Source: Coprobacillus sp. (GTDB lineage Bacteria; Bacillota_I; Bacilli_A; RFN20; CAG-826). Taken from it: a DNA stretch of 64,000 nt. Position numbers and translations under genes: made by a program. This document shows positions 1-64,000 of the stretch, in pieces. The DNA lies in assembly GCA_021203905.1 (NCBI GenBank), contig JAJQAG010000003.1, positions 1-64,000 on the forward strand, given 5' to 3'. A model generated the notes under the pieces. It made no database searches. It saw only the letters and a program-made list of their open reading frames with translations, and was not told the origin of the DNA. The number at the start of each line of letters is the position of its first letter. Position 1 is the first letter of the stretch.

Positions 1-490
<490 letters not shown>

Positions 491-756
491 TTCATAAAAT
501 TATAAGTAAATTGGTAAGTAATAAAAAAATTGCTTAGTAGATCGCAAAATAGGTATGAAATCTATTTAGCGACAATATAACAGAAAGAACAATGTTATAT
601 AATATCCAGTTTTCAAAGAACAGGTCTAGAGATAGGCCTCTCGGCTCTCTCAAAGCTAAACAGATGAGAATAAGCTCACGCACGAACTAATAAGTTTAGG
701 TTATTAATTATTTTTGTACTCATCAGCTACTCGAAGTAGCCGACGTCTTTCTCCAT
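491..756 (-). other. 16S-23S internal transcribed spacer, no tRNA
   Basis: The spacer is about 266 nt. I looked for tRNA-Ile and tRNA-Ala on both strands and found no T-arm or acceptor pattern. It contains the element TCTTTGAAAACT (minus strand, 608-619), which also occurs in the leader upstream of 16S (2378-2389). Bacillus-type rrn operons carry this element before 16S and 23S in the regions that pair for RNase processing. The stretch next to 16S has short self-complementary segments (for example GGCTACTTCGAGTAGC). Confidence 0.8.
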
Positions 757-2281
<1,525 letters not shown>

Positions 2282-2468
2282 TTGTATTCTAGTTCATTAT
2301 TATCTGGTTAGTTAAATTAATTCCAATTCCAAAGAAAAGGAACGGAATTGACGTTTGCTTTGTTCGTACATCTGTTTAGTTTTCAAAGATCTCTTTGTAT
2401 GCCTATAGGTCATTACTCTATTACATATATATGTAATAAGACCAGTCTCTCGACCGCATACTTTAAAC
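2282..2468 (-). other. rrn leader upstream of 16S
   Basis: About 190 nt of transcribed leader lie between the promoter and mature 16S. It contains the TCTTTGAAAACTAAACAG element shared in part with the 16S-23S spacer, as expected for pre-rRNA processing or antitermination regions. I see no coding sequence; the 61-aa track ORF at 2312-2497 overlaps the promoter and is a shadow. Confidence 0.7.
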
Positions 2469-2497
2469 ATACTACTCTTATAAAGAGTTAGTGTCAA
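2469..2497 (-). promoter_or_regulatory. rrn promoter
   Basis: On the minus strand TTGACA (2492-2497) and TAGTAT (2469-2474) are separated by exactly 17 nt, with an A/T tract (AAAAAAAGT) directly upstream of the -35 that could serve as an UP element. It is the only strong sigma-A-type promoter I see before 16S. Confidence 0.8.
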
Positions 2498-2594
2498 ACT
2501 TTTTTTATCGAAAATTATGATTATTTTTACCGCTATAGATCCGCCATAACGATATAGTGAGTTAATTATATTAAATAATTAGAAGAAGAAAAAG

Positions 2595-2618
2595 AAAAAT
2601 CGTTAACAAACGACTTTT
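2595..2618 (-). terminator. Rho-independent terminator after the BI-1 gene
   Basis: Read on the minus strand, an AAAAGTCGTT / AACGATTTTT stem with a TGTT loop is followed by a long U-rich run (TTTTTCTTTTTCTTC). It lies about 33 nt past the stop of the 2651 gene and insulates the gapA operon from the rrn promoter. Confidence 0.7.
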
Positions 2619-2650
2619 CTCTTCTAAATATTACATATTTAAGATAATAA

Positions 2651-3454
2651 CTATCTTCTCATTCTGCCAAAGATTCTCACGAGGAAGTATAAGAGATAGA
2701 TAAAGATACAGATGAAATCTGTATAGAGACGAAAGGCACAGTAATACGCTTGATCATTAGAGATATCCTCATTAACGATTCTTCTAATCCTTGCGACATC
2801 ATAGAGGGTGATAAGCATCATCGCAATCACCATGACCCCCATAATAATCATATACATCGTATCAAAGAAGTCTGGCCAGATAAGACCAAAGAGAAGACCA
2901 AACATCATGATAATCATAGCCGCCATAGCAAGACCCATGCCTACCATGGCCGCTCCACTAAATCTTCCTTTAGTGCCGTAGGCAATTAAAGTCATAAGGC
3001 CAAAGACCACCGCGGTAATAGCAAAGGTAATCCCTAAGACTTCCCAATCAATATAAAGGGTAAAGGAAGACATCATGACTCCCATCACCACGGCGTAGAG
3101 AATAGAGATAGTTAGTGATCTCGTGGCCCCTCGACTACGACTTCTATTTCTCGTAAACATCAGAGAGATACAAAGAATTAATTGTAGGACACAAGCCACA
3201 ATCATAATCACTAAGATACCAGTGGAGGCTGCACTATAATTAGTCTCTAACCAGAGGTCGAAAAGATACCCAAGTAAGAGAGTAATTGCGGCAGTCCCAA
3301 GGATAAGTAAAAACATAATCCCGAAGACTTTGGTCATGTTGACCACGCCAGTATGACTTGTTCTCTGCTTATGATAGGGATGATCATCCACCACTTCTTG
3401 ACTATTAGTGTCTGCTAAAGAAGGGTCTTGGGTATATCTCGGACTTGTTGGCAT
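2651..3454 (-). CDS. Bax inhibitor-1 / YccA family membrane protein
   Basis: 267 aa, integral membrane protein. A hydrophilic N-terminal tail of about 45 residues is followed by roughly seven hydrophobic segments. The C-terminal part (YDVARIRRIV ... FRLYTDFICIFIYLLYFLVRI) matches the family pattern of a D-x-x-x-I loop followed by an L-Y-x-D-F-I segment before the last helix. BI-1/YccA proteins are implicated in ion (calcium) leak or in modulating FtsH; which applies here is unknown. The start has a good SD (AGAGGT) overlapping the tpiA stop, 12 nt upstream, so it is the last gene of the gapA-pgk-tpiA operon. Its association with glycolysis genes is unexplained. Family call is confident, function is not. 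Confidence 0.8.
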   Translation of the reverse strand: MPTSPRYTQDPSLADTNSQEVVDDHPYHKQRTSHTGVVNMTKVFGIMFLLILGTAAITLLLGYLFDLWLETNYSAASTGILVIMIVACVLQLILCISLMFTRNRSRSRGATRSLTISILYAVVMGVMMSSFTLYIDWEVLGITFAITAVVFGLMTLIAYGTKGRFSGAAMVGMGLAMAAMIIMMFGLLFGLIWPDFFDTMYMIIMGVMVIAMMLITLYDVARIRRIVNEDISNDQAYYCAFRLYTDFICIFIYLLYFLVRIFGRMRR

Positions 3455-3466
3455 ATTTACCTCTAA

Positions 3467-4222
3467 TTAAATAATGTTATCAAGCAAGGCTTGGTAGGAA
3501 TCAATTTTAAGAGATGCTCCTCCGACAAGCGCTCCATCGACATCAGGGAGAGTGAGATAATCTCTGATGTTCTCTGGTTTCACACTGCCACCATAGAGGA
3601 CTCTAATCTCTTCACTGGCATCGCCAAAGAGTTCATGTAAGATGCCACGAATATAACAGCAGACATCTTGCGCAATTTCTGTGGAAGCATTCTTTCCTGT
3701 CCCAATGGACCACACTGGTTCATAGGCAATGACAAGATTCTTCACCTCACTAGCGGTTAAGTCTTTTAAGCCATCCACTACTTGACGACGAACGACCTCT
3801 TTTGTAATTCCACTTTCAAACTGCTCTAAGGTTTCCCCTACACAATAGAGGGGAACCATATGATGAGCGATAAGAGCTTTAATCTTAAGATTACAAGCTT
3901 GATCAGTTTCATTGAAGTAAGTTCTTCTCTCACTGTGACCAATGATGCACCAATTCACCCCTAACTCTTCTAGCATCTCAATCGAGATTTCACCAGTAAA
4001 AGCCCCATGGGGTTCATAGTGGCAGTTTTGGGCCGCCACAAGCATATCTTTAGGAGCACTCCTTACAACTTCATCTAAACAGAGATAAGTAGGGGCCACA
4101 CCAATATCGATATTGTGCTCGGTGGCTTTCTTAATTGTGGGACCAATAGTGGAGGTAAACTCATTCGCTTCACTGATGAGTTTATTCATCTTCCAGTTTC
4201 CCATTAAGAGTTTTCTTCTCAT
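3467..4222 (-). CDS. tpiA: Triosephosphate isomerase
   Basis: 251 aa, the usual family length. It interconverts dihydroxyacetone phosphate and glyceraldehyde-3-phosphate in the cytosol. Motifs: N-terminal GNWKMNK (substrate lysine), HSERR (catalytic His region), YEPVWSIGTG (catalytic Glu and flexible loop) and YGGSVKPEN (phosphate binding). I start it at MRRKLLMGNWKMN (4222) rather than the track's 4267, because TpiA proteins begin a few residues before GNWKMN and the track start would overlap pgk by 44 nt. The pgk stop ends one base earlier and there is no clear SD, so translation is probably coupled to pgk. Confidence 0.97.
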   Translation of the reverse strand: MRRKLLMGNWKMNKLISEANEFTSTIGPTIKKATEHNIDIGVAPTYLCLDEVVRSAPKDMLVAAQNCHYEPHGAFTGEISIEMLEELGVNWCIIGHSERRTYFNETDQACNLKIKALIAHHMVPLYCVGETLEQFESGITKEVVRRQVVDGLKDLTASEVKNLVIAYEPVWSIGTGKNASTEIAQDVCCYIRGILHELFGDASEEIRVLYGGSVKPENIRDYLTLPDVDGALVGGASLKIDSYQALLDNII

Positions 4223-4223
4223 G

Positions 4224-5438
4224 TTAACGAATGATGTCGATTCCGGGGAGATGACCATCATTTTCAATCATCTCTAAGGAAGCACCACCTCCTGTAGATA
4301 CATGAGAGAAGGAATCTGCATAACCAAATTCTTTAATCGCTGCAGCGCTATCACCACCACCACAGACTGTAAAGGAATTAGGAATGGCCTTAACTGCTTC
4401 ACACACCGCTTTAGTGCCCGCTTGGAAAGCCTCTTGTTCAAAGACACCAAGAGGTCCATTCCAGAAGACCATCTTCGCTTTCTTAATCTCTTTCGCATAT
4501 TTCTTCATGGTCTTAGGACCAACATCTAGGCCTTGGAATCCCTCAGGGATCTTTTTGGACTTACAGACTTTCTTTTCTGTCCAATCTTCAAAACCATTAG
4601 CAACGACAGAGTCTACAGGGAGAAGGATTCTTCCCTTGGCACTTTCATAGCAGTTTCTGGCATATTCAAGTTGATCATCCTCAACAGGGGAGTTACCTGT
4701 TTGTCCACCTAAGGCTTTGACAAAGGTATACGCCATAGCGCCACCAATAAGGATCTTGTCACACTTCTTAAGAAGAGAATCGATGACTTTAATCTTATCA
4801 GAGACTTTAAAGCCTCCAAGGATAGCGACATAGGGGCGATCACTCTCAGCGACATCCACACATCTTGTTAAAGCGGAGACTTCTTTCTCCACAAGATAAC
4901 CCACAGCGACTTGCTTACCAGCTTCTTTAAGGATAGAAGGAACACCATAGGTAGATGCATGGGCTCTATGAGCGCTTCCAAAGGCATCCATGACATAGGC
5001 ATCCCCTAAGCTCGCCCAGATAGAAGCAATCTCAGGATCGTTCTTCTCTTCACCTTTTTCATAACGAGTGTTTTGAACGAGTAAGACATCACCCATCTTA
5101 AGAGCGGCCACCGCGTTGGTTAATTCCTCACCTCTAGTCACAGGGCAGAAGGCGACTTCTTTCCCAAGGAGTTCTCCTAAACGCACTGCGACAGGAGCAA
5201 GGTCGTTTTTCTTCTTTGCCGCTTCAATCTCTTCTTCACTTAACTTATAGGAAACCTTTCCTAAGTGAGAGAAGAGAATCACTTTGGCATTCTTGGAAAT
5301 AAGTTTTTGGATGGTGGGCAAAGCCGCGACAATACGATTGTCATCTCTAATGACTCCTTCTTTAATAGGGACATTAAAGTCCACTCGGACAAGAACTTTT
5401 CTTCCACGGATGTTCTTTAAATCATCAACTGTTAACAT
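4224..5438 (-). CDS. pgk: Phosphoglycerate kinase
   Basis: 404 aa, a normal bacterial length. It transfers the acyl phosphate of 1,3-bisphosphoglycerate to ADP, the first ATP-forming step of glycolysis. Motifs: RVDFNVP near residue 20, SHLGK, FGSAHRAHAS, GGFKVSDKI, and the nucleotide-binding WNGPLGVFE and CGGGDSAAAI toward the C-terminus, with STGGGASLE at the end. SD AAAGGAGA lies close before ATG. It follows gapA after a terminator-like hairpin and is almost fused to tpiA, as in many Firmicutes glycolytic operons. Confidence 0.98.
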   Translation of the reverse strand: MLTVDDLKNIRGRKVLVRVDFNVPIKEGVIRDDNRIVAALPTIQKLISKNAKVILFSHLGKVSYKLSEEEIEAAKKKNDLAPVAVRLGELLGKEVAFCPVTRGEELTNAVAALKMGDVLLVQNTRYEKGEEKNDPEIASIWASLGDAYVMDAFGSAHRAHASTYGVPSILKEAGKQVAVGYLVEKEVSALTRCVDVAESDRPYVAILGGFKVSDKIKVIDSLLKKCDKILIGGAMAYTFVKALGGQTGNSPVEDDQLEYARNCYESAKGRILLPVDSVVANGFEDWTEKKVCKSKKIPEGFQGLDVGPKTMKKYAKEIKKAKMVFWNGPLGVFEQEAFQAGTKAVCEAVKAIPNSFTVCGGGDSAAAIKEFGYADSFSHVSTGGGASLEMIENDGHLPGIDIIR

Positions 5439-5472
5439 AATGTAATCTCCTTTGTTATTTATAGAATAAATA

Positions 5473-5502
5473 AAGTGCCCCCATGCTTAGATGGAGGCAC
5501 TT
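5473..5502 (-). terminator. Hairpin between gapA and pgk (terminator or attenuator)
   Basis: Minus strand AAGTGCCTCCAT-CTAAGC-ATGGGGGCACTT is a 12-bp stem followed by TATTTATTC. The weak U-run suggests partial termination or mRNA stabilisation, so gapA could be expressed more than pgk-tpiA. Confidence 0.7.
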
Positions 5503-5520
5503 AATCCACTTAATGAATAA

Positions 5521-6558
5521 TTAGTCACAACCTAAGACATGGGCCATTACTTTGGCAAGTCTTACGAATTGACATGTATATGAATACTCATTGTCGTACC
5601 AAGAGACAACTTTGACATGTTGCACTCCATCAGGATCAGTGAAGACCATGGTTTGTGTGGCATCAAAGATGCTACCCGCGGTACTACCAAGAATATCAGA
5701 GGAAACAATCTCATCTTCAGTGTAATCAAGAACACCTTTGAGATATGTCTCACTGGCTTCCTTCATCGCCGCATTAATCTCTTCCGCACTGGCAGGATGC
5801 TTTAAGATAAGGGAGAGGTCAACAAGAGAACCATCAATCACAGGGACACGGATAGCGCCACCTTTTAAGACTCCCTTGAGTTCTGGAATAACTAAGTTAA
5901 TCGCTTTGGCCGCACCAGTAGAGGTTGGAACAATATTCGCCGCGGCTGCTCTTCCTCTTCTCTTATTACCTTTGGCAAGGTCGAGAGTGGTTTGATCATT
6001 AGTGTAAGCGTGGACTGTGGTCATGAAGCCACCTTGAATGCCCCACTTCTCACATAAGACCTTACAAACAGGAGCAAGGCAGTTGGTGGTGCAGCTGGCA
6101 CCAGAAACAACTGTCATCTCTTTGGTTAACTCTTTATCGTTAACGCCAAAGACGAAGGTTGGAGTTTCACTATCACTTGGAGCGGAGATAATAACACCCT
6201 TTGCTCCATTATCAATGTGCACTTGGGCATCGGCTTTACCTTTGAAACGGCCAGTACACTCTAAGACAATATCCACTCCATAATCACCCCAGTTGAGGTT
6301 CTCTGGTTTGGGTTGTCCTAAGATAGGAATGTGACGACCATTAAATACTAATTCATTGTGCTCGGTATCCGCACTAATCTCATCACGATGCCATCCTCTA
6401 TGAGTGGTATCATACTTTAATAAATACGCAAGAGTATCAGCGTCCACGAGATCGTTAATGGCAACGACTTCGAAATCACCACACTCTTCGCAGCGACGGA
6501 ATGCTAAACGGCCGATACGACCAAATCCGTTAATCGCAATTTTGATTTTCTTTGACAT
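5521..6558 (-). CDS. gapA: Glyceraldehyde-3-phosphate dehydrogenase, type I
   Basis: 345 aa, NAD-dependent oxidative phosphorylation of glyceraldehyde-3-phosphate. Motifs: INGFGRIGRLAFR (Rossmann), the catalytic SGASCTTNCLAP, TVHAYTNDQ, and the C-terminal SWYDNEYSYTCQ. An Asp in the AINDLVD segment is the usual NAD selector. I start it at MSKKIKIAINGFG (6558), not the track's 6588, because AAGGAGG sits 8 nt before this ATG and family members begin here. It is first in the gapA-pgk-tpiA order but has no CggR regulator beside it; the preceding gene is a small XRE protein. Confidence 0.98.
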   Translation of the reverse strand: MSKKIKIAINGFGRIGRLAFRRCEECGDFEVVAINDLVDADTLAYLLKYDTTHRGWHRDEISADTEHNELVFNGRHIPILGQPKPENLNWGDYGVDIVLECTGRFKGKADAQVHIDNGAKGVIISAPSDSETPTFVFGVNDKELTKEMTVVSGASCTTNCLAPVCKVLCEKWGIQGGFMTTVHAYTNDQTTLDLAKGNKRRGRAAAANIVPTSTGAAKAINLVIPELKGVLKGGAIRVPVIDGSLVDLSLILKHPASAEEINAAMKEASETYLKGVLDYTEDEIVSSDILGSTAGSIFDATQTMVFTDPDGVQHVKVVSWYDNEYSYTCQFVRLAKVMAHVLGCD

Positions 6559-6608
6559 ACTAGATGCCTCCTTATGTAATAACTGCATTTATTATGATAA
6601 AACAAAAA

Positions 6609-6631
6609 GCCTTTTCTTTAAAGAAAAAAGC
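6609..6631 (-). terminator. Terminator after the XRE gene
   Basis: Minus strand GCTTTTTTCTTTAAAGAAAAGGC forms an imperfect stem followed by TTTTTGTTTT. It lies between the whiA-XRE unit and gapA. Confidence 0.6.
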
Positions 6632-6654
6632 AAAAATAAATCAATTAAGTTCTC

Positions 6655-6891
6655 TTAAAGGGAGATATCTATTCCAGAGAGCAAGTTAGAGAGGGTGATA
6701 TTCAGGGCGTTACTAATCTTAAATAACACTTCAATCGTGGGATTTCTCTTCCCTCTCTCTAAGTCAGAAATGTAGTTACGATTGACATCCGCTTCAAGGG
6801 AGAGATCAAGAATAGACATATTTCTCTCTCTTCTTAAATAACGAATACGCATTCCTAAAGAGTGGAGTAATTCTGGATTAGTCACCGCCAT
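6655..6891 (-). CDS. Small XRE-family DNA-binding protein
   Basis: 78 aa, essentially one HTH_3 domain: LGMRIRYLRRERNMS, then SLEADVNRNYISDLERGKRNPTIEVLFKISNAL, the classic Cro/C1-type fold with the recognition helix around NRNYISDLERG. It has no extra sensing domain. It overlaps the end of whiA by 14 nt, so the two are translated together. In Bacillus, yvcJ and yvcK lie before whiA and crh after it; here the slot after whiA holds this regulator. Target genes are unknown; the gapA operon just downstream is a candidate by position only. Confidence 0.85.
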   Translation of the reverse strand: MAVTNPELLHSLGMRIRYLRRERNMSILDLSLEADVNRNYISDLERGKRNPTIEVLFKISNALNITLSNLLSGIDISL

Positions 6892-7852
6892 GAATGGTTA
6901 TCCTTTCATAAAGAGAATCAAGATACTTAAAGAGATTATAGATAGTACTTCTTGAGACTGACTTATCAAGCTCTTCTCCGAGCAATGTTGCGAGTTCACT
7001 CATTGAAGCGGACTCGTGTTCAAGGCGGAGTTTACAAAGCATTTTTGCTCTTTCATTACTAATATTTTCTATCCCTAAATACTGATCAATAACTTGGATT
7101 TTTTTAATCTGATTTTGACCCGATTCCACAGTGCGTTTCATGTTGGCGACATCAAAGTTTGTGAGCCTGTTTGCGGAGTTAACAACATCTCTATCTACGC
7201 GAATATTTTCAAACTCTAAACAAGAAGAAACCGCTCCAATAACGATTAAAAAGTTGGAGATTTGCTCGGATTTTTTAAAATATATCACGAATTTGTTTCT
7301 TCTGGTTATCACTTTTGCTTCAAGGGGAGCACCCTTAAATCTCTGGAGTAATTTTAAGAACCATTTAGCGAAGTTTTCATCGTTCACCACTATCTCTAAG
7401 TGGTAGTTAGATGTCGTTGGAGAATTGATAGAACCAGAGGCTAAAAAAGAGCCTGCGAGAAAGCCACAAATGGTGTCATCATTATAGGCAATATTCTTAG
7501 AGATTTTCTCTTCAAGTGGATCAAGGTCGAGATCACTTAATATCTCTTCAACCTTGTCATTAACATATAAGAGATAGTCTGTCTGCATTTGTGAGAATCT
7601 CTTCTTCTTCTCATATAGCATATGACAATCCGCGCTAAAGACCTTGGAGATATTAAGATACATGAATCTCGCTATCTTCCCATTAGTGGTGGTTAATAAG
7701 ATTCTCTCTTTCCCTTCACTTAAAACTATCTTTCCATTGATGCGGATATACGCACTTAAAAGAGCTTTTAAACGAGCGAGAGAGGGATAGTCATTATCCA
7801 CTATCTCTTCTTTGACTTTCTGGGTAAAAGAATAAACTTCCGTGTTTGCCAT
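6878..7852 (-). CDS. whiA: WhiA, DUF199 family DNA-binding protein
   Basis: 324 aa. WhiA combines a LAGLIDADG-homing-endonuclease-like fold (here about residues 90-210, containing GFLAGSFLASGSI) with a C-terminal helix-turn-helix (about 230-315, ending LGEELDKSVSRSTIYNLFKYLDSL). It is conserved in Gram-positive bacteria and affects cell division and chromosome segregation in Bacillus. The start is decided by a TATAAT box 8 nt upstream and no SD, suggesting leaderless translation. trxB lies 26 nt upstream, so it may also be read from the lgt-trxB message. Confidence 0.93.
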   Translation of the reverse strand: MANTEVYSFTQKVKEEIVDNDYPSLARLKALLSAYIRINGKIVLSEGKERILLTTTNGKIARFMYLNISKVFSADCHMLYEKKKRFSQMQTDYLLYVNDKVEEILSDLDLDPLEEKISKNIAYNDDTICGFLAGSFLASGSINSPTTSNYHLEIVVNDENFAKWFLKLLQRFKGAPLEAKVITRRNKFVIYFKKSEQISNFLIVIGAVSSCLEFENIRVDRDVVNSANRLTNFDVANMKRTVESGQNQIKKIQVIDQYLGIENISNERAKMLCKLRLEHESASMSELATLLGEELDKSVSRSTIYNLFKYLDSLYERITIHGGD

Positions 7853-7860
7853 AATGATGT

Positions 7861-7866
7861 ATTATA
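7861..7866 (-). promoter_or_regulatory. -10 box close to the whiA start
   Basis: Minus strand TATAAT lies 8 nt before the whiA ATG; transcription would begin 1-2 nt before the start codon. A short inverted repeat ACACT-GATA-AGTGT ends at the box. I see no clear -35. Confidence 0.5.
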
Positions 7867-7878
7867 CACTTATCAGTG

Positions 7879-8790
7879 TTATTTATTAAGTCTTGAGGCG
7901 ATTGTTTGGGCGGCGATTTCTCCATCTTTATAGGCGATAAAGATTTGACGGGTTAGTCTTTCAGTGACATCCCCCACCGCAAAAAGATTTGGGCAAGATG
8001 TCTCTCTATTCTTATCAATAGGGATAGTTCCACCACTATTTAGCACTCCATCAATGTGGACAAATTGAGTGTTAGGAATCTGTCCCACAAGAGGGAAGAT
8101 ACCCGCGACTTGAAGTGTTTTTTCTTCTTTTGTCTCGACATTTTGAATAACGATTCCGCTAACTTCATCTTCCCCTAATATCTTTGTAGCGATATAGGGA
8201 GTAAGGATTTCTACATTACTTCTCTTACGAAGATCTTCCACTAAATGGATATCTCCTCTGAATTCATTTCTTCGATGAATGACATAGAGGTGACCAACAA
8301 TTGAAGAGAGGTGAATGGCTTCTTTTAAAGCGACATTTCCCCCACCGATAACAATGACATCTTGCCCTTTAAAGAAGTGACCATCACATAAAGAACAATA
8401 ACTAATTCCATGACCAAGGAGTTCTTGCTCTTTCTCTAAACCAATGAGGTTATTATGAGTACCACTAGCGATAATCACAGACCTAGATTGATATTCACTT
8501 ACGGAGGTTATCACACTAAAGATATCTCCTTCTTTAGTGAGAGAGATTACTTCTTCAAATTGAATATCAATACCTAAATCAATCGCTTGCTTATAGAATT
8601 CCATAGCGAGTTCTGGTCCAGAGATATGGTGATAACCTGGAAAGTTATTTACTTCGGGAGCGAGATTTACTTTTCCTCCGGGAGCGCTCTCTTCAAGAAT
8701 GACAAAAGATAAACCTGATTTCTTAAGGTTTATCGCTGCGTTTATTCCTCCTGGACCCGCGCCTATAACAACACAATCTAAAAGTTCCAT
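7879..8790 (-). CDS. trxB: Thioredoxin-disulfide reductase
   Basis: 303 aa flavoprotein, the short low-Mr type. Motifs in order: FAD-binding GAGPGGINAAI (10-20), redox-active CSLCDG (132-137), NADPH-binding GGGNVALKEAIHL, and the FAD site NLFAVGDVTER near the C-terminus. It uses NADPH to reduce thioredoxin. Related ferredoxin/flavodoxin-NADP reductases lack the CxxC, so TrxB is preferred. Its ATG shares one base with the stop of lgt-HAD (TAATG), so it is translationally coupled. Bacillus also places trxB downstream of lgt-ppaX. Confidence 0.94.
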   Translation of the reverse strand: MELLDCVVIGAGPGGINAAINLKKSGLSFVILEESAPGGKVNLAPEVNNFPGYHHISGPELAMEFYKQAIDLGIDIQFEEVISLTKEGDIFSVITSVSEYQSRSVIIASGTHNNLIGLEKEQELLGHGISYCSLCDGHFFKGQDVIVIGGGNVALKEAIHLSSIVGHLYVIHRRNEFRGDIHLVEDLRKRSNVEILTPYIATKILGEDEVSGIVIQNVETKEEKTLQVAGIFPLVGQIPNTQFVHIDGVLNSGGTIPIDKNRETSCPNLFAVGDVTERLTRQIFIAYKDGEIAAQTIASRLNK

Positions 8791-10988
8791 TAAATAATGT
8801 CCTTTAATTGATTAAAGTTAGAGATGGAATGTGGTTGCGCAAGGTTTTCATCTTTGTATTCTCTTGGACCCCAGTGACAATGACAGAAGTCCACACCCGC
8901 ATTGGTGGCGACTTTATAGTCCACTGGTGAATCACCAATATAGAGAACTCTTCTCTTATCACTGATTCCACTATCAGTCATAATCTTACTAATCCCTTCA
9001 CCTGAAGGTTTTCTCTCTTCTGTATCTTCATATCCCACAATAAAATCTATATCTTCTAAGATATTAACTTGCACTAAACACTTAATGGTTAAGTCGTGTC
9101 TCTTATTAGTGTACACTCCAATCTTGACCCCCTTCTTATGAAGGTATTCTAAGATTTCTTTGGTGTGGTCATAGGCGAGGACATCATCGTATTGAGTGGA
9201 TGAATATTCATAGAATTCTTGAGCGAGTTTCTCAGTATCATCTTGTGGGAACTCAAGTTTTAAGACATCCCTTAACTGCGGGCCACTGAAGGCATAGAGA
9301 TCACTATCTGTGGGTCTTATCCCATTCTTATGTAAGTCATAGAGATGGATATAAGAGTTACGAACCATCTCATCAGTATTGGCCAGAGTGCCATCAACAT
9401 CAAAGATACAGAGATCATATCTTGCCACACTCGTAATCACTTCTCGATCTTTATAGGAGAAGATGAAGTTCAAGATGGCGACAACATCGATAAAGAATAT
9501 CGAGATCCCGCTGATCAGGGAGATAATTCCAAAGGTATAAGTATTGGCTTCTAGGGATTCACTACCCCCACTAGTGGCCATCATCACACTACCCGCAACA
9601 ATAAGACCAACAGAGATAATAGAGAGCACTAAAGTGGTAATCCACGACTTCCTATAGGTATGGATAGTGTAGTTTTGTGTTCCCTTCTTTTCCCGATAAC
9701 AGATCCTAATAATATGATTACCCGCTATTAGTAAGAGACCCGCTCCCATAAAGCATAGAGACCAGATAAGAGACCAGTACAAGTTACTTCCCATATTAAA
9801 GTTACTATCTCTTAATGGTTCCATTATTGCTCTTATAAGCCCATACCAGACAAGATACATACAAGCTTGATCACCATTCTCTAGATACTTACGGAGAGTG
9901 CCACCAAAGAGTCTGGTAATAAGATAATAACCAACGACATTAACCACTCCTTCAATAAAGAAAAGTGGGACATACATCAAAGATGTATCTCTCATTGTTC
10001 GCATGTTATTGACAATGATCGTGGGTAACCAACCAAAAGCGGTGGCATCCACGGCGTTACCATAGACCTCAACATTAAAGAAGTTACCCCATCTTCCAAA
10101 GACCTGAGCCACAAGGATTGTGGGAATAATAATATCAAAGAGTTGTAAGACATTAAATTTCTTGTGGTTTCTCCACCAACACCAGAGACCCCCACAGATA
10201 ATACCTAAAATCACCCCTCCGAGAACTGTGAGACCACCATTCCAAATCTGCACGATCTCTCCTGGGTGAACGCTATAATAGTCCCACTCTCCAAAGACAT
10301 AGAAGAGTCGTGCGCCAATAATACCCATGACAAGACCCACAATAAAGGTTCCATCAATTCTGCCATGACTACCAAATTGCTTATAGATCCTATGGTCACA
10401 GATAAGATAGACCATAATCGCTCCGATAAGGATAAAGATTGCGTAGAAGGCAATTCCACTTTCACCACTATTGGCGCGATAGAAGCCACTAGAGAAGGAA
10501 ATACCAGAGATAAGAGGATAAGCCATGTATGGAGCGTATCCTTCAAGGGTGACAAAGGTAAAGATGAGGATACACACTACACTAATAATAAGAGTGCGAT
10601 ATAACCACTTCTCTAATTTAGGGGGTTTAAAACGTCCATAGTAATAGAGAATAAAAGCACCAAAAAAGACAAATATAGACGCACTTAAGAAGAGGCTTCC
10701 CCCTATAGCGGCGACATAACTATACCAGGCAATATTACTCCAATCTCTCTCGATAATGATGTATCTCTCACCAACGGGATCAAGAGTCTTACAATAAGAG
10801 AAGATAAGGATAGACATCACCACAGCACAGACTGTCCCAATGATAGAGATAATAATGCTATTTTTTATTGGAGTGCGGTAATCCGCTTTATTTTCTTTAT
10901 TCGCTTTACACCAACGACCAAGATAAACCATGAGTCCGATTAAGAGACCCAAAGCAATGACAAGTAAGATAATAATAACCGCTAACAT
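8790..10988 (-). CDS. lgt: Fusion: Lgt prolipoprotein diacylglyceryl transferase + PpaX-like HAD phosphatase
   Basis: 732 aa. Residues 1-150 are an extra region with about four membrane segments. Residues ~155-430 are Lgt: signature GRWGNFFNVEVYG (298-310), NGGLTVLGG, and YGLIRAIMEPLRD. Lgt transfers diacylglycerol from phosphatidylglycerol to the lipobox Cys of prolipoproteins. Residues ~445-515 add two membrane segments, and 524-732 are a cytosolic HAD phosphatase: FDVDGTLANT (Asp530/Asp532), TNK, KPSGEG, GDSPVD. In Bacillus, lgt and ppaX (a pyrophosphatase linked to HPr-Ser-P) are adjacent separate genes, so this looks like fusion of neighbours. The position before the second GG of NGGLTVLGG, often His, Tyr or Trp, is Leu here. 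Many lipoproteins in this window need this activity. Confidence 0.92.
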   Translation of the reverse strand: MLAVIIILLVIALGLLIGLMVYLGRWCKANKENKADYRTPIKNSIIISIIGTVCAVVMSILIFSYCKTLDPVGERYIIIERDWSNIAWYSYVAAIGGSLFLSASIFVFFGAFILYYYGRFKPPKLEKWLYRTLIISVVCILIFTFVTLEGYAPYMAYPLISGISFSSGFYRANSGESGIAFYAIFILIGAIMVYLICDHRIYKQFGSHGRIDGTFIVGLVMGIIGARLFYVFGEWDYYSVHPGEIVQIWNGGLTVLGGVILGIICGGLWCWWRNHKKFNVLQLFDIIIPTILVAQVFGRWGNFFNVEVYGNAVDATAFGWLPTIIVNNMRTMRDTSLMYVPLFFIEGVVNVVGYYLITRLFGGTLRKYLENGDQACMYLVWYGLIRAIMEPLRDSNFNMGSNLYWSLIWSLCFMGAGLLLIAGNHIIRICYREKKGTQNYTIHTYRKSWITTLVLSIISVGLIVAGSVMMATSGGSESLEANTYTFGIISLISGISIFFIDVVAILNFIFSYKDREVITSVARYDLCIFDVDGTLANTDEMVRNSYIHLYDLHKNGIRPTDSDLYAFSGPQLRDVLKLEFPQDDTEKLAQEFYEYSSTQYDDVLAYDHTKEILEYLHKKGVKIGVYTNKRHDLTIKCLVQVNILEDIDFIVGYEDTEERKPSGEGISKIMTDSGISDKRRVLYIGDSPVDYKVATNAGVDFCHCHWGPREYKDENLAQPHSISNFNQLKDII

Positions 10989-10998
10989 AACGCAAATA

Positions 10999-11027
10999 AT
11001 TGTAAACTATAAATCGTCTTAGGACAA
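10999..11027 (-). promoter_or_regulatory. Promoter of lgt-trxB
   Basis: Minus strand TTGTCC (11022-11027) and TACAAT (10999-11004) are 17 nt apart. The -10 is only 10 nt before the lgt ATG and there is no SD, so the mRNA would have a 3-4 nt leader. A small stem (AATTGTC-CTAA-GACGATT) overlapping the -35 could be a weak terminator for uvrA. Confidence 0.55.
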
Positions 11028-11050
11028 TTTATTAAAATAAATTATAGAAA

Positions 11051-13879
11051 CTAACTCTTTAGGACACCACGAAGCGCAATTCCAGTGTAGGATTTAGAAG
11101 ATTTAGCCACCTCTTCTGGGGTACCTGTGGCCACAATGCTTCCCCCTTGGTCCCCTCCTTCGGGTCCTAAATCGATAATGTAATCGGCGTTTTTAATAAC
11201 ATCGAGGTTGTGCTCAATGACAATCACTGTATCACCATGATCCACAAGAGAATTGAGGACAGCAAGGAGTCGTTTGACATCATCCGCATGTAAACCGGTG
11301 GTGGGCTCATCAAGGATATAAACTGTCTTACCTGTAGGTCTCTTTTGTAGTTCGTTAGCGAGTTTCACTCTTTGAGCTTCTCCTCCAGAGAGCGTGGTGG
11401 CAGCTTGACCGAGTTTAATATAACCAAGACCGACATCATCAAGGATCTTGAGTTTACGATATATCTTATCTCGATCTTTAAATAGTGTGAGAGCGTCCTC
11501 CACAGTGAGCTCTAATACCTGATATATGTTTAGTCCCTTGTAGGTTATTTGAAGAGTTTCTTCATTATATCTCTTTCCTTCACATTCATCACACTTAACA
11601 TAGACATCTGGAAGGAAGTTCATATTCACTCTTACCACCCCTCCACCTTGGCATTTTTCACATCTTCCACCGGGAACATTAAAGGAGAATCTTCCCTTTT
11701 GATATCCTCTTGCTTTCGCTTCAATAGTGTTTGCAAAGACATCTCTTATCTCATCAAAGAGTTTGATATAAGTCGCAGGATTACTCCTTGGAGTTCTCCC
11801 TATGGGTTCTTGGCTGACATCCACAACCTTATCGACATTCTCTATGCCCTCGATTGTGTCAATCTCTCCCACAATATCATCAGTGTTATATAAAGCATTT
11901 CTTAAATAGGGATATAAGGTTTGATTGATAAGAGAGGACTTCCCACTCCCACTGACCCCAGTCACACAAGTAAAAGTCCCTAAGGGAATATCCACATTGA
12001 TATGCTTGAGATTGTTTTGACTCGCTCCCTTCATATGGAGATATAAACCGTTCCCTTTTCTTCTCTCTTTTGGAGTGGGGACTTCTAGTTCTCCACTTAA
12101 GTATTTACCAGTAATGCTATTCTTATTATCCATAATATCTTGGACCGTTCCTTGAGCAACCACCTCTCCCCCATGATCTCCAGCTCTAGGTCCTAGATCC
12201 ACAATATAATTCGCACTACGAATGATTTCTTCATCGTGCTCGACGACAATAAGGGTGTTGCCAAGCTTCACCATATCCTTTAAAGTCTTAATTAATTTCT
12301 GACTATCTCTTTGATGTAAACCAATGGATGGTTCATCAAGAACATATAAAACTCCAGACAAACGACTCCCGATTTGCGTGGATAATCGAATTCTTTGAGC
12401 TTCTCCGCCAGAGAGAGACATTGAGATACGTGAGAGGGTGAGATACTCTAAACCAACATCACATAAAAAGTTAGCGCGATTCTCAATTTCATTAAGAATT
12501 AATCTCGCGATTTCTCTCTTTTGAGGAGAGAGGATTTCTCTTAGATGAATAATCCAATCTCTTAGATCTTTAATCTGCATACAACAGACTTGATAGATAT
12601 TCTTATTATCGAGTCTAATAGAGAGCGCTTGTTCATTAAGACGAGATCCATGACAGGTGGTACACTCTCTCTCGGATAAGAAGAGCTCATAATAACTTCT
12701 TATCATGTCCGAGGTAGTCTCATTATAGAGTCTTTCAATCTTAGTCTTAATCCCTTCGATATAGCGGTAGTGATTAGTGGTGTTACCATTAACCGAGGTA
12801 ATAGAGTATTGATGGGGTTGGGTGGAACCATTAAGAACGATATCCACTTGCTTGGGAGAGAGATCTCTAAAAGGAATGTCTCTCGGGATATTATATAAGT
12901 CACAGAGTAATTTAAATTCTTGCCACTCAAGATTTTGGGTGTGCACCTGATGCTTAAAATATCTAATCGCTCCTTCATTGATACTTAAGGAATCATCAAG
13001 AACAATCTTTTTAAGATCGCCTTCAAGTTTAAAACCAATCCCCTTACAATCAGGGCAATAACCCAGAGGAGAATTAAAGGATAAGAGACGGGGTTCTAGC
13101 TTGGGGACACTGAAACCACACTCCCGACAAGTATGTCTCTGTGAGAGGAGGGTTTCAGTATTATCATGTAGTATAATTATTAACCCATCACTGACCTTTA
13201 AAGCAGTCTCAATGGATTCAAAGATTCGACTTCTATTATCATCCTTAACGATGAGACGATCGACGACGACATCAAGGTCGTGTTTCTTGTTTTTATCTAG
13301 GGGTTGAAACTCTTCTATATCGATAATCTTAGAGTCCACTCGTAAACGCATGAAGCCTTGGGCTTTTATCTTCTCTACGACATCTTTTTGGGTTCCTTTT
13401 TCGTGATGAACGATAGGGGCAAGCACCATTATCTTTGTGCCACTTGGATATTCACAGACAATATCTGTCATCTCACTAGGAGAAAGAGAGATGATAGGTT
13501 CATTGTGATTAGGGCAATAAGGGGTTCCAATTCTTCCAAATAAAAGTCTGAGATAATCATAAATCTCGGTTACTGTTCCCACAGTGGATCTTGGATTATG
13601 AGAGACTGTCTTTTGATCGATAGATATCGCGGGACTTAATCCTTCAATAGAATCAACATCTGGTTTTTCAAAGTTTCCTAAGAATTGTCTAGCATAGCTA
13701 GACAAAGACTCCACATAACGACGTTGTCCTTCCGCAAAGATGGTGTCAAACGCTAAAGTAGTTTTTCCACTACCAGAGAGACCAGTAAAAACAATTAACT
13801 TATTCTTTGGTATCTCTAGGGAGATATTTTTTAAGTTATTCTCTCTTGCCCCTTTAATGACAATCTTTTCATCTTCCAT
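11051..13879 (-). CDS. uvrA: UvrA, excinuclease ABC subunit A
   Basis: 942 aa, normal length. This is the damage-recognition ATPase of nucleotide excision repair; it loads UvrB. Two ABC modules: GLSGSGKTTLAFDT (near 33) with SLSGGEAQRIRL and VLDEPSIGLH, and GVSGSGKSSLINQT (near 640) with TLSGGEAQRVKL and ILDEPTTGLH. Zinc sites: CRECGF...CPDC, CTTCHG and the later CEKCQGGG...CDEC. uvrB is not in the window; in Bacillus uvrB-uvrA lie just before hprK-lgt, so the locus is syntenic with losses. The start has an extended -10 eleven nt upstream and no SD. Confidence 0.98.
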   Translation of the reverse strand: MEDEKIVIKGARENNLKNISLEIPKNKLIVFTGLSGSGKTTLAFDTIFAEGQRRYVESLSSYARQFLGNFEKPDVDSIEGLSPAISIDQKTVSHNPRSTVGTVTEIYDYLRLLFGRIGTPYCPNHNEPIISLSPSEMTDIVCEYPSGTKIMVLAPIVHHEKGTQKDVVEKIKAQGFMRLRVDSKIIDIEEFQPLDKNKKHDLDVVVDRLIVKDDNRSRIFESIETALKVSDGLIIILHDNTETLLSQRHTCRECGFSVPKLEPRLLSFNSPLGYCPDCKGIGFKLEGDLKKIVLDDSLSINEGAIRYFKHQVHTQNLEWQEFKLLCDLYNIPRDIPFRDLSPKQVDIVLNGSTQPHQYSITSVNGNTTNHYRYIEGIKTKIERLYNETTSDMIRSYYELFLSERECTTCHGSRLNEQALSIRLDNKNIYQVCCMQIKDLRDWIIHLREILSPQKREIARLILNEIENRANFLCDVGLEYLTLSRISMSLSGGEAQRIRLSTQIGSRLSGVLYVLDEPSIGLHQRDSQKLIKTLKDMVKLGNTLIVVEHDEEIIRSANYIVDLGPRAGDHGGEVVAQGTVQDIMDNKNSITGKYLSGELEVPTPKERRKGNGLYLHMKGASQNNLKHINVDIPLGTFTCVTGVSGSGKSSLINQTLYPYLRNALYNTDDIVGEIDTIEGIENVDKVVDVSQEPIGRTPRSNPATYIKLFDEIRDVFANTIEAKARGYQKGRFSFNVPGGRCEKCQGGGVVRVNMNFLPDVYVKCDECEGKRYNEETLQITYKGLNIYQVLELTVEDALTLFKDRDKIYRKLKILDDVGLGYIKLGQAATTLSGGEAQRVKLANELQKRPTGKTVYILDEPTTGLHADDVKRLLAVLNSLVDHGDTVIVIEHNLDVIKNADYIIDLGPEGGDQGGSIVATGTPEEVAKSSKSYTGIALRGVLKS

Positions 13880-13890
13880 ACTAAAAGATA

Positions 13891-13899
13891 ATTATATCA
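13891..13899 (-). promoter_or_regulatory. Extended -10 promoter of uvrA
   Basis: Minus strand TGATATAAT (extended -10, TGnTATAAT) lies 11 nt before the uvrA ATG; no SD follows. A leader of about 4 nt is predicted. No convincing -35 is visible. Confidence 0.55.
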
Positions 13900-13924
13900 A
13901 ATATCTATGTTTTTAAAATAAGAG

Positions 13925-14701
13925 TTATTTTAAGGCTTCTAATATGAGTTTATAGATCTCATCGCTCACAGTGGCGATGATACATTGATCTCCAAGTTGA
14001 TACTCTCCATCTAAAGAATAGATGTGACCTCCCGCTTCCATGACAAGTAAGATTCCAGGACAGATATCCCAGTAGTTATCAGTAAAGATCATATAACCAG
14101 AGGTTCTCCCACAAGAGGTAAAGGCAAAATCAATTGAAGCGGCCCCTAACATACGGATACGTTTTATCTTATTACTAAGGTAACCAATTACCTTAGATTC
14201 TTTCTCATACCACTCTTGATTATCAAAGACATAGTCTCCAAAGTTAAAACCCGCTTCACTAACATTGACATCGTTGTTAACGTGGAGAGTTTCTTTGCCT
14301 CTATGGGCTCCCTCTCCTTTTATAGCCCAATATAATTCATGAAGTTTAGGAAGATAGATGACCGAGGCCACTATTTCTCTATTCTCAAGTAAAGACATCT
14401 GCATCCCAAATAGAGGAGCGTTATTTGCCATATTAAAGGTCCCATCTATGGGATCAAGTGTCCACGTACGAGAAACTAAGTCAGTGTGACTATGGGTTTC
14501 TTCACTAAGGATGTTATCGTGAGGATACTTCTTTTTTAAAGCCTCTAGGACATACTTCTCACAAGCGATATCCACTGGAGTAAAGAAGTCAAAAGCACTT
14601 TTATCAGTGCGGGTTCTCTCTGGTTTCTTAAAACAATGAGAAAACGCTCCCTGAAGAGTTTTAATCATAAAACGAACTTCTTTGTGATACTCTTTGGCCA
14701 T
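13925..14701 (-). CDS. Inositol monophosphatase family protein
   Basis: 258 aa. Metal-dependent sugar phosphatase fold (IMPase/SuhB/CysQ/FBPase group). Motifs: LSEETHSH (first metal Glu), WTLDPIDGTFNMANN (the D-P-I-D-G-T metal/catalytic motif, near residue 83), and WDICPGILLVMEAGG (the W-D-x-x-P/A-G-x-x-L-x-x-E-A-G-G motif). Substrate cannot be told from sequence: inositol-1-phosphate, fructose-1,6-bisphosphate and 3'-phosphoadenosine phosphate are all possible. The start is fixed by an extended -10 exactly 7 nt upstream with no SD. Confidence 0.88.
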   Translation of the reverse strand: MAKEYHKEVRFMIKTLQGAFSHCFKKPERTRTDKSAFDFFTPVDIACEKYVLEALKKKYPHDNILSEETHSHTDLVSRTWTLDPIDGTFNMANNAPLFGMQMSLLENREIVASVIYLPKLHELYWAIKGEGAHRGKETLHVNNDVNVSEAGFNFGDYVFDNQEWYEKESKVIGYLSNKIKRIRMLGAASIDFAFTSCGRTSGYMIFTDNYWDICPGILLVMEAGGHIYSLDGEYQLGDQCIIATVSDEIYKLILEALK

Positions 14702-14708
14702 TAAATTT

Positions 14709-14734
14709 ATTATACCAGAATAAGAATTATTCTG
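14709..14734 (-). promoter_or_regulatory. Extended -10 promoter of the IMPase gene with inverted repeat
   Basis: Minus strand TGGTATAAT (14709-14717) is followed by 7 nt and then ATG, so the mRNA should be leaderless. An 8-bp inverted repeat CAGAATAA-TTC-TTATTCTG (14716-14734) abuts the box and covers the stop codon of the preceding gene. It could be an operator or a weak transcript-end hairpin. Confidence 0.6.
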
Positions 14735-15224
14735 TTTTCTTTTCTTTGTTAGTTACTTTTCCATGTAATCTATTTCTCTCTTTGATGTATCCAATAAGAG
14801 TGATAGTAAAACCACCTACCCCTCCAACAACATCAAAGAAAGGATAGTAATAGTAATTAGTCCATCCAAGATCAAAATCCTTAGTCCAAGATTGAATTAA
14901 GATAACATAGAAACTAATTCCAGAAACAGAATTTTCTGTCGCGTCACTTGGACGAAAGACATAAGAGCAATATAAAGATATACAAGTGGCAAGGAAAAAG
15001 ACAAAGATTCCTATCATTGTCCAAAACGCTAGTTTAGGGAGTTTCTTATAATTCACAAGAGCAACGATAAAAAAGATGATAAAGATAATAAGAAAGAAGG
15101 TCGAGATAAGTACAGCGACTTCAAGGGAACCTAAAGAGAGAGAAATAATCTCTCCAAGCATCACGATAAAGGCCACAACTCCCATCGAAAATGCTGTGCG
15201 GTAATTGTTCTTTTCTATATCCAT
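14727..15224 (-). CDS. Membrane protein of unknown function
   Basis: 165 aa with four hydrophobic segments (about residues 10-30, 36-58, 68-92 and 125-147). Charged ends (KKTE at the C-terminus, IKERNRLHGK before it) suggest a cytosolic tail. I do not recognise the family. The track ORF starts at 15329, but that start would lie inside tRNA-Pro, so I use the internal ATG at 15224 (MDIEKNNYR). No SD is present; a TATATT box lies 8 nt upstream, so it may be leaderless. Expression by read-through from the tRNA is the alternative. Confidence 0.65.
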   Translation of the reverse strand: MDIEKNNYRTAFSMGVVAFIVMLGEIISLSLGSLEVAVLISTFFLIIFIIFFIVALVNYKKLPKLAFWTMIGIFVFFLATCISLYCSYVFRPSDATENSVSGISFYVILIQSWTKDFDLGWTNYYYYPFFDVVGGVGGFTITLIGYIKERNRLHGKVTNKEKKTE

Positions 15225-15268
15225 ACCAATACAATATATAGGAATATTTTGTTTAACTAAATAAAAAA

Positions 15269-15345
<77 letters not shown>

Positions 15346-15398
15346 ATGACCACTTTTTATTCACTCTATTATATATAATATTTCGTTTTAATTCATCA

Positions 15399-15899
15399 TT
15401 AGATTAACTTCACAACAGTAAAGAAGTCATCTCTGTTATTAAGGAAGTAGATGTGATCAAAGAAGGCAATCTCCTCTTCATCAAGAGGAGTGGAGAACTC
15501 ACCAAAGAATTTATCCATCGCCTTATCTGGGACCACCCACTCCCTATTGACATTCTGCTCTTTAATAACATCATCAGGGAGAGTGAACATCACAAGATCA
15601 ATGCTATCAAAACTATCTTTGTATTGTTTTATCGCTTCGTAGCGGAATTCTTTTCTTGTTTGGGTCGCGTCCATGATGACAATCCCGTTGGGATCAAGAA
15701 CCCACACTTTCGGGAGTTCATAATACATCTTCCAGATAAGTTGTTCGTTCTCAAAGTTTTGAATGCCGCCACCGACAAGATTTCTTAAAGCGTCACTACT
15801 GACGGAGTAGACATGGCCTCCATATTTTCTTTGCACTAAAGAGGTAAAATAACTTTTACCACTTCCAGGGACGCCACTAAGAACGACTAACTTTGCCAT
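15399..15899 (-). CDS. P-loop kinase-like ATPase (AAA_33 / zeta-toxin-like)
   Basis: 166 aa. Walker A GVPGSGKS (9-16) at the N-terminus; VMDATQTRKEFR holds the acidic strand typical of polynucleotide-kinase or zeta-like P-loop kinases (D-A-T then R). The rest is short compared with 5'-polynucleotide kinases. Such proteins phosphorylate nucleic acids or small metabolites; substrate unknown. No antitoxin-like partner is adjacent, so I do not call it a toxin. SD AGAGGAAAG precedes ATG and a strong hairpin sits just upstream in the presumed 5' UTR. Confidence 0.75.
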   Translation of the reverse strand: MAKLVVLSGVPGSGKSYFTSLVQRKYGGHVYSVSSDALRNLVGGGIQNFENEQLIWKMYYELPKVWVLDPNGIVIMDATQTRKEFRYEAIKQYKDSFDSIDLVMFTLPDDVIKEQNVNREWVVPDKAMDKFFGEFSTPLDEEEIAFFDHIYFLNNRDDFFTVVKLI

Positions 15900-15913
15900 G
15901 CTTTCCTCTTAGC

Positions 15914-15933
15914 TGCCTCTTTTATAAGAGGCA
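15914..15933 (-). promoter_or_regulatory. 5' UTR hairpin before the P-loop kinase gene
   Basis: Minus strand TGCCTCTT-ATAA-AAGAGGCA is an 8-bp perfect stem ending shortly before the SD. A TGCTATTAT extended -10-like box lies a few nt upstream, so the transcript would begin at the base of the hairpin. It may stabilise the mRNA or modulate the SD. Confidence 0.5.
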
Positions 15934-16007
15934 ACTAAATGATAATAGCAAATAGAGGGCCTAAATTAAAGCACTACTTTTATTTTGGCTGACTTTATAT
16001 AAAAAAA

Positions 16008-16024
16008 GTTAGCGTTACGCTAAC
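16008..16024 (-). terminator. Rho-independent terminator
   Basis: Minus strand GTTAGCG-TAA-CGCTAAC followed by TTTTTTTAT. It ends the 16050 gene. Confidence 0.9.
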
Positions 16025-16049
16025 TACTCTTGTAAGAAGATAGGTTATT

Positions 16050-16535
16050 TTATAAAAGACCTAGGGATGTGAGATAGACACGATTATAGGATTCTTCTCC
16101 CGCAATAAACTTCTTTCCAAGTTTCGTGTTAACGCAGTCTGGTAAGAATCTCTCTAAGGTCTCTTTTTTCTCTTCTTCACTTAAGAAGTCATACTTGACG
16201 TAGTTCTTCATGAGCATGAGTTGTTCAATACTTAAGATCTCATGAGAAAGAAGATATCTTTGGACCTTCTTGATGTCTTTCTTAATATTAGAGAGAACCG
16301 CTTCATGCTCTTTACGAAGAGCAATCTTGGCTTCCACAGTGGGAACAAAAGCCCCTTCTACATACTTAGAGATAATTCTCTTTCCATCTCTCCACTGACG
16401 ATAGTAATAGGTATGACCAGAGATATGCTTAACTGAAATATATCCCCTTGGAAGAGTGGAAATAATCTCAAGAATTTCTTCTTGATTATGGTATAAGTCA
16501 ATAAGTTGTAAGAGTTTCTTTTCTTTGATATCCAT
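16050..16535 (-). CDS. Hypothetical protein with G-Y-I-S...YYYRQWRDGKRI motif (DUF6788-like)
   Basis: 161 aa, soluble, charged. The segment GYISVKHISGHTYYYRQWRDGKRIISKYV resembles a short beta-hairpin motif seen in small proteins annotated as DUF6788, which read G-x-I-x-x-K-x-I-x-G-x-x-Y-x-Y-x-x-x-x-x-G-K. The following part is helical (about residues 70-130). No enzyme motif is evident. No good SD precedes ATG; a TATAAT lies 21 nt upstream. Single-gene unit with its own terminator. Family resemblance is from memory and weak. Confidence 0.6.
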   Translation of the reverse strand: MDIKEKKLLQLIDLYHNQEEILEIISTLPRGYISVKHISGHTYYYRQWRDGKRIISKYVEGAFVPTVEAKIALRKEHEAVLSNIKKDIKKVQRYLLSHEILSIEQLMLMKNYVKYDFLSEEEKKETLERFLPDCVNTKLGKKFIAGEESYNRVYLTSLGLL

Positions 16536-16640
16536 AAGGGCCGCTCTAATGAAGTTATTATAGAAAATAATAAAATAATCTGCAATAAGTTATGTAAAGA
16601 AATACGATAAGTAGTAGAATACATAAGGAGGATAATCCAG

Positions 16641-17585
16641 ATGAAGATGGGAGTGTTATACGTCAAGGCCCTAAGGTGGTTTATAAAGAGAAGCGAAAGA
16701 CCAGAAAAATGGAAACTCGACTTTTTAAACGAATACCACACCATAAATAATATTACCTACACCCCTAATGGAACGGAGGAACAACAACTCTCTATCTATT
16801 ATCCTAAAAAGGATAATGATAGGAACCATCTTGTTCTTGATATTCATGGTGGGGTTTGGGTGTGTGGAAACCTCAACACGAACATCGCGTATCTCTCCTA
16901 TCTTGTGAAGCAAGGTTATACAGTTGTAAACATTAACTACCGCTTGATGGATAAGGATTTACCCCTCACTGTCAAAGACCAAATGTGTGACGTTTGTATG
17001 GCAATTGAGTGGGTCCACAAAAACATCAACAAGTATAAGCTTCCCAAGCACATTACCATCATGGGAGATAGCTCTGGAGGTCAACTTGCCCTCCTCTACG
17101 CATTGATCAATAAGTCAAATGGTGAACTCAATTATCTCGTCGATAATATCTCCACTTCTATTCCCCTAGAGAGTGGTGTCTTCTCTTCTCCTGTCTTTGA
17201 CTATAAGGGGATAAAAGACCACTACTGCGATGGAACACTCCTTAAGAAGAAAGCCATTCCTTATGTCTTCCCTAGTGGGGTGACAGATGAGAATGCTACC
17301 GCGTACTCCCCGAGCAATTATCTCAAGAATGGATTCTCTCTTCCAATCATCTTTACCGCGAGTCGAAATGACTTCATCCTTGATCAAGCGGAGAAGTTAG
17401 AAGCAACCTGTAATAAAGAAGAGATTACCTATGAATACGTCTACTCCGATAGTAAACTTAACTCCATTGGTCACTGCTATAACCAGATGGTGTCAAGAAA
17501 AGATAAGGGTAGAGAAAAAGATAATATAGTCCGAGAGGCAAATGAGAGAATATTTGCCTTTATGAGTGCTTACGAGAAAATCTAA
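16641..17585 (+). CDS. Alpha/beta-hydrolase, esterase/lipase (HSL/BD-FAE type)
   Basis: 314 aa, cytosolic. Oxyanion-hole motif HGGVWVCG (HGGxxxxG) near residue 71 and nucleophile elbow GDSSGGQLA near residue 143 define the hormone-sensitive-lipase-like esterase group. A later Asp (ASRNDFILDQA) and His (SIGHCY) complete a plausible triad. It hydrolyses short acyl or acetyl esters, perhaps from plant polysaccharides or drugs; substrate not known. AAGGAGG lies 12 nt before ATG, a canonical site. It is one of the few plus-strand genes and converges on por, with a shared terminator between. Confidence 0.88.
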   Translation: MKMGVLYVKALRWFIKRSERPEKWKLDFLNEYHTINNITYTPNGTEEQQLSIYYPKKDNDRNHLVLDIHGGVWVCGNLNTNIAYLSYLVKQGYTVVNINYRLMDKDLPLTVKDQMCDVCMAIEWVHKNINKYKLPKHITIMGDSSGGQLALLYALINKSNGELNYLVDNISTSIPLESGVFSSPVFDYKGIKDHYCDGTLLKKKAIPYVFPSGVTDENATAYSPSNYLKNGFSLPIIFTASRNDFILDQAEKLEATCNKEEITYEYVYSDSKLNSIGHCYNQMVSRKDKGREKDNIVREANERIFAFMSAYEKI

Positions 17586-17602
17586 AAACCACGACATAAA
17601 AT

Positions 17603-17634
17603 AAAAACACGCACAACGGGGTGCGTGTTTTTAT
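17603..17634. terminator. Bidirectional terminator between esterase and por
   Basis: AAAAACACGCAC-AACGG-GGTGCGTGTTTTT is a long stem with A-run on one side and T-run on the other, so it can end both convergent genes. Confidence 0.92.
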
Positions 17635-17650
17635 TTAAATTAAACGGAAA

Positions 17651-20600
17651 TTATAATCCGAACTTCTTGATTCTCTCGAATCTATCACGAGCGTAGTTCT
17701 CACTCTTGGTGAGGAGTTCTTCAGCGTGCTCTGGGTTCACTCTTGGGAGTTGAGAGTATCTGGTTTCACTCATGATGAAGTCTCTGAACTTGGAGTAATC
17801 AGGTTCCTTGCAATCAATCTCAAGACCGGGCTTACCCTCCGCCACCTTACGAGGATCATAACGGAAGATGGGGAAGTAGCCACACTCCACGGCGAGCTTC
17901 TCTTGCTTCATGGCGTTAACAAGTCCACCTTTGATTCCATGGTTGGCACAAGGAGCATAGCAGATAATGAGACTTGGTCCATCATAGCTCTCAGCTTCTT
18001 TAAGGGCTTTGATCGCTTTCATGGGGTTCGCTCCAAGAGCAATCTGAGCCACATAGACTGTGCCATAGCTCATGGCGATAAGAGCAAGATTCTTCTTCGC
18101 TGTGGTCTTACCATTAGCGGTGAATCTCGCAATACTACCAGTTTGAGAAGACTTGGAGGATTGACCACCAGTATTAGAATAGACCTCAGTATCAAAGACT
18201 AAGATGTTCACATCTTCTTCGTTGGCAACGACATGGTCAAGTCCACCATAACCGATATCATAGGCCCAGCCATCACCACCGACAATCCAGATGGATTTAT
18301 CAGCGAGATCACGCTCATAAGTAAGGACTTCTTTCACTTCTTTATCCTTGCTCTTCTTCACTAAATCAACTAATTCAGGAACAATTGAGCGGATTTCTGC
18401 ACGATTTTTGATGTTTTCAAAATATTTATCGATTTCTTCTTTAAGAGCGGGCTCCACAGTATCTCTCTCTTTAGCCGCACTTAAGATTTCAATGATGTGT
18501 TTAAGTTTCGTATCGGTAGCAATTCTCATACCATAACCAAATTCCGCATTATCTTCAAATAAGGAATTAGCCCAGGCAATACCCGCTCCTTCCTTATCAG
18601 TGCAGAATGGAGTTAATGGAGTGGATCCACTATAGATTGAGGAGCAGCCCGTAGCGTTACTCACAAGCATATCTTTACCAAAGAGTTGAGAGACTAAACG
18701 ATAATATGGGGTCTCTCCACAACCTGCACAAGCACCACTGACTTCCATGTATGGCATTAAGAAGCCGACACCTTTCACTGTGTCTGTGGAGAACTTATCA
18801 CTCTTATAAGTGACGTGCTTATATAAGTAATCCGCACCTTCCTCTTGCGGGAATTGTGATTTGGCTTCGACCATCTCAAGAGCAATATGGTCTGGTCTAT
18901 TACCAAGACACTCACTGACACAGAGACCACAACCAACACAGTTCTCAGGAGAGACTTGGATTCTGAATTTGAGCTCTTTGACATTGGGTCCGATTGCTTG
19001 AGAGAGATCATTCTTAACGATTTCAGGAGCGGCTTCCACTTCTTTCTCATCAAGAAGGAATGGTCTAATGGTCGCATGAGGACAGACAAAGGCACATTGG
19101 TTACATTGAATACAATTCTCTTTATGCCAGAGTGGCACTCTATCAGCAATACTTCTCTTCTCTTTGAAGGTAATATCGTTTTCCATAGTGCCGTCAAGTA
19201 ATTCATACTCAGTGAATTTACTCACAGGGAGATTATCACCATTGAGATTTCCAATCTCCATGACATAACTATCAAAGTAGTCATCACCAGTAAGATGAAC
19301 TTCTTTCTTAGGAGAAAGTTTTGCCCACTCTGGATCTACGGGGACTTCTTTAAGTCCTTCCGCACCAGCATCGATGGCTTTGTAGTTCATCTGAACGACA
19401 TCGTCACCTTTCTTAGCGTAGCTCTTCTCGGCATATTTCTTCATCCAGTGTTGTGCTTCTTCATAAGGCATAATGTTCTGGTTGAGATAGAAGAAGGATG
19501 CTTGTAGGGTGGTATTGGTGTGGCGACCCATACCAATCTCACTGGCAATCTTATTCGCATCAATGATATAGAACTTAGCGTGTTTAGTCGCGAGTTGATA
19601 CTTCACTCTATTAGGGAGAGAGTTAATTAACTCTTCACCTTCTAGATCGGTGTTAAGTAAGAAGGTGCCACCATCTTTAAGGTTAGATAACATATCAAAC
19701 TTGTAGACATAAGTATCAAGTGAACAAGAGATAAAGTCCGCATTAGTAACATAATAGGTAGAATGAATTGGAGTCTTACCAAAACGTAAGTGGCTTCGTG
19801 TCACACCACCGGCTTTACGTGAGTCATAGGCGAAGTATGCTTGCGCATATTGGTGAGTGGCGTCACCAATGATCTTAATAGAAGACTTATTCGCGGACAC
19901 AGTGCCATCACTTCCAAGTCCATAGAAAAGGCAAGATGTATAATCGCCTTTGACATGGAAGTTATCATCCACAGGAATAGAGAGATGAGTGACATCATCA
20001 TTGATTCCCACAGTGAAACCATTAAATGGTTTCGCCGCTAAGAAATCATAGACCGCTTTCATATCTTTAGGTTGAGTATCCTTTGAGGATAAACCATAAC
20101 GACCACCATAGACTTCAATGTTATTAAGACCCGCTTGATTAAGAGCGGACACGACATCGAGATAAAGTGGTTCACCAGTCGCACCAATCTCTTTAGTGCG
20201 ATCTAAGACCGCAATCTTCTTGACACTCTTAGGAATAACATCCACTAAGTGTTTCACACTGAATGGGCGATAGAGATGGACTTTGATTAAGCCAATCTTC
20301 TCACCTTTTAATTCATCAATTACTTCAGTAATGGTCTCGGTGACAGAACCCATGGCAACAATGACTCTGTCAGCATCTTTCGCTCCGTAGTAGGTAAATG
20401 GAGCGTATTTTCTTCCTGTTAGTCTTGTGGCTTCATCAAAGTATTTACACGCGACATCGATTACATGGTTATAGTGTTCATTCTGAGCTTCTCTTCCTTG
20501 GAAGTAGATATCATCATTCTCCGCTCCACCACGAGTGACTGGGTGAGTGTGAGGATTAAGAGCTCTTGCTCTAAACTTCTCTACTTTATCCATGGGTAAG

Positions 20601-21187
20601 AGTTTCTTCCACTCTTCATCATCGACAAACTCGACATTTTGAATTTCATGGCTGGTTCTAAAACCATCAAAGAAATGACAAACTGGGGTCTCCGCATCAA
20701 TCGCAATTAAGTGAGCGACACTGGTTAAGTCCGCAATCTCTTGGACAGAGTGGGAACAAATCATTGCAATCCCAGTTTGACGAATAGCGTATATATCTTG
20801 ATGATCACCAAAGATTGATAAGCTTCTAGTGGCAAGACTTCTCGCGGAAACATGAAGAACCGCTGGTAACATCTCACCGACCCACTTATAGATATTTGGA
20901 ATCATTAAAAGTAATCCTTGAGAAGCGGTATAGGTTGCCGCTAAGCTTCCCCCTTGGAGAGCACCATGCACACTCCCAGCAGCGCCAGCTTCACTTTGCA
21001 TTTCAACAACTTTGGGCACACTTCCAAAGAAGTTCTTTCTTCCTTGAGTGGTGTAAACATCAATATTCTCCGCCATGGGAGAGGATGGAGTAATTGGATA
21101 AATACCTGCAACTTCAATAAAATTATAACTTTCTAGACTTGCCGCGGTATTTCCATCCACAGATAAAAAGGTTTTTTTCACTGCCAT
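17651..21187 (-). CDS. nifJ: Pyruvate:ferredoxin (flavodoxin) oxidoreductase, single-chain
   Basis: 1,178 aa homodimeric enzyme type with all domains fused. It decarboxylates pyruvate to acetyl-CoA, CO2 and reduced ferredoxin. N-terminal domain GIYPITPSSPMAE binds pyruvate/TPP; two 4Fe-4S clusters are seen at CIQCNQCAFVCPH (near 694) and CVGCGLCVSECLGNRP (near 749); the ACAGCGETPYYRL and GDGWAYDIGYGGLDHV (near 970) segments bind the proximal cluster and TPP. It implies a strictly anaerobic life style with ferredoxin-based metabolism. A promoter with an overlapping inverted repeat lies upstream, suggesting regulation. nifJ/por naming is by family, not by nitrogen fixation. Confidence 0.98.
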   Translation of the reverse strand: MAVKKTFLSVDGNTAASLESYNFIEVAGIYPITPSSPMAENIDVYTTQGRKNFFGSVPKVVEMQSEAGAAGSVHGALQGGSLAATYTASQGLLLMIPNIYKWVGEMLPAVLHVSARSLATRSLSIFGDHQDIYAIRQTGIAMICSHSVQEIADLTSVAHLIAIDAETPVCHFFDGFRTSHEIQNVEFVDDEEWKKLLPMDKVEKFRARALNPHTHPVTRGGAENDDIYFQGREAQNEHYNHVIDVACKYFDEATRLTGRKYAPFTYYGAKDADRVIVAMGSVTETITEVIDELKGEKIGLIKVHLYRPFSVKHLVDVIPKSVKKIAVLDRTKEIGATGEPLYLDVVSALNQAGLNNIEVYGGRYGLSSKDTQPKDMKAVYDFLAAKPFNGFTVGINDDVTHLSIPVDDNFHVKGDYTSCLFYGLGSDGTVSANKSSIKIIGDATHQYAQAYFAYDSRKAGGVTRSHLRFGKTPIHSTYYVTNADFISCSLDTYVYKFDMLSNLKDGGTFLLNTDLEGEELINSLPNRVKYQLATKHAKFYIIDANKIASEIGMGRHTNTTLQASFFYLNQNIMPYEEAQHWMKKYAEKSYAKKGDDVVQMNYKAIDAGAEGLKEVPVDPEWAKLSPKKEVHLTGDDYFDSYVMEIGNLNGDNLPVSKFTEYELLDGTMENDITFKEKRSIADRVPLWHKENCIQCNQCAFVCPHATIRPFLLDEKEVEAAPEIVKNDLSQAIGPNVKELKFRIQVSPENCVGCGLCVSECLGNRPDHIALEMVEAKSQFPQEEGADYLYKHVTYKSDKFSTDTVKGVGFLMPYMEVSGACAGCGETPYYRLVSQLFGKDMLVSNATGCSSIYSGSTPLTPFCTDKEGAGIAWANSLFEDNAEFGYGMRIATDTKLKHIIEILSAAKERDTVEPALKEEIDKYFENIKNRAEIRSIVPELVDLVKKSKDKEVKEVLTYERDLADKSIWIVGGDGWAYDIGYGGLDHVVANEEDVNILVFDTEVYSNTGGQSSKSSQTGSIARFTANGKTTAKKNLALIAMSYGTVYVAQIALGANPMKAIKALKEAESYDGPSLIICYAPCANHGIKGGLVNAMKQEKLAVECGYFPIFRYDPRKVAEGKPGLEIDCKEPDYSKFRDFIMSETRYSQLPRVNPEHAEELLTKSENYARDRFERIKKFGL

Positions 21188-21215
21188 AAATCTAAAACCT
21201 CCACATAATTACTTT

Positions 21216-21245
21216 AAGTATATACATACTTATAGGGATACGCAA
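21216..21245 (-). promoter_or_regulatory. por promoter with operator-like palindrome on the -10
   Basis: Minus strand TTGCGT (21240-21245) and TATACT (21217-21222), spacing 17. The palindrome AAGTAT-GTAT-ATACTT (21216-21231) covers the -10, the position expected for a repressor. It does not match a Rex site (TTGTGA-N6-TCACAA). Confidence 0.65.
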
Positions 21246-21251
21246 TGAAAA

Positions 21252-21270
21252 ATCAGTCATACTGACTGAT
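21252..21270 (-). terminator. Terminator after the DUF4143 ATPase gene
   Basis: Minus strand ATCAGTCA-GTA-TGACTGAT followed by TTTTTCATT. It lies between the 21320 gene and the por promoter. Confidence 0.85.
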
Positions 21271-21319
21271 CATTCAATAAAATTATCTAGATATGTCCCT
21301 TTTTGGTGAACATTGATAT

Positions 21320-22630
21320 TTAATCTTTGAGGCAACCAATAGGAATAATGTACACCCCATCAGGTCTTTGATAGGCATGTTGTGTAGCGGTAAGTATGGC
21401 TTTAAATGTCGGCTTCCCATACTTATCAACCTCTCTCTCACACCTTGCATCATGCTCCAATATTGATTGTTCAAGAGTGTTGAGGTGCTTGGCCGCTACC
21501 TCTTCATCTTTTTCAGCAAGTTTGCATTCCATTAAAGCATATCTTCCATCGTTAAGATGAAGAATGATATCAGCTTCTAGACCATTGATGTCGTGGTAGA
21601 AGGAAACAACCCCGTCATGAGAAGAGGAATATATTTTTATATCTCTTATACAAAGTGATTCAAAAAGAAATCCAAATAACCCCATGTTTAGTTTACAACT
21701 CTCTGGTGTGAGATTAAGGGCGCTGACCGCAATCGAAGGATCAATGAAGTTCTTCTTAGTCGTCGTTCGTAAAGATGTTTTAGAGCGGATGTTAGGACAC
21801 CAGGCATGGATTTCTTCAACAATATATAATCTTTCTAAATCATCGACGTATTTATCAAAGGTCCTGACATCAAGAGTTTCATTAACCGCAGCATCTTTAC
21901 ATAAGGTGGATTTACGAGCACATGTACATATGTTTCTGGCATAAGAAAGGAGAATATTATGAACGAGATTGTGATTAATTTTCTTCCCTTCAATATTTTC
22001 GACATCAGTTTCATATATTTGCTTTGTTAAGTCTCTTGCAATCGCGAGTTTGTCCTCTTTGTTTTCAATGAGAACTGACTGTGGCCATCCACCTCGACAT
22101 AGGGCAAAGACAACATCATCAAAAGACATTTGGCAAGATCCGTTTATGGGTTTTCCGGGGTTATCAAATAAAGACATTAAGGAGATATCCCCACTAGATT
22201 CACCACTTTCATAGAGACTCATGGGTAGCATTGTGAGACGAGATATTCTCCCCGTTCCCGTGTGAGGAAGGACTAGTCTCCTTGATGCGGAACCAGTAAG
22301 AATATAAAGTCCCTTCTCATTCAACTCATCCACCTTCTTTCTCACTCCTAACCAGATTTTATCTTTGGCATCTTGCCACTCATCAAATAAGATAGGGGTC
22401 TTTCCATTAAATAATTCCCAAACATTATTCTCGGCGATGTTCTTATATACTGGACCCATCTCGGGATCCTCAAATTCAATAACAGTCTTGGCAAATTGCT
22501 TTCCTGTCGTGGTCTTTCCACAACCCTTAGGACCGACAATGTACGTACAACCAAAAATACGTAAGTTTCTTTCAAGATTCTTATCAAATATACGAGGAAG
22601 ATAATGAGATGTTGTTTCTTCGTTTTTCAT
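21320..22630 (-). CDS. AAA ATPase with DUF4143 C-terminal domain
   Basis: 436 aa. N-terminal AAA_14-type ATPase: Walker A GPKGCGKTTTG (residues ~30-40), Walker B ILFDEWQDA, and the sensor-like LTGSASRR. A middle region and a C-terminal DUF4143-like part (FGFLFESLCIRDIKIYSS...GLEADIILHLNDGRYALMECKL) resemble the restriction-endonuclease-like fold, with Glu-Ala-Asp and Glu-Cys-Lys as possible metal/catalytic residues. These proteins are common, mobile-looking and of unknown function in gut bacteria. I start at 22630 because a TATAAT lies exactly 7 nt before this ATG; the upstream ATGs would fall outside the transcript. A 23-bp tandem repeat lies upstream. Confidence 0.85.
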   Translation of the reverse strand: MKNEETTSHYLPRIFDKNLERNLRIFGCTYIVGPKGCGKTTTGKQFAKTVIEFEDPEMGPVYKNIAENNVWELFNGKTPILFDEWQDAKDKIWLGVRKKVDELNEKGLYILTGSASRRLVLPHTGTGRISRLTMLPMSLYESGESSGDISLMSLFDNPGKPINGSCQMSFDDVVFALCRGGWPQSVLIENKEDKLAIARDLTKQIYETDVENIEGKKINHNLVHNILLSYARNICTCARKSTLCKDAAVNETLDVRTFDKYVDDLERLYIVEEIHAWCPNIRSKTSLRTTTKKNFIDPSIAVSALNLTPESCKLNMGLFGFLFESLCIRDIKIYSSSHDGVVSFYHDINGLEADIILHLNDGRYALMECKLAEKDEEVAAKHLNTLEQSILEHDARCEREVDKYGKPTFKAILTATQHAYQRPDGVYIIPIGCLKD

Positions 22631-22637
22631 ACACATT

Positions 22638-22643
22638 ATTATA
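22638..22643 (-). promoter_or_regulatory. -10 box of the DUF4143 ATPase gene
   Basis: Minus strand TATAAT, 7 nt before ATG (22630), no SD. A leaderless mRNA is predicted and this decides the start codon. Confidence 0.5.
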
Positions 22644-22688
22644 GTGATGACCAAGCAATAATTAAAGACCTTTTAAACAAAAATGCGC

Positions 22689-22767
22689 ATTTCGATGGAC
22701 AAAAAATGTAGAGTTTAATGGACAAAAAATGCTGATTTCGATGGACAAAAAATGTAGAGTTTAATGG
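22689..22767. repeat. 23-bp tandem repeat, about 3.4 copies
   Basis: Plus strand units ATTTCGATGGACAAAAAATG+TAG and AGTTTAATGGACAAAAAATG+CTG alternate (22689, 22712, 22735, 22758). All share ATGGACAAAAAATG except the last, which breaks off into the galU terminator. Units are contiguous without spacers, so this is not CRISPR. Confidence 0.9.
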
Positions 22768-22774
22768 CTCTACA
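22753..22774 (-). terminator. galU terminator
   Basis: Minus strand TGTAGAG-CCATTAAA-CTCTACA followed by TTTTTTG. Its 3' arm and U-run are part of the tandem repeat, which duplicates them downstream. Confidence 0.8.
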
Positions 22775-22803
22775 CTTCTTTAATAATTAATTAAATAACG
22801 TAG

Positions 22804-23670
22804 TTATTTAAGAGAATCGATGTGCTTCTTTACTTGTTCACCAATATCTTCTCTTTTAAGAGAGAGATCAATCGTCGCTGTGACATAGGAGAGCTTATCT
22901 CCACAGTCGTAGCGTGTCCCAACAAAATCATAAGCATAGAGATTGGCCAGTTTAGCGAGAGCATCTGTGAGTTGAATCTCTCCTCCCACTCCCGGTTCAA
23001 GGTTATGAATAATCCCAAAGATTTCAGGGGTTAAGATATATCTACCTAGAGCAGCATACTTACTAGGAGGATTGTCTTTAGGTTTTTCCACCATGGCCTT
23101 AACTTCAATGAGGCGACCATTGATTTTTCCGGGTTTGATGATTCCATACTTATGAGTAAGAGAGGCATCAACTTGTTGCACTCCTAAGATTGAGCATTCA
23201 CATTTCTCATAAGCATCTATGAGTTGCTTTGTCACTGGTTCAGTCTCGTTATCAGTGACAATTAAATCATCCCCAAGAAGGACCACAAAAGGTTCATCCT
23301 GGGTATACTTCTCCACAGTGGAGATAGTATAACCTAAGCCTTTAGGGGTCTTTTGATAGATGAATTTTATATTAGCGAGATGAGTGACATAATGGACAGA
23401 ATCCGCGAGATCCGCTTTGCCTATACTTCTTAAATACTTTTCATATTTGGGATCTTTTTTAAAAAATTGCTCAATTTCCTTCTTATCTTTAAGAGTGCAA
23501 ATATAAATATCAGTGATGCCACTTTTAACAGCTTCCTCCACTAAATAGAGGATGATGGGTTTATCAATAATAGGAAGCATCTCCTTACCCACACCTTTAG
23601 TGATGGGAAGGAATCTAGTTCCGTATCCAGCCGCGGTAATCACCGCTTTAGTAATCTTGTTATCTGACAT
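22804..23670 (-). CDS. galU: UTP-glucose-1-phosphate uridylyltransferase
   Basis: 288 aa, normal length. It makes UDP-glucose from UTP and glucose-1-phosphate for glycolipids, teichoic-acid-type polymers or galactose use. Motifs: nucleotide-binding AAGYGTRFLPITKGVGKEMLPI (residues ~11-32), LGDDLIV (metal Asp), VEKPKDNP, and LGRYILTPEIF with GGEIQLTDAL. The start is 2 nt from the stop of the preceding small gene, so both share a transcript. A terminator follows. Confidence 0.96.
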   Translation of the reverse strand: MSDNKITKAVITAAGYGTRFLPITKGVGKEMLPIIDKPIILYLVEEAVKSGITDIYICTLKDKKEIEQFFKKDPKYEKYLRSIGKADLADSVHYVTHLANIKFIYQKTPKGLGYTISTVEKYTQDEPFVVLLGDDLIVTDNETEPVTKQLIDAYEKCECSILGVQQVDASLTHKYGIIKPGKINGRLIEVKAMVEKPKDNPPSKYAALGRYILTPEIFGIIHNLEPGVGGEIQLTDALAKLANLYAYDFVGTRYDCGDKLSYVTATIDLSLKREDIGEQVKKHIDSLK

Positions 23671-23672
23671 AA

Positions 23673-24092
23673 CTACTTATTATTCTTTCTATTATTTTGT
23701 TCAATCGTAATGAGCTTCTTTAAGGTCTTTAAATCACTATTAGTGAGATAGGTATTCTTATCGATGAAACCCCCATGGGACATCTTTTGATAGATGAAGT
23801 CATTAACGGATTCATACTCACTTTCATTGCTCTCTACTTTAGGGGCTTTAGGAGTTGCTGGTTTCGCTATAGCGGCTTCATTAATGTACTCCTCAAGTCT
23901 TGATTCAAGACTTCTGAGGTTGTATGAATAATCCATCACCACAATGGGATCAAAGTAAGAGAAGAAATCATTAATAACTTCTGGATAGTAGCCTAAAATC
24001 GGAGCGAGTTTCTCACAAGTAACATAGTTTCCTTTAACTTTTCTTAAAGCCGATAAGTATTTCTTACATTGACTGAGTGAAGGTTGCTTCAT
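23673..24092 (-). CDS. Small protein with Rex-like winged-helix N-terminus
   Basis: 139 aa. Residues 5-55 (LSQCKKYLSALRKVKGNYVTCEKLAPILGYYPEVINDFFSYF) resemble the N-terminal winged helix of the redox repressor Rex, which reads Y-L-x-x-L...V-S-S-x-x-L-A-x-x-L-G-x-x-x-x-x-I-R-x-D-L-S-Y-F. There is no Rossmann NAD domain; instead a Pro/Ala/Lys-rich linker (about 75-90) and a helical C-terminus. It is therefore not Rex, though it may bind DNA. It is coupled to galU (2-nt gap). An SD-like AAGG precedes ATG. The resemblance is by eye. Confidence 0.6.
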   Translation of the reverse strand: MKQPSLSQCKKYLSALRKVKGNYVTCEKLAPILGYYPEVINDFFSYFDPIVVMDYSYNLRSLESRLEEYINEAAIAKPATPKAPKVESNESEYESVNDFIYQKMSHGGFIDKNTYLTNSDLKTLKKLITIEQNNRKNNK

Positions 24093-24151
24093 ATATGTAA
24101 TACCTTACATATTATTGTAGTCTTAATAACTAAAATGTAAAAATAAAAAAA

Positions 24152-24227
<76 letters not shown>

Positions 24228-24275
24228 ATCACTTGTAAATAGTATTTTATAAAACTTCTCCTTAAATATCAATAA

Positions 24276-24629
24276 TTACAAACTGTTGTCTATGGCAAGA
24301 ATCTTTTGAATAAAGGTGAGCAAATCTGCTATATCATGGGTTGCCGCATTATAAAGTAGCAAGACATCAAGGCTTCCATATTCATGAACTATTCGGTGTC
24401 TCATACCTAAAATTGCACTCCATGGAATCTCTTGGTGAGCAGAGGTAAATTCTTTGCTAAGTTTGCCAATATGCTCACCAATATCTATAATTAGCATCGC
24501 TGCGGTGTTATATGCTCCATCATCATTTTTAAAATCATCAATTGATAATCCATCAACTTTTAAAAGAATCTTTTTACAATTGTCCGCTACTTTTTCTAGA
24601 TGGTAAGTGTCATCCTTAAGGTTATCCAT
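24276..24629 (-). CDS. HepT-like toxin (DUF86, HEPN family)
   Basis: 117 aa. HEPN-fold protein with the diagnostic R-x4-H-x-Y motif, seen as RHRIVHEY (R77, H82, Y84). In characterised type VII systems HepT is an RNase-like toxin and the partner MntA nucleotidyltransferase silences it by adding AMP to the motif Tyr. Both partners are next to each other here. I start at ATG 24629 (MDNLKDD), which overlaps the MntA stop by 8 nt; the track start (24644) adds five residues and cannot be excluded. Transcribed after mntA from the same promoter. Confidence 0.88.
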   Translation of the reverse strand: MDNLKDDTYHLEKVADNCKKILLKVDGLSIDDFKNDDGAYNTAAMLIIDIGEHIGKLSKEFTSAHQEIPWSAILGMRHRIVHEYGSLDVLLLYNAATHDIADLLTFIQKILAIDNSL

Positions 24630-25101
24630 AAATCTTGATGCCATCCTTCATCACTTCATTGACGAGAAAATTACTATCGTTCTCAAATTGCCGTTGATTC
24701 AAAACCTCGATTCTTTTATGTAACCCCTCAGATAATTCTTCAAGCATTCCAAAGTAGCGAATATCCGCCATCGGAGTGGAGATGAATAAATCAACATCAC
24801 TGCTTTCATTTGCATATCCTTTTGCGTAGCTTCCAAATAAATAACAGTACTCGATGTCGTAATGACTAAAGACTTTTTGACATACCTCTTTTATCTTATC
24901 TAAAGATAAGACACCATGATCCTCATCTATTCTTAAATGTTCCTTAAATAAGTTAGACATATACTTATATTTAATCGTATCTACTTTTCTTGGATCGTTT
25001 TCATAATTCTGATATGTCCTGAGAGGAACATTTAAAAATGTTGCGGCCTCCGCTTGAGACATGTTTGTTTGCTTTCTCAGTTCTTTTAAAGTCGGTTCCA
25101 T
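24622..25101 (-). CDS. MntA-like antitoxin: XRE domain fused to minimal nucleotidyltransferase
   Basis: 159 aa. Residues 1-50 are an XRE helix-turn-helix (LKELRKQTNMSQAEAATFLNVPLRTYQNYE). Residues 65-159 are a MNT nucleotidyltransferase with GSYAKGYANESSDVD, an exact G-S-x10-D-x-D motif (90-104). In type VII toxin-antitoxin systems MntA AMPylates the HepT toxin. Fusion to a DNA-binding domain suggests it also autoregulates its promoter. I start at 25101 (MEPTLKEL): GTAGAGAA lies just upstream and the TATAAT box leaves only this start well inside the transcript. Confidence 0.88.
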   Translation of the reverse strand: MEPTLKELRKQTNMSQAEAATFLNVPLRTYQNYENDPRKVDTIKYKYMSNLFKEHLRIDEDHGVLSLDKIKEVCQKVFSHYDIEYCYLFGSYAKGYANESSDVDLFISTPMADIRYFGMLEELSEGLHKRIEVLNQRQFENDSNFLVNEVMKDGIKIYG

Positions 25102-25117
25102 AATATTCTCTACATAT

Positions 25118-25145
25118 ATTATATGCAATTATTGTGTTATTTCAA
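25118..25145 (-). promoter_or_regulatory. Promoter of mntA-hepT
   Basis: Minus strand TTGAAA (25140-25145) and TATAAT (25118-25123), spacing 16. It is divergent from the promoter of the 25235 gene. Confidence 0.6.
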
Positions 25146-25171
25146 AATAAAAATACGCCATTATTGCGTAT
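25125..25171. promoter_or_regulatory. Possible operator repeats between divergent promoters
   Basis: GCAATTATTGTGTTAT (25125-25140) and GCCATTATTGCGTAT (25157-25171) are near-direct repeats; the second is also part of an ATACGC-N7-GCGTAT inverted repeat (25153-25171). They flank the mntA -35, suitable for binding by its XRE domain. Inference only. Confidence 0.4.
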
Positions 25172-25184
25172 CATTATCTTTATT

Positions 25185-25212
25185 TTGAAAATATCAACCA
25201 CTGCTTTATAAT
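25185..25212 (+). promoter_or_regulatory. Promoter of the 25235 zinc-ribbon gene
   Basis: TTGAAA (25185-25190) and TATAAT (25207-25212), spacing 16, followed by SD GAGGAAAGAG and ATG. Confidence 0.6.
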
Positions 25213-25234
25213 ATATAAAGCGAGGAAAGAGATT

Positions 25235-25615
25235 ATGAAGTATTGTACACATTGTGGCGCTCAATTAAATGACGATGATATGTATTGTCCCTCTTGTGGC
25301 ACTGCTGTAGCCACGAGTGCGGGTAATCCCTATAGTAGCACTAGTGATAGTGAACCCTGGTCTTTTGGCGTCAATGATCAACAAGGACAGAGTGGAGTGG
25401 AGACTGCAGCAGAGGTCTTTATGGTTATCTCTTGTGTTATTTGTGCCTTCTCCCTTATCGCTTTAGCGTGGAATATCCCCATGACTGTTCACGTCTTTAG
25501 ATGTGTAAAGAGACATAAGAGGATTGGCATTGCCTTTAAGATATGCACCTTGATATTTGTTTCTATAATTGGAGGCATTCTTCTCTTTTGTAGAAATGAA
25601 CACGGAAAAATATAA
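25235..25615 (+). CDS. Zinc-ribbon membrane protein
   Basis: 126 aa. N-terminal zinc ribbon CTHCGAQLNDDDMYCPSCG (two CxxC, residues 4-22), a Ser-rich linker, then two hydrophobic segments (about 60-85 and 100-118) with a short cytosolic loop VFRCVKRHKR between them. Such proteins are common in Firmicutes, and their function is unknown. SD GAGGAAAG is good. The gene is monocistronic and divergent from the mntA-hepT pair. A second protein of similar layout is at 32711. Confidence 0.8.
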   Translation: MKYCTHCGAQLNDDDMYCPSCGTAVATSAGNPYSSTSDSEPWSFGVNDQQGQSGVETAAEVFMVISCVICAFSLIALAWNIPMTVHVFRCVKRHKRIGIAFKICTLIFVSIIGGILLFCRNEHGKI

Positions 25616-25647
25616 AGCACTTCTATGAAGTGTTTTATTTTATAAAA

Positions 25648-25656
25648 TGATATAAT
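25648..25656 (+). promoter_or_regulatory. Extended -10 promoter of the first nucleotidase gene
   Basis: TGATATAAT (TGnTATAAT) followed by 7 nt and ATG (25664); no SD. Predicts a leaderless mRNA and makes the in-frame TTG at 25661 an unlikely start. Confidence 0.6.
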
Positions 25657-25663
25657 CAAATTG

Positions 25664-27259
25664 ATGAAGAAGAATAAAGTCATAATCCCCATAGTAATCT
25701 TGGCCACAACCTTAGTTTTAAGTGGGTGCGAGATAGGAGGCCACTCTAACGGTGGTGTCCATGATAACACCACTGATTCTTTTGACCTTGATAATGGAGA
25801 GGATGTTGAGGAACATGATTCTGTCACTAAAGGGAGCTACACTATCACCCTTTATGCTAATGGTGATCAACATGGAGTTATTGAAGCGGGAAGTGGCTAT
25901 GTCTCCTATCCAACCTATATCACCTATATCAAAGAGCAGATGGCGGGTCATGATAACTCCATCCTTATTTCTAATGGTGATCTCTGGCAAGGAACCTATG
26001 AATCAAATATCTATTATGGAGAGGTTCTTACAGAGCTACTTGATGTCGCGGGTTATTCATGTATGACACTCGGTAATCACGATTTTGACTGGGGACAAGA
26101 TGTCATTAGAGAGAACAAAGAGAAAACTAATGTTCCCTTCCTTGGATGTAATATTGTCTATTATGGAACAGATACACTTGTGGACTACGTCGAGCCCTAC
26201 ACAATTGTGGATACAGATTGTGGCTTAAGAGTGGGTATTATTGGAGCGATTAATCCCGATCAATGGTCTTCAATTTCTTCTAGTTATGTTCAAGATATCG
26301 ATTTCATCGATCCCCTTGAACCAATGCAAAAATATAGTGACTACATGAGAAGCACTCTTGGGTGTGAAATTATCGTTGCCTCGTTCCACGCGGGAACAGA
26401 TGACGCGAGAAGCTATATCAGCGCATTAGGAGAAGAATCCCCTAATACAGGGCTTCCTTATATAGATGCCGCTTTTACTAGTCATGACCACACTCCTAAT
26501 AATGGAAAGATAAATGGTGTCCCCTATATCAATAGTGGCGATAAAAACTCTTATCTTTCTCGTATTACCCTTAACTGGAGTAATGGAAAGGTGACCTCTA
26601 GTGAGACAAGAAACCTTAATACCGCAAGTCTCTCAAAAAATTCCTATCCAGAGGATGAAGAAGCGAGAGAATTAATCGATAATAAAATCACAACAGAAGA
26701 TAAGAACAAAGGAAATGAAGTAGAGGGAAAACTCGCAACGAGTTTTTATCGATATTGTTCAAGTGGTAACTATGGACCAAGACTCGCAGCGAGATCGATG
26801 TATGAATACTGCACAAGTGAAGGATATAATAATCTCACTTGTGTCTTTGTTAATGATACAAGAGCGGTCTTATCCGCAGGAAATGTCACTTATGCGAATA
26901 TCTTAGAAGCCGTCCCCTTCTTTGATAAGACAGTTATTATGAAGGTCAAAGGAAGCGTTCTTAGTCGAGAACTCCGTTATGCCTATGGAAGCGGTAATAG
27001 TAGCGCTTCAGTCCTATACTACGCTCCAAGTGAGACAAAGATAAATAGTAACACGACATACACTATCGCTGCCTATGACTATCTCGCGTATCATATGAAT
27101 GCTTCAACAAGACAATATAATTACTTCACTGAATTTGAAGTGGTCGCCGAACTTGATATGTGGCCAGTGGATTATATCTCTAGTTATATGAATTCCTTTA
27201 ATGGAGCCGCTATTGATATCGATGTTTTCCCTGAAGAGAACTATACATGTCTTTCTTAA
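25664..27259 (+). CDS. Secreted 5'-nucleotidase / metallophosphatase lipoprotein
   Basis: 531 aa. Lipoprotein signal with lipobox VLSGC (Cys22). Calcineurin-like metallophosphatase domain: NGDQHG (metal Asp and His), SNGDLWQGTYES, GNHDFDWG, ASFHAGTDD and TSHDHT, all five metal motifs of the UshA/YfkN family. The C-terminal part (about 350-531) is the 5'-nucleotidase C domain that binds the nucleoside. It should remove phosphate from nucleotides, or cyclic or diphosphate derivatives, outside the membrane. It is a paralogue of the 27333 gene, which faces it convergently. A role in nucleotide salvage with the nuclease/ABC operon nearby is inference. Confidence 0.9.
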   Translation: MKKNKVIIPIVILATTLVLSGCEIGGHSNGGVHDNTTDSFDLDNGEDVEEHDSVTKGSYTITLYANGDQHGVIEAGSGYVSYPTYITYIKEQMAGHDNSILISNGDLWQGTYESNIYYGEVLTELLDVAGYSCMTLGNHDFDWGQDVIRENKEKTNVPFLGCNIVYYGTDTLVDYVEPYTIVDTDCGLRVGIIGAINPDQWSSISSSYVQDIDFIDPLEPMQKYSDYMRSTLGCEIIVASFHAGTDDARSYISALGEESPNTGLPYIDAAFTSHDHTPNNGKINGVPYINSGDKNSYLSRITLNWSNGKVTSSETRNLNTASLSKNSYPEDEEARELIDNKITTEDKNKGNEVEGKLATSFYRYCSSGNYGPRLAARSMYEYCTSEGYNNLTCVFVNDTRAVLSAGNVTYANILEAVPFFDKTVIMKVKGSVLSRELRYAYGSGNSSASVLYYAPSETKINSNTTYTIAAYDYLAYHMNASTRQYNYFTEFEVVAELDMWPVDYISSYMNSFNGAAIDIDVFPEENYTCLS

Positions 27260-27277
27260 AATTAGTTCAATAAGATT

Positions 27278-27306
27278 AAAAAAGTCGCCATTTTGACGAT
27301 TTTTTT
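27278..27306. terminator. Bidirectional terminator between the two nucleotidase genes
   Basis: AAAAAAGTCG...CGATTTTTT: short G/C core (TCG/CGA) flanked by A6 and T7 tracts, between two convergent stops. Confidence 0.65.
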
Positions 27307-27332
27307 ATTTTTTGTTTGTGTTTTTGCGGCTT

Positions 27333-29228
27333 TTAAGAAAGAAATGAGAAATTAGAGCCAACATAATCTGAGGCAAGTAAAGATCCACCCTTACCTTTAA
27401 TGTAATCATAGACAATATCACAAGGATATTTCTCTAGCTCTCCTTTAATCACAAATGGATCAGAGGAAGCGAAGAAATTGTCATATGCGCGATTAGTGCC
27501 AGTGTGGAAGGCAAGATAATCACAGATAGCAATAGTATAGGTATCGGAATAAGTAGCATTTATCGAGAGACTACTATCAGGGGAGTAATAGTAATTAGAC
27601 TTTGCCACAGTGGATAGTTCAATCCCAGTTACCTCCATGATGATGGTCTTATTAAAGAAGGGATAAGCATCAAGAAGGTTTCTGTATGTCACATCTCCTT
27701 TATATAGTTTCGCTCTCGCCTCATTACAGATCGCCACATCAATAGAATATCCACTACTAGTCACATATTCATACATTGCTTGTGCAAGCATATTCGGGGC
27801 TTCTTTTGTATCAGAGAAGGTAGAGTCAATACTGCCCACAATCTCATTGCCCTTATTCTTTATCTCATCATCACAGTAGGTATCAATTAATTCTCTTGTT
27901 CTTATATCTTCTATATAGGTTTCACTAACTTCACTGGTAGAGAGATTCTCAATAGTGTTATAAGTAACCTCTCCACTATCATAGGTAAGGGAGATGTGAG
28001 AGAGATTCTGATTATTATCTCCAGAATTAGCATAGGCTAAGCCAGACATTGTTCCATATGTGGCCTTATGATCGTGCGCAGTAAAGGCCGCATCAACATA
28101 TGGCTTTCCACTGACATCAGAGACCTTTGATAAATCTCTCATGGTGCTTCTTTCATCACTTGTTCCGGCGTGCATAGACGCAATAACAAGGTCACAACCA
28201 AACTCGGTTCTTAATCGATCTGAATATTCAATAATCGCGTCTTCTTCATAAAGGAACTCAATATCATCCACCATCGTGGAGGTAATAGAGGTGATTTGTC
28301 CTTTTCCGATTACTCCAATGATCCCGATCTTTAAACCATCTTTCTCTACGATTGTATATGGTTGAGCGTAGTTCACTATCTCCTCCGTATCTCTATACAC
28401 CACATTCGCGGCTAAGTAGGGAACTTGACTATGACTCTTATTCTCTCTTATAACCTCTTCTCCCCAATCCCACTCATGATTACCAAGGGTAAAGGAGACA
28501 TAACCAACCTCATTTATGATTTCATTAAGAAGCGCTCCATAGTTAAAGTTAGACTCATATGTTCCCTGCCAGAGGTCTCCATTAGAAAGAAGGATACTAC
28601 TTCCTTCGCAATTCTCTATTTGCTCATAGATGAAAGAGACATATTCAGGCATAGAGGGAAGAGTTTCACTATTATACTGAGTTTCTTCTAAGACTCCGTG
28701 TTGATCACCATTGGCAAAGAAATCAATGGTTATCGGAGTGGTCACTACTTCTGGATTAAGGTTATCAGTGGTGTCTTTTCCGAAGGTGATATCCACCCAC
28801 TGCTCTTTTGTGTCACCATCATAAGTAACCTTAATGTTATAGTATCCACTTTTAAGGATATCCACTTGATTATCGTTATATAAGGTAACATTATTGCCAA
28901 CAAAGGCTTCAGAATCAGTGTTGTAATTCTCTATGATATATTCTCCCTCTTCGGGGATAATCTGAAAGACATCACCCACACTTAAATATAGGTCAGTGAC
29001 CTCTTGGACATAGCGGTAACGAGAGGACTCAATAGTCTTAAGGGCCACTCCGCTATCCTTATCATAGTTAAGACCGTTGACATAAGAGCCATAACCAACG
29101 AGATACATGGGCTCTCCTCCGATAGCGGCGCAGACACCCTTACAAGAATAAGGACTCTTGTTATTACAACCCGCTAAGAGAAGGGTTAGAGCGGTTAAAG
29201 ATAAAGCGATATAGTGATGTTTCATCAT
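27333..29228 (-). CDS. Second secreted 5'-nucleotidase / metallophosphatase lipoprotein
   Basis: 631 aa from MMKHHYIALS. Lipobox LLAGC (Cys21). About 150 extra N-terminal residues form a beta-rich domain absent from the 25664 paralogue. The catalytic domain has NGDQHG, SNGDLWQGTYES, GNHEWDWG, ASMHAGTSDE and TAHDHK; the C-terminal nucleotidase domain follows. Note GNHEWDW where the paralogue has GNHDFDW; the metal-binding Asn/His are kept. The track start (29336) lies inside the upstream gene, so I start at 29228, 7 nt after its stop. No strong SD. It is co-transcribed with the OLD-type gene. Confidence 0.88.
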   Translation of the reverse strand: MMKHHYIALSLTALTLLLAGCNNKSPYSCKGVCAAIGGEPMYLVGYGSYVNGLNYDKDSGVALKTIESSRYRYVQEVTDLYLSVGDVFQIIPEEGEYIIENYNTDSEAFVGNNVTLYNDNQVDILKSGYYNIKVTYDGDTKEQWVDITFGKDTTDNLNPEVVTTPITIDFFANGDQHGVLEETQYNSETLPSMPEYVSFIYEQIENCEGSSILLSNGDLWQGTYESNFNYGALLNEIINEVGYVSFTLGNHEWDWGEEVIRENKSHSQVPYLAANVVYRDTEEIVNYAQPYTIVEKDGLKIGIIGVIGKGQITSITSTMVDDIEFLYEEDAIIEYSDRLRTEFGCDLVIASMHAGTSDERSTMRDLSKVSDVSGKPYVDAAFTAHDHKATYGTMSGLAYANSGDNNQNLSHISLTYDSGEVTYNTIENLSTSEVSETYIEDIRTRELIDTYCDDEIKNKGNEIVGSIDSTFSDTKEAPNMLAQAMYEYVTSSGYSIDVAICNEARAKLYKGDVTYRNLLDAYPFFNKTIIMEVTGIELSTVAKSNYYYSPDSSLSINATYSDTYTIAICDYLAFHTGTNRAYDNFFASSDPFVIKGELEKYPCDIVYDYIKGKGGSLLASDYVGSNFSFLS

Positions 29229-29235
29229 AAGTATT

Positions 29236-31167
29236 TTACTTCTTACTAATCTCACTAATGATATCAAAGATAGCGCTAAAGGCCTCGTAACTAATATGGT
29301 TAATAGGATCTCCGACAACAAGATTACAGAAGTCATTCTTTGAAAGCGCTACATTTGTGTTATCACTAACATTGAACTTATTAGGCATGGTTGTGGTCCT
29401 TACACCCGCGCTACTATCTAAGATATTAATCTTTGTGGGACCACACTTTCTCTTACTATGAGTCATTAAATCTTCTTTAAGATGATGACCCTCACTATCA
29501 AACTCATTCCCCATATAGAGTCTCTTCTCTATCCCATTAACCACTACTGGGGTTTTAATCTCTTCATCCGTGTAGTAGTGTTCAATACTTATTTGTGTAT
29601 CAATACTGGGGTTATCTTGACAATCTTTTAAACGATGTTTTGGAGTGGGGATTTTAAAAGCGTAGACATTATCTTCTTGCCAATAACCACGATCAGGAAG
29701 TTGATTGACAAAGCTCGACTTCTTTCCACTTCCGACGACATCTCGATCACAGATAATGATGTATTTCACATTAAGGATTCCACTAGGAAGAATCGAGATA
29801 AAGTCTTTTATGGTATTAAACTTCCCGTAACCCAGAGTTCCCTTTTTACCAAAATCAAGGGTGTTAAAGTTAAGGTCAAGATACTTTCCTTCTTGGTGGA
29901 ATAGATCTAGCGCTCTTTTAAGATGATAGGTATCAGTCTTCCCTTCAGTAATCACTAAAGGATTAGTGTTTCTAATACGACGCACCGCGCGAGTAAGAGC
30001 TTGCTGGACAACCTTACGGTCATTACTTACTTGATCAAAGGTGTTATACGCTCTTTCAAACTCACTGAATCTGGCGATAGAGACACTTCTTCCAGAGGGC
30101 ATCTCTATTAAATCATATTCATAGTTATGATCATTATGATACTTCTCCATTCCTGAGACAAAGAGGGGGGAGTGAGTGGCAATAATAAACTGAATCTTAG
30201 GAAACATTGCGATTAAAGAGGGGAGGACTTCATATTGTAAGTCAGTATCAAGGTGCATCTCAATTTCATCAATGGCCACTACACCAGAGATAGAATCCGC
30301 TTCAAGAGGAAGAGGTTCATTACTTCCTTCATCCGCATGACGAAGGATAGTGACAAACATATTAAAGAGGGTGGCCTCTCCACTAGAGAGTTGATTGAGA
30401 CTCTTTAAGATACGATTCTCCCCATTCTTCTTGTAGTGGATTTCATAACTATCTTGATGAGTGGTTTTAACGATTCTAAGGTTTTCACTTTTAGTGATCT
30501 TCTCTAAAAGAACTTCAAGTGTCTTTTGAGTGGAGAGGGAACCACTACTGATAACACTTTGAAACCACTTGGTATTCTCTTCTTCATAACTAGAAGAGAT
30601 TATAGGGTTATATAATTCGTCTTTAAAAGATTGACCTATAGGGGGATGAGCGATTCTTTCACTAGGATAAAAGAGCATGATGTTATGAGTGAGAATCTCA
30701 CTCACTGCAATCTCACTACTTTGATCATTATCTAAATCGCAGTGGAGATATTTCTCATTATTGAGATTCTTAATCTTCTCTTTAGCATAAGGACGAAAGT
30801 TAAATTCTTTAATCTCCTCTTCTATTTCAGAGAAGTGATTACTAATATCCCTCATTCCTTCAAAAAGATAAAAATCACCCGCATTATCACGATATTTTGA
30901 TAAAACTAAACTATATTTCTCTCCCTCTCTTATATTTGTGGGAGAGACTAATTTGTAGTGTTCTGGATAAATCTCTCTCATCCTTAAGGAGGCGAGTTTA
31001 GTAAACTCCACAAAAGAATCAGCGAGATAAGAAGCAAGGATGGATTTCCCTGTTCCATTCTCTCCAATGACAATTAAAGGAACGGGGTCATCACCAACAA
31101 AACGAGGATGGATAACACACTTCCTAATAGGACCATTATTAAGAATCTTAAGACAATCTAGATACAT
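29236..31167 (-). CDS. OLD-type AAA ATPase / TOPRIM nuclease
   Basis: 643 aa. N-terminal ABC/SMC-like ATPase: Walker A GENGTGKS (35-42), signature-like LNQLSSGEATLF, Walker B VVAIDEIEMHLD (near 299), and the switch His in FIIATHSPLF. C-terminal TOPRIM-like domain: LVITEGKTD (near 405; metal Glu) and IIICDRDV (near 474; Asp-x-Asp). This is the overcoming-lysogenization-defect layout shared by phage P2 Old and GajA. No UvrD-like GajB partner or reverse transcriptase is adjacent, so it would be a stand-alone class 1 type. A defence role is plausible but unproven; position next to nucleotidases could also suggest nucleic-acid housekeeping. Confidence 0.85.
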   Translation of the reverse strand: MYLDCLKILNNGPIRKCVIHPRFVGDDPVPLIVIGENGTGKSILASYLADSFVEFTKLASLRMREIYPEHYKLVSPTNIREGEKYSLVLSKYRDNAGDFYLFEGMRDISNHFSEIEEEIKEFNFRPYAKEKIKNLNNEKYLHCDLDNDQSSEIAVSEILTHNIMLFYPSERIAHPPIGQSFKDELYNPIISSSYEEENTKWFQSVISSGSLSTQKTLEVLLEKITKSENLRIVKTTHQDSYEIHYKKNGENRILKSLNQLSSGEATLFNMFVTILRHADEGSNEPLPLEADSISGVVAIDEIEMHLDTDLQYEVLPSLIAMFPKIQFIIATHSPLFVSGMEKYHNDHNYEYDLIEMPSGRSVSIARFSEFERAYNTFDQVSNDRKVVQQALTRAVRRIRNTNPLVITEGKTDTYHLKRALDLFHQEGKYLDLNFNTLDFGKKGTLGYGKFNTIKDFISILPSGILNVKYIIICDRDVVGSGKKSSFVNQLPDRGYWQEDNVYAFKIPTPKHRLKDCQDNPSIDTQISIEHYYTDEEIKTPVVVNGIEKRLYMGNEFDSEGHHLKEDLMTHSKRKCGPTKINILDSSAGVRTTTMPNKFNVSDNTNVALSKNDFCNLVVGDPINHISYEAFSAIFDIISEISKK

Positions 31168-31219
31168 ATGTTTCTCTTTCTTAAATTATAAATCATTCAT
31201 TAGAGAGAGAATAAGAAAA

Positions 31220-31237
31220 AGCACCACGAATGGTGCT
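31220..31237 (-). terminator. Terminator after the Ig-like lipoprotein gene
   Basis: Minus strand AGCACCA-TTCG-TGGTGCT followed by TTTTCTTATTC. It ends the long ABC/nuclease operon or its last gene. Confidence 0.9.
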
Positions 31238-31261
31238 TCTCTTATTATCAGAGATAATTAA

Positions 31262-32581
31262 TTACTCAACAGCATAGAGTTGGGCTACGATTGGATTACT
31301 ACCATAGACAAGAGCAATCTCTTGGTATGTGCTAGTGGATTGTAAGCCTAAAGTACAAACGGTGCTATTAAGGGTAACTTGTAATCCATTGATAGTTGAA
31401 TTCCAAACAAAGGTTGTGGTGACATCGGTGTAACCACCACCAGTACTTGGAACGCTAGTCCCAAAGATACATGTGTAGTTAGTCCCATTATAATACGCAT
31501 AGAAGGTTTGAGTGGCGCTATTCTTTGTGAAGGTGATGGTGTAACCATCACTAGTTTCACCAGTATCATAAGAAGCAACATTACTATCGTTCACCGAGGT
31601 GAGAGTCACTGCTACAGCCTGACCAATATCAGTGGTAACATCAAGATAGTAATTAGACTTAATGCTACCATTGAAGTAGTATTGAATGTTATCAAGAACA
31701 ATACCTAAATAGTAACTAGTACCCGAACTAACACTGGTCACAGGGGTGGCTAAGGTGGGAGTATACTCAGTAGCGTCATTTGGATCTAAGAGATAAGCGT
31801 GCTGATAGGTATTAATACCAGAAATACTGCTTGCAAAGAGACAATGGTAAGTAGAATGCCAACCTAAATAATAGGTTGCTTGTGCATTCACCCAAGCATC
31901 ATTACTAGCATAGTAATAGATTGGGGTGGGTGTTGTCACAAGCTGTAAATCTTGATAACCATCGACTTCAATAATGCAGACATAGTAGGTAGTGCTATCC
32001 TTGGTGTAGGTCATGTAGTAAGCATCATCACCTTCGGCTTCACTTAATGTCACTTTGACAGCGGTGCTGAGACTAGTTTTCATTTCACCTTCATAGGTGT
32101 AGTCACTTACTTGGTTACCGGTGAAATAATAAGTGATGCCACTGACATCTTCCGCTAAATAGTATTCCTTACCAAGTTCGTAAGGAAGAGCGGGGGCAGC
32201 TTCAACAGTAATGTCAACAGAGTCTTTTTCTTCACCATATTTTGCGGTAATGGTTGAAGTCCCTTCACCAAGTGGATAGAGATAAGTTCCAGAAACGCCC
32301 ACAACATCGGTGTCAGAAGACTCGACAGTAAGATCGCCACTGCTGATGAGAGCGGAGACATTGAATTCTTCGTCATCACAAGTGAACTCAATCTGTCGTG
32401 TGGAATCGTTAATGTGCCACTCTTCTTGTAACTCGTCTTTGTTAGAGATGGCGAATCCTGATCCGGAAGATGATCCTTCGGTAGGCGATCCTTCGGTAGA
32501 ACCGGAACCGGAATCACAACCCGCTAAACAACAGAGACCAATGCTACAAAGAGCAACTAGAGAAATAATTGTTTTTTTCAT
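31262..32581 (-). CDS. Surface lipoprotein with Ig-like domain and internal repeats
   Basis: 439 aa. Lipobox CLAGC (Cys22), then a Ser/Gly/Glu linker (SPTEGSSSGSGS-like). Residues ~60-130 resemble a bacterial Ig-like (BIG_2) domain (VVGVSGTYLYPLGEGTSTITAKYG). The remainder contains two tandem copies of a Tyr/Thr-rich unit, recognisable by YYLAEDVSGITYYFTG and YYLGIVLDNIQYYFNG about 165 residues apart, each followed by a T-x-A/T-V-x-V-T-L segment. Function unknown; the beta-rich repeats suggest adhesion or ligand binding. SD AGGAGGG is strong. A G9 hairpin lies in the region before the gene. Confidence 0.8.
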   Translation of the reverse strand: MKKTIISLVALCSIGLCCLAGCDSGSGSTEGSPTEGSSSGSGFAISNKDELQEEWHINDSTRQIEFTCDDEEFNVSALISSGDLTVESSDTDVVGVSGTYLYPLGEGTSTITAKYGEEKDSVDITVEAAPALPYELGKEYYLAEDVSGITYYFTGNQVSDYTYEGEMKTSLSTAVKVTLSEAEGDDAYYMTYTKDSTTYYVCIIEVDGYQDLQLVTTPTPIYYYASNDAWVNAQATYYLGWHSTYHCLFASSISGINTYQHAYLLDPNDATEYTPTLATPVTSVSSGTSYYLGIVLDNIQYYFNGSIKSNYYLDVTTDIGQAVAVTLTSVNDSNVASYDTGETSDGYTITFTKNSATQTFYAYYNGTNYTCIFGTSVPSTGGGYTDVTTTFVWNSTINGLQVTLNSTVCTLGLQSTSTYQEIALVYGSNPIVAQLYAVE

Positions 32582-32621
32582 GTTTTCCCTCCTAAATAGA
32601 TAACAATTATTAAGTGTGATA

Positions 32622-32655
32622 GGGGGGGGGTGCTTTATTTATTAATAGACCCCCC
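32622..32655 (-). promoter_or_regulatory. GC-homopolymer hairpin before the lipoprotein gene
   Basis: Minus strand GGGGGG, a 19-nt A/T-rich loop, then CCCCCCCCC. It lies 40-75 nt before the start codon of the 31262 gene. There is no T-run, so it is not a standard terminator. A second palindrome, CTAGAC-AAGA-GTCTAG, is at 32668-32683. Confidence 0.55.
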
Positions 32656-32710
32656 ATAATATAATCACTAGACAAGAGTCTAGAAATTACCATGAAAAAG
32701 AATTCTTATA

Positions 32711-33181
32711 CTATTGTATAAACACCTCATCATTAATATCTTTGAGTAATTGAGTGTAGTGATGTTTCTTGGTAACACCTCGATAGACATATATACCCCC
32801 AATTACTAAGAGAACAAGACCCACGACAAAGAGAATCATACTGACATAGAATTCCACACAAGTGGGATCAATCATTCTTTGATTAGCGGGTTTTGCGCTT
32901 AATATAAGGAAAATGGCCGCGATGATTACCGAGATGGCGCCAAGACAAACTTGGCACATCCCAATAGCAAAGGAGTTATTTCCTCTTTGGTATTCCGCAT
33001 GTGCGGCTCTTGAGAGAGACTTAAGGTCCCCCTCATCAAGGTTATGATGAATATGCGCACCACAACGAGGGCACGAATAAACCACTTCAGTGTTCTCATC
33101 AATCTCTGTACTAACATCAGAGACTAATTTCTTCTGAATCTTCTTTTCGTTTATTTCTTTCCCACAATTAGAGCAATACAT
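32711..33181 (-). CDS. Zinc-ribbon membrane protein
   Basis: 156 aa. A zinc ribbon split by an insertion: CSNCGKE at the N-terminus and CPRCGAH about 35 residues later, then two hydrophobic segments (about 72-95 and 112-135) and a charged tail. I start at MYCSNCGK (33181): the SD AAAGGA lies 8 nt before this ATG but only 2-3 nt before the track's start at 33187. It follows the nuclease gene by 18 nt in the same operon. Function unknown; similar in layout to the 25235 protein. Confidence 0.78.
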   Translation of the reverse strand: MYCSNCGKEINEKKIQKKLVSDVSTEIDENTEVVYSCPRCGAHIHHNLDEGDLKSLSRAAHAEYQRGNNSFAIGMCQVCLGAISVIIAAIFLILSAKPANQRMIDPTCVEFYVSMILFVVGLVLLVIGGIYVYRGVTKKHHYTQLLKDINDEVFIQ

Positions 33182-33199
33182 ATTCATTTTCCTTTCTAG

Positions 33200-34747
33200 T
33201 TATGCGTCTTGGAGATCTCCTGTATCAGAACCTGTCTCTGCCGCTTGCCACAAGAGATCACTAGCGTCATTAGGCATGACAAGGATAATCTGATTACCAC
33301 TTGAGGTTATATGGAAGGTCAAGGCGCCAGAGAACTTGAAGTAGCTACCAACGAAATCATCTTCTGTCGAGAAGATATCATTAGGACGATTAGGATTACC
33401 ATAGTAATTGAAGCCTAAGAAGACACTGAAACCGGTGTTTGAACCATAGCGTTCATCAAAGTAGAGATAGATATTATCACTATCTGTGATCGTGCAACCT
33501 TGGCAAAGCATATATTCATTTACTTCCACTCTCTGGTTGAGATAATCCCATTTACTCTCACTAGAACAAATGGCAAGGAATTCTTCTTGACTATAGGATT
33601 CCACATCTAACATATGACCACCATCAACACCAGGGATGTTATTTTCTTCTGCGGTCAAGACGATTTGAGCATCTTGTGGAGAGTATGATGTCGCTGCGGG
33701 GAATCTTCCTGCGACATCAGTAATCTGGAAGCCATAGTTATCAGAATTCTGGAATAAGCCATAGAGTTGTAAATAGGTGTTAGTAACGACATATTTACTA
33801 CGGACTTGGCTCATACCCGCAAAGATATTAATACCAGCCCAACATCCTTCTGTATAGGTATCAACACCCCAGTAATCATTCAAGTATTCGGCATCGTAGT
33901 AGTCCACTAAATAGATAGTGTTATTAGTGTATCCAGCGACCGTCCCTTGAATGAGAACACGGGTGTTATCCCATGGAGAGGAGTAGACTTCTCCATTCTT
34001 TCTCGCTTCAAGATCTTTAATGACTTCTTGATGGAGTTGGTAGAGAGAAACATAGGTATATTCTTCTCCTGGCCAATGAGGGGGAATAACATCATCCCAT
34101 AAGCAGAGCATATATTTCTCTGCTTGGTCTTGAGCGGCGTAGAATGTATCCACATAATCTGGCATGGAGAGGACATTCTTTACCCAGGAGAGACCCGCTT
34201 GAACAATCCAGAGATTAAGTAAGACTAATTCATCATAGGGGCAGTTCTCTTTATCAGAGACCCAGACAAGAGAGACATAACGAGAACCAGTGGAGTCATA
34301 CTCAGGTTTACCATAACCTTCTTGAGCGGTACTCACGACAATGGTCTTGGCTTCTTCAAGTTTCTCTTGAGTAAAGATAGAGGCTTCTTTACCCCATTTT
34401 TCAACATTACCTGTGGATTCAGGAGTATCGATACCATAGTATCTCGCTTTAATGGTGTCTTGACTCTTAGTGGAGTCTTTCTGCACGAAGTGAGTGGTGT
34501 CACCATCGATATAGAAGAGAACTTCAACCTCCGCAATACCATCGGTATAGAAGTCTTTACCTTGATAATCGTGGTTTAGTTTCACACTCCCATCATGTGC
34601 ATAATCGATAAATTTATTATCGATATATGGAGTGTAATTACCATCCTCATCAAAACGAGGATGATTGCTAGAATTGTCACAACCAGTGACCCCACCGACA
34701 AGCATCACGAAGACTGGTAATAATAACGCTAATTTACCTTTTTTCAT
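33200..34747 (-). CDS. Secreted staphylococcal-type (SNase) nuclease lipoprotein
   Basis: 515 aa. Lipobox VTGC (Cys23). Thermonuclease domain at about 70-230: YIDGDTTHF (Ca2+ Asp81/Asp83), ARYYGIDTPE (catalytic Arg102, Asp107 and Glu110) and GSRYVSLVWV (Arg156), so all catalytic residues of the family are present. Residues 240-515 form a second domain I cannot identify, with OB-fold-like strands. It should cleave DNA/RNA to short products at the outer membrane face. It lies 11 nt after an ABC solute-binding protein gene. I recall Mycoplasma nuclease lipoproteins (for example MPN133, mhp379) encoded beside ABC transporters, which supports a salvage role. SD GGAGG. Confidence 0.93.
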   Translation of the reverse strand: MKKGKLALLLPVFVMLVGGVTGCDNSSNHPRFDEDGNYTPYIDNKFIDYAHDGSVKLNHDYQGKDFYTDGIAEVEVLFYIDGDTTHFVQKDSTKSQDTIKARYYGIDTPESTGNVEKWGKEASIFTQEKLEEAKTIVVSTAQEGYGKPEYDSTGSRYVSLVWVSDKENCPYDELVLLNLWIVQAGLSWVKNVLSMPDYVDTFYAAQDQAEKYMLCLWDDVIPPHWPGEEYTYVSLYQLHQEVIKDLEARKNGEVYSSPWDNTRVLIQGTVAGYTNNTIYLVDYYDAEYLNDYWGVDTYTEGCWAGINIFAGMSQVRSKYVVTNTYLQLYGLFQNSDNYGFQITDVAGRFPAATSYSPQDAQIVLTAEENNIPGVDGGHMLDVESYSQEEFLAICSSESKWDYLNQRVEVNEYMLCQGCTITDSDNIYLYFDERYGSNTGFSVFLGFNYYGNPNRPNDIFSTEDDFVGSYFKFSGALTFHITSSGNQIILVMPNDASDLLWQAAETGSDTGDLQDA

Positions 34748-34758
34748 AAGATACCTCC

Positions 34759-36249
34759 TTACATAGCGAGCAGTGATCGACTAATCGCTGTCTCAAATGC
34801 ATCAGTAACCGAAGCGCTTCCTGTGAGGACTTCGGTAATAATACCACCGACCTGATCACGAAGTGTGGCACTTCCAGGGAATACCGCTGTGGTAAAGTAA
34901 TTCGTTCCGATATCATTGAGAACAACCTTGGCGGTGTCAGCGTATTCTTCACCTTCCTCGAGATATTCTAGATATTCATCTGTGGTGTAGGCACTTTGTC
35001 TCACTGGGGAATAACCCTCACTACCATAAGTGCATAACTCAACATTGACATCAGGATTAGTTAAGTATTTCATGAACTTCCAAGCGTATAAGTCTCTTTC
35101 ATCGTTCTCACTATCTTTGAGCTTTGGATTTCTTAATAACACGAGATCTGGTCCTTGGCAGACATAAAGGGGATTATCATTATCCGCGGGGACCGCACAA
35201 ACACCAACATCGAAAGAATTAGAAGAGGGGAGTTGATATCCAGTACCACCACTAGAACCAATGGAGAAGAGGGCCTTACCATCAACGAAGTAGTTAGAAC
35301 CATATTCACCAATCGCTCCTTTAGTTGTTAATACACCTTTATCGTGATATTCAGAAAGAGATGTTACCATCGCCTCCGCGGCAATCCTTGCATCCCCAGT
35401 TTGAAAGTCAATTGAACCTTTGTTAGTGACATAGTTCACTGAGGAGTATGGAATCTCATTTTGCATCATTTTGGTGATGAAGAGGTTACCATCGCTATCA
35501 TAGAAGACTGGATAGAAATCATCATCGATAGTATCGGGTTTATAACTACTTTCCCATTCATTAAGGAAGTAGTCACCAATCTTCATCAATTCATCCCAAG
35601 AAATACTAGAGAGGAGCTTATTATTATCAGATTCTTCACTAAGTTCAGGAATGTAATATTCACTAGTGTCCTCAAGTTGTCTCATATCATCGAGGAGTGG
35701 ATCCACAACATTAATGTTATAGAACATCACTTCTGTGGATTTCATAAGGGGGAGAGTATAGGTTCCCTCCACCACGAAACTCTGTCCTTCTTCAAAGTAC
35801 GCTGGAATAAAGTCACTAGTTCCTGTGGTGGTATCACCAAGCCACTTCTCTTGACCAAATCCCACTTCGGGATCATTGATATAATCATCAAGATTAACAA
35901 CGTGTTGACCACTATATTCTTCGGAATCAATATAATCCGCGACATGGTCAGGATAAGCCACAGCCATGGTCGGAACATTACCGGCGGCCCAACCTTGACT
36001 AATCTGGCTCAGAATATCATCATAACCACCACGATAGTTCTGATCGATATGAACTTTAACACCATCGTGTTCGAGGACGAGCTTCTCAAATTCTGTAATC
36101 TTACGAGCAAGAGTGTCTTGAATTGTCTTACCAAAGGTATGCCAGAAGACTACTGTAATACCATCGTCCTTTTGACCACAACCTGATAGTGCACTTACTC
36201 CAAATAAGGCTACTAGGGCTGTAAGAACAACTTTGTTCATTTTTTTCAT
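34759..36249 (-). CDS. ABC transporter solute-binding lipoprotein 1
   Basis: 496 aa. Lipobox ALSGC (Cys24). Family 1 (CUT1, sugar-type) extracellular binding fold: ITVVFWHTFGKTIQD start, AYPDHVADYI, and the late W-K-F-M-K-Y-L-T-N segment followed by GYSPVRQSAY, the usual end of these proteins. It is a paralogue of the 36298 protein (shared F-W-H-T-F, Y-P-D-H-V-A-D-Y, P-x-R-Q-S-A-Y). The ligand is not evident; CUT1 fold says carbohydrate, the adjacent nuclease suggests nucleic-acid fragments. SD AAGGAGG seven nt before ATG. Confidence 0.93.
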   Translation of the reverse strand: MKKMNKVVLTALVALFGVSALSGCGQKDDGITVVFWHTFGKTIQDTLARKITEFEKLVLEHDGVKVHIDQNYRGGYDDILSQISQGWAAGNVPTMAVAYPDHVADYIDSEEYSGQHVVNLDDYINDPEVGFGQEKWLGDTTTGTSDFIPAYFEEGQSFVVEGTYTLPLMKSTEVMFYNINVVDPLLDDMRQLEDTSEYYIPELSEESDNNKLLSSISWDELMKIGDYFLNEWESSYKPDTIDDDFYPVFYDSDGNLFITKMMQNEIPYSSVNYVTNKGSIDFQTGDARIAAEAMVTSLSEYHDKGVLTTKGAIGEYGSNYFVDGKALFSIGSSGGTGYQLPSSNSFDVGVCAVPADNDNPLYVCQGPDLVLLRNPKLKDSENDERDLYAWKFMKYLTNPDVNVELCTYGSEGYSPVRQSAYTTDEYLEYLEEGEEYADTAKVVLNDIGTNYFTTAVFPGSATLRDQVGGIITEVLTGSASVTDAFETAISRSLLAM

Positions 36250-36297
36250 ACATGAACCTCCTTATTTTTAAACAAAATAATCGATTTCTGCATATTT

Positions 36298-37707
36298 TTA
36301 GAGCGCTAATTTTGCTTGATTTTCGGCAGTGGAGAAAATACTGTCGATGGTACTGTCAAGATTTTCTCCTGCGAGTAAGCATTGAGTGGTAATAGAGCCA
36401 GCTTGAGTACGAGCCTCCGCACTACCCTTAAAAGCGGGGGAAGTAAAGAGGGAATCCGCAACATCAGAATAGAGGCTATAAATCTGAGCGTATGTGAGAT
36501 CATCATAGGTCTTACCACTCGCATCAGATAATTCGAGCCAGTCATCACTTGTATAGGCAGATTGTCTAATTGGCATATAACCAGTTTCAAGCGCCCAGTA
36601 AAGGGTATTCTCAGTGTTTGTTAAATACTTATAGAAAGTCCAGCAAGCTTCATTCTCCGCTTTGCTACCATGATCAAGAACACAGATAGATGGACCTTGA
36701 CAAATTTGTTTTGCTTCATGACCTTCGGCTTGAGGAACTCTTGCACAATAGGTGGTGAAGGTATTGGTCTCTGGGATTTCATATTTCACACCACCAGTTG
36801 ATCCCACAGTGAAGAGGAATCCTTGTGTGGTGTAGTAAGTATTGATATAGTTATCTCCCGCGGTACCTTTAGTGTGGAACCAACCATTTTGATAGGCTTG
36901 GTTAAAGGTTTTCATCTCGTTCTTCATATCATCATTGTTAAATAAGATTTCACCTTTACCTGTCGTGGTGTTCACACTAGTGTAATCATAACCATATTGC
37001 TCGGCGAGAGTAATGAAGAGATTATCATCACTATCATATCCAAAGATGCCATAGTAACTATTTGATTTATTTATGATGTCGTTATTATCACAATATGTTT
37101 GAACCGCTGGAAGTAAGTGATTAAAGAGTTCTTCCCAGGTGAGACTATTGATATAAGCGGCATCAAGCGCTTTACCATCGTTGATGGTTGCATCAATATT
37201 ACTTAAATCCATGCCGATAACAATATCTGAATTATAGTAGAGTGCTTCTGTAGAAGCGGCAAATGGAAGACACCATGTTCCTTCAACCTGTAAGTTTTGA
37301 CCGGTCGCTACTAAGTTAGGGAGAACATCGGCTTTGTCTTCTTCACTCCATCCAATATCTGGATCATCTATGAATTGGTCTAATTTCACAACCTTACCAG
37401 TGTTAAGATAATCCGCAACATGATCTGGATAACAAAGTGTCATATTAGGATAGTAGTTAGCGGGGATTCCCTGCTCAACAAGATCCTTGAGACCACTATA
37501 ATCTGTGGATTGTTTAGTAAGTGTCACATGAATGTTTGGATACTCTTTTTCAAAAGCATCAACGATGTTTTGGAGTTGAGTGTCATAAGAGAAGGTGTGC
37601 CAGAAGGAGATTTCAATATCACCACTGTCACTACCACCCCCACAACCTGTAAGAGAGGCAAGGGCAAGTGGAAGAATGCATAAAGTAACTAATTTTCCTT
37701 TTTTCAT
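36298..37707 (-). CDS. ABC transporter solute-binding lipoprotein 2
   Basis: 469 aa. Lipobox SLTGC (Cys22). Same family as the 34759 product, with IEISFWHTFSYDTQ, LCYPDHVADYL, CWTFYKYLTN and GYMPIRQSAYTSDDW. Tandem duplicates with moderate divergence usually bind related but distinct ligands, or one may be a decoy or regulator. It follows the MalG-like permease by 49 nt, in which I see no terminator. SD GAAAGGAAA, spacing about 10. Its C-terminal region TSPAFKGSAEARTQAG also has a counterpart in the paralogue. Confidence 0.93.
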   Translation of the reverse strand: MKKGKLVTLCILPLALASLTGCGGGSDSGDIEISFWHTFSYDTQLQNIVDAFEKEYPNIHVTLTKQSTDYSGLKDLVEQGIPANYYPNMTLCYPDHVADYLNTGKVVKLDQFIDDPDIGWSEEDKADVLPNLVATGQNLQVEGTWCLPFAASTEALYYNSDIVIGMDLSNIDATINDGKALDAAYINSLTWEELFNHLLPAVQTYCDNNDIINKSNSYYGIFGYDSDDNLFITLAEQYGYDYTSVNTTTGKGEILFNNDDMKNEMKTFNQAYQNGWFHTKGTAGDNYINTYYTTQGFLFTVGSTGGVKYEIPETNTFTTYCARVPQAEGHEAKQICQGPSICVLDHGSKAENEACWTFYKYLTNTENTLYWALETGYMPIRQSAYTSDDWLELSDASGKTYDDLTYAQIYSLYSDVADSLFTSPAFKGSAEARTQAGSITTQCLLAGENLDSTIDSIFSTAENQAKLAL

Positions 37708-37756
37708 AATAATTGTTTCCTTTCAAATAATCGTATTTGAATATAACCTCCAAAGA

Positions 37757-38806
37757 TTATCCTTTAATTCCCGCTCTTCCAACACCACGCATAATGTACT
37801 TACGGAAGAAGATAAAGAGAAGGAACAAAGGAATAGTAACGCACACTGTCGCGGCCATCTGATATCCGTATTCTGTTTGTCCACCATCAATATCAACGAA
37901 GGCAGAGGATCTCAGACCATTAGAGATGAGTTGATATTCACTTCTATTTGCGACGAGGTTTGGCCACACATAGGAGTTCCAAGAACCCATGAACTTAAGA
38001 ATGCAGATAGAGATAAGTGTTGGAGCGGCAAGAGGCACCATAACCTTCCACAGGAAGGACCAATCACTCTTACCATCTACCTTCGCCGCCAGATACAATT
38101 CATTAGGAATTTGCTTAAAGTTTTGTCGTAGTAGGTAGATATAATACACACTTATCCAGAAGGGGATAATCATAGCCAGGTAAGCTTCCATCAAAGTCTG
38201 ATCTTCACCAATCCATCCAAAGGAGGCCACAGTGATATAGTTCGATATCACCATCATCTCTCCTGGAATCATCATGGTCATCAGGAAGATCATAAAGACC
38301 GCTTCCCTTCCTTTGAATCTCAATCTTGAGAATGCAAAGGCGGCTAAGATTGTCGTAATCAATGTGCCTGCCGTATCAAAAACTGCAACTACAATAGTGT
38401 TAAGCATATAGGTTCCAAAGTCAAAGACTTGGAAGACATACACATAGTTGCTCCACATCACAATCGATGGGAAGAATGTTTGTGTGGATGAAATAATCTC
38501 GGTTCTCTGTTTGAAGGAGGTAATAATCATCCAATAGAATGGGAAGATAACAAGAAGGGCCATAAAGACGAGGAAGATGTAAATTAAGACTGTAAAGACA
38601 ATCTTACTGACACGCTCACTCGCGCGAATGGACTCCACTGTCCTTCCACTTTGTCTGATAGAGAGGGTAAGATTGGGATTCACCTGAATCTTCTTAAAGT
38701 CAGGATAAATATTGTACTTCTTATCCTCCTCTGACTCCTGTTCGCTTTCGGGAAGCTCATCTGGTAGCTTTTCAGCGATATCATCAATAGTTTTTGCTTT
38801 TGCCAT
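37757..38806 (-). CDS. ABC permease, MalG/UgpE type, with N-terminal extension
   Basis: 349 aa. About 80 extra hydrophilic residues (acidic, ELPESEQESEEDKK) precede six membrane segments. The EAA loop that contacts the ATPase is YLAAKVDGKSDWSFLWKVMVPLAAPTL (E-A-A-x3-G replaced by A-A-K-V-D-G). Typical MalG proteins are about 280 aa. I start at the second ATG (38806), because the SD AAGGAGG is only 2 nt from the first. It lies 10 nt from the MalF-like gene. Together they form the membrane channel. Confidence 0.93.
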   Translation of the reverse strand: MAKAKTIDDIAEKLPDELPESEQESEEDKKYNIYPDFKKIQVNPNLTLSIRQSGRTVESIRASERVSKIVFTVLIYIFLVFMALLVIFPFYWMIITSFKQRTEIISSTQTFFPSIVMWSNYVYVFQVFDFGTYMLNTIVVAVFDTAGTLITTILAAFAFSRLRFKGREAVFMIFLMTMMIPGEMMVISNYITVASFGWIGEDQTLMEAYLAMIIPFWISVYYIYLLRQNFKQIPNELYLAAKVDGKSDWSFLWKVMVPLAAPTLISICILKFMGSWNSYVWPNLVANRSEYQLISNGLRSSAFVDIDGGQTEYGYQMAATVCVTIPLFLLFIFFRKYIMRGVGRAGIKG

Positions 38807-38816
38807 CATGACCTCC

Positions 38817-39935
38817 TTAATAATAGATTCTTCTGTTACTGACCCAGAATTCGATGACAGTAAAGACGAGAATTATGACGAACAGGAAGACTGCTGCTGC
38901 CGCAGCCCAGCCTGTTTGGCTAGATAGGTTATCATAAATATAGTAGACGATTGTCTCCATGTTTGGTTCACCAGCAGTACCCAGTGTCCCTGGACCATTA
39001 AACATAGCGACCACTGTGGAGTATTCCTTAAAGGCTCCCATAAATGATGTCACCAGGATGTACATAATTTGTGGTCCTAAAAGAGGCATGGTAATTTTCC
39101 ATAAAGTCTTAGAACTACTCGCAGCATCAAGCTTTGCCGCTTGATAGTACTGTTTATCAATACCTTGTAAACCAGAGAGGAAGATTAAAATCTTAAATGG
39201 TAAAGCGGACCAAATGATATAGATACAAAGTGGAATCATTGCGACCCAACGATCCGCACCATAAATCCATACAGTGGAGGATCCAAATATATAATTAATA
39301 ATGCCGTTATCCGCAAAGATGACGGAGAAGACCATTCCTACCGCGATCGTATTAGTGACATAGGGCAGGAAGAAGATGGTCTGTAAAGTTCTTTGGAACC
39401 ATCTAATAGAGTTAAGAGCCACCGCAATAAGTAAGGCCAAGATTGTGGCAATAGGAACGGTGACAAAGACAATAATGAAGGTATTAGGAATGGCATACTG
39501 CACAAAGTATTGTTCTGTCGCTCCATTGTATTCTGTTAAACCAAAGATAATTCCATAGTTCTTGAAGGTAAAACCATCACTATGACCTGTTGCATAGTTA
39601 TAGTTCTCAAGGAAGGAAATCACAATGGTGTTAATCAAAGGATAGATAAGGAAGATAACGAGTAAGATAATCACAGGAGCGAGGTATAACCATGCTTTCC
39701 AGTTATTCTTCGCCACGACATCATCCACACCCCCAACACGGAATTCTTTTGTGGCTCTCTTACGAGACACTAAACGAACAATCGTATTCTCTTGTTGATT
39801 GTAATACACTCCCACGGCGTCAAGAGCGACTTGCTCTTCAGTTAAAACAGTAGGATCACACTCTACGAGTTGGTTTTCACTCTTGTTTTTCTTCCTGTGG
39901 AATAATCTTTTAAAGAAATTAAATATTTCGTTCAT
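38817..39935 (-). CDS. ABC permease, MalF/UgpA type, with N-terminal extension
   Basis: 372 aa. About 85 residues of charged cytosolic N-terminus (KRLFHRKKNKSENQ) precede six or more membrane segments. The EAA loop reads YYQAAKLDAASSSKTLWKITMPLLGPQ. A hydrophilic stretch between the first two segments (NYNYATGHSDGFTFKNYGIIFGL) is external. It partners with the 37757 permease and the 39953 ATPase. The extensions on both permeases, plus the ATPase insertion, may form an extra cytosolic interface. Confidence 0.93.
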   Translation of the reverse strand: MNEIFNFFKRLFHRKKNKSENQLVECDPTVLTEEQVALDAVGVYYNQQENTIVRLVSRKRATKEFRVGGVDDVVAKNNWKAWLYLAPVIILLVIFLIYPLINTIVISFLENYNYATGHSDGFTFKNYGIIFGLTEYNGATEQYFVQYAIPNTFIIVFVTVPIATILALLIAVALNSIRWFQRTLQTIFFLPYVTNTIAVGMVFSVIFADNGIINYIFGSSTVWIYGADRWVAMIPLCIYIIWSALPFKILIFLSGLQGIDKQYYQAAKLDAASSSKTLWKITMPLLGPQIMYILVTSFMGAFKEYSTVVAMFNGPGTLGTAGEPNMETIVYYIYDNLSSQTGWAAAAAVFLFVIILVFTVIEFWVSNRRIYY

Positions 39936-39952
39936 AAATTATCCTTTACCTT

Positions 39953-41878
39953 TTAATCGATATAAATACGATCCTGACTTTCTCCATCAAAGATATATAA
40001 CTTATTAGGTTTAATGTTAAATAGAAGATTGGTTTTATCTGTTAAGTCTTGATCAGAGATAATGACCTTAAAAGTATCTGTGGTACAATCTGGATTCTTG
40101 GCGACAATAGAGATATCTCTACCTAAGATTTGAATCATCTCTGCGGTGGCATGGAGTCCACTACCAGTATCCCCTTTAGCAATCTCAAATCCTTCTGGAC
40201 GAATGGTCACAAAGATTTCGTGTTCACTCTCATCAGGGAATGGAGCGGTTTCACAAGTGTGAACGACATCACTACCCACGACGATATCCTTACCTCTAAC
40301 AACACCCTTAAAGATATTAATCTGTGGATTTCCTAAGAAGGACGCCACGAATAAGTTCGCAGGGTTAGAGTAGACCTCTTGAGGCGCACCCATCTGTTGC
40401 ATAACACCAAGTCTCATCACCACGATCTCATCAGAGATAGACATGGCTTCTTCTTGGTCGTGAGTGACAAAGATAGAGGTAATACCAGTCTCTTGTTGAA
40501 TTCTTCTAATCTCTTCACGAGTCTGCAATCTAAGTCTTGCATCAAGGTTAGATAATGGCTCATCAAGGAGTAAGACTTTTGGTTTCTTCACAAGAGCACG
40601 GGCAATCGCCACTCTCTGTTGTTGACCACCAGAGAGTTGAGAGGGCTTTCTTCCAAGATATTCATCGACATTCACGAGTTTTGCGGTGTCGTAGACTATA
40701 TCTCTTCTCTCTTCCTTAGTGAGTTTTCTATGAGCCACTGCTTGGACAGTGTCCACAGTGAGATCCTTAAGTTTAAGCTCATTCTTGAGATATTTCACAA
40801 TCTCATCAACCTTTGGTTGAGGGGCTCCATTAATCTTGAAGTAAATCTTAAAGTCTTTCTTATCAAAGTAGAGTTTAAAGTCAGAGAAGTTCACACCCTG
40901 TTCTTTAAAGTAACTCTTAATCGTGTTGTAGAGATCTTTATCACTAACATTAGTAATAAAATAGTTGCGTTCATTGTGTGCGTGCGCTCCATCAAGAGTC
41001 TCTAAGACATTAGTGAGTTGATGGACATTGACATTATCAAGCATAATCATGAGTTCATAACCAGTGTGTAAGTGAGAGATAACCGCCGAGGTGACCTTCA
41101 CTCCAATTCCTTTAGCGGCACTTCGACAAGCATTGATTGTGCTATCAATGGTGTTGGTGTCAAACTTCATTCCTAGTTCACTTTTGTAGGTAACAGAGAG
41201 ACATTGATTATCACCAATCTTAGTAATGGTTCCACGAACGGAATTATCAAAGAGAGCGTCACTGACTTGCTCACAGGTTTCATTCACAAGCGTACACGCA
41301 ATGATGTCTGGCATATTTTTCTTAATGATCTCATAGGTTCCTACGGAAACACCAATAAGAGTCACTGTGAAATCAAAAGTCCCTTCATGTTCATTAGAAA
41401 CCACTTTAAATTGCTTAGTTTTTAGTCCCGTTTTGCGGAGTAATGAATCTATTGATCTTAAAATTCCATCCACTAAATCTCTCTTCTTGAGTTGATATGT
41501 ATACTCAAGAGTGTAGGTATAGAAGGTTTCAAGAGGAACCTCAACCTTGAGATTAGTAAGAGGGAATTCAATATTCTTATAAATAGTCATATGAGGATAG
41601 AGAGCGTAGTTTTGGAACACCAAACCAATCCCTCTCTTTTCTGGAGCGAGGTTAGTGACTTCTTGATCACCAAACCAGACTTCACCAGAAGTAGGAGATT
41701 CAAGACCACAGATCATATATAGTGTTGTGGACTTCCCACAACCACTAGGACCAAGGAGTCCAACGAGCTTTCCATCAGGAACAGTAAAATCAAGATCCTT
41801 GACCGCGACGGTATCACGGATGTTCTTTTTACTATCACCAATGAATACTTTGTTTAGCTCTTTAATTCTAATTTCCAT
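39953..41878 (-). CDS. ABC ATPase, MsmX/UgpC type, with ~270-residue insertion
   Basis: 641 aa against about 370 for MsmX/MalK. Walker A GPSGCGKST (43-51), Q-loop VFQNYALYPH (Gln89), signature LSGGQQQR (415-422), Walker B VLLLDEP (435-441), H-loop VTHDQEEA (near 468), and a C-terminal OB/TOBE regulatory domain (510-641). Residues about 112-383 are inserted exactly where K-L-R-K normally runs into the helix before R-K-P-x-Q-L-S-G-G-Q. The insertion has alpha/beta repeats, no Cys cluster and no recognised motif. I recall the Mycoplasma protein MG187/MPN134 as a long (~586 aa) UgpC beside a nuclease gene. It powers the permeases. SD and 15-17 nt gaps indicate one operon. Confidence 0.92.
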   Translation of the reverse strand: MEIRIKELNKVFIGDSKKNIRDTVAVKDLDFTVPDGKLVGLLGPSGCGKSTTLYMICGLESPTSGEVWFGDQEVTNLAPEKRGIGLVFQNYALYPHMTIYKNIEFPLTNLKVEVPLETFYTYTLEYTYQLKKRDLVDGILRSIDSLLRKTGLKTKQFKVVSNEHEGTFDFTVTLIGVSVGTYEIIKKNMPDIIACTLVNETCEQVSDALFDNSVRGTITKIGDNQCLSVTYKSELGMKFDTNTIDSTINACRSAAKGIGVKVTSAVISHLHTGYELMIMLDNVNVHQLTNVLETLDGAHAHNERNYFITNVSDKDLYNTIKSYFKEQGVNFSDFKLYFDKKDFKIYFKINGAPQPKVDEIVKYLKNELKLKDLTVDTVQAVAHRKLTKEERRDIVYDTAKLVNVDEYLGRKPSQLSGGQQQRVAIARALVKKPKVLLLDEPLSNLDARLRLQTREEIRRIQQETGITSIFVTHDQEEAMSISDEIVVMRLGVMQQMGAPQEVYSNPANLFVASFLGNPQINIFKGVVRGKDIVVGSDVVHTCETAPFPDESEHEIFVTIRPEGFEIAKGDTGSGLHATAEMIQILGRDISIVAKNPDCTTDTFKVIISDQDLTDKTNLLFNIKPNKLYIFDGESQDRIYID

Positions 41879-41893
41879 ATCGCATTCTCTCCT

Positions 41894-44020
41894 TTATGAA
41901 TTCTGTTGTACTTGTTGATCAACTTGAGTTCCGTCATCTTCTTCATCTTCATTAAGACGTAATCTAATAATCTCTTTACGTTTCTTTGCACTTCGACCCA
42001 TAATCCAGAAGTATCTAATGTAGTAACCCACAGCAATAATCGCTCCAACGGAGAAGGCAAAGACCCAAGGATCAATAGGATTAAAGGTGACCACTGCATT
42101 GTTGAGTGGAACACTTCTAAAGCCAATTAAGACTGTCGCGAAGACAAGGATTCCAATCCAGATGTAGTGACCCACTGCGCGCTTTATATATCTCTTGGTA
42201 TCCATTCTTCTGAATTCATCATTCTTATATTTGTTCTTAGCCCAGAAGTAGTAAACAAGGGCAATGATGAAGTAGAGAACAGTGTATCCAGCGGCAATGA
42301 TACCTAGAATAGTATTAAAGTTAATAACTGAGGGTTTCTCAAGAGTCTCTTGCATGACATTTACAAGTCCAAATCTTGATTCCACACTGGACTTAGAGAC
42401 AATAGAATTAAGTTTTTTATTATATAAGTCTAGGGTAATACGTAATCCACGAATATCTAATCCTCTTACCTTAGAAGCATTAAAACCAGGAGCGACATCC
42501 TTGTTCTTAATCAAGAAACAGATTTCATTATTCTTCTTCGTATTAATCTTGTGATAGGCCACTGGAGTGTCAATCTTTATTTCTGTCGTTACTAAATCTC
42601 CACTACTATCTTCGTATGTTAAACGGTAGTAAGCGGTAGAAAGAGATGTAAAACGATATCTAACTTGTAATGTTCCGTTTTCAATATTAGCGATATTCGC
42701 ATTATAGGTTGAGGCCTTTAAGGTCTCATAAATATTTGTGTCTGGAACAGAGACATTCATCACAAAGGTTGTAAAACCAGAGAAGGTATTGAGAGAGTTA
42801 AAGTCATAAGTAATATAGTTGGTGATATCATCATCAATCTTAATAGCGAGTTGTGGGATAACATATAATTGACCCACGCTCTGTTCAACTTCTCCTGTCT
42901 CTTCATCCACGACAAAGGGGTAATTAAGATCAGGATAATAACCACCATTAAGGGAATCATATGAGGCAAAATAGATGTTAAAGAAGATCAAAGAGTTATT
43001 ATCAACACTCTCGTTCTCCTCTAAATCCATATCAAAATATAGGACGAGACTAGTTTGACCTAGAGCTTCACCAATTCCATCATAATTACGATTATTACTG
43101 CTGACAGGGAAGTAATTAAACTGGGTGCGGTCATACACTCCATCAACATAGACATCGTATTGTAAACCGATTTCCATAGTGTCTGAAGGATAGACTCCAT
43201 ATTGGCTATAACTAGCTTCACTCCCCACAAAGAAATTGGTCTCTTTTGAGTCTGACTTGGTGGTCGCAATAGCGATAGATTTATGGTTATTGGAGTTTTG
43301 ATTAATTCCGTATTCCACTATAGCGTCACTTGGAAAGACACTCTTATCAAACTCCACTTCATTTTCATTCATTAACACATAGAATGTCACTCCACAACCC
43401 TCGAGGTTAGTGAAGGCATCCTCATCAATTAAAGTAATGGTTTCAGGAATAACAATATATTCAAGACCTTCGATTGCGTCATCATCAATAATCTCCGGAC
43501 CAATAGATTCCACAGAAAGAATGGCTCTTGTGCCATAGGTGCATCGATAAGGAATGACGACTTGCCCATTACCGGCGACGACATTATAGACGTAAGCGGT
43601 ATAGATGGGGATTTGATCTTCATCACCAGAAGAGTTAGTGGGTAATTCAAGAAGATCAGTGGGTTCATCAAGGGCGACATAGACATAACTATCTGTCCCA
43701 ATTCCGGTATATATTGTTGTTTCCGTCGCAAGAGTCGCCGTGTAGCTTTGACTGGTTGGAGTCTTCGTCGCGGTGCTCACTTTGACGGTGAGATATTCTT
43801 CACTAATAGCGGTGGCATCCTCATGTCCAGGGAATAATGGCTCAGGCTCATCATCATCGGGGTTAGAGCGGATGACACTATCGTCAGCGTAAACATTTAC
43901 CTCATTAGAGTAGGCGGGCGCACTTATAGATGTATTGGATGCGGACGCGTTACACGCGCACGCGCACACCAAAACAAAAAAAGAAGTTCCTATAATACTA
44001 GCCAACTTCTTAGTCTTCAT
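41894..44020 (-). CDS. Large membrane-anchored surface protein, first gene of the ABC/nuclease operon
   Basis: 708 aa. N-terminal signal (LASIIGTSFFVLVCACAC; Cys-rich, possibly a lipobox). A large extracellular region follows; residues ~165-225 (VESIGPEIIDDDAIEGLEYIVIPETITLIDEDAFTNL) look like one BspA-type leucine-rich repeat (LRR_5). Near the C-terminus are about three membrane segments (570-600, 625-645, 660-685), then a charged tail (SAKKRKEIIRLRLNEDEEDD). I know no family for the whole protein. It is 15 nt upstream of the ATPase and shares its transcript, so a receptor or docking role for the importer is likely by context. I recall a lipoprotein gene (MG185) near the Mycoplasma cluster. 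SD is unusual: AAGGGGG about 12 nt away. Confidence 0.75.
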   Translation of the reverse strand: MKTKKLASIIGTSFFVLVCACACNASASNTSISAPAYSNEVNVYADDSVIRSNPDDDEPEPLFPGHEDATAISEEYLTVKVSTATKTPTSQSYTATLATETTIYTGIGTDSYVYVALDEPTDLLELPTNSSGDEDQIPIYTAYVYNVVAGNGQVVIPYRCTYGTRAILSVESIGPEIIDDDAIEGLEYIVIPETITLIDEDAFTNLEGCGVTFYVLMNENEVEFDKSVFPSDAIVEYGINQNSNNHKSIAIATTKSDSKETNFFVGSEASYSQYGVYPSDTMEIGLQYDVYVDGVYDRTQFNYFPVSSNNRNYDGIGEALGQTSLVLYFDMDLEENESVDNNSLIFFNIYFASYDSLNGGYYPDLNYPFVVDEETGEVEQSVGQLYVIPQLAIKIDDDITNYITYDFNSLNTFSGFTTFVMNVSVPDTNIYETLKASTYNANIANIENGTLQVRYRFTSLSTAYYRLTYEDSSGDLVTTEIKIDTPVAYHKINTKKNNEICFLIKNKDVAPGFNASKVRGLDIRGLRITLDLYNKKLNSIVSKSSVESRFGLVNVMQETLEKPSVINFNTILGIIAAGYTVLYFIIALVYYFWAKNKYKNDEFRRMDTKRYIKRAVGHYIWIGILVFATVLIGFRSVPLNNAVVTFNPIDPWVFAFSVGAIIAVGYYIRYFWIMGRSAKKRKEIIRLRLNEDEEDDGTQVDQQVQQNS

Positions 44021-44048
44021 ATGGTGTAAGAAACCCCCTTAAATACAA

Positions 44049-44088
44049 AAGGACTACTAATATAGATAAGTGATCTTATATTGTCCTT
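44049..44088 (-). promoter_or_regulatory. Leader hairpin of the ABC/nuclease operon (possible attenuator)
   Basis: Minus strand AAGGAC-AATAT(A)AGAT-CACTT-ATCTATATT-AGTA-GTCCTT then TTGTATTT. It lies between the promoter (44117-44145) and the start codon. GTGTAAG at its 5' base can alternatively pair with CTTACAC just before the ATG, so two exclusive structures exist. Confidence 0.5.
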
Positions 44089-44116
44089 ACACATACATAA
44101 ACCCCTTACGAGTATT

Positions 44117-44145
44117 ATTCTATAAAATATAATATTTTATTGCAA
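44117..44145 (-). promoter_or_regulatory. Promoter of the ABC/nuclease operon
   Basis: Minus strand TTGCAA (44140-44145) and TAGAAT (44117-44122), spacing 17. The -35 overlaps the last codons of the RDD gene 44137-45198. Confidence 0.65.
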
Positions 44146-45198
44146 GTCCCTATGACGAAAATTAACAGGCTTTTTGTTTTTGCGCATTAATTCAATCTTG
44201 ATATCGTCATAATTGTCATAAATGTTATTTTCAAGAGTGTCCACTTCAACGAGTTGAAGCATGTAATCTGGGAAGCCTTGTTTATTGCGGGAGAATGCCA
44301 TCATGGAGAAGGAGATAATCAGAGGAATCCCAAAAGTAAAGACAGAGAGGATCCACTCCGCAAAATAGAAGATAAGGAAACGCGCGAGAGTTTTCTTCCA
44401 TGTGGGATTCAGTAATCTCTTATCAAGAAGTCCAATATGATAGGCTAACTTCCCAATGGTCTTTCTTCCTCTCTTAAAGATCCAAGTGGGGACATAGTAG
44501 ACTAAGATTCCAGTGACTAAGAAAGCGGGGGCAATCTCCGCCCAAATAAGCATATTCGATTGATACTTTGTTAATTCATAGTAATTAGGAATAGCGACGA
44601 CGAGATATCCTTGAGCAACCTCATCTATATAATAGGTATAGAAGTTATCAAAGTACTCTTGAGCACCGATATTCTCATAGCACACCATATTAATAACAAT
44701 CTCCCCAGTTTCTTCATCCACAATGAAATAATGTTGTCCGTATTCATCCACAAAATCATCACTGAGTCTGGCTTCATCATAGGAGTTGTGGATTCTAATA
44801 GCGTCCGCTGTACTACACTTCTCATCACAATAAGCGAGGAACTGATCAATCTGTCTCTGGGCATAATCCATTCTCACATAAGCGGTGTAATCCACACGAT
44901 TAAGGTATTTTACTAAATCGATGACTCCCCAATCACTATCATCAACATAGAGTCCACTTTCCACTTGAACAGTCTCTAACTCATCCATGTTGCTTTTGTA
45001 TTTTGGAGTGGCCCCGACAATTCCACGACAAGAGATGAAGAGAAGAAAGAAGATAACCACCGCAATGAGAAAGTCAATAATATTAGCAACACAGCGATGC
45101 CAAAACTTTGGGTTCTTATACTCAATATCAATCTTTTCATTAGGTCCTATCTCAATATGAGGATCATAGTTATTGGTTAAGTCGTCTGTGGGGCTCAT
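44137..45198 (-). CDS. RDD family membrane protein 2
   Basis: 353 aa. RDD pattern: FWHRCVANIIDFLIAVVIFF (first helix with the R...D pair), then a large external loop of about 140 residues with acidic repeats, then KTIGKLAYHIGLLDKR and further helices. RDD proteins are thought to be transport-related (some act as Na+/H+ antiporters), but most are uncharacterised. Its ATG overlaps the stop of the preceding RDD gene (ATGA), proving translational coupling and that TGA is a stop here. The stop region holds the next operon's -35. Confidence 0.8.
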   Translation of the reverse strand: MSPTDDLTNNYDPHIEIGPNEKIDIEYKNPKFWHRCVANIIDFLIAVVIFFLLFISCRGIVGATPKYKSNMDELETVQVESGLYVDDSDWGVIDLVKYLNRVDYTAYVRMDYAQRQIDQFLAYCDEKCSTADAIRIHNSYDEARLSDDFVDEYGQHYFIVDEETGEIVINMVCYENIGAQEYFDNFYTYYIDEVAQGYLVVAIPNYYELTKYQSNMLIWAEIAPAFLVTGILVYYVPTWIFKRGRKTIGKLAYHIGLLDKRLLNPTWKKTLARFLIFYFAEWILSVFTFGIPLIISFSMMAFSRNKQGFPDYMLQLVEVDTLENNIYDNYDDIKIELMRKNKKPVNFRHRDLQ

Positions 45199-46316
45199 AC
45201 TTTATATCCTCTCGCTCGATAGATTTCATCTAGAGAATCATTATCAATAAACACTGTTCTTGACAGCTTATCAAACATTGTTTGATTAAACTGGGTCACC
45301 ATTAATATCACCAGTGAGACGAGGATTACCACTAACCCGATTACTGAGAGAATCAAGAATTGACTATTACCTAAACCAAAGAGGTAGTTAAAGTTCACTG
45401 TGGGATAGGGAAGAAACATGATAAAGACGAGGTTTGCTATGATGGAGTAGATAGAGTTAATCGCTACTTCTCCCTTTCTTAACAAGTAGATATTATTAAT
45501 TCCCACTCTCTCAATCTTCATGATCATCATTCCAATAGTCTTACCATGTTTTGTGCATAAAGGAATCACCAGGAAGTAAATCAGAGAGGAGAGAAAGAAA
45601 GCAATATAGGTCGAGATTGTAACTATCGTATCAACCTTTGCCACTAACTGTTCAATCTCATGATCCACCATGTTATAGCTCATGCCATTATACCAGACAT
45701 CGTTCAGAGCGATATCTTCGATCATGTCATCAAAAGCCACAGTGAAGAAGTCATTAACGATATTGTCATAGAGGGTTTCTGCCTCTCCACTAGGAGTGTC
45801 TCCCACTCGATAGAAAGAGGAGAGAAGCTCTTGATACTCGGGGACAAGAGAGACCGCACCATCACTCACTACAAAGTATATTGAGCTATCATAAACACTA
45901 TAGTAAGTCTCTTCATCGTCTCGGATAGTGACATAGTAGTTATAGAAGATATCATACTCACTATCTTCTCCAGTAGTGAAGTATTCAATGAGCTTACCAG
46001 CGGTATACTCTTCACTCGTGGTGAGATAGGTTTTATAGTTCGCATTTTCATAAAAAAGGAGGTTATTAGCGAACAAAATGTCCGCAATATCCTCATTTCT
46101 TTCATAAATTTGCTCTGTGTAGTCGTTATAGTGCATCGCCGCTTTCATGATGGGAACCACCGCAACATTCATAAGAAAAACCGCAATGATAAGGTTCATA
46201 AAAAGATCTGCAAGAAAGAGTAAGATACGTCTTCCTCTTGTGAGGGGATTAATGTTAATCTCATTCGGTCTGGTGTCTTTAGTTTTATCGTATAGTGATT
46301 CTATATTCGCGGGCAT
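45195..46316 (-). CDS. RDD-like membrane protein 1
   Basis: 373 aa. First helix GRRILLFLADLFMNLIIAVFLMNV with R...D, then a ~170-residue external loop (EQIYERNEDIADILF ... VDHEIEQLV), then HGKTIGMMIMKIERVG and three more helices. It is a diverged relative of its neighbour, and the two probably form a complex. It has its own promoter downstream of the candidate small RNA. Function unknown. Confidence 0.75.
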   Translation of the reverse strand: MPANIESLYDKTKDTRPNEININPLTRGRRILLFLADLFMNLIIAVFLMNVAVVPIMKAAMHYNDYTEQIYERNEDIADILFANNLLFYENANYKTYLTTSEEYTAGKLIEYFTTGEDSEYDIFYNYYVTIRDDEETYYSVYDSSIYFVVSDGAVSLVPEYQELLSSFYRVGDTPSGEAETLYDNIVNDFFTVAFDDMIEDIALNDVWYNGMSYNMVDHEIEQLVAKVDTIVTISTYIAFFLSSLIYFLVIPLCTKHGKTIGMMIMKIERVGINNIYLLRKGEVAINSIYSIIANLVFIMFLPYPTVNFNYLFGLGNSQFLILSVIGLVVILVSLVILMVTQFNQTMFDKLSRTVFIDNDSLDEIYRARGYKV

Positions 46317-46335
46317 ATTTTATTTTTCCCTCAAT

Positions 46336-46364
46336 ATTTTATTCTAAAACATTGTTCGCTGCAA
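46336..46364 (-). promoter_or_regulatory. Promoter of the RDD gene pair
   Basis: Minus strand TTGCAG (46359-46364) and TAAAAT (46336-46341), spacing 17, about 20 nt before ATG. SD-like GAGGG follows. It separates the RDD pair from the RNA gene upstream. Confidence 0.6.
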
Positions 46365-46395
46365 TAAAACGCACGTTACGTGTAAAGCTAAACGT

Positions 46396-46473
46396 AAAAG
46401 AAAAAGGGATCTATAAGCTAAGTAACTACTGGACGAGTTTTACTATGAAAGGAGGTAAATGCTTATAAATCCC
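46396..46473 (-). ncRNA. Candidate small RNA with 16S-3'-tail mimic
   Basis: About 78 nt. It starts GGGATTTATAAGC and closes with GCTTATAGATCCC (13 pairs, one G-U that pairs only on this strand), followed by TTTTTCTTTT as a terminator. Inside, AGTAA/TTACT forms an upper hairpin, leaving ATTTACCTCCTTTCAT unpaired on the 5' side. ACCTCCTTTC is identical to the 16S 3' end and complementary to strong SDs. An extended -10 sits 7 nt before the first G. No known family recognised. Confidence 0.6.
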
Positions 46474-46479
46474 ACTCCT

Positions 46480-46488
46480 ATTATAGCA
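46480..46488 (-). promoter_or_regulatory. Extended -10 promoter of the candidate small RNA
   Basis: Minus strand TGCTATAAT; the seventh base downstream is the first G of the RNA's closing stem (46473). No clear -35; it directly follows the tuf terminator. Confidence 0.6.
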
Positions 46489-46495
46489 AATAAAA

Positions 46496-46514
46496 ACCCT
46501 AGATAGTCTAGGGT
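46496..46514 (-). terminator. tuf terminator
   Basis: Minus strand ACCCTAGA-CTA-TCTAGGGT followed by TTTTATTTG. It lies about 28 nt after the tuf stop. Confidence 0.9.
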
Positions 46515-46542
46515 TAATATTTAATTAAGGTTTAGTCAAATC

Positions 46543-47727
46543 TTATTTTAAGATTTCGGTAACAGTTCCGGATCCCACAGTGTGTCCACCTTCACGGATT
46601 GAGAAGAGGGTTCCTTTCTCAAGAGCGATTGGGTGAATGAGTTCCACTGTTAAGTCAACATTATCACCAGGCATCACCATATCCACACCTGCTGGGAGAG
46701 TTACCACACCAGTAACATCAGTGGTACGGAAATAGAATTGAGGACGATAATTAGTTAAGAAGGCTGTGTGACGTCCACCTTCTTCTTTCTTAAGCACATA
46801 GACTGTGCCTTTGAACTTGGTGTGAGGAGTCACAGTACCTGGTTTCGCAAGGACTTGACCTCTCTGGACTTGGTCACGGCTGACACCACGGAGTAAGACA
46901 CCGATGTTATCACCCGCTTGAGCATAATCAAGAGTCTTACGGAAGGACTCAAGACCAGTAATGACGGATTTGATGGTGGGTTTAATACCAACAATTTCCA
47001 CTTCATCACCGAGTTTAGCGGTACCTCTTTCCACACGTCCAGTGACAACAGTGCCACGACCTTGAATCGTCATGGTATCTTCAATTGCAAGAAGGAATGG
47101 TTTATCAACATCTCTAGCAGGAGAAGGAATGTAGGTATCACAAGCATCGAGTAACTCTAAGACGTGCTTCTCTTCTTCTGCATTCCCTTCAAGAGCAAGA
47201 CGAGCGCTACCACGAATCACAGGAACTTCATCTCCAGGGAAGCCATATTCAGTGAGTAAATCACGAACTTCCATCTCGACGAGATCAATTAATTCGGGAT
47301 CATCAACTAAGTCAGTCTTGTTGAGATACACAATGATGTAAGGGACACCCACTTGACGAGCAAGAAGGACGTGCTCTCTTGTTTGAGGCATGACACCATC
47401 AGTCGCGGCGACGACGAGGATTGCTCCATCCATTTGTGCCGCACCAGTAATCATGTTCTTCACATAGTCAGCGTGCCCTGGGCAGTCAATGTGAGCATAG
47501 TGTCTAGTTGCAGTGGAATACTCAATGTGAGCGGTGTTAATGGTAATACCTCTCGCTTTTTCTTCTGGCGCAGAATCGATTTGATCATAGCTGGTCTTTA
47601 CTGCACCACCAGTTTTGGATAATACGGAAGTAATCGCTGCGGTTAATGTGGTTTTACCATGGTCAACGTGTCCAATGGTACCAATGTTCACGTGCTCTTT
47701 ACTTCTGTCGAATTTTGCTTTTGCCAT
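46543..47727 (-). CDS. tuf: Elongation factor Tu
   Basis: 394 aa, normal length. GTPase that brings aminoacyl-tRNA to the ribosome. G motifs: GHVDHGKT (near 20), DCPGHADYV (near 81), NKTD (near 136). SARLALEG (S-A-L-x-A-L in most) shows a small change. Domain 2 and 3 sequences ([13 protein letters not shown], the DMVMPGDN segment, [10 protein letters not shown] end) are standard. SD GAAAGGAGA precedes ATG. It is the last gene of the rpsL-rpsG-fusA-tuf string, 80 nt after fusA. Confidence 0.99.
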
Positions 47728-47807
47728 ATGAATAATCTCCTTTCAGTAAATTAACCTTATACATTGTAAAGCAAACTATCTTTATAATCAATATTCCTTA
47801 GGAATAA

Positions 47808-49889
47808 TTAATTATCTTGTTTTTGACCCGCTTTTTTGACGATTTCATCTTGAATGAATCGTGGGGTCTCCCCGTAGTGGTCAAACTGCATGGTGTAGTT
47901 ACCACGACCTTGGGTCATACTTCTGAGGTCTGTGACATAGCCAAACATCTCAGCGAGAGGAACTTCCGCTTCAACAATCTTCGCGTTTCCTCTCTGGTTC
48001 TCTCCAGTGACGTTACCACGTCTTCTGGCAATATCTCCAACGACATCACCATAGAAGTCTTCTGGAACTGTCACTTCAATCGCCATAATGGGTTCAAGGA
48101 TGACAGGATCACACTTTTTCGCGGCTTCTCTAAGCGCCATAGACGCCGCAATCTTATAGGCGTTTTCAGAGGAATCAACTTCATGGTAACTACCATCGAA
48201 GAGAGTGGCCTTGATATCCATGACTTGATAGCCCGCAATCATTCCTCGAGTGAGAGCATCTTCCAAACCATCCTTAGTGGGTTTGATATACTCTTTAGGA
48301 ACCACACCACCGACAATGGCATCGACGAACTCAAATCCTTTGCCTGGATTAGGCTCAAATCTAATCTTGACATGACCATATTGTCCACGACCACCACTTT
48401 GTCGGATGTATTTTCCTTCACATTCCGCAGTGGACTTAATCGTCTCACGATATTCAACTTGAGGGGCACCAACATTGACTTGGACCCCAAATTCTCTCTT
48501 AAGACGATCGACAATGATATCAAGGTGAAGCTCACCGACACCCGCGATAATGGTTTGACCAGTCTCCGCATTGGTTCTCACTCTAAAGGTTGGATCTTCT
48601 TCAGCGAGTTTCCCTAAAGCTGTGGACATCTTTTCTTGATCAAGCTTGGTCTTAGGTTCCACTGCTTGTTCAATAACAGGATCAGGGAATTCCATCTTTT
48701 CAAGGATGAATGGGTTTTTCTCATCACAGAGAGTTTCTCCAGTAGTGGTGTTTTTAAGACCCACGACCGCACCGATATCACCAGCATGGAGTTCTTCCAC
48801 CTCTTGTCTGTGGTTGGAGTGCATAAGCACGACACGAGCAATTCTCTCTTTCTCTCCCTTGTTAGAGTTAAGAACATAAGTTCCACTTTTTAAAGTTCCA
48901 GAATAAACACGGACATAAGTGAGTCGACCAATGAATGGATCAGTGGCAATCTTGAAGGCAAGCACTCCAAGAGGAGCATCATCATCGACTTGACATGTCA
49001 CCACATTTCCTTTTTCATCCACTCCTTTAGCGGGAGTTATATCAAGAGGAGATGGGAGGTAGTCAACGATGCCATCAAGTAATAATTGGATATTCTTATT
49101 CTTATAAGCACTACCGCAGAAGACAGGATGGAATTCACCAGTAAGAACTGCTTTTCTGATAACTTTCTTAGTTAATTCCACATCTGGTTCTTCGCCTTCA
49201 AGCACCATCATAAGAATATCTTCATCAAAGGAGGCAAGAGCCTCAAAGAGCTTGGTTCTTAATTCTTTGACTTTCGGTAAGTACTCCTCAGGAATAGGTT
49301 CCTCATGGGGTTCTTCATGTAAGTCACTCGTATAGGCCCAAGCCTTTTGTTCCACAAGATCAATACATCCTCTGAGAGTGGATTCAATACCAAGAGGATA
49401 TTGAACCGCTTCTGCATTGGCGCCTAAGCGTTCATGTAATGATCTCACGTTCATTTCAAAGTCCGCACCAATAGCATCAAGCTTATTGACGAAGACTAAT
49501 CTAGGAACTCCATATTTCGATGCTTGTCTCCAAACAGTCTCGGTTTGGGGTTCCACACCATTCTTACCATCAAGAACGGCAACCGCACCATCAAGGACAC
49601 GAAGAGATCTTTCCACCTCTACTGTGAAGTCAACGTGCCCTGGAGTGTCGATAATATTAATACGATTACCTTTCCAGAACGCAGTTGTGGCAGCACTAGT
49701 AATGGTGATACCTCTTTCTTGCTCTTGTGCCATCCAGTCCATTGTGGCGGCACCATCATGGACTTCACCAATTTTATGAATCTTACCGGTGTAATATAAG
49801 ATTCTTTCTGTAATTGTGGTTTTACCGGCATCAATATGCGCCATAATCCCAATATTACGGGTATGTTCTAAATCGTATTCACGTGCCAT
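47808..49889 (-). CDS. fusA: Elongation factor G
   Basis: 693 aa. GTPase for translocation. AHIDAGKTT (near 18), DTPGHVDFT (near 83), NKLD (near 137); domain IV with [12 protein letters not shown], and C-terminal [21 protein letters not shown] lies in the short gap after rpsG. No tetracycline-resistance (TetM) features, so it is the housekeeping copy. The 266-aa plus-strand track ORF opposite is a shadow. Confidence 0.99.
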
Positions 49890-49908
49890 AAATCACTCCT
49901 AACAAAGA

Positions 49909-50379
49909 TTACCAACGATAATGGGCATAGGCTCTATTCGCTTCTGCCATCTTGTGGGTATCTTCTCTCTTCTTGACAGATGCTCCTGTCCCATTAGCGG
50001 CATCAATAATCTCCGCTGCTAATTTCTCCTCCATACTCTTCTCATTACGAAGTCTGGAATAGTTAACTAACCATCTGAGACCTAAGGTCACCTTTCTTTC
50101 AGGACTCACCTCAATTGGAACTTGATAATTAGTCGCTCCAATACGACGAGTCTTTAATTCTACTTCTGGCATGATGTTATTTAGGGCAGTGGCAAACACA
50201 TCCATTGCGGGTTTACCAGTCTTGGCTTCAATTCTATCAAAAGCATTGTAGAGAATCTTTTGAGCGGTACCCTTTTTACCATCCACCATAATCTTATTGA
50301 TCAATCTGGTAACTAATTTGGAGTTATAGATTGGATCAGGTAAGACATCTCTTTTTGGAACACTACCTTTACGTGGCAT
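49909..50379 (-). CDS. rpsG: 30S ribosomal protein S7
   Basis: 156 aa, normal length. Primary binder of the 3' domain of 16S rRNA at the E site. [16 protein letters not shown] start and the ARRIGGATYQVP-type segment (here [15 protein letters not shown]) identify it, with the [17 protein letters not shown] end. It is 20 nt after rpsL, in the usual order, with SD GAAAGGAGA. Confidence 0.99.
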
Positions 50380-50398
50380 AGTCTATAATCTCCTTTCA

Positions 50399-50812
50399 TT
50401 AGTCTTTTGGCTTCTTGGTTCCATATAAGGAACGGCCATTTCTTCTTGCCTCAATACCCGCACAATCAAGGGTACCTCGGACGATGTGATATCTCACACC
50501 TGGTAAATCCTTCACACGTCCTCCTCTCACAAGGACTGTGGAGTGCTCTTGTAAGTTGTGGCCCTCACCACCGATATAGGCAGTGACTTCATAGCCGTTA
50601 GATAATCTCACACGAGCATATTTTCTTAAAGCAGAGTTTGGTTTCTTTGGGGTCATGGTGCCCACACGAGTACAAACACCTCTCTTTTGAGCGGATGGTT
50701 GTTCTAATTCCTTCTTCTTGAGAGAATTCCATCTCTTTCCAAGAGCGGGGGTTTTTGACTTCTCGACAGAGTTTTTACGACCTTCACGAACTAATTGATT
50801 AATAGTTGGCAT
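50399..50812 (-). CDS. rpsL: 30S ribosomal protein S12
   Basis: 137 aa. Decoding-centre protein. [13 protein letters not shown] start; KRGVCTRV; the streptomycin-site segments [11 protein letters not shown] (Lys conserved, so no resistance mutation at this site) and [25 protein letters not shown]. First gene of the rpsL-rpsG-fusA-tuf transcript, with a promoter about 100 nt upstream and SD GAAAGGAGA. Confidence 0.99.
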
Positions 50813-51064
50813 GTCTATTCTCCTTTCGTCTTTGTGTCCACAATACCGGGTGTATCAGTATTTTTCTTAAAAATATTGACCCTTAGGTCATTTGGACTCA
50901 CACGATTGCATATTGTATATGAATATTTTATGGTGTGCAATAAAAAAATAAACAATAATTCAAAATGAATTAAGGGTAGAAATGAAATCAGAAAAAATAA
51001 TGGAATTTTGCAAAGAATTTGGAAAAAATGCTTAAAAATTAAGAGAAAACACAAAAATAAAAAA
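50813..51064 (-). promoter_or_regulatory. rpoC-rpsL intergenic region with rpsL promoter
   Basis: Minus strand TTGCAC (50935-50940) and TACAAT (50912-50917), spacing 17, give a leader of about 93 nt to rpsL. The leader has two small hairpins, TGACC-TAA-GGGTCA and ATTTTT-AAGA-AAAAT, near 50855-50885. The part next to rpoC is A/T-rich with nothing else evident. The 87-aa track ORF here covers promoter and leader and is not a gene. Confidence 0.65.
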
Positions 51065-51082
51065 GCTAGTGTCTCCACTAGC
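51065..51082 (-). terminator. rpoC terminator
   Basis: Minus strand GCTAGTG-GAGA-CACTAGC followed by TTTTTTATTTTTG, 26 nt past the rpoC stop. Confidence 0.93.
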
Positions 51083-51107
51083 TAATTTATATGGTTTTAA
51101 GAGTAAA

Positions 51108-54100
51108 TTATTTGGAATTAGCTTCGTTAATCTTACCGCGAATTTCCGCAATCTTACGATCGTGTTCTTCGATATAACAAGCTTTAACATCCTTCATCTT
51201 CTGCTCAACAGAGAAGCCTTCGACAAGGGCGTCTTCTTCCTCATCAGTAAGGAGGCCACGTCCTGCAGGGATTAAGCGTCCCACAATGACATTCTCTTTT
51301 AAGCCATGGAGATAATCAGTCTTTCCTTTAATCGCTGCATCGGTAAGAACCTTGGTGGTTTCCTGGAAGGATGCCGCTGAGAGGAAGCTATCCACTTCAA
51401 GAGCGGCCTTGGTGATTCCAAGGATGAGAGGCTGGAAGACAGCTGGTCTCTTACCTTGAGTAAGGACAACTTGGTTCGCTGCGGTGACAGCGTTGATATT
51501 CACACGGGTACCCGATAATAAATTAGTATCGCCCGCATCAATAACAAAGACTTTATTAAGCATCTGACGGACCACCACTTCAATGTGTTTATCCGCAATA
51601 GCAATGCTTTGAGAAGAGTAAACCTTTTGCACTTCTTTGACGATGTAGTTCTCTACTGCAGCGACATTAGAAACTTCAAGAAGTTTCTTAGGTGAAATAG
51701 CACCTTCGGTAATCTTGCCACCATTGATGACTGTATCACCTTTCTTCACACGGAGTTTTGCACCATAACCAGTAGTGTAGGTCTTCTCTTCAAGATCATT
51801 CTTTACCGTGACCACATAGTGACCATCTTTTTCCACAATGCTAGTAACAGTTCCGCAGATCTCAGAGATAAGGGCTTCGCCCTTAGGGGTTCTCGCTTCA
51901 AAGAGTTCCTGGACACGAGGGAGACCTTGTGTAATATCACCAGATTGAGCAATACCACCAGATCTATGGTTCCAAAGTGTTAATTGTGTACCGGGTTCAC
52001 CAATAGATTGCGCGGCCATGACTCCGACAGCATCACCAACATTAATCTCACGACCTGTCGCAAGACAACGTCCGTAGCAGTGGACACAGACACCATCTTT
52101 GGTTTCACAACCAAAGAGAGAACGAATCTTTACATGGGTAATTCCCGCATCCACAATGGCTTTGGCTTGAGCTTCTTCTATCATGGTGTTGGCCGCCACG
52201 ATGACTTCACCAGTATTGGGATTAACAACATCATCAAGGGCATAACGACCCACAAGACGATCATATAATTTCACAATGACGACATCACGAGCACTATCTC
52301 TGATATCAGAAACCTCAAATCCTTGATGGGTGCCACAATCAATTTCACGGACAATGACATCTTGGCTAACATCAACTAAACGACGAGTTAAATAACCAGA
52401 GTCAGCAGTCTTAAGAGCGGTATCAGAACCACCTTTACGAGCACCGTGAGTGGCAATGAAGAATTCACTCACTGTAAGTCCTTCACGGAAACAAGACTTA
52501 ACAGGAAGTTCAATTGTTCCACCTGAGGTATTACCCATAAGTCCACGCATACCCGCTAACTGAATAATGTTAGAGATGTTACCACGAGCCCCACTATCAC
52601 TCATCATGTAGATTGGGTTACGAGTGTTTTGTTTGAATTGATTAGTGAGTTTTTCCTTCACATTATCAATGACACCATTCCAGACCTCAACAACCTGGTT
52701 GTGTTTCTCTTCGGGAGTGAGGAATCCTTGCTCATAGAAGTTCTCAATCTCTTCGACTTGTTTATCACCTTCTGCAAGATAGGCTTCCTTACCTTCAACC
52801 ACTTCAATATCAGCGAGAGAGACAGTGAAACCAGCGGTGGTTGCGTAGTGGAATCCTTGATCTTTCATCTTATCAAGAACCGCCGCAGTCTTAGGATTAC
52901 CCTCTCGATCATAGAGTTGGAAAATCTCATCAATAATACGTCCTAACTCTTTCTTACGGAATGGTAAGTTAAGAGGGGTATTATGAATGATTTCAGGGAT
53001 ATTACTTCCTTTTGGATAGAAGAATTGGGGTAAATTTCCCGCGAGATTTGCAGAGTTTACGATATTTAAGTATGGGAAATCAGCGGGGAAGATCTGATTA
53101 AAGATCACCTTACCCACTGTGGTGATGCAATACGAATTATTCATATCTTCTGTAAAGTTAGTCTTATTTAATCCTTTACCTAAAACCGCAATCCTGTTCT
53201 GTAAGTGAACTTGCTTGGTTTCATAGGCAAGGATGACATCATCGACATTACGGAAGATCTTTCCTTCACTCGCTGCGAAGATTTCATACATCTCAGCTTG
53301 ATCAATATCGCCTTCTTTTCGATAACCTTCCGCTTTCGCGAGAAGTTCTTCTTTAGAGATTTCTCCAGTGAGATAGTAGTTACCAAGAACCATATCTTGG
53401 CTAGGAGTCACGATAGACGCACCATCTTTAGGACCAAGAATGTTATTAGAGGCAAGCATCAAATCAAGAGCTTCTTCTTGGGCTTCTTTACTAAGAGGCA
53501 CGTGCACCGCCATCTGGTCACCATCGAAGTCTGCGTTAAATCCAGTACACACAAGTGGGTGGAGTCTAATGGCTCTTCCATCAACAAGTTTTGGCTGGAA
53601 GCATTGAATACCTAATCTATGGAGAGTGGGGGCTCTATTGAGTAAGACTGGGTGTTTAGAGATGATATCATCGAGAACATCGAAGACCACATCTTCATAA
53701 CGATCGATAATCTTATCCGCTTGTTTGTGAGCGGTCGCCACTCCTCTCTTAAGTAATTCATAAGCAATAAATGGTCTTAAGAGTTGAACCGCCATCTCTC
53801 TTGGAATTCCACATTGATACATCTTAAGATCTGGTCCCACAGCGATAACACTACGACCAGAGTAATCAACACGTTTACCAAGAAGGTTTTGTCTAAATCT
53901 ACCTTGTTTACCCTTTAAGGCGGAGCTTAATGACTTAAGGGCTCTGCCACCAGGTCCTTGGACAGGTTTATTTCTACGACCATTATCAATTAAAGCATCC
54001 ACTGATTCTTGAAGCATTCTCTTCTCATTCATGAGAATGACTTGAGGAGCATTCATCTCAATGAGCTTCTTTAAACGATTATTACGAGCAATGACACGAC

Positions 54101-55025
54101 GATAGAGATCGTTTAAATCACTCGTCGCAAAACGACCACCATCGAGTTGAAGCATTGGTCTGAGATCAGGTGGGATTACAGGAATAACATCAAGAATCAT
54201 CCACTCTGGCTTGTTGTTAGACTTAAGGAATGATTCAATACACTCTAATCTCTTCGTGAGTTTTTGTCGGTTTTGAGCGGTGCTATCTTTGCACTTCTTA
54301 GAGACAATCTCAAATTCTTTCTCAAGATCAACTTCTTCTAGAAGGGTCTTAAGAGCTTCCGCACCTTCGGAGAAGACTGTTCCTGCGTGCTTAGCCACAT
54401 AGTTAGCGCAGTTTTGGAAGTCAAAGACTTCACCGGGATTACTCAACTTATCAAGTAAGCCTCTTCCTTCAATGTCATCATCACTATCAGGAAGAACATG
54501 GAAGTTATCGATATCATCAAGGATTTCTCTAATCGCAAGAGTAAAGACCTCACGACCATTCTTCTCGTTGATGATTTCCTTATAGTAAATCTTGGTGCTC
54601 TTCCCTGGATTTAAGCAGATGTGAGCAGCGTAGTAAACCACCTCTTCAAGAGACTTAGGAGCAATCTCTAGGATTAAACCAATACGAGAGGGGATACCCT
54701 TAAGATACCATATGTGAGTGCAGGGAGAGGCAAGCTCAATGTGACCTAATCTCTCTCTTCTCACTTCTCTAGAAGTGACTTCCACTCCACAGATTTCACA
54801 GACTTTACCAGCGTATCTAATCTTTTTGTACTTTCCACAATGACATTCATAGTCCTTGTTAGGTCCAAAGATTCTTTCACAGTAGAGTCCATCTTCTTCT
54901 GGTTTTTGGGTACGGTAGTTAATGGTTTCAGGTTTGGTGACTTCACCATGACTCCAACCGCGAATGGTATCAGGGGACGCTAATCCCACTTGAATAGCGG
55001 ATATTTTCTTAACACTATATGCCAT
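51108..55025 (-). CDS. rpoC: RNA polymerase beta' subunit
   Basis: 1,305 aa. Catalytic subunit with NADFDGDQM (Mg-binding triad, near residue 498), N-terminal zinc site CHCGKYKK...CEICGVE, second zinc region [13 protein letters not shown] and [14 protein letters not shown] (bridge/trigger region). It is 14 nt after rpoB. No large lineage insertion is seen between the trigger-loop halves. It ends with its own terminator, so rpsL starts a new transcript. Confidence 0.99.
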
Positions 55026-55039
55026 GATTATCTACCTCC

Positions 55040-58000
55040 TTATTCCTCGTATTCCGCATTTTGTTGGAGAACACCCTCTTCATTAGCAAGAGTGCTTGAG
55101 ACATTGTCATCTCCCACAATACTACGGATTGACGCATTAACTTTACGCTCTTCTTTATCTTGCTCTTTAGCGAGAGAATCCATATCAATGGGTTCCCCAC
55201 TCTCATCTAGGAGTTTGACATCAAGCGCAAGCGCTTGTAATTCTTTAACTAACACTCTGAAGGCTTCAGGAATTCCTGGTTGAGGAATATCCTTACCCTT
55301 AATAATGGCTTCATAGGTCTTACGACGACCCACACGATCATCAGACTTAATGGTGAGAATCTCTTGTAAGATGTGAGCGGCGCCGTAGGCTTCAAGAGCC
55401 CAGACCTCCATTTCACCAAATCTCTGACCACCATTTTGAGCTTTACCTCCAAGAGGTTGCTGGGTCACTAAGCTATATGGACCCGTGGCTCTCGCATGGA
55501 GTTTATCATCCACCATGTGGACCAACTTAATCATATACATGACCCCAACATTGATCTTTTCATCAAATCTTTCACCAGTACGACCATCATATAAGACAGT
55601 CTTACCATCTTCACTCATGCCCGCTTGCTTCATGAGGTCGTATAACTCTTCGTTAGTGACACCATCGAAGACTGGGGTGGCTACTCTGTAGCCAAGAGTC
55701 TTAAGAGCGAGACCGAGATGGGCTTCTAAGATTTGACCAATATTCATACGAGAAGGGACACCTAAGGGGTTGAGCATGATGTCAATGGGAGTGCCGTCTG
55801 GAAGGAAGGGCATATCCTCTTCAGGGAGAATCTTAGAAATAACACCCTTATTACCATGACGACCACTCATCTTATCACCTTCAGAGATCTTTCTCTTTTG
55901 GGCAATATAGACTCTGACGACTTCATTAACACCAGGTTGAAGCTCAACATCACGAGCTTTACCTTCTCTCTTCACGACTTTGACATCGATAACGATACCC
56001 GCACCACCATGAGGAACACGTAAGGAGGCATCCTTACCCTCATTAGTCTTCTCACCAAAGATAGCCATGAGAAGTTTCTCTTCAGGAGTGGGTTCTGTGA
56101 CACCTTTAGGTGTCACCTTACCAACAAGGATATCGCCTTCCTTCACTTCACTACCAATTTGAATAATACCATTCTCATCAAGATGAGCTTTCGCTTCAGT
56201 AGAGACATTAGGAATATCAGCGGTGATTTGTTCATCACCTAATTTAGGAATGCTACGGCACTCAAGTTCATATTTCTCAATATGAATGGATGTATAAGTG
56301 TCATCCTTAACTAATCTTTCAGACATAATCACCGCATCTTCGTAGTTATAACCATTCCAAGGCATGAAAGCGATAACCACGTTTTGACCAAGGGCTAAAT
56401 CACCATTATCCATCGCCGGACCATCCGCGATGATATCACCCTTCTTAACGTGTTGACCCATTTTTACAATTGGAGTCTGATTAATACAAGTGCCGTTATT
56501 ACTTCTTTCAAACTTCTGGAGATGATAATCAGCGGGTTTCGCGATGACTTCACCTTTAGTGACACTCTCACCTTCTGTGACAAGGAGATGACGAGTCCCA
56601 TACTTAATGTAAAGGAGACCTTTTTCTACGTCTACTTTAAAACGTGATTGAGGACCCTCACTCTCAAATTTGGTGAGATCGCTTTCTTTGTCTGGTTTTA
56701 AAGAGATTGTATAGGCCTTTTCTTTCTCTTTGCTGTTTTCAGGAAGCTCCCTATCAATCTGGGTAATCTTTCCCTTGAAAGGCGCTTTAATAACCATCTC
56801 ATCATAGTTATCCGCTTTCTCATCAATCTCGACATGAATAATACGAGAGTCAACATAGGTAACCACACCATCATACGCACTGACCACCGCAAGACCACTA
56901 TCTCTCGCAATTTGATACTCGAGACCTGTACCCACAAGTGGAGCGGTTGGTCTCACGAGAGGAAGGGCTTGACGTTGCATGTTCGCACCCATCAAAGCAC
57001 GGCTACTATCATCATTTTCTAGGAAGGGGATACAACCTGTCGCCACAGAGACAATCTGTTTTGGAGAGACATCGACATAATCGATTTGATCTCTATGAAC
57101 GATGACGTTTTCTCCGTTGTGACGAGCGACAACGTGCTCGTCGAGAATTTCTCCATCGGGACCAAAGTTAATATTCGCCCCAGCGATGTATTTATCCTTT
57201 TCGTCATCCGCGGAGAGATAATGAGAATCTCCGGGAGCATTTAAAACTTTATGATTGGTTTTATCCACACTTCGATATGGAGTTTCAATAAAGCCATATC
57301 TATTAATTTTTGCGTAACTAGCAAGGTTATTAATTAAACCGATGTTTTGTCCTTCTGGAGTCTCAATTGGACAAATTCTTCCATAGTGAGATTCGTGAAC
57401 ATCACGGACTTCAGTGGACGCTCGATCACGGGTTAAACCACCAGGTCCTAAAGCGGAGAGTCTTCTCTTATTTGTGAGCTCCGCGAGAGGGTTGGTCTGA
57501 TCCATGAATTGTGATAATTGAGAGGAAGAGAAGAACTCTCTGATCGCCGCAGTTAAAGGACGAGGATTGATTAAAGCTTTAAGTTTAATCGAACCAATAT
57601 CAGAGATAGACATCTTCTGTTGCACAGTCTTCACAGTCTTGGCAAGACCCACTCTAAACTGGTTCTGAATGAGCTCACCCACACAACGAATTCTTCTGTT
57701 ACCAAGATGGTCAATATCATCAACTTCACCAAAGCCATCAATGATATTGAGTAAGTAGGAGAAGATGGCAAAAATATCAGAGCAGGTAACCACAGAGGAT
57801 TTAGAGTGTAGGTCAGTACCCACTACTGTGCTCACCCCACCATCTTTAAGCTTTTCTTCGTTTGTATAGACTTTAACTATGTTAACAAAGCAATAATCCA
57901 CTCCCTCATTTAAATCAGGATTTACAGGGATTTTTGCTAAATGTGCACCTTTTTCGAAGAAATCTTCATCTTTTAAAGCATCGACTTCTTCAGTGGTTAA

Positions 58001-58945
58001 TTTGTGATCTTTTGGATAGCGAACCACTCCATCAGCGTCGATAAGTGGCTCCGCTAAAGTCTTCTCTTTAAGACGGTCATAAACCGCTAATTTAGAGAGG
58101 TATTTAAAACGTCCAGCCTTACCAAGGGAGTAACGTTTTGGATCCATGAACTTCTGATAGAGATAGTTAATGACACCTTCGTTAGTGACTGGTTCACCAG
58201 GTTTCATTTTCTTAAAGATATCCACTAAAGCATCGTGGGAATCTTTAATCTTTGCGCTATCTTCTTTTTCTAGGGTGGCGTTAAGATAAGCATTGCCATT
58301 ACCAAAGAGAGATAAGATAGAGGCATCACTCTCTAAGCCAAGGGCTTTAAGGAGTACTGTGGCACTCATCTTTCTCTGTCTATCGATACGGACATAGAGG
58401 AGATCCTTATTGAGATCACTCTCAAATTGCATCCATGTTCCTCGTCCTGGAATGAGATCCGCCCCAAAGAAATCACGACCATAGTGGGGTTCTTTATTTA
58501 AATAAGCACCTGGGGATCTCACAAGTTGAGAAACGATAACTCTTTCCGCACCATTTATGATAAATGTTCCTGACTCAGTCATAATAGGAAGATCACCCAT
58601 ATAGACTTCAGACTCAACCATCTGGTCCGTACCATCTTTAAAGACAAGTCGAAGATTGACATAAAGAGGGGAAGCATAGGTAAGGTCATTTTCTTTACAG
58701 TCTAAATAGGGGTGTTTTGGTTCCCCAAGTCTAAGGCTGACATATTCGATAGATAATTTCCCATCGTAAGAATCAATAGGAAAAGAATCCTTGAAGACTT
58801 CATCAAGACCGGTATCAATCAATTCATTATAGGAACGTGTTTGTACTTCCACGAGGTTAGGGAGAGGCAACTCTCCACTAACGCTGGAGTAATCCACACG
58901 ATCATTGTTTAATCTTTTTAATTCGTTAATATTTCTAACTGACAT
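55040..58945 (-). CDS. rpoB: RNA polymerase beta subunit
   Basis: 1,301 aa. Rifampicin-pocket segment [31 protein letters not shown] is wild type in its key positions. NADP-region [27 protein letters not shown], and C-terminal [10 protein letters not shown] and [23 protein letters not shown] are present. Two hairpins lie in the gap after rplL, so expression relative to the ribosomal proteins may be reduced or processed there. SD AAAAGGAG precedes ATG. Confidence 0.99.
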
Positions 58946-59005
58946 ATTACGGCTCCTTTTTAAATAAATTCGTTTGTCTTACAATGTAAGAACCGTTTGC
59001 AGGAA

Positions 59006-59024
59006 GGTATATGAAATATATACC
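59006..59024 (-). promoter_or_regulatory. Second hairpin before rpoB
   Basis: Palindrome GGTATAT-GAAAT-ATATACC in the rplL-rpoB gap, 60-80 nt before rpoB. No T-run follows. Confidence 0.5.
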
Positions 59025-59043
59025 AGTAGAGATTAAACCGAGG

Positions 59044-59072
59044 ATCTCTAGGGACTCATTGTCCCTAGAGAT
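59044..59072 (-). promoter_or_regulatory. rplL-rpoB hairpin (attenuator or RNase site)
   Basis: Minus strand ATCTCTAGGGAC-AATGA-GTCCCTAGAGAT, a perfect 12-bp stem 6 nt after the rplL stop, not followed by a T-run. E. coli has a partial terminator and an RNase III site in the same gap; similar use is inferred. Confidence 0.65.
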
Positions 59073-59078
59073 AATAAT

Positions 59079-59462
59079 TTACTTAATGTCTACTTCCGCT
59101 CCTGCAGCAACGAGAGCCTTCTTATGTTCTTCAGCTTCCACTGGAGAAATATTTTCTTTGATTGGGCATGGAGCGCCATCAACGAGTTTCTTGGCATCCA
59201 TGAGTCCTAAGCCAGTAATGGCTTGCACCGCTTTAATAACGGCGACTTTTTGTTGACCACAAGCAGTGAGGATTAAACTCACTTCGGTTGGTCCTTTAGC
59301 AGCACCCTCTTCTTCTTCAGGAGCCGCAGCCACAGCGACACCCACAGGAGCAGCAGCGCTGACGCCGAATTCTTCTTCGACGGCTTTCACTAAATCATTG
59401 AGTTCGAGAATGGTGTATTCCTTTAAGGAAGCAATAATCTCTTCTTTTGTTAATTTTGCCAT
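59079..59462 (-). CDS. rplL: 50S ribosomal protein L7/L12
   Basis: 127 aa. Stalk protein that recruits translation GTPases. N-terminal dimer region ([31 protein letters not shown]), an Ala/Glu-rich hinge ([14 protein letters not shown]), and the C-terminal globular part ([27 protein letters not shown]...IKENIS). It lies 19 nt after rplJ and shares its L10-leader transcript. Confidence 0.99.
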
Positions 59463-59481
59463 ATTGTATATCCTCCTTTAA

Positions 59482-59976
59482 TTATTTGGCAGTTTTATCA
59501 GCGATGGCTTTCACACCCACCACAAATTGAGTTATAGGTGCATTTAAGCACGATAAGAACATACTGAGGAGTCCATCTTTAGATGGAAGCTTAGAAAGTT
59601 CTGAAACTGTTTTGACATCAGCTAATTGTCCTTCCACAATTGCACCCTTAATCACAATTGTGCCGTCAAATCGTCTGACATACTTTGAGATGATCTTAAT
59701 TCCTGTTAACTCATCTTCAGAGAAGATGAAGGAGTTAGGACCAGTGAGTAAGGCGTCGGCTTCAGTGTATCCAAGAGTCTCAAACGCTCGATGAACGAGT
59801 GAATTCTTGTAGATTGAAATACCGGCATTTTCTTTTCTTAAAGCTCGACGGAGTTCTTGAAGTTGAGCCACGCTTAAACCACGATACTCAGCGATGAGAA
59901 TGCACTTTGAGCTCTTCGCTCTTTCGATAATCTCATTAACTTCATCTTTTTTAGCTTGTAAGATGTCTTGATTCAT
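59482..59976 (-). CDS. rplJ: 50S ribosomal protein L10
   Basis: 164 aa. Base of the ribosomal stalk and autoregulator of its own operon. Segments SSKCILIAEYRGLSVAQLQELRRALR and YKNSLVHRAFETLG are typical of L10; the C-terminal helix (DGLLSMFLSCLNAPITQFVVGVKAIA) binds L7/L12. SD AAGGAGG is about 11 nt before ATG. An L10-type leader lies just upstream. Confidence 0.97.
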   Translation of the reverse strand: MNQDILQAKKDEVNEIIERAKSSKCILIAEYRGLSVAQLQELRRALRKENAGISIYKNSLVHRAFETLGYTEADALLTGPNSFIFSEDELTGIKIISKYVRRFDGTIVIKGAIVEGQLADVKTVSELSKLPSKDGLLSMFLSCLNAPITQFVVGVKAIADKTAK

Positions 59977-60011
59977 TCGATTCGTTTCCTCCTTATTAAG
60001 ATTCGTAAGGA

Positions 60012-60088
60012 TTCAATATACAGGTTTATATTATTGCCTCGGTAACATGATTAAGACCTAGGTCCGTTACTGTCTTGGGTATATTGAA
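60012..60088 (-). ncRNA. Ribosomal protein L10 leader
   Basis: Minus strand TTCAATATAC / GTATATTGAA closes a stem; inside are CCAAGACAGTAACGGA and TGTTACCGAGGCAATA, the conserved kink-turn halves of the L10 leader known from Bacillus and others. L10(L12)4 binding to this RNA represses rplJ-rplL. Located 36 nt before the rplJ start. Confidence 0.8.
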
Positions 60089-60117
60089 ATCTTTTTAAAC
60101 GACCGTTGTTCTACATA

Positions 60118-60792
60118 TTAAATGTAGAACTTAACTGCTGGACCCATGGTCGTAGAGAGGACAGCAGTCTTAATAAATGTACCTTTTACTGCCGCTGGAC
60201 GAGCTTTATTGACCGTATCAATCACAGCGCGCAAATTATCTTCGAGATCACTCTCACTGAAAGAAACACGACCAATGAGAAGGTGCATGTTACCAGTTCT
60301 ATCGACACGATATTCAATACGACCACCTTTAATTTCAGTGATAGCTTTTCCAATTTCATTTGTCACCGTGCCAGTCTTGGGGTTAGGCATTAATCCTTTA
60401 GGACCTAAAAGACGTCCTAATTTACCAAGTTCACCCATCATATTTGGGGTGGCAACAATGACATCGTAGTCAAACCAGTTTTCTTTCTGGATTCTCTCTA
60501 AGACTTCCACTCCACCGACGAAGTCCGCTCCCGCATTAGTAGCTTCTTCGAACTTATCAGTGACGGCTAAGACTCTCTTGGTTTTACCATTGCCATGAGG
60601 AAGTGTAAGGGTTCCTCTCACTTGTTGATCCGCTTGACGAGGATCGACATTGAGATGGAGGGAGAGATCTACTGTGGCGTCAAATTTCACAGTGGAAGTC
60701 TTTTTCACTAATTCCACGGCTTCAGGAATCGAGTACCATTTGCCCTTTTCAATGAGAGCAGACGCAGCTTTATAATTCTTACTTCTCTTCAT
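60118..60792 (-). CDS. rplA: 50S ribosomal protein L1
   Basis: 224 aa. L1 stalk protein at the E site. Typical segments: KFDATVDLSLHLNVDPRQADQQVRGTLTLPHGNGK, ATPNMMGELGKLGRLLGPKGLMPNPKTGTV (the L1 signature), GRIEYRVDRTGNMHLLIGRVSF. It lies 11 nt after rplK. The 140-nt gap after it holds the L10 leader. Confidence 0.99.
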   Translation of the reverse strand: MKRSKNYKAASALIEKGKWYSIPEAVELVKKTSTVKFDATVDLSLHLNVDPRQADQQVRGTLTLPHGNGKTKRVLAVTDKFEEATNAGADFVGGVEVLERIQKENWFDYDVIVATPNMMGELGKLGRLLGPKGLMPNPKTGTVTNEIGKAITEIKGGRIEYRVDRTGNMHLLIGRVSFSESDLEDNLRAVIDTVNKARPAAVKGTFIKTAVLSTTMGPAVKFYI

Positions 60793-60803
60793 AAAGCCCC
60801 TCC

Positions 60804-61217
60804 TTAATCATCAACAACAATGCCCATTTGACGAGCAGTGCCCTCGATGACTCTCATTGCGGCCTCAACATCATTACAGTTGAGATCAGGCATCTTATAC
60901 TCCGCAATTTCTCTGAGTTTCGCCTGAGAGATGTGACCAACTTTTGTAGTTCTTGCGTTACTAGAACCTTTGCTGAGACCTGCGGCTTTCAATAATAAAG
61001 GTGCAACAGGTGTGGTCTTAATGACAAAATCACAGGATTTGTCTTCATACGCAGTGATGAGAACAGGAACTACTTCCCCACGTCGATCAGCGGTTTTCGC
61101 ATTGAAGTCGGTACAAAACTTCGCCATGTTAATACCCGCAGATGCGAGCTTAGGTCCTGGTTTGGCATCGCCACCAGGGAGTTCGATCTTAATGACCTTT
61201 GCGATTTTTTTACTCAC
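60804..61217 (-). CDS. rplK: 50S ribosomal protein L11
   Basis: 137 aa. GTPase-associated centre protein. Proline-rich LPGGDAKPGPKLASAGINMAKFC near the N-terminus (thiostrepton region), KTTPVAPLLLKAAG, and the end CNDVEAAMRVIEGTARQMGI. A GGAGGT site lies close upstream. It now starts a transcript because ktrBA sits between it and nusG. Confidence 0.99.
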   Translation of the reverse strand: MSKKIAKVIKIELPGGDAKPGPKLASAGINMAKFCTDFNAKTADRRGEVVPVLITAYEDKSCDFVIKTTPVAPLLLKAAGLSKGSSNARTTKVGHISQAKLREIAEYKMPDLNCNDVEAAMRVIEGTARQMGIVVDD

Positions 61218-61285
61218 TTTGGTTACCTCCTATTTAGCAATCAGTGTTGTGGTACGAGTGTATCGCTAACCACTCTTCCACGAAT

Positions 61286-61305
61286 TACGTATGCATATAT
61301 GCGTG
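61286..61305. repeat. Alternating purine-pyrimidine tract, downstream side of the rplK promoter
   Basis: TACGTATGCATATATGCGTG, 20 nt of strict alternation, in the transcribed leader. It is followed by the direct repeat ACGCAAGAC (61309-61317 and 61321-61329). Confidence 0.85.
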
Positions 61306-61331
61306 GGTACGCAAGACCACACGCAAGACAC

Positions 61332-61360
61332 ACTCTATCAAAATACGCGTGTTATGTCAA
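61332..61360 (-). promoter_or_regulatory. rplK promoter
   Basis: Minus strand TTGACA (61355-61360) and TAGAGT (61332-61337), spacing 17, about 115 nt before rplK. Confidence 0.75.
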
Positions 61361-61368
61361 ATATATTT

Positions 61369-61392
61369 TGCGTGTGTATGCGTATACGCGCA
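61369..61392. repeat. Alternating purine-pyrimidine tract, upstream side of the rplK promoter
   Basis: 24 nt of strict alternation, including TGCGTGTGTATGCG and TATACGCGCA, ending 9 nt above the -35. The rest of the divergent rplK-ktrB region (61393-61509) is A/T-rich; I see no riboswitch in it. Confidence 0.85.
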
Positions 61393-61509
61393 AATTTATT
61401 ACTTTGTAATAAAAATTTTTAAAGTGCGATTTTTCTTGCAAGTTAATTTTAAAGAGACTAAAACATTGTATACGGATGGGGAAAGTTAAGAAAATTTTGC
61501 ATCCAATAT

Positions 61510-62904
61510 ATGGCAAAAAACGAACGTGTCGCTAAAAGAAATACCAGAATGATGATATCACCATTCTTGGTTGTTATTATCTCCTTTATAGTCATCATCT
61601 TTTTGGGGGCTTTTTTATTATGTTGTCCATTCTGCAGAATTGATGGCAATTGGGGAGTCTATATGAAGGATTTCTTCATTGCCTGCTCTTCAACTTGTGT
61701 GACTGGACTCTCCGTTTATAGTGAGGGTGTTGTCAATGTTTATAACCTCGGTGGACAGATTGTCATGTTGGTGATGATCCAGATTGGAGGCCTTTCCTTT
61801 ATTACCCTACTTACATTTGTGGTGACACTCTTTACCAGAAGGATGAGTATGAGGAATAGATTGTTCTTTACGCAAGCTGTAAGTGCAACCTCTCTTGGAG
61901 ATATGACTCGCTTTGTGAGAAATGTCGTCATAATCACTTTCTCCATTGAGTTTATAGGAGCAGTTCTCCTCTTCCCAGTCTTTATCAGTGCGTATGATGA
62001 TGTGGGGGATGCCATATGGACATCCATCTTCCAATCCGTCTCTACTTTCTGTAATGCAGGCTTTGATATTTTAGGAAGCACTTCCTATGTCAGAGAAGGC
62101 AACGAAATTCTCATGAGGCTTGCAGATTGGCAATATTATTACATGCAAGCTATCACAATGATCCTTGTTATCTTTGGGGGAATTTCCTTCTTAGTGATTA
62201 TGGATATCTTCTCTCCAAAGAAGAATAGAAGGAATAAAGTTCTTAATAAAGTAGTGCTATCAACGACCCTTGTTTTGTTGGTTGCGGGTACGGGTTTATT
62301 CTGTTTAACCGAGATGGCATTTGGGGATAATGATGCAACATTTATGCAGTGCCTCTTCCAGTCAGTGACCTGTAGAACTGCGGGATTCTCGACGATGGAT
62401 CAATCACAACTGAGTACCGGTGGGAAGGTCATTTCCTGTATCCTAATGTTTATCGGTGGTTCTCCTACATCCACTGCGGGTGGTATCAAGACCACAACGA
62501 TATTTGTGATTATATATTCTCTTTATAAAACACTCCGTGGAAAGCAGTTTGTCGCCTTCAATAGAAGGTTCTCATATAGGGCCACAGCGAGGGCTATGTC
62601 CTTAGTGGTTATCAGTGGTATTCTCATTCTTGTGGGCTATATCTGTATTGTGGAATTTGAAGCTCACAACGAGATGGTCACTAGTGGTAACGCTATCTAT
62701 GAAGTCTTCTCCGCCTTTGGTACTGTCGGACTGTCGACTGGTGTAACACCTTATCTGACCACTGGTAGTGAGATAGTCTTATGCATATTAATGTTATTTG
62801 GACGTATTGGTCCAGTGACATTCTTCCAGGTCTTCAACAGAGATATCGATAAGGAGGAACACCTCCACTACGAGTATGTTGAAGAAGATATTTTAATTGG
62901 GTAA
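61510..62904 (+). CDS. ktrB: Trk/Ktr-type potassium uptake membrane subunit
   Basis: 464 aa. K+ channel-like transporter with four pore motifs: SSTCVTGLSV, VSTFCNAGFD, VTCRTAGFSTMD and FGTVGLSTG, each holding the filter Gly or its equivalent, and the SPTSTAGGIKTTT segment typical of KtrB/TrkH. It forms the membrane dimer gated by the KtrA ring encoded 20 nt downstream. No SD is visible before ATG 61510. A possible -35/-10 pair is TTGCAA-17-TAAAAC. It points away from rplK and occupies the site where rplK normally follows nusG. Confidence 0.93.
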   Translation: MAKNERVAKRNTRMMISPFLVVIISFIVIIFLGAFLLCCPFCRIDGNWGVYMKDFFIACSSTCVTGLSVYSEGVVNVYNLGGQIVMLVMIQIGGLSFITLLTFVVTLFTRRMSMRNRLFFTQAVSATSLGDMTRFVRNVVIITFSIEFIGAVLLFPVFISAYDDVGDAIWTSIFQSVSTFCNAGFDILGSTSYVREGNEILMRLADWQYYYMQAITMILVIFGGISFLVIMDIFSPKKNRRNKVLNKVVLSTTLVLLVAGTGLFCLTEMAFGDNDATFMQCLFQSVTCRTAGFSTMDQSQLSTGGKVISCILMFIGGSPTSTAGGIKTTTIFVIIYSLYKTLRGKQFVAFNRRFSYRATARAMSLVVISGILILVGYICIVEFEAHNEMVTSGNAIYEVFSAFGTVGLSTGVTPYLTTGSEIVLCILMLFGRIGPVTFFQVFNRDIDKEEHLHYEYVEEDILIG

Positions 62905-62924
62905 TATAAAGGAGGTAATTCTTT

Positions 62925-63620
62925 ATGGCAAAGAAAACATTTGCGGTTATTGGCTTAGGTGAATTCGGTTATGCGGTCGCGGAAGAGCTCGCTATTTTGG
63001 GAATGGATGTTATCGCTATCGATGAAGATCAAGATAATGTCGAGAGAATTGCTAAGATTCTCGATACAGCGTTCGTCGCTAATCCAGCGGATGAGAAAGC
63101 TCTTATCGAGTTAGGCATCAATAGTGTGGATGTCGCTATTGTGGCTATGGGCTCTAAAATTGAAGAAACCATTGTCACCACCGTGATTCTTAAACAGATG
63201 AATGTGAAACAGATTATTGTTCGTGTGGATGAAGACTACTATATTCCTATTGTTCAACAATTAGGAGCCACGGAGATTGTCTCCCCACAGAAGAATGCGG
63301 GAGTGGATCTCGCTAATAGACTAACACATGATGATTATCAGAACTTCTACAAACTTGATAACACCCACTCCATTGTCTCTATCAAGGTTAATTCAGATTA
63401 TCAACCCACTCCGATAAAAGACATTAATACAAAGTCAAGATATGGAATTAATATCGTCCTTATTATTCGTAATAAGCACTCATTTGTTCCAGGCGGACTT
63501 GATAGTATCCTTCCTGATGACATTATTTATGTCGTCGGAACTTCAAAAGAAATCAGAAACTTCAGCGATAGTTTAAGCGCAGTGAAAAAATCAAAGCACG
63601 CCTCTGAAACAGTTGAATAA
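62925..63620 (+). CDS. ktrA: Ktr potassium uptake regulatory subunit
   Basis: 231 aa. Cytosolic RCK_N domain (Rossmann GLGEFGYAVAEEL, residues 10-22; acidic IDEDQDNVE that binds nucleotide ribose) followed by RCK_C domain (about 140-220). In Bacillus and Staphylococcus KtrA binds ATP/ADP at RCK_N and c-di-AMP at RCK_C to gate KtrB. Good SD AAAGGAGGT eight nt before ATG. Co-transcribed with ktrB and ends at a shared convergent terminator with nusG. Confidence 0.95.
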   Translation: MAKKTFAVIGLGEFGYAVAEELAILGMDVIAIDEDQDNVERIAKILDTAFVANPADEKALIELGINSVDVAIVAMGSKIEETIVTTVILKQMNVKQIIVRVDEDYYIPIVQQLGATEIVSPQKNAGVDLANRLTHDDYQNFYKLDNTHSIVSIKVNSDYQPTPIKDINTKSRYGINIVLIIRNKHSFVPGGLDSILPDDIIYVVGTSKEIRNFSDSLSAVKKSKHASETVE

Positions 63621-63638
63621 ATATCTTTGATTTCAAAT

Positions 63639-63666
63639 AAAAAACCAGCAAGTTGCTGGTTTTTTA
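63639..63666. terminator. Bidirectional terminator between ktrA and nusG
   Basis: AAAAAACCAGCAA-GT-TGCTGGTTTTTTAA; perfect stem with A-run and T-run, serving both convergent genes. Confidence 0.93.
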
Positions 63667-63676
63667 ATTTGCTTAA

Positions 63677-64000
63677 TTAGGAATTGGCTTCAATCTTTTC
63701 AATAGATGAGAAGTCCACAACCGCTGTGGAAGGTCGTCCGAAGAAGTAGAACTCCACCTCCACCTGGCTGGTTGCCTTATCAATGGAGATAATGTCACCT
63801 TCAGTGTTTTCAAATGGACCGGAGATAATCTTGATGCGATCACCAACTTTATAACGATCAAACATCGACTCATCAACAATTCCCATTCTCTTAAGGACTG
63901 GTTCCATCTGCTCTCTTGGAACAGGGAATGGTTTGGTACCTTTACCGGAAGAGCCGACGAATCCAGTAACCCCTGGAGTGTTACGGACAATATACCACGC
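63677..64000 (-). CDS. nusG: Transcription termination/antitermination protein NusG (C-terminal part)
   Basis: 108 codons to the window edge, in frame from 64000. It begins AWYIVRNTPGVTGFVGSSGK within the NGN domain, then PFPVPREQMEPVL, and a C-terminal KOW domain (YKVGDRIKIISGPFENTEGDI). NusG binds RNA polymerase and links it to Rho or the ribosome. The 5' end lies beyond the window. In most bacteria rplK follows directly; here ktrBA intervenes on the other strand. The track's 63677-63907 ORF is an internal ATG of the same gene. Confidence 0.95.
   Translation of the reverse strand, partial: AWYIVRNTPGVTGFVGSSGKGTKPFPVPREQMEPVLKRMGIVDESMFDRYKVGDRIKIISGPFENTEGDIISIDKATSQVEVEFYFFGRPSTAVVDFSSIEKIEANS

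Follow-up and report, generated by a model that had tools for sequence, protein, structure and literature searches.

The described systems that lie closest to the present locus are small RNAs (sRNAs) that offer mRNAs a sequence complementary to the Shine-Dalgarno (SD) sequence. The csRNAs of streptococci occur as several siblings per genome and have unpaired stretches that contain anti-SD and anti-AUG sequences (PMC3091779, PMC4507080), by which they base-pair with translation initiation regions; their predicted sizes range from 51 to 202 nt and some possess a single terminator hairpin (PMC3091779). In staphylococci the Rsa RNAs and RNAIII hold a UCCC motif in hairpin loops, and translation is repressed when this motif pairs with the SD (PMC3861533). 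The locus considered here encodes a candidate RNA behind tuf, referred to below as the tuf RNA, for which we put at about even the chances that it is an orphan trans-acting sRNA, one that represses translation by pairing with SDs. To our knowledge little is known of the regulatory RNAs of small-genome, host-associated bacteria of this kind, and a literature search combining small RNA with RF39, the presumed order of the host, returned no paper.

The candidate lies on the minus strand of the window, by which is meant the whole 64,000-nucleotide stretch of DNA that was analysed, and the coordinates of its parts and neighbours are collected in Table 1. The original prediction was of a self-contained RNA gene of about 78 nt, in which an extended -10 element is followed by a 13-bp closing stem with a G-U pair and then directly by a T tail, and all of these parts proved to be in place on that strand. 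The stem begins 6 nt past TGCTATAAT and encloses a loop of 42 nt, such that the predicted RNA would start at G46473 and end in the T-rich tail; a promoter scan upstream of it found no recognisable -35. The fold has an energy of -18.6 kcal/mol with z = -4.2 against dinucleotide shuffles, whereas on the plus strand the stem is broken and z falls to -2.5 against the same kind of shuffles, in agreement with the proposal that the stem is perfect on the minus strand only. A weak inner hairpin belongs to the minimum-energy fold and is absent from the centroid fold. Within the 5' bulge, the proposed identity of ten nucleotides with the 3' end of the 16S rRNA is exact (10/10), these being the only two copies of ACCTCCTTTC in the window, where 0.19 would be expected, and the motif is indeed predicted to be accessible, with unpaired probabilities across CCUCCUUUC of 0.72-0.99. 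The RNA sits beyond the intrinsic terminator of tuf, and in most relatives a terminator-like stem is likewise found directly 3' of tuf.

Table 1. Positions of the tuf RNA, its parts and neighbours (window coordinates) and of the two RNAs of like design (contig coordinates).
Feature	Position	Strand	Basis or remark
Extended -10 element TGCTATAAT	46480..46488	-	sequence; intergenic enrichment of element
tuf RNA (predicted, 78 nt)	46396..46473	-	placement of -10, stem and T tail
Closing stem, 5' arm GGGATTTATAAGC (13 bp)	46461..46473	-	sequence and fold
Closing stem, 3' arm GCTTATAGATCCC (one U-G pair)	46406..46418	-	broken on + strand
T-rich tail TTTTTCTTTT of intrinsic terminator made by closing stem	46396..46405	-	sequence
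Anti-SD (aSD) motif ACCTCCTTTC, 5' bulge	46447..46456	-	equals 16S 3' end
Weak inner hairpin (AGTAA.ACT / AGT..TTACT)	46421..46444	-	minimum-energy fold only
tuf (EF-Tu), upstream neighbour	46543..47727	-	
tuf intrinsic terminator, between tuf and small RNA gene	46495..46515	-	
Downstream gene, 373-aa membrane protein (RDD gene of the original prediction)	45195..46316	-	
Possible weak -10 (TAGAAT) of downstream RDD gene	46341..46346	-	read from sequence
16S rRNA gene 3' end, matching ACCTCCTTTC	758..767	-	
Second RNA	G000 contig C2:160358-160430	-	15-bp stem enclosing TCCTCCTTTCTCTAATAATAATGTCATTC, T run
Third RNA	G002 contig C22:1655-1735	-	GAATAGTGATGGGG-loop-CCCCATCACTATTT, CCTCCTTTC in loop, T run

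The same design is met twice more, in a second RNA at the mgtA locus of the host genome (G000) and a third in the congener G002, and the aSD motif is predicted to be unpaired in all three RNAs. The second RNA has an extended -10, TGTTATAAA, upstream, and folds with z = -5.0; a further CTCCTTTC occurs immediately upstream of its stem. It lies in a long gap before genes of the opposite strand, for a 109-aa membrane protein and for what is, by its sequence, an mgtA-like P-type ATPase, and it is directed towards the 3' end of a convergent gene, a layout that rules out a role as leader. The third RNA, with a 14-bp stem and z = -5.2, is situated between tRNA-His and a glycosyltransferase gene. Read on the complementary strand, neither the second nor the third RNA has a start codon at a normal distance after the SD-like sequence, so that these elements are not merely the ribosome-binding sites of genes seen in reverse. 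The two share an outer stem, AATAGTG/CACTATT, and in the 224 genomes of the family they were the only motif-bearing matches to a pattern of these ends plus a T run. The tuf and mgtA copies have stems with no relation in sequence, and a MAFFT alignment of the three RNAs did not bring the stems, which differ and lie at unrelated loci, into register. With a second RNA in the host and one of the same design in a congener, the tuf RNA becomes a member of a small set of siblings, and the existence of a second RNA of like design suggests that, if made, the tuf RNA and its sibling act as regulators by covering the sites where ribosomes land. The proximity to tuf appears incidental, the other two RNAs being found at other loci, and the reading of that proximity as a hint of translation control loses its force, the more so as relatives lack an RNA after tuf.

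How far does this set of RNAs extend among relatives? Nothing like the tuf RNA is present 3' of tuf in G001 and G002, in which EF-Tu is 91% identical, the mgtA copy is absent before mgtA in G001, G002 and G003, and the hairpin is also absent at the tRNA-His locus of G001, where G002 has the third RNA. The congener genomes are 72-81% complete and the covariance and descriptor searches scored part of the candidates, and on this footing a genome-wide absence of the hairpin from the congeners is likely. A covariance search, which had been proposed for the regions downstream of tuf, yielded no convincing homologue of the tuf RNA in the 224 family genomes. A single-RNA covariance model (R1) gave scores of 21-31 bits in the 224 genomes, with the inspected matches all falling in coding or chance sequence, and BLAST against 58 relatives yielded nothing beyond short matches attributable to chance. 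A descriptor model (R2), consisting of a random 13-bp stem, the motif and a U tail, of which the first pass scored part of the candidates, recovered the known hairpins at 31-38 bits; its best other match in the 224 genomes (28.7 bits) was an AT-rich gene-start region and its best other match within the genus (29.2 bits) a low-complexity stem lacking the motif. Across 58 genomes, 67 unique matches to CCTCCTTTC followed by T5 were examined and were mostly antisense SDs beside terminators, the only long G-C-bearing stems among them being the hairpins of this genus. In the genome-contig collection there was no match to an exact 22-mer and no relative of the downstream RDD gene; in viral contigs an 18-mer had one match, unrelated and resembling the antisense of a gene start; and phages returned 21-nt matches only (E 0.3) and plasmids none. 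Because no homologue is found at orthologous loci or in the 224 family genomes, there are no homologous stems in which covariation could show and no sign of long-term selection, and the picture, as read from the genomes, is one of a small, rapidly turning-over set of putative anti-SD hairpin RNAs within one genus.

An absence of conservation in any relative is also what would be seen if the element were a chance or decaying hairpin, an unusually good inverted repeat that has no function and a merely fortuitous -10 beside it, or one left over from the extension of a terminator sequence. The expectation of about 0.1 such hairpins per genome is compatible with this explanation, which is the foremost of the alternatives, though we judge it unlikely. 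What argues against it is the coincidence of promoter, stem, motif and T tail, a coincidence that was assessed by scanning the host genome (790,382 bases, 40% G+C), with its 343 intergenic stretches. On the crude ORF-based gene calls made for the present analysis, upon which the term intergenic rests, TGNTATAAT occurs at 2.01 per 10 kb between genes and 0.11 per 10 kb within coding sequence, an 18-fold difference that argues for a functioning promoter element in this genome, and a perfect extended -10 sits 4-9 nt upstream of 0.11% of random intergenic positions. When the whole genome was scanned for stems that have 11 bp or more and run into T5, the tuf RNA was the only match with a correctly spaced -10, and in ten simulated genomes none of the 39 stems of this kind had one. 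Large-loop terminator hairpins in which the stem has 12 or more pairs, 5 or more of them G-C, number exactly two in the 343 intergenic stretches, and both (2/2) carry CCTCCTTTC in the loop, for which the chance per loop of such size is 0.0006 to 0.001; 60 simulated genomes contained a mean of 0.12 hairpins of this kind, none with CCTCCTTTC. That both hairpins of the host should carry the same 9-mer has an expectation of about 1e-6, a figure that serves as a guide and is no clean test, given that the thresholds were set after both hairpins had been seen. On the other side of the balance, the genome-wide count of CCTCCTTTC in the host is no higher than that of its reversed control (12 v 12). The anatomy of the RNA, its recurrence and its enrichment over chance can thus all be read in the DNA, and with the -10 and terminator in register and sibling designs in host and congener, the prediction of a self-contained gene holds: we are confident, on these sequence grounds, that the tuf RNA gene is well formed and probably transcribed.

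Could such a transcript be instead the 5' leader of the downstream RDD-type gene, in which the hairpin would act as an attenuator, a regulated terminator that on read-through allows the gene to be expressed? The two are on the same strand, about 90 nt separate the end of the stem from the start codon, and in G002 the third RNA likewise precedes a co-directional gene. Moreover, the promoter that the original prediction had assigned to the RDD gene is weak: its candidate, TTTATT-16-TAGAAT, makes 8/12 matches as judged by eye, and a promoter scan upstream of the gene found none. Nevertheless, no hairpin is found upstream of the RDD orthologues of the three congeners G001, G002 and G003 (61-64% identity) or of those of two other genera, G033 and G015, the second RNA of the host has ahead of it a convergent gene and none that it could lead, and there is no evident antiterminator pairing. 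The leader, an alternative that had been named from the outset, is for these reasons disfavoured, and comes second among the unlikely explanations.

With a trans-acting anti-SD sRNA as the preferred reading, the mechanism would be as follows. RNA polymerase would start at the extended -10 behind the tuf terminator and produce an RNA of about 78 nt, for which the long closing stem and U tail would provide its own terminator. In the loop or bulge that the stem encloses, CCUCCUUUC, the anti-Shine-Dalgarno sequence of the ribosome, would be kept single-stranded, allowing the RNA to pair with the strong SDs (GAAAGGAGG) of mRNAs, and this pairing would hide the ribosome landing site and so lower translation of the target mRNAs. 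Transcription and stability of the RNA, and the pairing and repression ascribed to it, are things that we infer, the pairing with SDs being plausible. Target prediction against 5' regions, which had been suggested as a check, gave no outlier set, the best pairs being no stronger than those made by loops with scrambled flanks, so that either there are many targets, picked by SD strength alone, or the method is too blunt. A broader version would have the genus-specific hairpin RNAs compete with the 30S subunit for all strong SDs and act, in a reduced genome, as a global dial on initiation, not on one target; we regard this as rather doubtful.

A further question is whether the hairpins are a small MITE-like mobile or dispersed DNA element with terminal inverted repeats, in which the anti-SD sequence is incidental. 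Three instances at unrelated loci that are absent from the orthologous sites, and the AATAGTG/CACTATT stem ends shared by the second and third RNAs, would fit such an element. It is nevertheless improbable, since neither the genome nor phages or plasmids have repeated copies, the stem of the tuf copy is unrelated to that of the mgtA copy, and no target-site duplication was seen. Least probable is that the plus strand is the functional one, with GAAAGGAGGTAAATG serving for ribosome binding to a leader-type ORF of 15 codons within the hairpin (window 46435-46500), as its strong SD, which precedes an ATG by 3 nt and gives MLINPTPIIANKNPR, is set against a strand that has neither promoter nor terminator, an overlap with the tuf terminator, an imperfect stem on that strand, a short SD spacing and the lack of an ATG at the corresponding place in the other two RNAs.

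A number of other elements with related features were observed. For instance, at C2:187930-188025 (+) of the host genome, the 3' UTR of a gene for a 229-aa membrane protein, lemA-like in appearance, contains a hairpin, then ACCTCCTTTC and then a strong terminator, and is possibly a 3'-UTR-derived anti-SD RNA. At C3:17362-17414 (+), behind a gene, a 15-bp hairpin with a T8 tail has the pyrimidine-rich loop CTCTTTCCTAACTCATCCCTATA and is perhaps another C-rich-loop RNA. Elsewhere on this contig, near 266450-267050, there is a CRISPR-like array with a repeat-like unit GTTTGAGAGTAGTGCTATTTAAGGTAAGATAGGTAC, of which one spacer-like stretch contains TTTACCTCCTTTC, 13 nt identical to the tuf RNA loop. 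Upstream of each of two mgtA-like copies in G003 (C78:1572-1620 and C15:1601-1652) the opposite strand carries CACCTCCTTTC and then a terminator hairpin, where CACCTCCTTTC may equally be the SD of a small plus-strand leader ORF. In G029, which belongs to another genus, a small palindrome, CCTCCTTTCACTTA(T/A)TACGAAGGAGG, in which an SD-like sequence is paired with its own anti-SD, is repeated in at least 5 places (e.g. C13:19167, C5:54765, C3:124141 and C21:8259).

With respect to known RNA families, a match to a family with another role had been named as one outcome that would speak against the prediction. In Rfam 15 the tuf RNA has no match at the gathering threshold, the best being the rimP leader at 20 bits against a threshold of 47, and the second and third RNAs have no match. 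An L10 leader (RF00557) occurs elsewhere in the window, at 60006-60097 (-). The host genome has, at other places, the RNAs of the signal recognition particle (SRP) and of RNase P (class B) as well as tmRNA, the last on contig C2 (-) with the tag AKPSYFESARSTPSLALA, so the tuf RNA does not stand in for one of these housekeeping RNAs; no 6S RNA reached the Rfam gathering threshold in the stretches searched. A tblastn search of the host genome for an Hfq-like protein found none; many Gram-positive sRNAs are independent of Hfq.

If true, a compact hairpin with an exact ribosomal tail would represent a simple and testable route to new sRNAs, since any hairpin loop that gains CCUCCUUUC could bind many mRNAs, and the fast turnover between congeners would offer an example from nature of how sRNAs are born and lost. 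Comparison with what has been described begins with structured RNAs in general. Like SRP RNA, 6S RNA, tmRNA and RNase P RNA, the tuf RNA would be a small structured RNA gene, but one that has no Rfam match. It resembles intrinsic terminators and 3'-UTR-derived sRNAs in having a stem and then a U run behind a gene, and differs from them in lying past the real tuf terminator, in having a -10 to itself and in the size of the loop, 42 nt. The statement that there is no family of this kind was too strong, in that the csRNAs and the UCCC-loop sRNAs share the trick (PMC3091779, PMC3861533).

As in the csRNAs of Streptococcus, there are sibling RNAs and an unpaired anti-SD, the csRNA-type feature being seen in ACCUCCUUUC (predicted unpaired at 0.72-0.99), and the tuf RNA also has a CAU 3 nt upstream of CCUCC, which is absent from the other two RNAs. 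However, the csRNAs usually carry the anti-SD between two stem-loops, and in the tuf RNA the motif is inside the loop of a single closing and terminator stem. They are also driven by CiaR, for which the binding motif in their promoters is a TTAAG direct repeat, whereas the promoter of the tuf RNA is an extended -10 without a CiaR repeat, no TTAAG direct repeat being present upstream of 46488 when the sequence is read directly, and no sequence kinship between the csRNAs and the tuf RNA was seen. With the staphylococcal UCCC-loop RNAs the tuf RNA shares a C-rich, SD-complementary motif in a predicted accessible hairpin loop, but that motif is CCUCCUUUC, which lacks UCCC and reproduces the full 9-10 nt of the 16S tail, and the RNA is a single short hairpin with no homology to the Rsa RNAs or RNAIII (no Rfam match). 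The mechanism class of anti-SD sRNAs is therefore already known and the present set of RNAs is not; the interest of the latter is that an exact 16S tail is used more than once in RNAs of a single hairpin, with fast turnover within the genus.
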